Below, one piece after another: positions 1 through 34,797 of a DNA stretch of 34,797 nt; positions within the stretch are counted from its first letter, which is position 1; each line of letters starts with the position of its first letter. The notes under the pieces were generated by a model that worked only from the letters and a program-made list of their open reading frames with translations, searched no databases and was not told the origin of the DNA. Made by a program: the position numbers and the translations under genes. This DNA is from Saprospiraceae bacterium (GTDB lineage Bacteria; Bacteroidota; Bacteroidia; Chitinophagales; Saprospiraceae): positions 1 to 34,797 of the forward strand of contig JAIPBL010000069.1 in the NCBI GenBank assembly GCA_021739645.1, in the 5' to 3' direction.

Positions 1-45
1 ATTGGGCTGACCGTTTTTTTGTAAAATTATTTCGGTCAGCCCAAT
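1..45. repeat. Perfect 13-bp inverted repeat at the window edge
   Basis: ATTGGGCTGACCG (1-13) is the exact reverse complement of 33-45, with a 19-nt AT-rich loop. It lies 20 nt beyond the gltX stop, so it could be the gltX transcription terminator (minus strand), but whatever follows the stem lies outside the window and no T tract can be checked. Confidence 0.45.
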
Positions 46-65
46 AAATTGGGCGACCACAAACT

Positions 66-1601
66 TTATGCTAGGTGCGCATCAAAATAATCGAACGCCT
101 TCGCCAGCCTGTCGATTGTCCGCTCATTGCCCAGCAATTCCATCATCTCGTACACCCCCGGCCCCTGCATTGTGCCAGCCAGTGAAAGGCGCAAAATCGG
201 CATCACCTCGCCCGGTTTCAGTCCACGGTCGGTCATAAATGCTTTGACAGCCTCCTCCAACGGTGCTGCCACGAACGCTGGCTGTGCCTTCAGATGGTCG
301 GCAAGTGCTTCAAACACGGGGCGGCTTTCTGGCTTCCATCGCTTCGCAACCACCTCATTGTCAAATGTTTGCACATCGCCAAAGAGATAGCTGGCCTGCT
401 CCACGAGGTCGGGCAGGAAGGTCGCTCGACCTTTCATCAGGTGGCAAACTTGTGCCAAATATTTATCCGAAACGTGGTATCCTTTGGCTTCCGACAATGG
501 CCGGACGAGTGTTGCCAACTCAGCATCATCAGCGGTGTGGAGGTACTGCTGGTTGTACCATTTGGCCTTGTCGTAGTCGAAGCGGGCGCCGCTCTTGCTT
601 ATTTTTTCGATGGAAAATGCTTCGCAAAGTTCCGCCAAACTGAAAATCTCCTGCTCCGTGCCGGGGTTCCAGCCGAGGAAAGCGAGGAAGTTGATGACCG
701 CCTGCGGCAAAAAGCCAAATTCCCGAAAGCCCCGAAAACTGTCCTCCTCCGTCTCGGCATCCCAGCCCAGCGGGAACACGGGCATCCCGAACTTGGCACC
801 GTCCCGCTTGCTTAACTTGCCCTTGCCGTCCGGCTTCAAAATTAGCGGCAGGTGCGAAAAATCCGGCATCGTCGCCGCCCAGCCGAAGGCCCGGTACAGC
901 AGCACGTGGTGGCCTGTGCTCGGCAGCCATTCTTCTCCCCGAATGACGTGCGTTATCTCCATCAAATGGTCATCCACGATGTTCGCAAGGTGGTAGGTCG
1001 GCATCCCGTCCGACTTCATCAGTACCTTGTCGTCCAGCTCGCTGGTATGAAAGCTCACCTCTCCCCGAATCAAATCGGTGAACGTAATCGTCTCATTTTC
1101 AGGCATTTTCAGGCGAATGACGTAATCTTCGCCAGCGCCGAGGCGGCGCTGCACCTCGTCAGCAGGCAGGCTCAGGCTGGTCTTCATCACTTTGCGGCTG
1201 ACGGTGTCGTACTTGAAATTGTGGTTACCAGCGGCAGCCTCGGCTTGGCGCTTTGCGTCCAGTTCCTCCGGTGTGTCGAAGGCGTAGTAAGCATTGCCGT
1301 TGGCCACCAGTTCGAGGGCATATTTTTGGTAAATATCCTTTCGCTCCGACTGGCGATACGGCGCAAACTTGCCGCCGATGCCCTGCCCCTCATCGGGCAT
1401 GATGCCGCACCAGGCCAGTGATTCGAGTATGTAATCCTCGGCCCCCGGCACGTAGCGCCCCTGGTCGGTGTCTTCGATTCGGAGGACAAAAGTGCCACCG
1501 TGTTTTTTCGCAAAAAGATAATTGTACAGCGCCGTGCGAACGCCGCCGATGTGTAGCGCCCCCGTTGGGCTTGGTGCAAAACGTACCCGAATGTTGCTCA
1601 T
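66..1601 (-). CDS. gltX: Glutamate--tRNA ligase
   Basis: Glutamyl-tRNA synthetase charges tRNA-Glu with glutamate in the cytoplasm (class I aminoacyl-tRNA synthetase). The 511-residue length fits the family. The N-terminus has the Rossmann-fold start with the HIGH-class signature PSPTGALHIGG at about residues 10-20, and the KMSKS-class loop appears as GKLSKRDG at about residues 260-268. The anticodon-binding helical domain follows to the C-terminus. ATG at 1601 directly precedes the conserved VRFAPSPTG, so the start is secure. gatA is also present in the window (16.2-17.7 kb), so the cell probably has a transamidation pathway as well, which can act on a misacylated tRNA. The gene is transcribed away from the deacetylase at 1884. 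Confidence 0.97.
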   Translation of the reverse strand: MSNIRVRFAPSPTGALHIGGVRTALYNYLFAKKHGGTFVLRIEDTDQGRYVPGAEDYILESLAWCGIMPDEGQGIGGKFAPYRQSERKDIYQKYALELVANGNAYYAFDTPEELDAKRQAEAAAGNHNFKYDTVSRKVMKTSLSLPADEVQRRLGAGEDYVIRLKMPENETITFTDLIRGEVSFHTSELDDKVLMKSDGMPTYHLANIVDDHLMEITHVIRGEEWLPSTGHHVLLYRAFGWAATMPDFSHLPLILKPDGKGKLSKRDGAKFGMPVFPLGWDAETEEDSFRGFREFGFLPQAVINFLAFLGWNPGTEQEIFSLAELCEAFSIEKISKSGARFDYDKAKWYNQQYLHTADDAELATLVRPLSEAKGYHVSDKYLAQVCHLMKGRATFLPDLVEQASYLFGDVQTFDNEVVAKRWKPESRPVFEALADHLKAQPAFVAAPLEEAVKAFMTDRGLKPGEVMPILRLSLAGTMQGPGVYEMMELLGNERTIDRLAKAFDYFDAHLA

Positions 1602-1796
1602 TGATTTAAGGTGAAAATAAAAAAGGTAAAAGTAAAAAGTGGGAAACCAGCTTAAGGCAATGTTTGGGCTGTTTTAATTTTTTATGAAAAACATAGCCAA
1701 ACAACCGCCTATTGGCAGCATTTTTTCTTCGTAAATCGTTGATTTACAAAACAAAATAATCGACCAACAGCTTCCACGAGTCCCAAAAATGGGCTG

Positions 1797-1830
1797 CAAA
1801 ACTAAGCCATCGGCGGTTACTTTTTTCCAA
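1797..1830 (-). promoter_or_regulatory. Candidate gltX promoter (Bacteroidota type)
   Basis: The minus strand reads TAGTTTTG (1797-1804), an exact match to the Bacteroidota -7 consensus TAnnTTTG. A TTG is found at 1828-1830 after a 23-nt spacer, at the long end of the usual range. It would give a leader of about 190 nt before gltX. It is the only such match in the 282-bp divergent gap. Confidence 0.3.
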
Positions 1831-1883
1831 AATCAGGTCAAAGCACCGAACCGATTGAACATATCCAAAAATCTGAAACACTT

Positions 1884-2534
1884 ATGTACTTGGTAAAAAC
1901 ACCTCAATTCATCCAAAAGCTCTTCCCAAACTTTACTTGGAGAATCCCCACGGACGAAAAAGTAATCCACCTAACTTTCGATGACGGGCCGATACCTGAG
2001 GTGACACCTTGGGTGCTCGAACAACTTGCACAGCACAACGCCAAAGCCACCTTCTTCTGCGTTGGCGACAATGTGCAAAAACACCACGATGTGCTAGAAA
2101 TGGTGAAAAAAGCGGGCCACGCCATTGGAAACCACACATTCAACCACCTCAACGGCTGGCTGACGGACAATGTGCAGTACTTTCTCAACGTACGCCGCTG
2201 CGCTCATGCACTCCGTTCGAGCCTGTTCCGACCACCTTATGGCAGGCTAAAACCAAGGCAAGGCGACTTTCTGCAAAGGCATTACCGCATTGTGATGTGG
2301 GACGTGCTCAGTGGCGATTTTGACCCAGAAATCAGCGCAGAGCAATGCCTCGACAACGTGCTCAACAATGCGAGGCAGGGTTCCATCGTCGTTTTTCATG
2401 ACAGCCTGAAGGCTTGGGATAAATTGCAGTTTGTGTTGCCAAAAGTGCTCAAGCATTTTGCTTCGCAAGGCTACCGTTTTGCTCATTTGGAAGAGGAGCG
2501 GGCCGATGAAATGCTGTTGGCATCGGTTGCTTGA
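1884..2534 (+). CDS. Polysaccharide deacetylase family protein (NodB homology domain)
   Basis: A carbohydrate esterase family 4 type enzyme of 216 residues that removes N-acetyl groups from a glycan such as peptidoglycan or chitin oligomers. The metal and catalytic motifs are visible: TFDDGP at residues 31-36 (catalytic and metal Asp33/Asp34), the His pair in GNHTFNH (His84, His88), RPPYGR (motif 3), a DFD stretch after the DVLSGD segment, and the C-terminal VVFHDS with its catalytic-type His. There is no evident signal peptide: the N-terminus MYLVKTPQFIQKLF is only weakly hydrophobic, so export is uncertain. Single-gene unit, divergent from gltX and convergent with exbD, whose stop is 11 nt away. 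The substrate cannot be told from sequence. Confidence 0.92.
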   Translation: MYLVKTPQFIQKLFPNFTWRIPTDEKVIHLTFDDGPIPEVTPWVLEQLAQHNAKATFFCVGDNVQKHHDVLEMVKKAGHAIGNHTFNHLNGWLTDNVQYFLNVRRCAHALRSSLFRPPYGRLKPRQGDFLQRHYRIVMWDVLSGDFDPEISAEQCLDNVLNNARQGSIVVFHDSLKAWDKLQFVLPKVLKHFASQGYRFAHLEEERADEMLLASVA

Positions 2535-2545
2535 TGGCTGCATAA

Positions 2546-3094
2546 CTACTTGTTTACAGCAAAATCCACCAAATCAATCTCTGAAATCACCAGCGGAATG
2601 CGCTGCCGAATGGACTGTTGCTTGCTGCGGCTAAGTTTTGAGAAAGGCTGCTGGTGCAAGCGAAGAGCCTCCTCATTCCAGAGGTCGTTGTATGCTCCTT
2701 TGAGTTCGTTGTAAACTGAAACATAGGTAAGGTAGTTGGTGCTGCGGTCATTTTGCAAAGAGACCACGGCAGCATTTGGGATGGAAGCAAGGTCGAGGCG
2801 TTTGGTGGGGTTCATGATGAACTCCTTGGTGCGCTGCCGCAATTTTTCCACAGGAAAAAGCTCATCCTCGATGAGCAATTGGTTGGCGTAATTGATTTTT
2901 ACACTGAAAATATTCCTGCTGTTAATGGGCGGCGGCGGGATATTTTCCCACGGCGGGAGCTTTACGCCTATGCCCTTTTCCGTTTCAATCACCGTAGTTA
3001 CAAGAAAGAAGACGAGCAAGAGAAAGGCGATGTCAGCCATGGAACTGGCGTTCACCTCGGCCACAGGCCGACGCTGGGTGTTTAAAGATCTCAT
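2546..3094 (-). CDS. exbD: ExbD/TolR family biopolymer transport protein
   Basis: ExbD-type proteins sit in the inner membrane with ExbB/TolQ and use the proton gradient to energise TonB-dependent uptake or envelope maintenance. The start at 3094 (MRSLNTQRR) is preferred over the longer open frame to 3178, because the family begins with a short basic segment right before the transmembrane helix. Residues about 10-20 read AEVNASSMADIAFLLLVFFL, the conserved membrane segment with the proton-channel Asp (MADIAFLLL). A periplasmic domain of about 150 residues follows. No exbB, tonB or second exbD is adjacent, although Bacteroidota often have an exbB-exbD-exbD cluster, so the partner must be elsewhere. 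Confidence 0.85.
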   Translation of the reverse strand: MRSLNTQRRPVAEVNASSMADIAFLLLVFFLVTTVIETEKGIGVKLPPWENIPPPPINSRNIFSVKINYANQLLIEDELFPVEKLRQRTKEFIMNPTKRLDLASIPNAAVVSLQNDRSTNYLTYVSVYNELKGAYNDLWNEEALRLHQQPFSKLSRSKQQSIRQRIPLVISEIDLVDFAVNK

Positions 3095-3266
3095 AGCTAG
3101 ATATTTTGGCGATACTTTGATAGAGAAGATGAATAAGTCGTTAACATTGGCGGCTGGGCAAATGATTTTTCGCTGCAAATTTTTTCGTGAACCATTTTTT
3201 TTGATATTTGCGCCCCACTCAATCAGCCATAAATCAACTCAATAACCGCCCGCAAATCAGCACTTC

Positions 3267-4367
3267 ATGGATTCAATGCTTGCAAAATATGCCCGCCTAC
3301 TTGTACAATACTGCCTTAGTGTCAAGGAGGGCGAGAAGCTGTACGTCTCCTCTACCACGCTGGCCGAGCCGCTGGTGCGGGAAGTTTGGCGGGAAGCACT
3401 GCGAGCTGGCGCCATCGTGGAGGTGGACCTCTCCTTCCGGGAAAAGAACCGGATCATGTACGCAGAGGCAAGTGATGCGCAACTAAAGCACGTATCTCCG
3501 GTCTATAGGCAGGCGATGGAGGAGTTCGACTGCTACCTCAACATCATGGCGCCGTTCAACCTGCGGGAAGACCAACATGTGGATGCTGGCAAGGTGGGCG
3601 TCCGGCGGGAGGCCACAAAGGACTTGAACAAAACCTATTTCGAACGCACTGCAACGCGCTCCCTAAAGCGAAACCTTTGCCAGTACCCGACGTTAGCAAA
3701 TGCACAGCAGGCGGGCATGTCGCTGGAGGAATACGAGCAGTTTGTGTTCAATGCGTGCCGCCTTTACGAGGATGACCCGACTGCCGCTTGGCTCGAAGTG
3801 CGCCGCTCGCAGCAGCATATCGTTGATTTTTTGAACCAAAAAGAATCGGTGCAATACCAGGGCGACGGCATTGACATCAGCTTTTCGACCAAAGGCCGCA
3901 CCTGGATCAACTCCGACGGCCAAACGAACATGCCCAGTGGCGAAGTCTATACCTCGCCCGTGGAGGACAGCGTGAACGGCACGGTGCATTTCAACTACCC
4001 CATTGTACACGCTGGCCACGAAGTAGAGGGCGTGACGCTCTGGGTAAAGGATGGCAGGGTGGAGAAATGGGAGGCCAAGCGGGGAAAAGAATTGTTGGAC
4101 GATGTGTTTCAGAACGTGGCGGGGTCAAGGCATTTTGGCGAAGCTGCCATTGGAACAAATTACAAAATTGACCGTTTTACGAAGAACATCCTGTTCGATG
4201 AAAAAATCGGAGGTTCGGTACACATGGCCATTGGGCAATCATATTTGCAGACGGGCGGCAAGAATCAGTCGTCCATCCATTGGGATATGATAGCTGACAT
4301 GAAGAACGGTGGCCAGATTTTCGCTGACGGTGAAAAAATTTACGAAGGAGGGAAGTTTCTCCTTTGA
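3267..4367 (+). CDS. M29 family aminopeptidase (thermophilic metalloprotease)
   Basis: Cobalt- or zinc-dependent aminopeptidase of the M29 family (AmpS/PepS/aminopeptidase T), which trims N-terminal residues from peptides in the cytoplasm. The 366-residue length is slightly below the usual 370-410. The family signature INSDGQTNMPSGEVYTSP holds a metal-ligand Glu at about residue 226. A second Glu is expected in the VEGV segment near residue 252. The C-terminal His-Asp ligands are in the block ending SIHWDMIADM. No signal peptide is seen, consistent with a cytosolic role. Monocistronic: exbD is divergent and the next gene has its own promoter. Confidence 0.92.
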   Translation: MDSMLAKYARLLVQYCLSVKEGEKLYVSSTTLAEPLVREVWREALRAGAIVEVDLSFREKNRIMYAEASDAQLKHVSPVYRQAMEEFDCYLNIMAPFNLREDQHVDAGKVGVRREATKDLNKTYFERTATRSLKRNLCQYPTLANAQQAGMSLEEYEQFVFNACRLYEDDPTAAWLEVRRSQQHIVDFLNQKESVQYQGDGIDISFSTKGRTWINSDGQTNMPSGEVYTSPVEDSVNGTVHFNYPIVHAGHEVEGVTLWVKDGRVEKWEAKRGKELLDDVFQNVAGSRHFGEAAIGTNYKIDRFTKNILFDEKIGGSVHMAIGQSYLQTGGKNQSSIHWDMIADMKNGGQIFADGEKIYEGGKFLL

Positions 4368-4429
4368 AAACAAAGTAGTAACAAAGGCAAATTAATCAGG
4401 CAATTAAAATTTGTAATACAAAAAAAGGC

Positions 4430-4457
4430 TTGTTTGTTTGCATTTTTCATAAATTTG
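4430..4457 (+). promoter_or_regulatory. Candidate promoter of the 4528 gene
   Basis: TAAATTTG at 4450-4457 matches the Bacteroidota -7 consensus TAnnTTTG exactly, with TTG at 4430-4432 after a 17-nt spacer. The expected transcript start is about 60 nt before the GTG codon at 4528. Confidence 0.45.
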
Positions 4458-4527
4458 GCCGTGCTTTTAAAAAAACCAAACAAGTAATTTATTTCTAAAA
4501 CCATTTTCCCAAAACAACACTATTAAC

Positions 4528-5310
4528 GTGGATCAAAACATTGCATTTCTAGAGCTAAAATACGGCAACATCTACGGAGGGTTCCCCAACTTCTTTGCCA
4601 TTGCGGAGGTGGCACTTCTGGTGTACGAAGGCCGTTCCAAAAAAATCTTCCTGGACACTTTTGTCAACAACGCCGATGTGGACTACGTGAGCGTTTACTC
4701 CAAGACCAACGAACTTGGACACACCGTAGGTCGCAACAAAGTTGTGGTAAACATGCGCACTGGCCGCACCAGGCCCTTCCTCGAAGAGTTCCACGTGGAC
4801 AAACGGGCTCTGCAGTTCTCCTTCAAGCAACTCCGGCCAGTACACATGCGGGTGAAGAAATTCATGTTCGACTCGATGCGCAAGTACCAGATAGACACCA
4901 TCATCACTTTTGATGGCCGCCGCGATATTTTCCTTTGCGAGAGAGCTGGCGTACGCTTCGGACGCATCGAAATCGTTGACCTCCAGAAGGAACTCAACAA
5001 AGAAACGGACTACCTTTTCTCCTTGAACAAGCTTTCCGTCATCTCAGGCTTCGACATGGACGGTTCCTACCTGCGCTCCAACAACTTGGAGTACTGGTTG
5101 CACCCTATCGCCGCCAAGCAGCTTCATCCAAAGTCTGCAGCTTGGGATGCTGCCCGGTTGCTGATGATTCACAACGAATTTTACGAGCACCGTGCCGACT
5201 TCCTAGTGCGGGCACAGCAGTTGCTCAATAAAATACAGACGTTGAAAGTGGTAGATGATGATGGAGATGATAAAGATGATGGACCGATGGACGGTGACAT
5301 GGAAGTTTAA
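4528..5310 (+). CDS. Unrecognised protein with a degenerate DEDD-exonuclease-like fold
   Basis: Not recognised as a named family. The 260-residue product starts at GTG (4528); no in-frame ATG lies nearby. Its layout resembles DnaQ/RNase T-type exonucleases: FLELKYGN at residues 7-14 in the place of the first DxE strand, IITFDGRRDIFLCERAGV at 125-142 resembling the HNxxFDxxFL motif, a VDLQKEL segment at 150-156 after it, and SAAWDAARLL at 203-212 resembling the HxAxxD helix. Asp129 and Asp207 fit, but the first acid pair is changed (Glu9, Lys11) and the last-motif His is Lys202, so catalysis is doubtful. The C-terminal tail is strongly acidic (DDDGDDKDD). The fold assignment is inference. The gene has its own promoter candidate and a strong terminator. 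Confidence 0.7.
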   Translation: MDQNIAFLELKYGNIYGGFPNFFAIAEVALLVYEGRSKKIFLDTFVNNADVDYVSVYSKTNELGHTVGRNKVVVNMRTGRTRPFLEEFHVDKRALQFSFKQLRPVHMRVKKFMFDSMRKYQIDTIITFDGRRDIFLCERAGVRFGRIEIVDLQKELNKETDYLFSLNKLSVISGFDMDGSYLRSNNLEYWLHPIAAKQLHPKSAAWDAARLLMIHNEFYEHRADFLVRAQQLLNKIQTLKVVDDDGDDKDDGPMDGDMEV

Positions 5311-5331
5311 TAATCTCCTATTTACAGCTTG

Positions 5332-5385
5332 CCAAAAACAAAAACGGCAACGAAGCATCCGCCTCGTTGCCGTTTTTGTTTTTGG
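5332..5385 (+). terminator. Rho-independent terminator, 22-bp perfect stem
   Basis: Left arm 5332-5353 and right arm 5364-5385 are perfect reverse complements with a 10-nt loop. The stem core is CGGCAACGA/TCGTTGCCG, flanked by A-rich and T-rich arms, so the T tract is inside the stem. It lies 22 nt after the stop of the 4528 gene and may work in both directions. Confidence 0.9.
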
Positions 5386-5437
5386 AACTTTAAAGCCTAG
5401 GGTTTTGCAAGCGGAAACAAGAATTGTAAAAAATTAT

Positions 5438-5455
5438 TTTTAGACTGGCCTAAAA
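5438..5455 (+). promoter_or_regulatory. Probable DtxR/MntR operator
   Basis: TTTTAG-ACTGGC-CTAAAA is an inverted repeat with 6-bp arms, 7 bp upstream of the -7 box of the regulator gene. Its core TTAGACTGGCCTAA resembles the TTAG...CCTAA half-site arrangement of DtxR-family operators. A protein bound here would cover the -33/-7 spacer, as expected for autorepression. Confidence 0.5.
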
Positions 5456-5461
5456 TTTAGA

Positions 5462-5469
5462 TACATTTG
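5462..5469 (+). promoter_or_regulatory. -7 box of the mntR-like gene
   Basis: TACATTTG is an exact TAnnTTTG match. It overlaps the TTG (5467) that opens the longest frame, so translation should begin at the next start, ATG 5491. No clear -33 TTG is seen at the usual distance. Confidence 0.5.
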
Positions 5470-5490
5470 TTCAAAAATTTGATTGGACAG

Positions 5491-6159
5491 ATGGATATTC
5501 TCACCCAAACGGAAGAAAACTACCTGAAAGCGGTATTCAAAATAACCGAAAATGACGAAAAGGTAGCCAGCACCAACGCCATTGCAGCCTTGATGAACAC
5601 CTCGCCAGCATCCGTAACGGACATGCTGAAACGTTTGGCGGGCAAAGGCTTTTTGAACTATGAAAAACACCGGGGAGTCAACCTGAGCGAGCACGGAAAT
5701 GTGTTAGCTACGAACCTCGTCCGCAAGCACCGGCTTTGGGAGGTTTTTTTGGTAAAAATGCTTGACTTCTCCTGGGACAAAGTACACGACATCGCCGAAC
5801 AACTAGAACACGTGCAGTCAGACGAGTTAGTGGAGCGCCTCGATTTGTTCCTGGACCGGCCCCAATTCGATCCACATGGCGATCCGATACCAGACGCCGA
5901 TGGTAAAATGACCATGCGCAAGCAAATTTTATTGTCAACACTTGCCCCAAACAACGAAGCTGTGCTGGTGGGCGTCCAAGAATCCGCCGCCACGTTTCTT
6001 CAGTACCTCGACAAGATGCGACTTTCACTTGGAACACAATTGAAGATAATCGAACGCTTCGAATACGACGGCTCGGTGAAAATTATGTTAACCGGAGGCG
6101 AGGAAATTACCATCTCACATAAAGTTTGCGAGAATCTATTTGTGCAGAAAACCAAATGA
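5491..6159 (+). CDS. DtxR/MntR family metal-dependent transcriptional repressor
   Basis: A cytoplasmic repressor that binds Mn(II) or Fe(II) and shuts off metal-uptake genes. The N-terminal winged helix is clear: LTQTEENYLKAVFKI, then the recognition helix in SPASVTDMLKRLAGKGFL and the wing YEKHRGVNLSEHG. The dimerisation and metal-binding domain follows (RKHRLWEVFLVKMLDFSWDKVHDIAEQLEH, with the family's His/Glu/Cys-type ligand positions), and a C-terminal SH3-like FeoA-type domain occupies roughly the last 75 residues. ATG 5491 is chosen over TTG 5467 because the TTG lies inside the -7 box. A metal-binding protein and an ABC ATPase follow on the same strand, the typical regulon neighbours. 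Whether manganese or iron is sensed cannot be decided. Confidence 0.92.
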   Translation: MDILTQTEENYLKAVFKITENDEKVASTNAIAALMNTSPASVTDMLKRLAGKGFLNYEKHRGVNLSEHGNVLATNLVRKHRLWEVFLVKMLDFSWDKVHDIAEQLEHVQSDELVERLDLFLDRPQFDPHGDPIPDADGKMTMRKQILLSTLAPNNEAVLVGVQESAATFLQYLDKMRLSLGTQLKIIERFEYDGSVKIMLTGGEEITISHKVCENLFVQKTK

Positions 6160-6162
6160 AGG

Positions 6163-6202
6163 AAGCAGCCGCCATTGGGCCTAGTCTAGTGGTAGGCTGC
6201 TT
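6163..6202 (+). terminator. Probable terminator of the mntR-like gene
   Basis: AAGCAGCC (6163-6170) pairs with GGCTGCTT (6195-6202), followed by TTGG; the stem starts 4 nt after the stop codon. The loop contains a nested repeat GCCTA (6179-6183)/TAGGC (6193-6197) with a 9-nt spacer, which could also be a binding site for the regulator ahead of the transporter genes. Confidence 0.45.
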
Positions 6203-6271
6203 TTGGTTCTCGTAATACATTGGATGTCAAACGATTGTGGAATATTTTCTTACACTTTTACAACATGAAGC

Positions 6272-7270
6272 ATGAGAACCCTTGTCAGTAGTTTTGTGGT
6301 CATTCTATTCTGCTTTTCAGGAGCAAATGCACAAGCACCCCAGAAAGTAGTGGTGGCAACGGCATCCATCTTTGCCGACATGGCCGAGAACATCGCTGGT
6401 GGGCATTTGGAGGTTAGAACCATCGTACCCGTTGGTGGCGACCCGCATATCTATGAGCCTACGCCCGGCGACTCCCGACTGATAGCCTCTGCCGACTTGA
6501 TTCTTAAAAACGCCCTAACGTTCGAAGGCTGGCTCGATGGCCTCATTGCCAGTGCCAATACAAAAGCTAAGGTGGTGACCATCACGATAGGGATTGATGC
6601 TATTTACTCCAAACACAAAAACTCCAGTGACCCCCACGCTTGGATGTCAGCGGCCAACGGCCTTATTTATATTGAAAACATCAAAAATGCACTCGTGGAA
6701 TTTGACCCTGCCAACCGGGAAGTGTATGAGTTCAACTATGGGGTTTATCGAAAACAGCTAGAGGAACTGGATGCCTACATTGCGGAGCAAATAAAAAAGA
6801 TACCCGAAAAGCGCCGCATCCTCATCACCTCTCACGATGCGTTCGAATACTATGGTAGGCGCTATGGGCTGCGGCTGGAGTCCGTGCTCGGCATCTCCAC
6901 CGATGCAGAGGCGCAAACTTCCGACATGGTGCGCCTTGCAAACGTTATTCGGGAAAACGGCGTACCTGCCGTTTTCATCGAAACCACCGTGAACCCAAAA
7001 CTGCTCCAGCAGATTGCTATCGATAACAAGGCAAGTATTGGCGGCAAACTTTTTTCCGACTCCATTGGCGACAAAAACAGCGATGCTCCCTCCTACTACC
7101 AGATGCTGAAATACAACACGGATACCATCGTGAAAGCCCTTGCCGCTGCCGATAGTGCAAATTCCAACCCAGTTAGCAAGTCCAGCAAAACGGGCTGGAT
7201 AGCATGGGCTGTGCTTGGCCTTTTGCTCGTGGGTGGCTTTTTCTTTGTGATAAAAAAGATGAATGGTTGA
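6272..7270 (+). CDS. Metal ABC transporter substrate-binding protein, membrane-anchored
   Basis: Cluster A-I (ZnuA/PsaA/MntC-type) binding protein that captures a divalent metal in the periplasm. An N-terminal signal peptide is present (MRTLVSSFVVILFCFSGANAQA). The four metal ligands can be placed: His in GGDPHIYEPTP, His in SDPHAWMS, Glu in LRLESVLGIS and Asp in LFSDSIGD. The His-His-Glu-Asp set is that of Mn/Fe-binding members; Zn-binding ZnuA has a third His. The loop lacks the His-rich insert of ZnuA, which fits. Unusually, the C-terminus adds a linker and a hydrophobic helix (WIAWAVLGLLLVGGFFFVIKK), so the protein should be tethered to the inner membrane by its C-terminus. Its ATPase follows 50 nt downstream. 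The residue assignments come from motif alignment by eye. Confidence 0.92.
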   Translation: MRTLVSSFVVILFCFSGANAQAPQKVVVATASIFADMAENIAGGHLEVRTIVPVGGDPHIYEPTPGDSRLIASADLILKNALTFEGWLDGLIASANTKAKVVTITIGIDAIYSKHKNSSDPHAWMSAANGLIYIENIKNALVEFDPANREVYEFNYGVYRKQLEELDAYIAEQIKKIPEKRRILITSHDAFEYYGRRYGLRLESVLGISTDAEAQTSDMVRLANVIRENGVPAVFIETTVNPKLLQQIAIDNKASIGGKLFSDSIGDKNSDAPSYYQMLKYNTDTIVKALAAADSANSNPVSKSSKTGWIAWAVLGLLLVGGFFFVIKKMNG

Positions 7271-7320
7271 TAGCCTCATGGCTTGATGATAAGTCCGTCA
7301 AACGTTTCAATAATAAAGCA

Positions 7321-8058
7321 ATGAACTCCATATCCATCAAAGGCTTGTCAGTTTCTTATGATAAAAAAATCGTGCTGACGAACATCTTCCTCGACCTCCA
7401 GCCGGGCAACGTTTACGGCGTTATTGGGCCGAATGGGGCGGGCAAATCCACACTTTTCAAGGCAATACTGGGACTGGTTGACCTGAACTCAGGCCATATT
7501 CTGGTGAACGGAGAACCCCCTGTTAGCCAACGCAAAAACATTGTGTACGTACCGCAAAAGGACGACGTGGATTGGGACTTTCCGGCCACGGTGATGGACA
7601 TCGTGCTGATGGGGCGCTACCCGCACAAAAAACTACTCCAATGGCTCGACAAAAAGGACGAAGCTGTGGCGATGGATGCGCTTCGGGAAGTAGGTATCGA
7701 GCATTTGAAAGACCGACAGATTGGCGAGCTTTCGGGAGGGCAACAGCAACGGGTATTCCTCGCACGGGCGCTGTGCCAGGGAGCCGGCATCCTCATGCTC
7801 GACGAACCTTTCGTGGGCGTGGACATCACCACGGAGGAGAAAATCATCGGCATCTTGCGCAAACTTGCCGATGAGGGAAAGGTAATGCTGGTAGTGCACC
7901 ACGACCTCTCCACCGTGCGCTCCTATTTTGACAAGGTCATCCTCATCAACCAACGCTTGATAGCTTGCGGCGACACGGAAACGACGTTCACACAGGAAAA
8001 CATCGCCAAAGCTTATGGCGGACAGTTGCCGATATTACAAAAAACGGGGATGGTTTGA
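7321..8058 (+). CDS. Metal ABC transporter ATP-binding protein
   Basis: Cytoplasmic ATPase of the Zn/Mn/Fe (ABC-3) class, 245 residues. Visible motifs: Walker A GPNGAGKST, Q-loop VPQKDDVDW (the DWDFP sequence is typical of Mn/Zn transporters), signature LSGGQQQRVFLARAL, Walker B ILMLDEPFVGVD and the H-loop VVHHDL. The start is ATG 7321 (MNSISIKGLSVSY); the upstream extension of the open frame overlaps the previous gene and is out of character. Oddly, the gene is followed directly by a strong terminator, and no membrane permease is encoded before or after it, so the transporter is incomplete in this locus. Confidence 0.95.
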   Translation: MNSISIKGLSVSYDKKIVLTNIFLDLQPGNVYGVIGPNGAGKSTLFKAILGLVDLNSGHILVNGEPPVSQRKNIVYVPQKDDVDWDFPATVMDIVLMGRYPHKKLLQWLDKKDEAVAMDALREVGIEHLKDRQIGELSGGQQQRVFLARALCQGAGILMLDEPFVGVDITTEEKIIGILRKLADEGKVMLVVHHDLSTVRSYFDKVILINQRLIACGDTETTFTQENIAKAYGGQLPILQKTGMV

Positions 8059-8118
8059 ATACAAGTGGAAAGGAGAAAGTGATTGGAAGGCTCGACACTC
8101 TCTCATAATGAAATCTGA

Positions 8119-8149
8119 CCCTCTCATTTTGAGAGGGTTTTTCTTTTTT
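8119..8149 (+). terminator. Rho-independent terminator of the metal ABC genes
   Basis: CCCTCTC (8119-8125) and GAGAGGG (8131-8137) form a 7-bp stem with an ATTTT loop, followed by TTTTTCTTTTTT. A canonical intrinsic terminator 60 nt after the ATPase stop. Confidence 0.93.
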
Positions 8150-8315
8150 ATGAATTTAGGATAAAAATTATATTGACCATAAATAATTGGCTATCAGCGT
8201 TTTGTGTTTTTTTTCAAAAATAATTTTTCTTGGGGTACAGCATTTGGCATACAGGGTTTAAGAATCGCAAATGAGCGGTACAACAGCGAAATAGAGAAAA
8301 CTAAATCAATCCAAA

Positions 8316-8402
8316 ATGACAGTTGCTATCTTTTTTTTGACCATGTTTTTGGCTTTTTTGGTACTCATGGCCATCACGACTATCGGCGACCAGAAAGCTT
8401 GA
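8316..8402 (+). CDS. Possible 28-residue membrane microprotein
   Basis: ATG at 8316 opens a 28-codon frame ending at TGA 8400-8402: MTVAIFFLTMFLAFLVLMAI followed by TTIGDQKA. The first 20 residues are almost all hydrophobic, enough for one transmembrane helix, and a short polar tail follows. It sits alone in the 405-bp gap between the ABC terminator and the sigma factor, 61 nt before the sigma ATG and on the same strand. No homology is recognised and the T-rich composition favours hydrophobic codons by chance, so it may be spurious. A role with the sigma factor, such as a membrane signal, would be speculation. Confidence 0.35.
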   Translation: MTVAIFFLTMFLAFLVLMAITTIGDQKA

Positions 8403-8463
8403 ACGCACCACCCCAGACGAAAGGCCATCTCAAAAACAGATTTATAATTCCTAAATTCAGATT

Positions 8464-8988
8464 ATGACAACCATCGAGTTTAATTGCCAATTCAACATCC
8501 TGCAACACAAGCTGTTGCCCTTTGCCTACAGGCTGACCAATAACGTTGAGGACGCAAAGGACCTGATTCAGGAAACCGCCATGCGTGCCTACAACAACAA
8601 AGAAAAGTTCGAATCAGGCACCAACTTTAAGGCGTGGGTCACCACCATCATGCGGAATACTTTTATCAACATTTACCGCAAGAAAAAGAACAGGGCCACC
8701 AGCTCCGAACCTTCGGACAGCTATATTTTCGTCAATGACAAATTCGCTGTGGACAACAATGCCCCCTCCAATATGACCATGGTGGAGCTTGATGGCATCA
8801 TGCACACGCTCGACAATATTTATCGTACGCCATTCCAGCTTTTCTTTGAAGGTTACAAGTACGAAGAAATTGCTGAAAACATGAACCTGCCAATTGGCAC
8901 GGTGAAAAGCCGCATATTCTTCGCCCGGCAAAAATTGAAGGAAACCATCAACTTCAGCTATGCCTACGATACGACCATGTTAAATTAA
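8464..8988 (+). CDS. RNA polymerase ECF-type sigma factor
   Basis: A 174-residue sigma-70 family factor of the extracytoplasmic-function type, which redirects RNA polymerase to a stress or envelope regulon. Region 2 reads LLPFAYRLTNNVEDAKDLIQETAMRAYNN with the core-binding DAxDLxQ motif, then FKAWVTTIMRNTFINIYRKKK for -10 recognition. Region 4 reads YKYEEIAENMNLPIGTVKSRIFFARQKLKE, the helix-turn-helix for -35 recognition. No anti-sigma factor gene follows; a histidine kinase lies downstream. This matches the common Bacteroidota ECF factors that have no adjacent anti-sigma gene. Start at ATG 8464. Confidence 0.95.
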   Translation: MTTIEFNCQFNILQHKLLPFAYRLTNNVEDAKDLIQETAMRAYNNKEKFESGTNFKAWVTTIMRNTFINIYRKKKNRATSSEPSDSYIFVNDKFAVDNNAPSNMTMVELDGIMHTLDNIYRTPFQLFFEGYKYEEIAENMNLPIGTVKSRIFFARQKLKETINFSYAYDTTMLN

Positions 8989-9125
8989 AACCGACTATGC
9001 GGGGGACTATACCAGCTCCAAACCGAGTTTTCCCATAAGCCCCCAAAACCTCATCCTCCCCGCAGCCCCAATTTACCAATTTTCCACCCGGCGATGTGCG
9101 GTGCAACGAATTTGGAATAGATTCA

Positions 9126-9133
9126 TACATTTG
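9126..9133 (+). promoter_or_regulatory. -7 box for the histidine kinase gene
   Basis: TACATTTG matches TAnnTTTG exactly, 40 nt upstream of ATG 9174. No TTG lies at a normal -33 distance. It supports an initiation codon no earlier than about 9140. Confidence 0.4.
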
Positions 9134-9173
9134 AATCTCCAAATCAGCACTTCACATCGCTTTTTTGTTTTTG

Positions 9174-11219
9174 ATGAAACAAATTTTACGACCCAATTTT
9201 TTTAAGAAAAAAAAGCCAAACCCCGCGCCCGGCGAGGGGAAGAGGGGTGATGTTTTGTCCAAAAACGAAGTGTCCGACGAGCAAGGAAATATGGCGGCAT
9301 TGAAGGATAAACTCCCCCAATTTGCAAGGCTGTTTAGGCGAAAAATTGGGCATTCATTCAGGGCACTGAGGAGCATGACCCGAACGGAGGCACGTGAACG
9401 ATTGCGAAGCCTCCGCCTCAAAACAAAGATAATACTGGTGCTCCTCGCCTTGTTTATGGTCGTCACGTTGCTCGGAATGCTCGGCGGCTACTATGTGCAG
9501 CGCACCTCCACCAACTCCCTGCTGATGCTGCAGGAGAACTACCAAGCTATCAAGTACACCCGTGGCATGTCCAAGGCCGTAAACGATATGCTCGTCATAC
9601 TCACCCTTGAAAACACGGCCCCAGCCTACCGCAACCAACAATTTAGGATGGCTTCCGACGATTTTGAGCGCAACTTAAATATGCAGCTCAACAAAATTAC
9701 CGCCAAGGAAGAGCAAGAACTTACAGCGCATTTAAAGCAGGATTTTGAACGGTTTAGGGACACACTCAAACGAGTAGCAGCTACGAAAGAAGTAACCATC
9801 AACATCTTCATGCAGAAAACGTACATTGATGAGATGCTCAAATCTGTACACGATTTGAACGAAAAAATGATACAGCAGCGGACACAGGAAGCCAATAAAA
9901 TTGCAAACCAAGTCACGCTCGGCATGGTCATTTTGGGGGCATTGTTTTTCCTATTTGCCGTCATTGCCATGTTCTATTTTCCAAGCTACTTGGCCGACCC
10001 CATCCAATCCATGACGGAGAGCATCCGGCAAATCGCCCGCAAAAACTATAGCCTGCGCATCCCCATTGAATCCAATGATGAGTTCGGCGAGATGGCCAAG
10101 TCGTTCAACCTCATGGCTGAAAAGTTGGAGGAATATGAAAACATCAACATGTCGCAGGTACTGAGCGAAAAAAAGCGCACGGAAACCATCGTCAGCCGCA
10201 TGAACGAAGCCATCATCGGCCTCGACGACCGCAAGAACATCCTCTTCGCTAACCCCCCTGCACTTGGTCTGATTGGTTTACTCTCCGAAAACCTAATCGG
10301 TCAGAATGCCCGCCAACTTGCTCGCCAGCACCCGCTCCTCCAAGGCTTGCTAAAAGAAGTGCTGAACAACGAAGTGAAAGCCAGCCGAACCTTTCCCGCT
10401 ATCAGCGTTGACAAGAACGGGAAGCGGCATTATTATGACAAAGATGTGCTGCGGATTGAAAGCCATAGCGACGACCCAGACACCCCGACCAGCGTGGGCT
10501 ACGTGATTATCCTCAAAAATGTGACAGAGTTGAAGGAGCAAGATTTGGCCAAAACCAATTTCATGGCCACGCTTTCCCATGAGTTGAAAACACCCATCGC
10601 CGCTATTGACATGAGCGTGAACCTGCTCGAAGACGAGCGAATCGGCTCAATGAACCCAGAGCAGTGGGACCTCACGGGCACCATCCGCCTCAACACCTCC
10701 CGCATCCTGAAAATGGTGAACGAGATACTCGACATCAGCCGCATCGAAACGGGGCAGCTTCATTTGGAGTTGGAGACGGTCACCCCGGATACCATCGTGA
10801 TGCGCTCGTTGGACAATGTGAAGACTTTTATCGCTGAGAAAAACGTCGGCGTTATTCAGCAAATAGCCCCAGATTTGCCAGCCCTGAACGTTGACCTACA
10901 CAAGACCACCGCCGTGTTGGTCAACCTGTTGACCAACGCCGTCCGATACTCGCCAGAAAACGAAGCCATCGTCATCAAAGTGGAACGGCTGAACGATTTG
11001 GTGCAGTTCTCCATAAAGGACAAAGGCCCCGGCATCACCGAGGAGGAGCAGCGCAAACTATTTCAGCCGTACCGCCGGGCTGCGGGCGACAAGACCAAGG
11101 GCACGGGCCTCGGCCTCGCCATTTCCAAAGAGTTCGTGGAAGCTCAGGGCGGGCATATTTGGGTAAAAAGCAAAGTGGGGAAGGGTAGCACGTTCGGCTT
11201 TACACTGCCCGTTGCGTAG
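9174..11219 (+). CDS. Membrane-bound sensor histidine kinase (HAMP-PAS-HisKA-HATPase)
   Basis: A KinB-like two-component sensor of about 681 residues. Domain order: a basic cytoplasmic N-terminus of about 80 residues, transmembrane helix 1 (KIILVLLALFMVVTLLGML), a periplasmic four-helix-type sensor, transmembrane helix 2 (MVILGALFFLFAVIAMFYF), HAMP (PIQSMTESIRQIARKNYSLRI), a short coiled coil, PAS (ETIVSRMNEAIIGLDDRKNI), HisKA with phospho-acceptor His469 in SHELKTP, and HATPase_c with the N box (NLLTNAVRYSPE), G1 (DKGPGI) and G2 (GTGLGLAI). ATG 9174 is used; ATG 9375 (MTRTEARERL) would give the more usual short N-terminus. No response regulator is adjacent. The stop is 18 nt from the convergent ApbE gene, with a small TTTTCC-TTC-GGAAAA stem (11223-11237) between them. 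Confidence 0.95.
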   Translation: MKQILRPNFFKKKKPNPAPGEGKRGDVLSKNEVSDEQGNMAALKDKLPQFARLFRRKIGHSFRALRSMTRTEARERLRSLRLKTKIILVLLALFMVVTLLGMLGGYYVQRTSTNSLLMLQENYQAIKYTRGMSKAVNDMLVILTLENTAPAYRNQQFRMASDDFERNLNMQLNKITAKEEQELTAHLKQDFERFRDTLKRVAATKEVTINIFMQKTYIDEMLKSVHDLNEKMIQQRTQEANKIANQVTLGMVILGALFFLFAVIAMFYFPSYLADPIQSMTESIRQIARKNYSLRIPIESNDEFGEMAKSFNLMAEKLEEYENINMSQVLSEKKRTETIVSRMNEAIIGLDDRKNILFANPPALGLIGLLSENLIGQNARQLARQHPLLQGLLKEVLNNEVKASRTFPAISVDKNGKRHYYDKDVLRIESHSDDPDTPTSVGYVIILKNVTELKEQDLAKTNFMATLSHELKTPIAAIDMSVNLLEDERIGSMNPEQWDLTGTIRLNTSRILKMVNEILDISRIETGQLHLELETVTPDTIVMRSLDNVKTFIAEKNVGVIQQIAPDLPALNVDLHKTTAVLVNLLTNAVRYSPENEAIVIKVERLNDLVQFSIKDKGPGITEEEQRKLFQPYRRAAGDKTKGTGLGLAISKEFVEAQGGHIWVKSKVGKGSTFGFTLPVA

Positions 11220-11237
11220 TTGTTTTCCTTCGGAAAA

Positions 11238-12770
11238 TCATTCTTCCAAAACGCTGATTTGGATGCCATCCAACTTCAAATCCACCGTCAAAAGTTTGCT
11301 GATGCCCACGCTGGCGGCAGTTGCCCAAGCATCGGCAGCCATGCAGGTGGCGGCTGTGACGGTCACAACCCGCCTGTCCGTCAGCCCATAGCCCGTTCGT
11401 GAGTCAATAATATGGGAGAAACGCTTGCCCTCGTGTTCGAGGTAGCGGTAGGTGTCGCCGGAGGTGGCGATGGCGGTGTTGGTGAGGAAAGTTTTTTGGC
11501 AGGTCAACTCGCCGTTCGATAGCTGGTCTGGCACCTCGATTTCCCAGCCTTCTTTTCCGGGCGGGGCAAAGCCCAAGGCCAAATCTCCCCCGCCGTCCAC
11601 AAGGGCAACGTAGATGCCATACGATTTTAGCCAAGCCATCGCCTCGTCCACGGCGTACCCTTTGGCGATGCCCCCAAAATCGAGGCGCATTCCCTTCTTT
11701 TTCAACCTGACTTGGTTAGCGCGCTGGTTGGTTCTGATGGCTTCGTAGCCAACGGTTTTTTTTGCTGCCGCAATGTCGTTTTCCGAAGGAAACTCCTTTT
11801 GCCGGAATGCTTTTCGCCAAAGCTTGGTCAATGCCCCCACACTCACATCGAAAGCCCCTTCCGACCGCCTGGAAACTTCCAGCGAGTAGTCCAGCACCTC
11901 CCAGAGTTCGTTGCTTACTTCCCCTTTTCTCTCATCCGACAGCCAGCTGACCTCGCTGTTTTCATCGTAGTCGCTAAAAACTTTTTCGAGCACTGCTACC
12001 CGTGAAAAGGCTTTTTCCACTGCCTCAAACAACTTGAAGCTGTCAGGGTAATAAGCCACGATGCGGAAATCCGTGCCCATGAGCGGTTGGGTGAATTCGT
12101 GGCGGTCGTTTTCGGTGAGGACGTAGGCCGGTTTTACGACCTTAATCGCACTTGCTTTGTCCAATAGCAAATGTCCATTGTAAACTGACTTTGCCTGCGC
12201 ATCATAAAATGCCTCCAAAATGAGGTGGGTGTAATTTTGCGAAGGCGATAGTGTGAATTTGAACTCCTCCCAGTCCGAGTTTTTGACCACTTCGCTGGTG
12301 GCCAAAAGTTCCTGCCGGTTGCAGGCTTCCTTGCCGCCCCAAATGCGGAGGGTAGTAGGTGTCGAATAATTGACCATTTGCATTGATGGCCAGCGAAGAT
12401 TGGAGTAAGCTTTTGAACGGCACATAAAAACACTGAAACTGTAAACACCGCCAGCCTCCAAGGGCCTTGAAAGTTGCTGTCCTATCATTTGCCATGAACC
12501 GTCTTCACGAACCACCATACCTAGGTAGGTCAGCCCGTCCAAAGGTGTTTGCGTCACTTGAGATGAGCCACCGCCCGGAATGGGAAGCAAATCAACTGCT
12601 GGCTCGTCCTGAAAACCGCAGTCATACCAGCCATCCGGCAAATTGCCGTACACCAACCCTTTTTCAGGTACGCCGTCAAACGAGGGGTTTTCGAGTAGGA
12701 TATCACTGCTTTGCGCCAGCAAAAACTGGGAAAGAAAAAAGAAAATGGGCAGTGAAAACAGGGTTCGCAT
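11238..12770 (-). CDS. ApbE-like FAD:protein FMN transferase with N-terminal carbohydrate-binding-like domain
   Basis: The C-terminal half (about residues 225-510) is an ApbE flavinyltransferase, which attaches FMN covalently to a Thr or Ser of redox proteins in the periplasm. Motifs: MRLDFGGIAKGYAVD (substrate and FAD loop), VDGGGDLAL, ATSGDTYRYLEHEGKRFSHI followed by DSRTGYGL, and AADAWATAASV with the Mg-binding Asp. The first 20 residues form a signal peptide ending at about LLAQSS. Residues about 25-215 form an extra domain beginning LLENPSFDG, with the pattern of galactose-binding-like or CBM4/9 jelly-roll modules (NPSFxG...GWYDCG, later a TFxLSPSQNYTHLILEAF strand). This fusion is unusual, since ApbE proteins are normally about 330 residues. 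The gene is followed upstream by the oxidoreductase terminator. The flavinylated target is not in the window. Confidence 0.9.
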   Translation of the reverse strand: MRTLFSLPIFFFLSQFLLAQSSDILLENPSFDGVPEKGLVYGNLPDGWYDCGFQDEPAVDLLPIPGGGSSQVTQTPLDGLTYLGMVVREDGSWQMIGQQLSRPLEAGGVYSFSVFMCRSKAYSNLRWPSMQMVNYSTPTTLRIWGGKEACNRQELLATSEVVKNSDWEEFKFTLSPSQNYTHLILEAFYDAQAKSVYNGHLLLDKASAIKVVKPAYVLTENDRHEFTQPLMGTDFRIVAYYPDSFKLFEAVEKAFSRVAVLEKVFSDYDENSEVSWLSDERKGEVSNELWEVLDYSLEVSRRSEGAFDVSVGALTKLWRKAFRQKEFPSENDIAAAKKTVGYEAIRTNQRANQVRLKKKGMRLDFGGIAKGYAVDEAMAWLKSYGIYVALVDGGGDLALGFAPPGKEGWEIEVPDQLSNGELTCQKTFLTNTAIATSGDTYRYLEHEGKRFSHIIDSRTGYGLTDRRVVTVTAATCMAADAWATAASVGISKLLTVDLKLDGIQISVLEE

Positions 12771-12793
12771 GTTGTTGATTTCTTGAATGAAAA

Positions 12794-12826
12794 TGCCCAG
12801 TTAACGTTGTAGTCGCTAACTGGGCA
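12794..12826 (-). terminator. Terminator of the Gfo/Idh/MocA gene
   Basis: TGCCCAGTTA (12794-12803) pairs with TAACTGGGCA (12817-12826), loop 13 nt. On the minus strand the stem is followed by TTTTC. It lies 16 nt after the stop at 12843 and separates that gene from the ApbE gene. Confidence 0.8.
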
Positions 12827-12842
12827 AAAGTCGATTTTTTTA

Positions 12843-14219
12843 TCACAAAACCTTCGTCACACCTGGAATGGCACAAGCGTACATGCCATCAGCGCCGGGC
12901 AGTACTTGCGGCAGTGCGTTCCAATCGTATTTTGATGGCGCAAGGCTGAGGTTGCTGGCCATGGCGTCTTTCCACTCAATTACCTGACCGGAGTAGGTGG
13001 CCATGCGGCCAAGGATGGAGGTCATGGTGGCCTTCGCCCCGTTCTCGGCATCGGCGTAGCGGTACTCGCCTTTTGCAATGGCCTCGAACAGCTCGTCGTG
13101 CTCTACCTGATATGGGTTCGGGTCGTTGCGGCCGTCATGCTTGAACAGTTCGTGTCCGCTGCGGGTAAGCAGTACACCGGGCTGCGGCGCCGAGCCGTTC
13201 GTGCCCTGAAACACCTCCGTCACCCGGCTCATCGTGCCCGGCTGGTGGCGGCACTGGCTGAACATCCGGCTACCGTCCTCGTACTCGTATTCCACGAAGT
13301 GGTGGTCAAAAATTTCCCCAAAATCCTTGCCGACCCGCACTTGGCGGCCACCCATGCCCTGCGCCCGCACGGGATAGGCGTTTTTCACCCAGTTGCTCAC
13401 GTCGAGGTTGTGGATGTGCTGCTCCGTGATGTGGTCGCCACAAAGCCAGTTGAAATAGTACCAATTGCGCATCTGGTACTCCATTTCGGTGAGCGGTCGC
13501 CCTGCTTTTTTTGAAAACTCCTCCCTGCCACGTACCCACACACCATCGTTGTTCCAGTAAACGTGCGAGGTGACAATCTCGCCGATGGCACCAGCCTGCA
13601 TCATCTCCACCCAACCCCGGTACACAGTCTGGTAATGGCGTTGCAAGCCCACCACCACGTTCAATTTTTTCTGCTTCGCAATTTCAGCGGCCTCCAGCAC
13701 CCGGCGAATTCCCGGTGCATCAACGGCCATGGGCTTTTCTGTAAAAATATGCTTGCCCTGCCGTACTGCCTCTTCGAAGTGGATGGGCCGGAAGCCAGGG
13801 GGTGTCGTCAAAATGACCACATCGGCCAGTGCGATGGCCTTTTTGTAGCCATCGAAGCCTACGAATTTGTGTTCCTCGGGCACTTGTATCCGGCCCTTCA
13901 CGCTGCCTTCTGACCCTGACCAATCGGAGATGTCGTCGGCAGTGAGCACGTTGTAAGACTCATCGAGCCGGTCCCGGAAAGCGTCGGCCATGGCCACGAG
14001 CTTTACGTTTTGTTTGGTAGAAAGTGCCTGCACGGCAGCACCGGTGCCACGTCCGCCACAGCCGACGAGCGCTACTTTGATGCCGTCGTCACCGTCAATA
14101 TGTGCTTTGGCAGCCAGCAAGGAGGGTACCAAGAGAACGCCCCCGGCAGCCATGGTAGATGTTTTGACAAATTGGCGGCGACCCAAGTTTGATAAGTTGA
14201 AATGCTTAGATTTTGACAT
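12843..14219 (-). CDS. Gfo/Idh/MocA family oxidoreductase with Tat signal
   Basis: NAD(P)-dependent sugar or inositol dehydrogenase family protein of 458 residues. The N-terminus carries a twin-arginine export signal (LGRRQFVKTS, then the hydrophobic AAGGVLLVPSLLAAKAH), so the folded protein with its cofactor should be exported. The Rossmann dinucleotide motif is KVALVGCGGRGTGAA. The family EKP motif is HIFTEKPMAVD, with the catalytic-type Lys. The C-terminal domain includes WNNDGVWVRGREEF and an ITEQHIHNLDVSNW block that is common in Bacteroidota secreted members, some of which belong to glycosidase family GH109-like groups. The substrate is not known. It stands alone between two terminators. 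Confidence 0.93.
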   Translation of the reverse strand: MSKSKHFNLSNLGRRQFVKTSTMAAGGVLLVPSLLAAKAHIDGDDGIKVALVGCGGRGTGAAVQALSTKQNVKLVAMADAFRDRLDESYNVLTADDISDWSGSEGSVKGRIQVPEEHKFVGFDGYKKAIALADVVILTTPPGFRPIHFEEAVRQGKHIFTEKPMAVDAPGIRRVLEAAEIAKQKKLNVVVGLQRHYQTVYRGWVEMMQAGAIGEIVTSHVYWNNDGVWVRGREEFSKKAGRPLTEMEYQMRNWYYFNWLCGDHITEQHIHNLDVSNWVKNAYPVRAQGMGGRQVRVGKDFGEIFDHHFVEYEYEDGSRMFSQCRHQPGTMSRVTEVFQGTNGSAPQPGVLLTRSGHELFKHDGRNDPNPYQVEHDELFEAIAKGEYRYADAENGAKATMTSILGRMATYSGQVIEWKDAMASNLSLAPSKYDWNALPQVLPGADGMYACAIPGVTKVL

Positions 14220-14305
14220 GGTGGGTATTTAGTTTTGAGTGAATCTACTTTTAGAAAACCAATGTTCGGGAATCCTTTTTTCAAAACCAAACCAAAGTTG
14301 CATTA

Positions 14306-14349
14306 AAGACAAACGGGCAGCTTTTTGTGAAAAGCTGCCCGTTTGTCTT
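14306..14349 (-). terminator. Terminator with 20-bp perfect stem
   Basis: Arms 14306-14325 and 14330-14349 are perfect reverse complements with a TGTG loop; the GC-rich core is CGGGCAGC/GCTGCCCG and the arms end in AAAA/TTTT. It lies 16 nt after the lytic transglycosylase stop and is followed on the minus strand by TTTAATG. Confidence 0.9.
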
Positions 14350-14365
14350 ATAGGTTCAGTGTGCA

Positions 14366-15877
14366 TCAAATGATGCCATGCCCGTTTAATTCGGTTGCCC
14401 GCTTTGGTGCAATGGGTGCTTTTTTTGGAGCGGGAGTGGCAGCAGGTTTAAGTTTTGGCAACTTAATTTTGAAGTTCCTCAACGGCGCCACCATTCTAGA
14501 AACCTTGTCCCCAAAAGTTGCCTTGGGTGCTTGAGCAGTAACAGGAGATACCGTCAGCATCTTCATGTTTTGTGTTGACACCGACTTAAGCTTTAGGTGT
14601 GGCGTTGTAAAAGGCATCCCATCCGGCACTGGTCGGTCGTCGCGCAGTATTACTTCCTCTGGAGCAGCTTCAATCATCATGTCGTTCACCATCTCTATCA
14701 CAGGCTGAACATCGATTCTTTCTTCCTTCGGTAAAAAATGGTGGAACTCGTTCGGGAACCAAATAATCAATTCCTGCCCCTTCTTAAGTTGGTAGGTGGT
14801 CAGCTTATTCCAAACTTTCAAGTTGTAAGGTGCTACGTTGAAAATATCGGCCAGTTCACCGATTTTATCGCCTTCGGCAACCACGTAGGTGGAATAGAAG
14901 TACAGCTCATCTGGGTTGTAGGTGGCCATGTCCACTAAATCGGGTATCGGCGGAATCTCGGTATTTCGAGCGTTATCAGGGCGCCGAGCTTCGAGGTATT
15001 CCACTATGGCCGATGATACCCGGCTGGGCAGGATGAGGTCGTAACCCTCCTTTTTTTCAGGAATGAAATCCTTTTTGTAGGCCGGATTCATCTCCTCGAC
15101 AATATCTATTGGCAGGCCCGTAATGGCAGCAATGGTTGAGAAATCAAGTTTTTCATACACTTTCAGTGCCTCTGTTACTTGCAAGTCGAGGCTAGGGTAC
15201 TCTGGTTCAATATCGTGCAGGTGGTAGAAATTGGCGATGTAGGCAGCGCCCAAAAACGCAGGTACAAAGTTCCTCGTTTCCCTTGGGAGGTATTTTGAAA
15301 TCTTCCAGTAGTTGTCGCTTCTGCCCCTTTTCATGGCTTTCATGATGGTGCCAGCGCCGCAGTTGTAGGAGGCAATTGCAAGCTCCCAATTACCAAAGCG
15401 GTCGAATTGCTTGGCAAGGTACTGCATGGCCGCCTCGGTGGAGTTGTAGGGACAGGAGCGTTCGTCCACGTTCTTGTCAATGGTGAGGTCGTAGTTCCGG
15501 CCTGTTTGCGACATAAACTGCCAAAGGCCCTTGGCGCCAACAGGCGACACAGCATTTGGGTTTAGCGCAGATTCCACGATGGACAAGTACTTCAAGTCTT
15601 GCGGAAGATCGTGCTCCTTGAGGTATCTTTCATAGATAGGGAAGTAAACCGCCGCCCTCGCCATGACCCTGCTGGCTTGGGAGCCGTTGTAGGCGAGGTA
15701 TCTTTTGATGTAACTCTCCACCTCGGAGGTATAGCGGGGAGCTATCATGCAGTCCATCGCTTCGAAGCGAGGCCTGATTTCATCGGAATTGAAGGTGGTA
15801 TTTGCTTTTGTAAGAGGAGAGAACAATAAAAGTAAAAACAGCGATGCCAACAATTGGCGTAAACAGGAAGATTCCAT
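14366..15877 (-). CDS. Membrane-bound lytic murein transglycosylase, MltD-like
   Basis: Cleaves peptidoglycan glycan strands in the periplasm, giving 1,6-anhydromuropeptides. Signal peptide: LRQLLASLFLLLLFSPLTKA. The SLT (family 1) domain is at about residues 90-215: SIVESALNPNAVSPVGAKGLWQF, with catalytic Glu in the VESALNP segment, then GxLWQFMSQTGR and IASYNCGAG, and the NYWKI-LPRET block. A LysM-type module is visible at about residues 325-375 (YVVAEGDKIGELADIFNVAP), which anchors to peptidoglycan. The C-terminal 110 residues are Pro/Ala/Lys-rich and look disordered. Monocistronic, with its own promoter candidate and strong terminator. There is no lipobox, unlike E. coli MltD. Confidence 0.93.
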   Translation of the reverse strand: MESSCLRQLLASLFLLLLFSPLTKANTTFNSDEIRPRFEAMDCMIAPRYTSEVESYIKRYLAYNGSQASRVMARAAVYFPIYERYLKEHDLPQDLKYLSIVESALNPNAVSPVGAKGLWQFMSQTGRNYDLTIDKNVDERSCPYNSTEAAMQYLAKQFDRFGNWELAIASYNCGAGTIMKAMKRGRSDNYWKISKYLPRETRNFVPAFLGAAYIANFYHLHDIEPEYPSLDLQVTEALKVYEKLDFSTIAAITGLPIDIVEEMNPAYKKDFIPEKKEGYDLILPSRVSSAIVEYLEARRPDNARNTEIPPIPDLVDMATYNPDELYFYSTYVVAEGDKIGELADIFNVAPYNLKVWNKLTTYQLKKGQELIIWFPNEFHHFLPKEERIDVQPVIEMVNDMMIEAAPEEVILRDDRPVPDGMPFTTPHLKLKSVSTQNMKMLTVSPVTAQAPKATFGDKVSRMVAPLRNFKIKLPKLKPAATPAPKKAPIAPKRATELNGHGII

Positions 15878-16053
15878 ATAATAGTCTGATTAATTAACAA
15901 ATCCCGGTGGCACATCAATTTGAATAGGTGTTTATTCCAAGTCAGACTTGTGCATGTCCGGTTCCTCTGTAGCTTTCATTTAGATGTTCAGCGAGGATAT
16001 TTTGTTGAAGCTGGTAAGCCTTATTTTCAATACTCATAGACCGAGCGAAGCCG

Positions 16054-16083
16054 CAAAAATAGCCAAAGGTTTCGTTCCAACAA
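16054..16083 (-). promoter_or_regulatory. Candidate promoter of the lytic transglycosylase gene
   Basis: The minus strand reads TTG (16081-16083), a 19-nt spacer, then TATTTTTG (16054-16061), an exact match to TTG-N19-TAnnTTTG. The implied leader is about 170 nt. Confidence 0.45.
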
Positions 16084-16166
16084 GCACTGCCCATTATAAG
16101 TTTTCCACACCCGTTTTGAACAAGCCTATTGCGGTGCAAAAAAAATAGTTGGTTTGCATTAAAAGT

Positions 16167-16183
16167 CAGCATAAAAAATGCTG
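16167..16183 (-). terminator. Weak hairpin after gatA
   Basis: CAGCAT-AAAAA-ATGCTG, 12 nt beyond the gatA stop. On the minus strand it is followed by ACTTTTAATG, so it is only a modest terminator candidate. Confidence 0.35.
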
Positions 16184-16194
16184 TTTTGGCTATT

Positions 16195-17613
16195 TCACAA
16201 TTTGGCAGTAAAACCCAGCAACTCGGCTTCCCGAAACTTGCCCGCCATCAGCTGCACACCCACCGGCAACCCGCATGGATGCTGGCCTATCGGCAATGCG
16301 ATAGCAGGCATTCCGACCATGTTTGCTTGTACGGTAAAAATATCGGCGAGGTACATCGCCACGGGGTCATCCGCCATCTCGCCGATGCTCCAGGCTGGCG
16401 TCGGAGAGGCGGGCATTAGGATAAAGTTAAAGTTTTCTAAAATTGCCTCCGTGCGCTCCAAAATCAGCCGCCGAACTTGCTGTGCCTTGGCGAAATAGGC
16501 ATCGTAGTACCCCGCACTCAGCACGAAAGTGCCCAGCATGATTCGGCGTTTCACCTCCGTGCCGAAGCCCTCCGTCCTCGATTTTTTATACACTTCGTGG
16601 ATGTTCTTCGCCCCCGCTGTCCGGTGGCCAAAGCGGATACCGTCATACCTGCTCAGGTTGCTCGAAGCCTCGGCGGTGGTTAGCACATAATATGCCGGAA
16701 TGATGAAATCGAGGTAGTCGAAGCTCACAGGTTCGACCGTGTGGCCCGCATTTTTCAGTTTTTCAATAAAATCAAAAGTCAGCTTTTTCACTTCTTCGTC
16801 CATGCCGGGGTGATTGAGGGCTTCATCAAAATAAGCAATCCTCTTCGAGCCGCCGAACTCCAGTTCGGCGGAGTGAAAAGGCTTCGCACTTTGGTCGCAA
16901 GTCGCATCAAACTCATCCGACCCAGCCATCACTTCCAACAGCGCCGCCACATCCGCCACCTCATTTGCCAAAATGCCAATCTGGTCAAAACTGGAAGCGT
17001 AGGCCAGCAGCCCGTGCCTCGAAATTCGACCGTAGGTCGGCTTGAACCCGACCACGCCACAGAAGGCCGCTGGCTGTCGCACCGACCCGCCCGTGTCGCT
17101 GCCGATGGAGGCCAGGCAAGTGCCCGCCTGCACCGCTACCGCCGAGGCGCCGCTACTGCCGCCCGGCACCTTCGTGGGGTCGGCGGCATTGCGGGTGGGG
17201 CCGTAGCAGGAGGTTTCATTGGTGCTACCCATGGCAAACTCGTCGCAGTTCACCCGCCCGATGATGATGGCATCCTCGGCCAGTAGCCGCTCCACCGCCG
17301 TGGCACTGAACAGCGATTTGAAGCCTTTCAGAATTTTGGAACCTGCTGTGACCTCGTGTCCGGCGTAGCAGATGACGTCTTTCAGGGAAATGACTGCGCC
17401 GAACAGTTTGCCCACGGAATTGGGTTTTTGCTGGAATTTTTCATCCAATTCCTTCGCCCGCTGCCGGGCTTCATCGGTGAAAACTTCGATGTAGATGTTG
17501 AGGTGCCGGGTCAGCTCGATGCGTTCGAGGTAGTGCTCGACGAGCTGCACGCAGGTGGTCTTTCCTTCTGAAATGGCGGATTGGATGGCGGGGAGGGATG
17601 TTGTAATGGGCAC
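16195..17613 (-). CDS. gatA: Glutamyl-tRNA(Gln) amidotransferase subunit A
   Basis: GatA is the glutaminase subunit of GatCAB, which turns Glu-tRNA(Gln), and in some species Asp-tRNA(Asn), into the correct amidated tRNA. The amidase signature is complete: catalytic Lys in ISLKDVICY, cis-Ser in VPGGSSGASAVAVQ and the nucleophile Ser in GSDTGGSVRQPAAFCG. The frame stays open to a TTG at 17691, but GTG 17613 (read as VPITTSLPAIQSAISEG) aligns best with the usual N-terminus and gives 472 residues; no ATG is available. gatB and gatC are not nearby, as is usual in Bacteroidota where the subunits are often scattered. gltX is in the same window, 15 kb away, and supplies the misacylated substrate if it is non-discriminating. 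Confidence 0.93.
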   Translation of the reverse strand: MPITTSLPAIQSAISEGKTTCVQLVEHYLERIELTRHLNIYIEVFTDEARQRAKELDEKFQQKPNSVGKLFGAVISLKDVICYAGHEVTAGSKILKGFKSLFSATAVERLLAEDAIIIGRVNCDEFAMGSTNETSCYGPTRNAADPTKVPGGSSGASAVAVQAGTCLASIGSDTGGSVRQPAAFCGVVGFKPTYGRISRHGLLAYASSFDQIGILANEVADVAALLEVMAGSDEFDATCDQSAKPFHSAELEFGGSKRIAYFDEALNHPGMDEEVKKLTFDFIEKLKNAGHTVEPVSFDYLDFIIPAYYVLTTAEASSNLSRYDGIRFGHRTAGAKNIHEVYKKSRTEGFGTEVKRRIMLGTFVLSAGYYDAYFAKAQQVRRLILERTEAILENFNFILMPASPTPAWSIGEMADDPVAMYLADIFTVQANMVGMPAIALPIGQHPCGLPVGVQLMAGKFREAELLGFTAKL

Positions 17614-17808
17614 AGCAGAATCTAGTTTAATTGTTTTGACGATAGTTCCCGGTACGCAAATCGGGGCGCAAAGATACCGCCAAGCGGGCAATCATTTTTC
17701 CGTTGTCCGTCATTTTGGGCAACCTGTCAGTGGACATTTCTCCGAAAGTCATTCTCAAAAGCTGTGTCCCACTGTGCTTTTGGTTCACATCTGAGCACTG
17801 GCCTTTTG

Positions 17809-18018
17809 TCAAAAGTGATAGCTGACATTGAAATATCTCAGGTAATCAGAATTGCCAGAAATTTCGGTTCGCCGGTAATTGAACTCCCGTTCGGCTGGCC
17901 CTTCAATGCCCGGCTCGAACCGGTCTTGCCTGTTTTTGATAAAACTGATGGCTGCACCAAAGCTCAATTCATAAGAAAGGCTGAACCGTGGGTGGAAATA
18001 ATATTTGACATCGAAGTC
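17809..18018 (-). pseudogene. C-terminal fragment of an outer-membrane beta-barrel protein
   Basis: The minus strand is open for 69 codons up to the left end of the IS element and ends at TGA 17809-17811. The translation alternates as in membrane beta-strands: DFDVKYYFHPRFSLSYELSF, then FNYRRTEISGNSDYLRYFNV with the final SYHF. The terminal Phe is the classic outer-membrane barrel C-terminal residue recognised by BamA. The 5' part is missing: the IS lies where it should be. The parent family cannot be named from 69 residues. Confidence 0.65.
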
Positions 18019-18035
18019 GTTTAAAAATGATTTGT
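18019..18035. repeat. Left terminal inverted repeat of the IS
   Basis: GTTTAAAAATGATTTGT, exact reverse complement of 18947-18963. Confidence 0.85.
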
Positions 18036-18036
18036 T

Positions 18037-18864
18037 TTAAAAATACTCTGGGTTAACCTTCCTCAGCAAAATCATTGAAAAAGCAATGTAATGGAGGCTC
18101 AGCCAATTCCGAGATGTGGTTTCAAACCGGGTCAAAATGGTCTTGAAAGCGTCAAGCCAAGCGTTCGTCCTTTCTATGGCAAAACGTTCTTTGTACAGTT
18201 CTTCATCCAAAAGATGGTCATAATCTGGCTCTTTTGCATTCCGTTTATTTATATCAACGTTTGCGAATATCCCGAACAGGCCGCACAGTTCCCTGAACGC
18301 CGCACAGTCAAAGCCCGCATCCGCATTTAAAAACAATCCGTTTGTTGAAATGCCGGCGAGCTCCAGGTCGGCGACCATTTTTGTCAGTGCTTTTTTTATT
18401 TCGTACAGGTCATGGTGGTTCCCGGCGACCGGGTCCGAAGCGGTCAGCGGTATGCCCTGCATGTCGCACAAAAAGAGCATGTTCGTCGTTTCGCACTTTT
18501 TCCTGCCCTGATAATCCACGTCTTCCCCGCCCCGTTTGGCTGGGGTATGGCTACCGTCAAATTGGACGCTGGACATGTCAAGGCTGGATTTGTTGATGCT
18601 CAACAGTTTTGTCCAGAGCCTTTTCCATCAGCCATCTTTTGACCACTTGCTGAAATGGTAAAATATTGATTGCCAGCAGGTTAGTATCCTGCTTCAAAAA
18701 TGACCGACCGGCAGTTCCCGCCATTGAGTGCCTGTTTTTGCCCTGTGGATGATGGCCTTGACAATGCGCCACAGCGGGACTTTTGTTCTCCTGCCAAGGT
18801 GTGTTTGGCTTAAATGGGGCAAAAGGTTTTCCGTGATGAACTTCTTGGTTAACTTTACATACAT
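18037..18864 (-). pseudogene. IS5-family transposase with two in-frame TGA codons
   Basis: From ATG 18864 the frame reads MYVKLTKKFITENLLPHLSQ, then an IS5 N-terminal domain up to WRELPVGHF, a TGA at 18694-18696, a block CWQSIFYHFSKWSKDG, a second TGA at 18628-18630, and an uninterrupted C-terminal part of about 196 residues. All segments are in the same frame. The DDE residues appear as Asp in SVQFDGSHTPAKRGGE, Asp in FLNADAGFD and Glu in FAIERTNAWLDAF. Elsewhere in the window TGA acts as a normal stop, so the simplest reading is nonsense decay. The first interruption also lies in a segment that aligns poorly (SRILT), so a small local rearrangement is possible there. Confidence 0.85.
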
Positions 18865-18946
18865 GGTTGCAAAAGATTTTGTTGTTGATGTGAAAACTAC
18901 AACTTAATGCTTTTGCAACTTTTCATTTGCTTCGGTAAAATCTGAC

Positions 18947-18963
18947 ACAAATCATTTTTAAAC
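18947..18963. repeat. Right terminal inverted repeat of the IS
   Basis: ACAAATCATTTTTAAAC, exact reverse complement of 18019-18035. Confidence 0.85.
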
Positions 18964-19110
18964 AACTTCATCATCTCTCCGGTAGGCGAGCGCTTGATGA
19001 AAGGACTGATTGTTTCAAAAAATCATGAGATAGATTTAGCGGGTTTGCCAAAAGGAATGCGCCTGCTCAAAATCGGAAACAAGGGCTATAAAATTGTGAA
19101 AACGGAGTAG
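18964..19110 (+). pseudogene. C-terminal fragment of a T9SS sorting-domain protein
   Basis: Immediately right of the IS the plus strand is open for 48 codons to TAG 19108-19110: NFIISPVGERLMKGLIVSKN, then HEIDLAGLPKGMRLLKIGNK and GYKIVKTE. This is the end of a type A Por-secretion (T9SS) C-terminal domain, whose hallmarks are the SGLPKGMYxLxI strand and the final KxVKx. The rest of the cargo protein is missing. It shows that the organism has, or had, type IX secretion. Confidence 0.75.
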
Positions 19111-19436
19111 TACGTGATACCTCCAATCACTATATTGGTTTTGCTATATGTGCGCAAATAGGTTTTCCCGACCGTCGGTACGGGACAGGTAATGCAAACA
19201 GGGGTTTAGGGCGGAACTCCCCAAATGTAACCCTCCCCCGATGAGCCGCTTCCGCTATTCGGGACGGCGAAGAGGGGCAAAATGTCAAGGAATTTAATTT
19301 ACGCTGTGCTTATTGCCATATTTATGTAACCATCCCATACGACACGACCCTTCCCCTATACGGCTGTTTTCAGTAGGACAAAGTCCCACTGCAAGGTGTC
19401 TGTTGTCAAATTTTTGTCGCAATATGTCGCTAATTT
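19111..19436. other. Intergenic region with two GC-rich hairpins
   Basis: No gene is supported in these 326 bp. Two compact GC-rich imperfect hairpins occur at 19167-19184 (CCCGACCGTCGGTACGGG) and 19237-19263 (CCCGATGAGC paired with GCTATTCGGG). Both end in CGGGAC, so they could be copies of a REP-like element. Confidence 0.4.
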
Positions 19437-21860
19437 TCACCAAACCACCTCCAAACTCTCACCCTGTTTCACCTCCACATCCCAGCTTCCGCCGTCGCCG
19501 CTGACCAATTTGACTGTACCGCCCACCCTCGAAAATACTTTCACTTTAAGCACTTTCCCGTCCTTCCAGTCCATGTCAATCACGAAGCCGCCACGGGCGC
19601 AGAGGCCCTTCACGGAGCCACTTTTCCAGGCATCGGGCAGGGCGGGCAGCAGGTAAATCCGGCGGTCGTCAGACTGTACCAGCATTTCCGCCACCGCCGC
19701 TGCTCCACCGAAATTGCCGTCAATCTGGAACGGCGGATGCGCATCGAAGAGGTTGGGATAGGTGCCGCCGCCTCGTTTCATGTCGGTCTTTTTGCCATCT
19801 GGTGGCACGAAGCGGAGGAGTTCCCGGTACATTTTGTAGGCCCGGTTGCCATCGTGGAGCCTCGCCCAAAGGTTGATGCGCCAGCCCTTCGACCAGCCCG
19901 TAGTCTCGTCGCCCTTGATTTCCAGTGTCTTGCGACAAGCATCGGCCAGTGTGGGCGACTCCTCAGGGGTGATGCTGTGGCCGGGGTGCAGCCCGAACAA
20001 ATGCGACTGGTGGCGGTGCTTCGGGTCTTCATCCTGCCAGTCGTAGAACCACTCCTGGAGGCCGCCCGTCCGGCTGATTTGGTAGGGGTACAGTTGCGCC
20101 AGCGCCGACTGTAACTGCCGCATGAAATCGGCGTCCACGTTCAGTTTTTTTGCTGCCGCAATGTTCTGTGCAAAGCACTCCCGAATCATGGCGAGGTCGG
20201 CAGTGCCACCGTAAAAAGTGGCGCCGTGGTAGCCCTCCAGCGTCACATATTTGTTTTCTGGCGAGGTGCTGGGCGAGGTGATGAGGTACTGCCCCGACTT
20301 GTCCGTCATCAGCCAGCCCAGGCAAAATTCGGCAGCGCCCTTCATCAGCGGGTAGCCCTCGTTGCGAAGCCAAGCCGTGTCCTGCGTGAAGGTGAAATGC
20401 TCCCACAGGTGCGTACTGAGCCAAGTGCCGCCCATGTTCCAGTTTGCCCAAACGGGGTCACCCTTTCCGAAGTCACCAACGGGGTTGCTCATTGCCCAAA
20501 TGTCGGAATTGTGGCAGGCTGCCCAGCCCTTTTCCACGCCATAAAAAGTCTTGGCAGTGACGGCCCCGGTGGTCGCCACGTTTTTGATGAAAGTCAACAA
20601 CGAGCCGTGCATTTCGCTCAGGTTGCAGGTTTCAGCCAGCCAATAATTCTCCTCGGCGTTGATGTTGATGGTGTAGTTGCTGCTCCACGGCGGACGGATG
20701 TACGGGTTCCAGATGCCCTGGAGGTTGGCAGGCACGCCCGGCGTCCGGCTGCTGCTGATGAGTAGGTAGCGCCCGTACTGGAAGTACAAGATTTCGAGGT
20801 TTTTATCCTCGTAGCCTTCAGCGTAGCGCTTGAGGCGCTCGTCGGTAGGCAGAGCTTGTCCCGATCCATCGGGATTGAGGGCATCGGTGGGGCCGAGGTC
20901 GAGGGATACCCGTTTGAAGAAAGTATTGTAATCTTTGAGGTGTGCTTTTCTGAGGTCGGCGTAGGTTTTGCCGCTGGCATTTTTGAGGTTTCGCTTCGCA
21001 ATGGCGGCGCAGTCCTTCCCTTCCGTCACGGGGTCTTTGTCGAAGCCATTGAAACTGGTGGCGATGGAAACGAAGATGATGGCTTCCGTGCCATTGCGCA
21101 AGCCGATGTTGCTGCCATTTTTCACCACCTCGCCGCCCATATTTTTGATGGTAAAAAGGTTGGTAAACTTCGTGCCCCGACCTTCCTCAAACTGAACGGC
21201 ATTGGGCATGTCGCCCCGGTAGCTCGGCTCGGCACGGTAGGGCGCATAGCCGTTCACGGTGAGTATGTTTTCCGTCGGCGAAAGGATGTAGCGCAGTTTG
21301 CTTTTGAAACCAATATCAAAATTAAGCCCCCCCTTTTTGCTGCTCGTCAGCCGGATGACCATCACCGAGTCCGGCGCAGAAATGAAGTATTCCCGCTGGA
21401 ATTTCACCCCGTTCACCTCGTACCGCACCGTGCTCACCGCCTGTTCGATGTCTAGTTCCCGGTAGTAGTTTTTCACCTCGCCTTTTTCATGCTGAAAATT
21501 CAAGTACATCGTGCCAAGCGGGGCAAAGCTCTGCGAGAAGGCGCCTTGCAGGTGCTTGTTCAGGGAGTCGGCGGCGGGGTAGTCCTCGTTGGCCAGTGCC
21601 TCCCGGATGGCGGGCAGCCAGGTGTGGGCATCGGGGTTCATGTCCCGGTCCACCGGCCCGCCCGACCAGAGCGTGGCGTCGTTGAGGAACATGGAATCCA
21701 CGGTCACGCCGCCGAAGACGGAAGCGCCGATGCGGCCATTGCCGAGCACGAGGGTTTCCTCAAAGAACTCGGCGGGGCGGTCGTACCAGAGGGTGTGGGT
21801 GGATTGGGCGTGGGTGAAGTGGCCGACGGCGAGGAGGGACAGGATGAGTGAGATTTTCAT
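19437..21860 (-). CDS. Glycoside hydrolase family 95 protein (alpha-L-fucosidase or related)
   Basis: An exported glycosidase of 807 residues that probably removes terminal alpha-linked L-fucose or L-galactose from polysaccharides. Signal peptide [19 protein letters not shown]. The N-terminal beta-domain opens with [20 protein letters not shown], typical of GH95 (W..PA..W.EALPLGNGRLGAMVFG). Catalytic positions match those known for the Bifidobacterium enzyme: NINAEENYW (two Asn that activate water), Glu in the [11 protein letters not shown] loop and Asp in [20 protein letters not shown]-terminal beta-domain follows. It has no T9SS tail and no lipobox. It is last in a likely three-gene operon with the propeller lipoprotein (70 nt upstream) and a small secreted protein. 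No SusCD pair is nearby. Confidence 0.95.
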
Positions 21861-21930
21861 GGACAGATTTTGGGGTGAAGGTAAGAATATGATTTGAGCC
21901 GATTAAACATCCTATTTGGCTCAAACCCCC

Positions 21931-23004
21931 TCAGCACCCCCGCCCAGTCGCCCCATAAACCACGCCATCCAGCACCATCAGCTGAAGGAACGGTACTTCT
22001 GGCCTCGAATAAACTTCGTTCCACTGCTTGCCAGTCGAGAGCATGACACCAAACGGCTCACCGTAGGAAAAATGGTAAATATCCTTCCAGGTTTTGCCCC
22101 AGTCTTGGGACAAATAGATGCCGTCCCATTGTGTGCGCAACAGGTTATTTCCCGTTTTGACGACTTCCAGCACAGCAATATCATGCACGACGCCGTCTTG
22201 GATAGGGTTCCATGTTTTACCCATATCATCCGAAAATTCCAGCCCTTTTTCCGTGTCCATGGCGATGATTTTGCCATCCACCACCGACAGTTCGGAAGGC
22301 TTGATTTTCCGGTTGACCACGTTCCAGGTTTTACCGTTGTCGCTGGACACTGCGATGCCCTCGTAGGTGCCTGCCACGAAATTATCACCGACTTTCAGCA
22401 GGCCCCTCATTTGTGGTTTATTGGAGATTTGCCGCCAAACCTCCCCTCCGTCTGGCAAGGCGTAAATGCCGCTGTCGGTGCCAATCCACAGCTCCTTGCC
22501 CGTCCGCAGGATGGACTTCACCCTTTCGCCTCCTAGGTTGTGGTTCAGCGAGACCCAGCTTTTGCCGACATTATTACTGACATAAATGCCGTTCTTGTAC
22601 ACCCCCGCATAAATATTTCCCCTGTCCACGTACAGGCTGGTGATTCCGTTGCTCGGCAGGGAAGTGGTGTCGAGCTGCTGCCAACTTTGCCGTTCCGGGT
22701 CGCTGAGGAAGACGCCGAAATTGTTGGACCCGAGCACGATTTGCCTGCCCAGTGTGTCCATGTGCGACACCGCCAAGTTTTCGGGAAGGCCGTCGCTTAT
22801 TGGCGTCCAAGAACGCCCATTGTCGTCGGAGCGGAACATGGAGGCGAGGCGACCAGGCCGCACGGTTAGCTTATCGGCAGTTTGAGCGCCGTTCGCATCA
22901 ACTTCCTTGTCGGCTGTTGATGCTGAAACGATTTGGTCGTTGGAGGGTGCATCGGTGCAACCAGCGAAGGCGAGGAGGAGAATTGGCAATAATTTATGAA
23001 GCAT
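21931..23004 (-). CDS. Asp-box beta-propeller lipoprotein
   Basis: A 357-residue lipoprotein: signal MLHKLLPILLLAFAGC with the lipobox LAFAGC. The body has at least five Asp-box (BNR-like) repeats of the form S/D-x-D-x-G-K-T-W: DDNGRSWTPI, NNVGKSWVSL, SDNGKTWNVV, SDDMGKTWNPI and SQDWGKTWKDI. These build sialidase/Ycf48/sortilin-type beta-propellers, and none of the sialidase catalytic Arg triad is evident. It is therefore more likely a binding or scaffolding propeller than a sialidase. It sits between the GH95 gene and the small secreted protein (30 nt gap), suggesting a common transcript. Function is unknown. Confidence 0.85.
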   Translation of the reverse strand: MLHKLLPILLLAFAGCTDAPSNDQIVSASTADKEVDANGAQTADKLTVRPGRLASMFRSDDNGRSWTPISDGLPENLAVSHMDTLGRQIVLGSNNFGVFLSDPERQSWQQLDTTSLPSNGITSLYVDRGNIYAGVYKNGIYVSNNVGKSWVSLNHNLGGERVKSILRTGKELWIGTDSGIYALPDGGEVWRQISNKPQMRGLLKVGDNFVAGTYEGIAVSSDNGKTWNVVNRKIKPSELSVVDGKIIAMDTEKGLEFSDDMGKTWNPIQDGVVHDIAVLEVVKTGNNLLRTQWDGIYLSQDWGKTWKDIYHFSYGEPFGVMLSTGKQWNEVYSRPEVPFLQLMVLDGVVYGATGRGC

Positions 23005-23034
23005 GATTGATATTTTTTTGATTTTTTTGAATGA

Positions 23035-23445
23035 TTATTTTACCAAAATCTCACTGTGTGGCAGCGAAAATTCGTCGTCAGTGGTCAGCAGCACAATGGC
23101 ATCGCCGGGCTTGCATTTTGCCAGCACCGTTTTGATGTCCACCTGCATGAAAGTCTTGTCGGAAAAGGAAAGCAGCGTCTGCGTGTTGGCGTCCCGGATG
23201 GCGATTCTGAAACCAATCTTCCCGGTGGGGACGCCGCCGTCGGATGATAAGTTGGCGGTTTGGACGGAGAGTTCGCCACTGGCCGATTTCGTGATTTCGC
23301 AGTGGCCGGTCGGTGAATAATCGTTCACCACCATCTTGCTGTCCACGAAGGCAGCGGCACAATTCGAGAACTGTTTTTGCCCAAAAGCACTGGAAATGGT
23401 GGTGGCGAAGATGGCCAAGCAAAGCAGCATTTTTACGGAGTTCAT
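23035..23445 (-). CDS. Small secreted protein of unknown function
   Basis: Not recognised. ATG 23445 starts a 136-residue product with a signal peptide (MNSVKMLLCLAIFATTISSA, then FGQ), whereas the longer open frame would put 27 non-secretory residues ahead of it. The mature part is about 113 residues with two Cys (SNCAAAF, LAKCKPGD), which may form a disulfide. It looks like a beta-rich fold: KIGFRIAIRDANTQTLLSF, then TFMQVDIKTVLAKCKPGDAI and VLLTTDDEFSLPHSEILVK. Divergent from the membrane-anchored winged-helix regulator, with a phased repeat array in between, and first in a likely operon with the propeller and GH95 genes. Confidence 0.7.
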   Translation of the reverse strand: MNSVKMLLCLAIFATTISSAFGQKQFSNCAAAFVDSKMVVNDYSPTGHCEITKSASGELSVQTANLSSDGGVPTGKIGFRIAIRDANTQTLLSFSDKTFMQVDIKTVLAKCKPGDAIVLLTTDDEFSLPHSEILVK

Positions 23446-23477
23446 GTTGGAAAAGTATATTGTGAAAGAATGTGCTA

Positions 23478-23485
23478 CAAAGCTA
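23478..23485 (-). promoter_or_regulatory. -7 box for the small secreted protein operon
   Basis: The minus strand reads TAGCTTTG, an exact TAnnTTTG match, 33 nt before ATG 23445. No TTG is present at -33, so an activator could be needed; the phased GTAAA array begins 22 nt upstream. Confidence 0.45.
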
Positions 23486-23506
23486 TGCCCCATTTGCCCG
23501 AAGAGC

Positions 23507-23543
23507 GTAAAAACCCTGTAAAACAACGTAAATGAAATGTAAA
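23507..23543 (+). promoter_or_regulatory. Helically phased GTAAA direct-repeat array (probable operator)
   Basis: GTAAA occurs at 23507, 23518, 23528 and 23539, spacings 11, 10 and 11 bp, i.e. once per helical turn on one DNA face. Two of the repeats extend to GTAAAACCCT-like sequence. OmpR/PhoB-type winged helices bind head-to-tail direct repeats of about this period. The array lies between the two divergent -7 boxes, next to a gene encoding such a winged helix. Confidence 0.6.
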
Positions 23544-23569
23544 ACCCTATTTACCAAGCATTTAAGCCG

Positions 23570-23577
23570 TATTTTTG
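23570..23577 (+). promoter_or_regulatory. -7 box of the membrane-anchored regulator gene
   Basis: TATTTTTG matches TAnnTTTG exactly and ends 4 nt before ATG 23582. Transcription would begin at or almost at the start codon, giving a leaderless or near-leaderless mRNA. No -33 TTG is visible. Confidence 0.45.
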
Positions 23578-23581
23578 GGCA

Positions 23582-24481
23582 ATGAAAAATCACTTTGTGA
23601 AAATAGGGCTTCCGCTCGTCGTACTGCTGTCTGGGCTGCTGGCAGTGCAGGGCATGGGCTGGATGGGAAAACCCGACCCGACCGATGACCGCCAGTTCGC
23701 CCAAAAGGTGAATCTCGCCATGCGCCAGGCTGCCGACCGCCTGTTCGATATCACAGGGGATTCGACCAGCACCATACCTCCCGTTGAGCAGGTGTCGTCG
23801 GGAGAGTACCTGCTGCGACTGGAAAACAATTTCAAGTACGACAGCCTGCCCTATTTACTGGAGGCGGCGCTGGCGCAATACGGCATCGAGGAAAAATACT
23901 ACGTCAGCGTCAACGACTGCCTGAACAACCTGCTGCTGCTCGGCTACTCACAGGAATCGCTGAAGGAAGGCGAAGCAGCCTGCTTGGGCAGAGACCAGAA
24001 AGCGGGCTGTTACAACCTCTCGGTCGTGTTTCCCGACAGGATTAAAAAAACTGGGAGAAACGGTTGGGCTTGGGCGGTGTTGTTGTTTTTGTTACTTGGA
24101 TTTGCGGCAGCCTATTATTATAAAAACTTGAAAGACAAGCCATTGCAGGTCAGTCGAGCATTGGGCGAAGCTCCGGGCAGTTCATTTTTGGGCTTCGGCA
24201 ATTGCAACTTCGACCCGGCAAATCAATTCGTTCAAATCGGCGACTTGCGCCAGCCGCTCACCTTTCGGGAGGCCAAGCTGCTCCATTTTTTCGTGCAAAA
24301 CCAAAACCTAGTGCTGGAGCGGGACACCATCCTCGCCGCCGTTTGGGAGGATGAAGGCATCATCGTGGGGCGGAGCTTGGACGTGTTCGTTTCCCGCTTG
24401 CGCAAGATTTTACAAAAAGACCCAACGGTGAAAATAGCGAACGTGCACGGGGTGGGGTATCGGCTGGAGGTGGGACTTTAG
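23582..24481 (+). CDS. Membrane-anchored one-component regulator with C-terminal OmpR-type winged helix
   Basis: A 299-residue protein with reverse ToxR/CadC topology. Residues about 7-27 form a hydrophobic signal or membrane segment (VKIGLPLVVLLSGLLAVQGM). A periplasmic domain of about 120 residues with three Cys (NDCLNN, EAACLG, AGCYNL) follows, then a transmembrane helix at about 162-178 (AWAVLLFLLLGFAAAYYY), and a cytoplasmic C-terminal winged helix at about 200-299: LTFREAKLLHFFVQNQNLVLERDTILAAVW, then GRSLDVFVSRLRKILQ and VHGVGYRLEVG. These are the classic trans_reg_C elements including the recognition helix and final hairpin wing. It senses an unknown periplasmic signal and presumably binds the GTAAA array upstream. 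No kinase or phospho-acceptor domain is present. ATG 23582 follows its -7 box. Confidence 0.88.
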   Translation: MKNHFVKIGLPLVVLLSGLLAVQGMGWMGKPDPTDDRQFAQKVNLAMRQAADRLFDITGDSTSTIPPVEQVSSGEYLLRLENNFKYDSLPYLLEAALAQYGIEEKYYVSVNDCLNNLLLLGYSQESLKEGEAACLGRDQKAGCYNLSVVFPDRIKKTGRNGWAWAVLLFLLLGFAAAYYYKNLKDKPLQVSRALGEAPGSSFLGFGNCNFDPANQFVQIGDLRQPLTFREAKLLHFFVQNQNLVLERDTILAAVWEDEGIIVGRSLDVFVSRLRKILQKDPTVKIANVHGVGYRLEVGL

Positions 24482-24928
24482 ATGATTGGCTTGCTTATTA
24501 GTTTTGCCCTAGTAACGACCAAAAAAAGCTATCATTTCCAGGGTACATCGTTGGCGAGGGTTCAGAACCTGTCCATTGGGGCTGCTTCCTAGCTATGGGG
24601 TTTTGGCGGATTATTTTTGCGCCCCCTTTTCTTTTACTGGACTTTTGACATGATTCCAACCCCTAATTCGCATATACTGTTGATTTTTAACCCAAAACGC
24701 ATTTGAAGATTATTTTTTGATGTTTTGAGAAAACAGGGAGTTTTTCCAAAACCCCAAATCATTAATTTAACAATGTATAATCCATGCTTCTAAAGGACAT
24801 TCGTTGTTTAGTTTCTTTGAAAAAAATCATATCAAAAGTCCAGAAAAAGTGTGCGGTAGAGAAAAAATAAAAAAGGCAAGAGCGGGTCACCCCACTTTTG
24901 CCTTTTTTGATTGCTATTTTTTTTGCCC
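24482..24928. other. Intergenic region between regulator and DEAD-box helicase
   Basis: 447 bp with no supported gene, RNA or repeat, apart from the helicase terminator at 24869-24908. The sequence is AT-rich, and no clear terminator follows the regulator stop. Confidence 0.4.
24869..24908 (-). terminator. Terminator of the DEAD-box helicase gene
   Basis: Arms AAAAAAGGCAA (24869-24879) and TTGCCTTTTTT (24898-24908), with an inner GGG-TCAC-CCC stem. The minus strand continues with TATTTTTTC, a canonical intrinsic terminator 20 nt after the stop at 24929. Confidence 0.9.
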
Positions 24929-26419
24929 TTAGGAAGCAAATTTTTTCTTCTTGAAAAACGGCTTGCTGCTGAACTGGCCGTTGGAGGAGGTGCGCTCCCG
25001 CCTACCGCCGCCGCTGAAGCTTCTTGGCCTGCTGCCACCGCCTCCGCCGCCATGCCTTTCGAGGCTGTGGCGCTGCTTGAAGGCTGGGCGCTCAGGCTCC
25101 CTGATTTCTGGAAAAGAATGTGGGTTCAGGTTGCCGCCGAAGTGCAACTGAAGCAGTGACGCCAGCAGTTGTTTTGGTTTGCCGGAGGCCAAAATCTCCT
25201 GTGCAAGGTTGTGGTAATCTTGTGGCACTTCCATTTCGGCTACAGCGAATACACGCTCCTTCATCGCCTTCTTTTTCAAGTCAACGACTTCTTGGCCGTA
25301 GGGTAGGTAAGCCCGCTCGATGGTCGTGCGGGTGTGCTGCATGATGAACTGGAGCTTGCGCCACTCGGCAGAGGTCACGAAACTGATAGCCTTGCCTGTC
25401 TTGCCAGCCCGGCCCGTACGGCCGATGCGGTGTACGTAAGCTTCTGGGCTGTCCGGCAGGTCGAAGTTGATGACATGCGAAAGGTTGTTGATGTCAATAC
25501 CACGAGCCGCAACGTCGGTGGCCACGAGGATGGTTGCATGGCCACTCTTGAACTTGGCCAGGATGCGCTCCCGCTGCACTTGAGTTACATCGCCGTGAAG
25601 TGCCTCCACATCAAAGCCGAGGTCGCTGAGCTTGTGGGCCAAGCGGTCAGCACCGAGCCGGGTGCGGCTGAATACGAGCGCGTAAAACTCGGCTTCCGTT
25701 TCGATGAGGCGGTGCAGCGCACGCAGTTTGTCCTTCTCGCCTATTTCATAAAAAACCTGCTCTACGTTGGCAGCGGATTCTTGTTTGGCTGCCATTTTTA
25801 CCTCGTCAAACTTGCCCATAAACTTCTTGGCGAGCCGCTGGATGGCGGTGGGCATGGTAGCTGAAAACAGAAGCATCCTGCGCTCCTCCGGTACGTGTGT
25901 GAGGATGGTTTCGATATCGTCCACAAAGCCCATGTTGAGCATTTCGTCAGCTTCGTCGAGCACCACGAACTTCACATCGTCAAGCTTGAGGGTTTTGCGC
26001 TTCAGGTGGTCAATGGCCCTGCCTGGGGTAGCCACGATGATGTCAACACCTTGCCTGAGTTGGCGGAGCTGGACGTCCATGCCCTGACCACCATAGACTG
26101 GCAGTATGCGAATGTCCCTTTTGCCAGTGAGGCTTTCTAGTTCTTCGGCCACTTGGCTGGCCAACTCACGGGTTGGTGCCAGCACGATGGCTTGTACCTT
26201 GCGCAAGCCGGGTGTGATACGCTCGATGATGGGCAGGCCGAAAGCAGCTGTTTTACCAGTGCCGGTCTGTGCCTGGGCAATGATGTCCCGCTCGCCGCTG
26301 AGCAACATAGGGATTGTTTGTGCCTGGACGGGCGTCGGGTTCACAAAGCCTTTTTTCAAAAGGCCCTCAAGGATGTCGGCACTAAGGCCCAACTCCTCGA
26401 ACGTTAAGTCAGAAGTCAT
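24929..26419 (-). CDS. DEAD-box ATP-dependent RNA helicase
   Basis: An RNA helicase of the RhlE/CsdA group that unwinds RNA duplexes in ribosome assembly or mRNA decay, often cold-induced. Motifs in order: Q motif (FEELGLSADILEGLLKKGF with the PTPVQ signature), I AQTGTGKT, Ia PTRELASQ, II DEAD (VLDEADEML), III SAT, IV VFSRTR, V ATDVAARGID and VI HRIGRTGRAG. The tail from about residue 440 is Gly/Arg/Ser-rich and basic (GGGGGGSRPRSFSGGGRR then FKKKKFAS), which would bind RNA non-specifically. The start at ATG 26419 matches the family N-terminus. It may have a long untranslated leader. Confidence 0.97.
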   Translation of the reverse strand: MTSDLTFEELGLSADILEGLLKKGFVNPTPVQAQTIPMLLSGERDIIAQAQTGTGKTAAFGLPIIERITPGLRKVQAIVLAPTRELASQVAEELESLTGKRDIRILPVYGGQGMDVQLRQLRQGVDIIVATPGRAIDHLKRKTLKLDDVKFVVLDEADEMLNMGFVDDIETILTHVPEERRMLLFSATMPTAIQRLAKKFMGKFDEVKMAAKQESAANVEQVFYEIGEKDKLRALHRLIETEAEFYALVFSRTRLGADRLAHKLSDLGFDVEALHGDVTQVQRERILAKFKSGHATILVATDVAARGIDINNLSHVINFDLPDSPEAYVHRIGRTGRAGKTGKAISFVTSAEWRKLQFIMQHTRTTIERAYLPYGQEVVDLKKKAMKERVFAVAEMEVPQDYHNLAQEILASGKPKQLLASLLQLHFGGNLNPHSFPEIREPERPAFKQRHSLERHGGGGGGSRPRSFSGGGRRERTSSNGQFSSKPFFKKKKFAS

Positions 26420-27038
26420 AAAAGAAATTGATGTTTAAGAGGTGGCTTGAACCGGGTTGGCGGTTTGAAATAGTCTGAAATGGTTCGAGCAATTCTGATG
26501 GTTGCAATGGGCAACGGGTCAAAAATTACCTCGATAAAAAAGCAAACAACCTCAAATTTTGGTGGTACAAAACCCAAAATTCAGAACGTGAAGGCAGATA
26601 GTCCCAGCATACTCCGTGTAGGCAGGCAGGCGAGTATGGAGGCGGACTAACACGCTGAATATCAATCTCTTGGCAGCCAATTCACTCGCAATCAAAGAAG
26701 CCCGCAGGCTCCTTTCTTTTCTTCTCCTTCAAATCCCGTCTAAACCTTTTAAACGGTTAACATTTTTGTTCTAAAAAGCTATGAAACAGAATTTTGTTCA
26801 CAACGTTTAGAATAAGAGGCGCAAATGTACGCTTAAAGTTTGGTTTGGACGTTTAAATTTCAATATTAATTTTGCGCCAAGATAATGCCATTTTCTCCGA
26901 CGTTTGGAAGACCAATCGAGGATTTTTCCCGTATATTACCAGGTAATTATTTCCACCCCAGCTATCTTCGCCTGATTCCAAATGCCCAAACCCATTTTTA
27001 AGTTTTCAAAAACACCATAAAAAAACGCTGTCTTGATC
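26420..27038. other. Intergenic region, 619 bp, upstream of helicase and cytochrome-like genes
   Basis: No gene is supported. It contains a minus-strand -7 box CAAATGTA (TACATTTG) at 26822-26829, about 400 nt from the helicase ATG, and an inverted repeat CATACTC (26608-26614)/GAGTATG (26632-26638) around a GGCAGGCAGGC loop. There is also a weak TTCTAAA/TTTAGAA pair near 26770-26812. Confidence 0.5.
26822..26829 (-). promoter_or_regulatory. Candidate -7 box of the DEAD-box helicase
   Basis: The minus strand reads TACATTTG, the only exact TAnnTTTG match between the start codon (26419) and this point. No TTG at -33 was found. It implies a leader of about 395 nt. Confidence 0.35.
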
Positions 27039-27422
27039 ATGTTGAAGAATAGAATTTTTAAGCTGCTGCTTTTGGCTTTGTTGTTCGCAGGCTTGGGCGG
27101 ATGCAATTATGACAACTTAGCCGAATTATACCCAACCCAGTGTGACGCCACTTCCACTGTGTCCTATTCCAATGATATTGTGCTCATCCTGAAAAGCAAT
27201 TGCGGCACAGGAAACACCTGCCACGGCAGCAATAATACCAGCGGGATTACACTAAACAGCTATTCTGGCGTAAAGGCACAAGTTGACAATTCCAAGTTGC
27301 TCAGTTCCATCACTTGGGATGGCAATGCCTCCTTTATGCCTTCGGGCAGCACCGCCCAAATTGACACTTGCTCCATTGGCAAAATAAGCCGATGGATAGC
27401 CAACGGTGCTCCTAACAACTAA
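27039..27422 (+). CDS. Cytochrome c-like lipoprotein with CX5CH motif
   Basis: A 127-residue predicted lipoprotein: MLKNRIFKLLLLALLFAGLGGC, with the lipid-attachment Cys22. The body resembles small Bacteroidota c-type cytochrome domains: YSNDIVLILKSNCGTGNTCHG is the haem-site region, with a possible Met ligand in SFMPSGS and the terminal helix GKISRWIANGAPNN. The expected CXXCH is stretched to C-GTGNT-CH (CX5CH), so covalent haem attachment is not certain. ATG 27039 is preferred over TTG 27033. It is followed by the DUF5777 and YceI genes, a set that often travels together. Confidence 0.75.
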   Translation: MLKNRIFKLLLLALLFAGLGGCNYDNLAELYPTQCDATSTVSYSNDIVLILKSNCGTGNTCHGSNNTSGITLNSYSGVKAQVDNSKLLSSITWDGNASFMPSGSTAQIDTCSIGKISRWIANGAPNN

Positions 27423-27457
27423 ACCCATCCTTTCAAATCATTCAGAATTAACCTTTT

Positions 27458-28351
27458 ATGAAGAAAATAATAACTTTCTTTTCTTTCCTAGCTTTGACTT
27501 GTTCCACGGCTTGGGCCCAACCAGACACCACCGACCTGCTTAGTTTGTTGGGTGAGCCAGCGGCTGTTCATTCCCCTGCCATTGCAACGTTCAAAGGTAC
27601 CCGGCTCATCAATTTCCACACCATCGAAGTGCCAGGCGAGCGAACGCTAGATTTCCGAATCGCCCACCGCTTTGGGCCGTTCAACGATGGCGGCTACAAT
27701 TTTTGGGGATTGGATGGCGGGGCAAGTATTCGCCTGAGCTTGGAGTACAGCTACGATGGTCGGCTTTGCCTCGGTATGGGCCGCTCCAGCGTGGACAAGA
27801 CCTTCGACGGCTTCGCAAAATACCGCATTCTCCGGCAAGGCGACCACGCAAGCCCGCCCGTGAGCGTGACCCTGTTTTCCAGCATTTTCGCCACCTCGCT
27901 CAGGGACGAGGACGACCGCCTCATCGGCGTGAACAAGTACGAAAAATTCAGCAGCCGCCTGAGTTTTTGCCACCAGGTCATAGTGGCACGCAAGTTCAAC
28001 GAGCATTTTTCACTGCAAATAGCGCCGACTTTGGTACACGTGAACCTCGCTGATGCATTGGAAGATAAAAACGATGTCGTCATCATTGCCACTGCCGCTC
28101 GCTACAAGGTGACACGGCGATTAGCGATAACCGCCGAGTATGGCTGGCGGGTCAACAATTACACCAATACCAAATACTACGACAGCTTCGGCATCGGCGT
28201 GGACCTCGAAACGGGCGGCCACGTTTTCCAGATGCACCTGACCAACTCATTCGGACTGACGGAAAACCAGTTTTTCACCCGCACCACCGACAATTGGGGT
28301 GATGGCGGCATTCGGTTGGGCTTTAATATTTCGAGGGTGTTTACAATTTGA
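27458..28351 (+). CDS. DUF5777 family beta-barrel-like protein
   Basis: A 297-residue secreted protein with signal MKKIITFFSFLALTCSTAWA. The sequence starts with an FKGTRLINFHTIEVPGERTL block and DFRIAHRFGPFNDGGYNFWG typical of DUF5777, then alternates in short beta-strands with aromatic ends, as in an outer-membrane barrel; it ends in ...RLGFNISRVFTI. Function is unknown; DUF5777 proteins are found in Bacteroidota near YceI and cytochrome genes. It lies 35 nt after the cytochrome-like gene, so it is probably cotranscribed. Confidence 0.85.
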   Translation: MKKIITFFSFLALTCSTAWAQPDTTDLLSLLGEPAAVHSPAIATFKGTRLINFHTIEVPGERTLDFRIAHRFGPFNDGGYNFWGLDGGASIRLSLEYSYDGRLCLGMGRSSVDKTFDGFAKYRILRQGDHASPPVSVTLFSSIFATSLRDEDDRLIGVNKYEKFSSRLSFCHQVIVARKFNEHFSLQIAPTLVHVNLADALEDKNDVVIIATAARYKVTRRLAITAEYGWRVNNYTNTKYYDSFGIGVDLETGGHVFQMHLTNSFGLTENQFFTRTTDNWGDGGIRLGFNISRVFTI

Positions 28352-28525
28352 GAGTGAATTTTTTCTGGATTTGCCTGTTCGGGAGGTCAATCTGCCCGTT
28401 CGGTGGGACATTAGGATTTCGTTAAGATAGCTGGGCGTTCCTTGGGCGTTATTATTGCGTCATTAAACAACCGGAACAGCGGAATGAATCAGTCCCTGTT
28501 GTTTTCACCAAAAAAATAACTGAAC

Positions 28526-29086
28526 ATGAAGAACTTGAAGATAGCCATTTTGGCAGCCTTGATTGGAGCACCTATCCTGCTTTCCGCACAGCGTATTTTT
28601 TCTCGTAATGCCAATGTCTCATTTGATGCTACATCCAATGCTTCTTTGGAGGAAGTGGAGGCTAAAACCAGCACAGGCACTATCGTTATTGATGCAGCAA
28701 CTGGCGAAGTAGTAGCACAAGTTTTGATGAAAAGTTTCCAGTTCAGAAAGGCGCTAATGCAGGAGCACTTCAACGAAAACTATGCTGAAAGTACGAAGTA
28801 CCCGAAGGCCGTTTTTAAGGGTAAATTCTTGGATGCCGCTGCAGTGAACTTCACCAAGGATGGCACTTACAAGACCACCGTGGCTGGCAACCTGACCATG
28901 CACGGCCAAACAAAGGCGATTAGCGCACCCGCCACCATCACCGTCAAAGGTGGCAAAGTTTCAGCGCAGACTGATTTCACGGTTGCACTGGCCGATTTCG
29001 ATATTGCGATTCCATCGCTTGTAGCTGACAAGGTGGCCAAAGTCGCAAAGGTGTCGTTTGGTGGCTCGCTGGAAGCCATGAAATAG
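28526..29086 (+). CDS. YceI family protein
   Basis: A 186-residue periplasmic lipocalin-like protein that binds a polyisoprenoid or a similar amphipathic molecule. Signal MKNLKIAILAALIGAPILLSA. The family motifs are visible: VSFDATSNASLEEVEAKTST near the start, FRKALMQEHFNENYAES-KYPKAVFKG in the middle (the FNxxxxxTxxYPxATFxG block), and GNLTMHGQTKAISAPATITV. It lies 174 nt after the DUF5777 gene and converges on the nor operon across a shared terminator. Confidence 0.92.
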   Translation: MKNLKIAILAALIGAPILLSAQRIFSRNANVSFDATSNASLEEVEAKTSTGTIVIDAATGEVVAQVLMKSFQFRKALMQEHFNENYAESTKYPKAVFKGKFLDAAAVNFTKDGTYKTTVAGNLTMHGQTKAISAPATITVKGGKVSAQTDFTVALADFDIAIPSLVADKVAKVAKVSFGGSLEAMK

Positions 29087-29102
29087 ACCCTATAAATTTG
29101 CC

Positions 29103-29148
29103 AAAACAAAAAGGCCATCGGGTGAATACTCGGTGGCCTTTTTGTTTT
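29103..29148. terminator. Bidirectional terminator between yceI and norF
   Basis: 15-bp perfect arms 29103-29117 and 29134-29148 (AAAACAAAAAGGCCA and its complement) with a 16-nt loop. T tracts on both strands; 16 nt after the YceI stop and 8 nt from the norF stop. Confidence 0.9.
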
Positions 29149-29156
29149 CGATGCCC

Positions 29157-29408
29157 TCATCGGAGCACGAAAAGCAAAGCCAAATACGCCAATAAAATTA
29201 GCCCGATAAGCACCAACCACGCACCGTGCGCTTTTTTCATCTCCATGAATTGGCACACCACTACCAGCACCTTTGCACAGGCGGAAATGCCCAGTATCAG
29301 CACCAATGCAGTCTTTCCTTCTTGCCCAAAGGCAACGAAACCCGAAACAGCAGTCAGCAGCACGAGCAGGGCCCAAGCCCAACGGTTGTATTTTTCATAA
29401 TGCTTCAT
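29157..29408 (-). CDS. norF: Cytochrome c oxidase subunit IV-like protein (NorF)
   Basis: An 83-residue membrane protein with three hydrophobic segments (WAWALLVLLTAVSGFVAF, TALVLILGISACAKVLVVVC, AWLVLIGLILLAYLALLF). ATG 29408 is chosen: it overlaps the norE stop as ATGA, whereas the longer frame would run into norE. It is the last gene of norCBQDEF; the position and the prokaryotic COX4-like sequence identify it as NorF, which is needed for full NO reductase activity in Paracoccus. The precise role is unclear. Confidence 0.8.
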   Translation of the reverse strand: MKHYEKYNRWAWALLVLLTAVSGFVAFGQEGKTALVLILGISACAKVLVVVCQFMEMKKAHGAWLVLIGLILLAYLALLFVLR

Positions 29409-29989
29409 TTCATTAGGTATAAAACCGGAAACAGCAGCAACCAAATGATGTCGCAAAGGTGCCAGAATGCCGCCCCGGTTTCGATGTCCAAATAGTTGTT
29501 TTGATGGTAGGCGCCCCGGCGGGTTTTCAGTGCAAGTACCGATATAATGACGCTGCCTGCCAGCACATGCATGAAGTGGAACCCCGTCAGCAACCAGTAA
29601 AAAGTGAAAAAAGTATCATGGGTCAAATCCAGTCCCTGCGCCAGTTTTCCTGCGTATTCATTGCCTTTTATGGTCAAAAAAGCTATCCCCAAAAGCAGCG
29701 CCGCCAGCATCCGGCGAAGACTTTCTCTCGTTTCCCCCAACTTCAAAAACCGCACGGCTTCCGCCATGAAGTAGCCGCTCGTTAACAAGACCAGCGTGTT
29801 TATCAAACCCGTGGTAGTACTGAGGTGCTGCTGCGATTCGGCAAACAGGCCAGGCGCAAGACTCCGCTGCCAGACGAATGCCCCAATTCCCGCTGTGAAC
29901 GTCACCAGTTCCACCAAGATTATCATCCAAATCAAGATGCCGCCCGGCGGGTAGAAAAATTTTTTGTGGTCAATTTGCTCCATGTTCAT
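29405..29989 (-). CDS. norE: Cytochrome c oxidase subunit III-like protein (NorE)
   Basis: A 194-residue, five-helix protein of the COX3 family, here NorE of the nitric oxide reductase operon. Conserved pieces: PPGGILIWMIILVELVTFTAGIGAFV at the N-terminus, LLTSGYFMAEAVRFLK, GNEYAGKLAQG and FYWLLTGFHFMHVLAG (the COX3 HxxHVxxG motif). The C-terminal helix ends LLLFPVLYLMK. It does not bind metal itself. It overlaps norD (TCAT, 29986-29989) and norF (ATGA), so translation is coupled in all three. Confidence 0.9.
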   Translation of the reverse strand: MNMEQIDHKKFFYPPGGILIWMIILVELVTFTAGIGAFVWQRSLAPGLFAESQQHLSTTTGLINTLVLLTSGYFMAEAVRFLKLGETRESLRRMLAALLLGIAFLTIKGNEYAGKLAQGLDLTHDTFFTFYWLLTGFHFMHVLAGSVIISVLALKTRRGAYHQNNYLDIETGAAFWHLCDIIWLLLFPVLYLMK

Positions 29990-31753
29990 TGCTCATTGAT
30001 GCGGCGGTAAAGCACCGCCAGTGCCTGCACCAGTTGGTCGGGGTGCGAGAGGATATTGTAGTGGTTTTGCCCGAACATCTGCGGCAGGTAGTACCTCGCC
30101 ACGCTCTCCACCGCCACGGCGTAGGTGCTGATGCGGCGCTCGTGCATCTCCCGCAGCGCCTGCCGCACATCGGCTGCCGTACTGGCCCTCGTAGCGGTCG
30201 TAGTCATTGGGTTTGCCGTCAGAAAGCAGCACGACCCATTTTTGGGAGGCAGGGTGGTTTTCAATCAAAGTTTTAGAATGCCGGAGCGCAGGCCCGATGC
30301 GGGTGTAGCCCTGCGGCTGCACACTGCCGAGTCGTTGCTTGCCTTTCGTCCAGTCTTCTCCAAAGTTTTTCAGCGAGTGAAACGTGCAGCGGTTGCGGGT
30401 TTGGGAAAAAAAACCGCCCACGGCAAAGTCAACACCGTACTCGTTCAGTGCTTCACCGAAGAGGATGACCGCTTGTTTTTCCACGTCCAGCACCCGGTTG
30501 CCGTCGGCGTAGCTGTCGGTCGAAAGACTCAGGTCGAGCAGGAACAAAATCGCAAGGTTCGGGTCTTTTTTACGGCTTGAGAGATAGATGTTCTCAGAAG
30601 GGGTATGCCCACTTTTCAGGTCGGCAAACCAGTCCACGAGGGCGTCCATGTCAATGCTTTCGCCGTCGGGCAGCTTCTTGACCATGCGGCGTTGTTGGTG
30701 TATTTGGGCAAATTTCCGGCGCAGTTGGTTCAGTGTCCGCTTGTTTTCCGAAAGGCATTTCTGGGCATAAACCAAGTCGCCGCCCTTAATTTTGCTCAAA
30801 AAAACCTTGCAATAATCGGGCTTGTACTGCTTCTTGCCGAAGTCCCATTCCGGATAGGGCACGCAGGCCATGCTCTCGTCGCCCGCCTCGCTCTCAGCGA
30901 TTTTCACCGAGCCACGGAACTCCGCCCGATAGACCGAGTGGGCCTGCTCGTCAGTGCGCACAAGGTGCCTGAGGTTGAGTTCGTTGAGTGCATCGGCGTG
31001 GTCGGCCAGCTCGTCGTCGCCGTCGAAGCCCCGCCAGATTCCGCTGAACTCGTCGGCGGTTTCCACTTTTTCAAAATTGTGGGTCAGCATGTAATCCTCC
31101 TGCGCTTTCTTGTCCACGGCGATGACCTCGACCTCCTCCACGGGCTTCGATGCAATTTCGGTGGTGGGACTGTGCGGGTTTGTTCCAGTAGCGTCGCCAT
31201 CTGGTGAGGCGGAGACGGGTGGGGCGTTCAGGCCCTCGTTGACCATGTATTTGCCGAAGAGCCAAAAGAGTTCGGGGCGGCTTTTGGGGTCGTCGTTTTG
31301 CGGTTCGAATCTCGGTTTTACTTCGTAAAAAAACTGCGCCACGGCGGGAAATTCATCTTCCATGACTTGCAAAACCTGGGGGCCAGTTTCCTCAGCTTTC
31401 CTTCGGGAATCTTCGAGACTTTGAGCGGAGTTTTTGGTGTGCCAATTGAAGTTCTCCCGGCTTTGAATGCTCAAATACACCACCCTGAAAAGGTAGAAAT
31501 ACAGGTTTTGTTCGACGGTAGGAAGCCTTGAAAAAGCGATGGGCAGGTAAAATATATCATCCTTCCAGCCGCCTTCGTTCTCGGCGGGCAGCACGTCCAT
31601 GTTCTTCCCCGTCAGCGCACGGGCGAGCAGCGTCAGCCGTGGACTGAGGGCATCCAGTTTCACGGTTTTGGCAGTCTCCTCTTGCGAGTTGTTGGACTTC
31701 CATTTGCCGTAAAAGCCGATTATTTTTTTGAAAAGTATTTGGTCGAGTTCCAT
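29986..31753 (-). CDS. norD: NorD, VWA-domain protein for NO reductase assembly, frameshifted
   Basis: NorD works with the NorQ AAA+ ATPase to mature NorCB, probably by inserting or loading iron. The N-terminal part has the helical NorD domain (for example DQILFKKIIGFYGKW), a long acidic middle, and a C-terminal VWA domain with MIDAS motif DLSLSTD and LLSDGKPNDYDRYEGQYG. At about 30175 the frame breaks: frame A continues as non-native SRCAAGAAGD and ends at 29993, while frame B resumes ADVRQALREMHERRISTYAV and ends at 29986 with a TGA that overlaps norE ATG. Comparison with the usual YEGxYGI-ADxRQA run points to a 2-nt deletion. The true gene is thus 29986-31753; a sequencing error is possible. 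Starts at ATG 31753, 1 nt after norQ. Confidence 0.9.
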
Positions 31754-31754
31754 T

Positions 31755-32537
31755 TCAAATCATCAAATCCGACAAATCCTTCAGTGCCGTCAATGTTTCA
31801 TCGTCGTCGGTGAGGGGCTGAATCATGCCTACTTCCACGGAGAGGCGCTTGGGCAACCCTGATTGTATCAGCTTGGCGGAGTCCACCACGAGGCGGGTCG
31901 AGACGGTTTCCATCAAGCCCAGTTCGTTCAGGTTCCTGATTTTGTTGGCGATGTTCACGAGGCGTTTGGCGTCAGCTTGCTCCACGCCCGACTCGTTTTC
32001 CACTATTTCCTGCTCCACTTTTTCGTCGGGATAATTGAAAGCGAGCGAGACGAAACGCTGCCGGGTAGAGGGTTTCAGCTCCTTGAAGCCCCGCTGGTAG
32101 CCGGGATTGAACGAGGCAACGAGCAAGAACGAATCCGCAGCGGCTACCTCCTCCGGCAGTTTGTCCAAAAACAAATGCCGACGGTGGTCGGTCAGCGAGT
32201 GGATGGCCACGATCACGTCGGGCCGGGCTTCGGCGATTTCGTCCAGGTAGATGATGCAGCCATTGCGCACGGCAGTGGTGAGCGGCCCATCCTGCCAGAT
32301 GGTTTCTGCGCCCTTGAGGATGTAGCGCCCGGTGAGGTCAATAGCCGAGGTCTCTTCGTGGCAGGCGACAGTGATGAGCGGGAGGTCCAGCTGGTGCGCC
32401 ATGTACTCCACGAAGCGGGTCTTGCCGGTGCCGGTCGGGCCTTTCAGCAGCACGGCCAGCTTGTTTTTGTAGCAGTGAGTGAAGACCTCGACCTCCTTGC
32501 CAAATGGTCGGTAATAGGGTTGTTCTTTGATTCTCAT
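31755..32537 (-). CDS. norQ: NorQ, AAA+ (MoxR/CbbQ-type) ATPase for NO reductase assembly
   Basis: A cytoplasmic AAA+ ATPase that remodels NorCB together with NorD. The start MRIKEQPYYRPFG at 32537 is the classic NorQ/CbbQ N-terminus; the open frame extends 17 codons further but without family similarity. Motifs: Walker A LKGPTGTGKTRF, Walker B GCIIYLDEIAEARPDV, sensor ASFNPGYQRG and the arginine-finger helix PSTRQRFVSLAF. Length of 260 residues is normal. The TGA (31755-31757) is next to the norD ATG. It lies 107 nt downstream of norB, separated by a hairpin. Confidence 0.95.
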   Translation of the reverse strand: MRIKEQPYYRPFGKEVEVFTHCYKNKLAVLLKGPTGTGKTRFVEYMAHQLDLPLITVACHEETSAIDLTGRYILKGAETIWQDGPLTTAVRNGCIIYLDEIAEARPDVIVAIHSLTDHRRHLFLDKLPEEVAAADSFLLVASFNPGYQRGFKELKPSTRQRFVSLAFNYPDEKVEQEIVENESGVEQADAKRLVNIANKIRNLNELGLMETVSTRLVVDSAKLIQSGLPKRLSVEVGMIQPLTDDDETLTALKDLSDLMI

Positions 32538-32550
32538 TTCAAAAAAATAA

Positions 32551-32640
32551 AAGCAAAAAGGGCAAGGCAAATGCACAAATATTGACACTTAACTAAACAT
32601 GAAAAACAATCAATCAAAGTATGCCTCGCCCTTTTTGCTT
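32551..32640 (-). terminator. Large hairpin between norB and norQ (partial terminator or processing stem)
   Basis: Arms 32551-32569 and 32622-32640 form a 19-bp stem with one mismatch and a 52-nt loop. On the minus strand the stem is followed by TTATTTTTTTG. It starts 4 nt after the norB stop and ends 13 nt before norQ, so it is inside the operon. Confidence 0.8.
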
Positions 32641-32644
32641 GAGA

Positions 32645-33979
32645 TTATGCAGGCGCCAATGCCTCGTCCGTAGGCCTGCCGTATTTGAAAAAATTGATCA
32701 CGAACATGACGATGCCAGTTGTGAAAAGCGTTGCCGCTGCGATGAGCACGAGGAAGTGCACCTCCATTGCCTGTTGGGTGTCAATAAAGTCTATACCCAC
32801 TTTCCGTTCGAGATAGACCTGTGTCACGCCCGCCGCCGCAAAGGCAGTGGTCATGCCGATCATGCCGATGTTGGAGAGCCAGAAGGCGTAGCTGGCACCT
32901 GGTGCGGTGTACAGTTTCCGACCCGTCATAAGCGGTGTGGCGTAAGTAATCATGCCCAGCACCAACATGCCATAAGCGCCCCAGAAGGCCAAGTGACCGT
33001 GCATGGCGGTGACGAAAGTCCCGTGCGTGTACATGTTGACGGCTGGCAAAGTGTGCGCTAACCCCAGCAATCCTGCGCCCACGAAGGACACTATGGCGGT
33101 GCCCAGCGTCCAGTTCAGTGCCATGATGTTGGGATGCCGCTTCTCGCCCTTACGGTACATAGCGACGGCAAAGAGTGCCATGCCGAGGAAGGCCAGAGGC
33201 TCCAATGCGGAAAAAATACCGCCGATGAGCAGCCAGTATTTCGGCGTACCGATATAATAATAGTGGTGGCCAGTGCCGAGTACGCCCGAAATAAAGGTCA
33301 GGCCCACGATGACGTACAGCCATTTTTCGATGACCTCCCGATCAACGCCGGTCAGTTTTATGAGCAAATAGGCTAGGATGCCGCCCATGATGAGTTCCCA
33401 GACGCCCTCCACCCAAAGGTGAACGACCCACCAGCGGAAGAACGAATCCGTTGTTTGGTTGTCGAACCAAACCATGCCCGGCAGGTAGAGCAGTGCCGCA
33501 AACAGCAGGCCCATCGTCAGCACGAGGGAAGTGGTGGTGCGCTTTTTACCCTTCCAAAGGGTCATGATGATGATGTAGAGAAAAAGTAGCACGTTGACCA
33601 CCACGAGGTAATCGAGCGGGCGGGGTATTTCGAGGAATTTGCGGCCTTCCCACCAGTTGAGGTGAAAGCCGATGACGGCTGTGACACCCACGATAGCGAG
33701 GCTCCAGAATTGCAGCTTCACCAACGGCACGGAAATCAGTTCGTGCTCCGCCTCGTCGGGGATGATGAAATAGGCAGCGCCCATGAAGCCGCTCAGAATC
33801 CAGACCACCAGCAGGTTTTTGTGGGTGGCGGTGGCGGCGTTGAACGGGATAATTTCGTGCAGCCCGTCGTAGCCCAGGTGGGCAAACGCCATGATGAAGC
33901 CGTAGGTGATTTGCAAAAGCAGCAGGATGCCGCTGAGCGCAAAAAACCACCAGGCAACTTGTTGTGATTTATATTTCAT
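32645..33979 (-). CDS. norB: Nitric oxide reductase subunit B (cNOR catalytic subunit)
   Basis: Twelve-helix haem-copper-family subunit that reduces 2 NO to N2O in the cytoplasmic membrane. His ligands are visible: THKNLLVVW near residue 53, VVHLWVEGVWE (FeB His and the FeB Glu), GTGHHYYYIG (the two FeB His) and AMHGHLAFWG (haem b and b3). The proton-path Glu in FSALEPLAFLG is present. At 444 residues it is a normal cNorB without the quinol-binding N-terminal extension, so it should pair with NorC. Start ATG 33979, 51 nt after norC. Confidence 0.97.
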   Translation of the reverse strand: MKYKSQQVAWWFFALSGILLLLQITYGFIMAFAHLGYDGLHEIIPFNAATATHKNLLVVWILSGFMGAAYFIIPDEAEHELISVPLVKLQFWSLAIVGVTAVIGFHLNWWEGRKFLEIPRPLDYLVVVNVLLFLYIIIMTLWKGKKRTTTSLVLTMGLLFAALLYLPGMVWFDNQTTDSFFRWWVVHLWVEGVWELIMGGILAYLLIKLTGVDREVIEKWLYVIVGLTFISGVLGTGHHYYYIGTPKYWLLIGGIFSALEPLAFLGMALFAVAMYRKGEKRHPNIMALNWTLGTAIVSFVGAGLLGLAHTLPAVNMYTHGTFVTAMHGHLAFWGAYGMLVLGMITYATPLMTGRKLYTAPGASYAFWLSNIGMIGMTTAFAAAGVTQVYLERKVGIDFIDTQQAMEVHFLVLIAAATLFTTGIVMFVINFFKYGRPTDEALAPA

Positions 33980-34029
33980 TTTGAATTGATTTTAGATTTG
34001 AAAAAGGAATCGAACGATGTCATGATGAT

Positions 34030-34476
34030 TTATTTGGCGGGGACAGGCACTTTGCTCTGCAAGTCCGGCTTGGGCGGAAAACCGTTCAGGTCTATTTCCC
34101 CTATCCATTTCAAAAAGGCGACGACATCGGAAGCATCCTCGTCGGACATTGCGTAGGCCACCATCTTCCTGCCCCGTGGCTGCCAGGGTTCTTTGACCGT
34201 GAGTACTGTTTTGATGTAAGCCTCACCCTTGCGCTCGTAAGCCTTGGTGAGTTCGGGGGCATAGTAGGCACCCTCGCCGAGGATGGTGTGGCAGCCCATG
34301 CAGTTGTTTTCGTCGAAGATTTTTTTGCCCCTCACCACTGCTTCGGTGAGGTTCTCCTCGTGGGTTTGTTTGGGTACTTCTCTGGCCAGGGTATGCCAGG
34401 ATAGCCCCAAAAAGATAAGGAAGAACACGACTGTCCCCCCTAAGAAAAAAGCCCTTGCCTGATTTTTCGATAGCAT
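34030..34476 (-). CDS. norC: Nitric oxide reductase subunit C (membrane-anchored cytochrome c)
   Basis: Feeds electrons to NorB from a periplasmic donor. ATG 34476 (MLSKNQARAFFLGG) is chosen over an upstream in-frame ATG at 34509, since the N-terminal helix (FFLGGTVVFFLIFLGLSW) should start soon after. Haem motif CMGCH in the DENNCMGCHTILGEGAYYAPEL block, with Met in KMVAYAMSDEDA as the likely second ligand. 148 residues, normal for NorC. First gene of norCBQDEF. Confidence 0.95.
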   Translation of the reverse strand: MLSKNQARAFFLGGTVVFFLIFLGLSWHTLAREVPKQTHEENLTEAVVRGKKIFDENNCMGCHTILGEGAYYAPELTKAYERKGEAYIKTVLTVKEPWQPRGRKMVAYAMSDEDASDVVAFLKWIGEIDLNGFPPKPDLQSKVPVPAK

Positions 34477-34513
34477 GACTTGTTGAGTTTGGTGAAAAAA
34501 TAAGTTCAAGAAA

Positions 34514-34533
34514 AAAAGATGTTTTTATCTTTT
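34514..34533 (-). other. Leader hairpin upstream of norC
   Basis: AAAAGAT-GTTTTT-ATCTTTT, 7-bp perfect arms, 38 nt before ATG 34476. AT-rich, so only weakly stable. Role unknown. Confidence 0.3.
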
Positions 34534-34551
34534 ATTCGCAAAAAAAGACAA

Positions 34552-34654
34552 CAGGATGGCCCTGTTTTATGACAATTGTCAATGTGCGGGGGTGATTTCT
34601 TTCATTGAATGCCCGGTCTTGATTGTTAACCATGCAGCGGCAATGGCCATCCTG
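34552..34654. repeat. 10-bp inverted repeat flanking the nor promoter region
   Basis: CAGGATGGCC at 34552-34561 and GGCCATCCTG at 34645-34654 are perfect reverse complements, 83 nt apart, enclosing the Crp/Fnr-like site. Confidence 0.4.
34569..34582 (-). promoter_or_regulatory. Crp/Fnr-type (NnrR/DNR-like) site upstream of norC
   Basis: On the minus strand TTGAC-AATT-GTCAT, with a perfect 12-bp palindrome TGACAATTGTCA (34570-34581), one mismatch from TTGACN4GTCAA. Crp/Fnr-family NO or oxygen regulators bind such boxes upstream of nor operons. The centre is about 100 bp upstream of the norC start codon. Confidence 0.6.
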
Positions 34655-34678
34655 CTTTCTTAGAGTATGTTTTGAAAT

Positions 34679-34797
34679 TTAATTCGAGATTCTTGCAAGA
34701 ATGATATCGATGAAGGTGATTTGGATAAAGGCAACCGAAGATTCTACTGTTTTCTCGTAGTCACGGCTCAATCTTCGGAAAAAGTTGAACCACGCAA
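34679..34797 (-). CDS. C-terminal end of an IS transposase (continues beyond the window)
   Basis: The minus strand is open from the window edge to TAA at 34679-34681 and ends AWFNFFRRLSRDYEKTVESS, then VAFIQITFIDIILARISN. The WFNFFRRLSRDYEKT block is typical of the end of IS5-family DDE transposases, whose last residues form a helix with (I/L)xLxRL. This differs from the IS at 18 kb. The IS end lies somewhere in 34655-34680 and was not resolved. Confidence 0.8.
   Translation of the reverse strand, partial: AWFNFFRRLSRDYEKTVESSVAFIQITFIDIILARISN

Follow-up and report, generated by a model that had tools for sequence, protein, structure and literature searches.

How does a single insertion sequence (IS) come to be joined, at its two ends, to the 3' stumps of two different genes? 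We examined this question at a locus within a window of 34,797 bp, which makes up the whole of contig C73 in a 6.16-Mb draft genome (G000; 147 contigs, completeness 99.68%, estimated contamination 3.33%). The initial annotation of this locus had argued that one simple insertion cannot give two different halves, and had proposed an inversion or a deletion between two IS copies. The first part of that argument held up: the homology of the left stump is not continued across the IS, the half-domain on the right is not continued into the left flank, and the interval coincides with a breakpoint in gene order. Regarding the second part, deletion fits the evidence better than inversion, and we give roughly even chances to the locus being the scar of an old IS-mediated deletion. 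The type of event is well known from textbooks and the locus is an ordinary one; as such, it illustrates cleanly how genes can be lost, and far-apart regions of a chromosome brought together, through IS copies, in a genome whose genes and IS relatives point to the Bacteroidota as its probable group.

A decayed IS5-family element

The relatives of the element were collected by a scan of genome contigs, which gave 72 encoding loci, and the element was bracketed among them by pairs of similar copies. Ten relatives share the tips GAAGTTG (GAAGTTGTTTA) at both IS ends, which sets the window IS at 18013-18969 (957 bp), with its transposase encoded on the minus strand. The terminal repeats reported in the initial annotation are indeed present, as inverted repeats of 23 nt at 18013-18035 (plus strand) and 18947-18969 (minus strand) that are 96% complementary, with one mismatch. 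Such short imperfect terminal inverted repeats, which are common to the relatives, are a trait of the IS5 family, and membership in this family is further indicated by the transposase, which matches both DUF4096 (E 7.2e-9) and DDE_Tnp_4 (E 2.1e-9) above the Pfam cut-offs. The NCBIfam model NF033580 (transpos_IS5_3) matched the transposase in two pieces of 72.6 and 27.1 bits, short of its whole-protein cut-off of 110.

The transposase gene, which combines DUF4096 and DDE regions in a single frame (18037-18864, minus strand), is a pseudogene. It is interrupted by premature in-frame TGA stops at 18694-18696 and 18628-18630, which had escaped the initial annotation. At both positions the aligned relatives show a residue or a gap, and some of their transposases also carry stops, at other positions. 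An active IS5 element has an intact transposase; because the frame here carries two premature stops, the window IS is a dead, decayed copy, provided that the assembled bases are right.

We found no second copy of this IS in the G000 draft assembly, and no other IS end there with 0 or 1 mismatch; the six other matches in G000 have 2 mismatches each, compared with nine matches for a reversed control. A further copy flanked by the missing 5' parts of the two genes, which the initial annotation had suggested looking for, was likewise not found in the assembly. As a side observation, the 17-mer TTTCAAAAATGATTTGT is present many times, on many contigs, in G006, where the pattern (at most 2 mismatches) gave 20 matches, compared with 4 for the reversed control. 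We considered these matches as possible further IS copies and rejected them: among 16 stretches tested from five genomes, 12 of them from G006, none matched the IS as DNA or as protein at E 1e-3. The 17-mer is not an end of the window IS, and in G006 it is probably another repeat.

Remnants of two different genes meet the edges of the IS

To the left of the IS, the minus strand carries the 3' stump of a barrel-like gene (17809-18012), consisting of 67 codons and a stop at 17809-17811, with SYHF as the last residues. Its homologues came from a dense search of 398 family genomes at E 0.1, which returned 24 matches: G000 itself, two convincing homologues, in G690 and G571, and 21 weak matches (E > 0.01) that were not used. 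Residues 2-67 of the stump match the C-terminus of a 273-aa ORF at 43% (E 1.9e-10), and the stump matches the C-terminus of a 317-aa ORF from a second family genome at 31% (E 6.4e-5). No convincing match was found in 13 genus relatives, and no convincing homologue in 24 relatives, where one match at E 0.07 lay inside another protein; among 395 class genomes at E 0.01, only G000 itself was recovered. The initial annotation had described this stump as the end of an outer-membrane barrel. The 3' end is corroborated by the C-termini of the two family ORFs, while the barrel itself is suggested by the strand pattern and the aromatic C-terminus; searches of Pfam, NCBIfam and PDB with the two homologues gave chance-level matches only, with no barrel family or structure.

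The homology of the left stump ends at the edge of the IS. The alignment reaches the second residue, beside the ATC codon next to the element, and homology thereby extends to 18007-18009. Neither the glycine that precedes this point in both homologues nor the strand before it was found across the IS from the stump, and in the IS-free joined site the upstream codons are unlike those of the stump's relatives. In the G000 assembly, the G690 homologue, used as a query, returned the stump only, and the 5' half that the stump lacks was not found there.

To the right of the IS, the plus strand (18973-19110; 45 codons and a stop) appears to encode the 3' half of a C-terminal sorting domain for type IX secretion (T9SS). 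This stump matches the end of the PDB lipase 7pzj (residues 323-365 of 366, E 0.0016), whose C-terminal end would itself be a T9SS tail. Four sorting tails from its own genome (L026, L027 and two in L070) align to it with their second halves; the matches to own-genome sequences are individually weak, with a best E of 0.012. The Pfam profile Por_Secre_tail was matched at positions 41-71 of 75 with 14.2 bits, below its cut-off of 27. The sorting-tail alignment took in the four G000 tails and two from relatives (L058 and L065), and L025, L028 and L029 were excluded. Taken together, these several modest signs favour the T9SS assignment made in the initial annotation, with the lipase and own-genome alignments speaking for it and the Pfam score falling short. 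The first half of the domain, with its YPNP-like strand, is missing at this stump, and the second half does not extend into the left flank. Both stumps are therefore cut at the IS edges, as had been claimed, with homology running up to the element on the left and the sorting domain broken mid-domain on the right.

We also considered whether the left flank, read on its plus strand, could be the first half of the T9SS domain. The codon usage of this flank does not tell its two strands apart, and in the empty site the plus frame of the joined flanks is open across the joint. This reading was rejected: the Por_Secre_tail match starts to the right of the joint, the joined frame scores 12.4 bits compared with 14.0 for the right half alone, and on its opposite strand the left flank shows homology to other proteins. 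NCBIfam gave no match to the joined frame and likewise none to the right half alone, and is hence uninformative on this point.

The IS lies at a breakpoint in gene order

The left neighbour of the locus is an amidase gene that we take to be gatA (16195-17691, minus strand), which has orthologues in 13 of 13 genus relatives and forms the edge of the left syntenic block. The right neighbour, at the edge of the right block, encodes a glycoside hydrolase of family 95 (GH95; 19437-21860, minus strand), which matches Pfam Glyco_hydro_95_cat at E 1.3e-172 and also has orthologues. The left block spans six genes, gatA through the gene at 8464. Its order is collinear with that of the window in G003 and G008, and it is kept in part in G007 and G012 (four genes) and in G006, G011 and G013 (two genes). 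The GH95 block is loosely collinear in G003, G006 and G013, with extra DNA between the genes, and in G008 the only right-block gene found was GH95 itself. In all six relatives with a GH95 copy of more than 80% identity, gatA and GH95 lie on different contigs; judged by contig positions, the distance between the two genes is at least 215 kb in G003 and at least 122 kb in G008, with G005, G011 and G013, drafts of 620 to 930 contigs, being too fragmented for such an estimate. In the relatives, what lies left and right in the window corresponds to separate blocks, and the IS interval is a synteny breakpoint in the genus, in line with the argument from two different halves.

Several rearrangements are needed to account for the gene order of the genus, and not all of them touch the window IS. 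The gene that we take to be pheS lies within 2 kb before gatA in 8 of the 13 genus relatives; it was not found near gatA in G002, G004, G009 and G010 (within 1.5 kb around) or in G011 (within the 9.4 kb of L067). In G000 this gene is located on a different contig (C89, L070 2504-6376), directly before a presumably thrA-like gene. Because pheS sits on this other contig without the window IS beside it, at least one breakpoint is unexplained by that IS.

Two further observations concern the same region. In G013, the gatA orthologue on contig C852 (L066 1568-2876) is split into two frames, by a frameshift or an assembly error. Parts of the intergenic stretch at 19152-19304 belong to a dispersed short repeat: they are found again, at 71-91% identity, elsewhere in G000 (L013) and in genus relatives (L006, L007, L009, L010, L016, L019 and L020).

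A 3-bp flanking repeat and its chance rate

Once the IS ends are placed by the relatives (GAAGTTGTTTAAA), the triplet ATC abuts the element on each side, at 18010-18012 and 18970-18972, and this 3-bp direct repeat is a candidate target-site duplication. The statement in the initial annotation that no target duplication is evident thus has to be withdrawn for ends set in this way. A short target duplication, of 3 bp in this subgroup, is a trait of IS5 elements, and equal 3-bp flanks occur in 8 of the 12 relatives in which both ends are readable. These 12 include L082 and L084, whose IS ends were set by hand, and are not fully independent, as L073 and L075 are two copies from a single genome, and the similarity between L071 and L072 is 93%; left out of the count were L100, which has the pattern ends but is not the IS, L083, which is without perfect ends, and L081, whose contig stops one base past the IS.

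Before a simple insertion is claimed, however, the repeat needs to be weighed against the rate at which such matches arise by chance. Cross-pairs of unlike loci had equal triplets in 11 of 132 cases (8.3%), and under the pooled composition the triplet ATC has a probability of 5.7%. The repeat accordingly favours simple insertion by a factor of only about ten and, because unlike copies match by chance in 6-8% of cases, does not decide the mechanism. The product of a deletion between two IS copies would be expected, though not by definition, to have unlike flanking triplets, whereas here they are the same. A target duplication had been named in the initial annotation as the sign that would speak for simple insertion; it is present in a weak form, and it keeps that explanation alive.

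How the locus may have arisen

In the explanation that we prefer, two copies of one IS5-family element would have been present in the same orientation, one in the barrel-like gene and one in the T9SS-tail gene, with the two genes divergently oriented. The intervening DNA, both 5' parts included, would have been lost when the copies recombined homologously; an adjacent deletion by the transposase is a less likely route to the same outcome. One IS would have been left, joined to both 3' stumps, and would then have decayed by two nonsense mutations. A single hybrid copy is what recombination of direct IS copies is expected to leave. We infer the former second copy, its orientation, the recombination mechanism and the coincidental nature of the 3-bp match. 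The explanation accounts for a single IS lying between stumps from different genes (the right one identified by modest scores), for the left 5' half and a second copy being absent from the draft assembly, for the gene-order breakpoint, and for the way in which the left homology and the sorting domain each stop at an IS edge. Counted against it are the matching flanks of the element, as in most of its relatives, the gene order of the genus, which is shuffled anyway and has the pheS breakpoint away from this IS, and the relatives, among which none was seen with both genes intact and divergent and none of the 13 in the genus gave a convincing match to the left gene. Two copies in opposite orientation could instead have undergone an inversion, which would place the second copy and both 5' parts elsewhere and would likewise yield two different halves and a gene-order breakpoint. 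It should also have produced a reciprocal junction, and we prefer deletion because neither a second IS, nor another IS end with at most 1 mismatch, nor the left gene's 5' half was found in the assembly; an inversion is accordingly improbable.

The main competitor of deletion is that the IS simply inserted where two gene remnants were already joined, duplicating 3 bp of target. The ATC repeat abuts correctly placed ends and has the length seen in the relatives, and the region could have consisted of remnants beforehand, given that none of the 13 genus relatives gave a convincing match to the left gene. The joined flanks, with the IS removed, continue the homology of neither stump. Against this explanation, the earlier junction must be placed at most about 9 bp from the insertion point, as the left homology reaches 18007-18009 and the T9SS half starts at about 18973. 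By our own estimate this is a coincidence of about 2%, assuming 500 bp of remnant and spacer DNA. Under simple insertion, the triplet match thus has a weight of about 0.67 and the position of the junction one of about 0.02, whereas recombination between copies accounts for the stump ends without further assumption and leaves the triplet match to chance, at 0.06-0.08. This weighing favours recombination about four- to sixfold, and we consider simple insertion unlikely, though far from negligible. It is very improbable indeed that a fresh recombination junction was the exact target of the IS, which then made its regular 3-bp duplication there; the coinciding stump ends combined with the matching triplets are the only support for this. 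If it were true, joints left by break repair might attract this IS5 group. The junction could also be a chimera of assembly, with two IS copies from the sampled population merged into one and flanks connected that do not belong together. The number of contigs and the estimated contamination of the draft leave room for such an error, and the flanking triplets are compatible with it. Yet the IS lies inside a 34.8-kb contig, while 45 of the 72 relative loci have a match starting at most 68 bases from a contig end; the IS is single in the assembly and carries two stops, the 5' half of the left gene is on no contig, and for gatA as well as for GH95 the most similar copy is found in one and the same relative, G013. 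We therefore regard a chimera as distinctly unlikely.

Comparison with known systems

The IS5 relatives of the element come from Labilibacter, Carboxylicivirga, Draconibacterium, Thermonema and a Saprospiraceae MAG. The window IS resembles them in size, in its single transposase frame, in its 3-bp flanking repeat and in inverted repeats that in most of them start with GAAGTTGTTTAAA; it differs from them in its two premature stops, its one inverted-repeat mismatch and its single copy. Compared with NF033580, it scores below the cut-off and as two pieces.

Recombination between IS copies leads to deletions or inversions, depending on the relative orientation of the copies, according to the part of the paper by Ling and Cordaux (2010, PMC3004938) drawn on here. 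Set against ectopic IS recombination as described in that part, the locus stands out by its matching triplets, which recombination does not predict.

A second comparison is offered by Amoebophilus asiaticus, whose IS5-family elements ISCaa2, 3, 6, 8 and 9 (881-991 bp) were judged inactive (PMC3196728). In the portion of that report considered here, 101 of 122 full-length IS copies of all families are without direct repeats, the IS5-family elements are listed without them, and the authors see no recombination between IS copies. The window IS departs from the A. asiaticus copies, as they are presented in that portion, on both counts: a 3-bp repeat is present, and recombination between copies is the origin that we propose.
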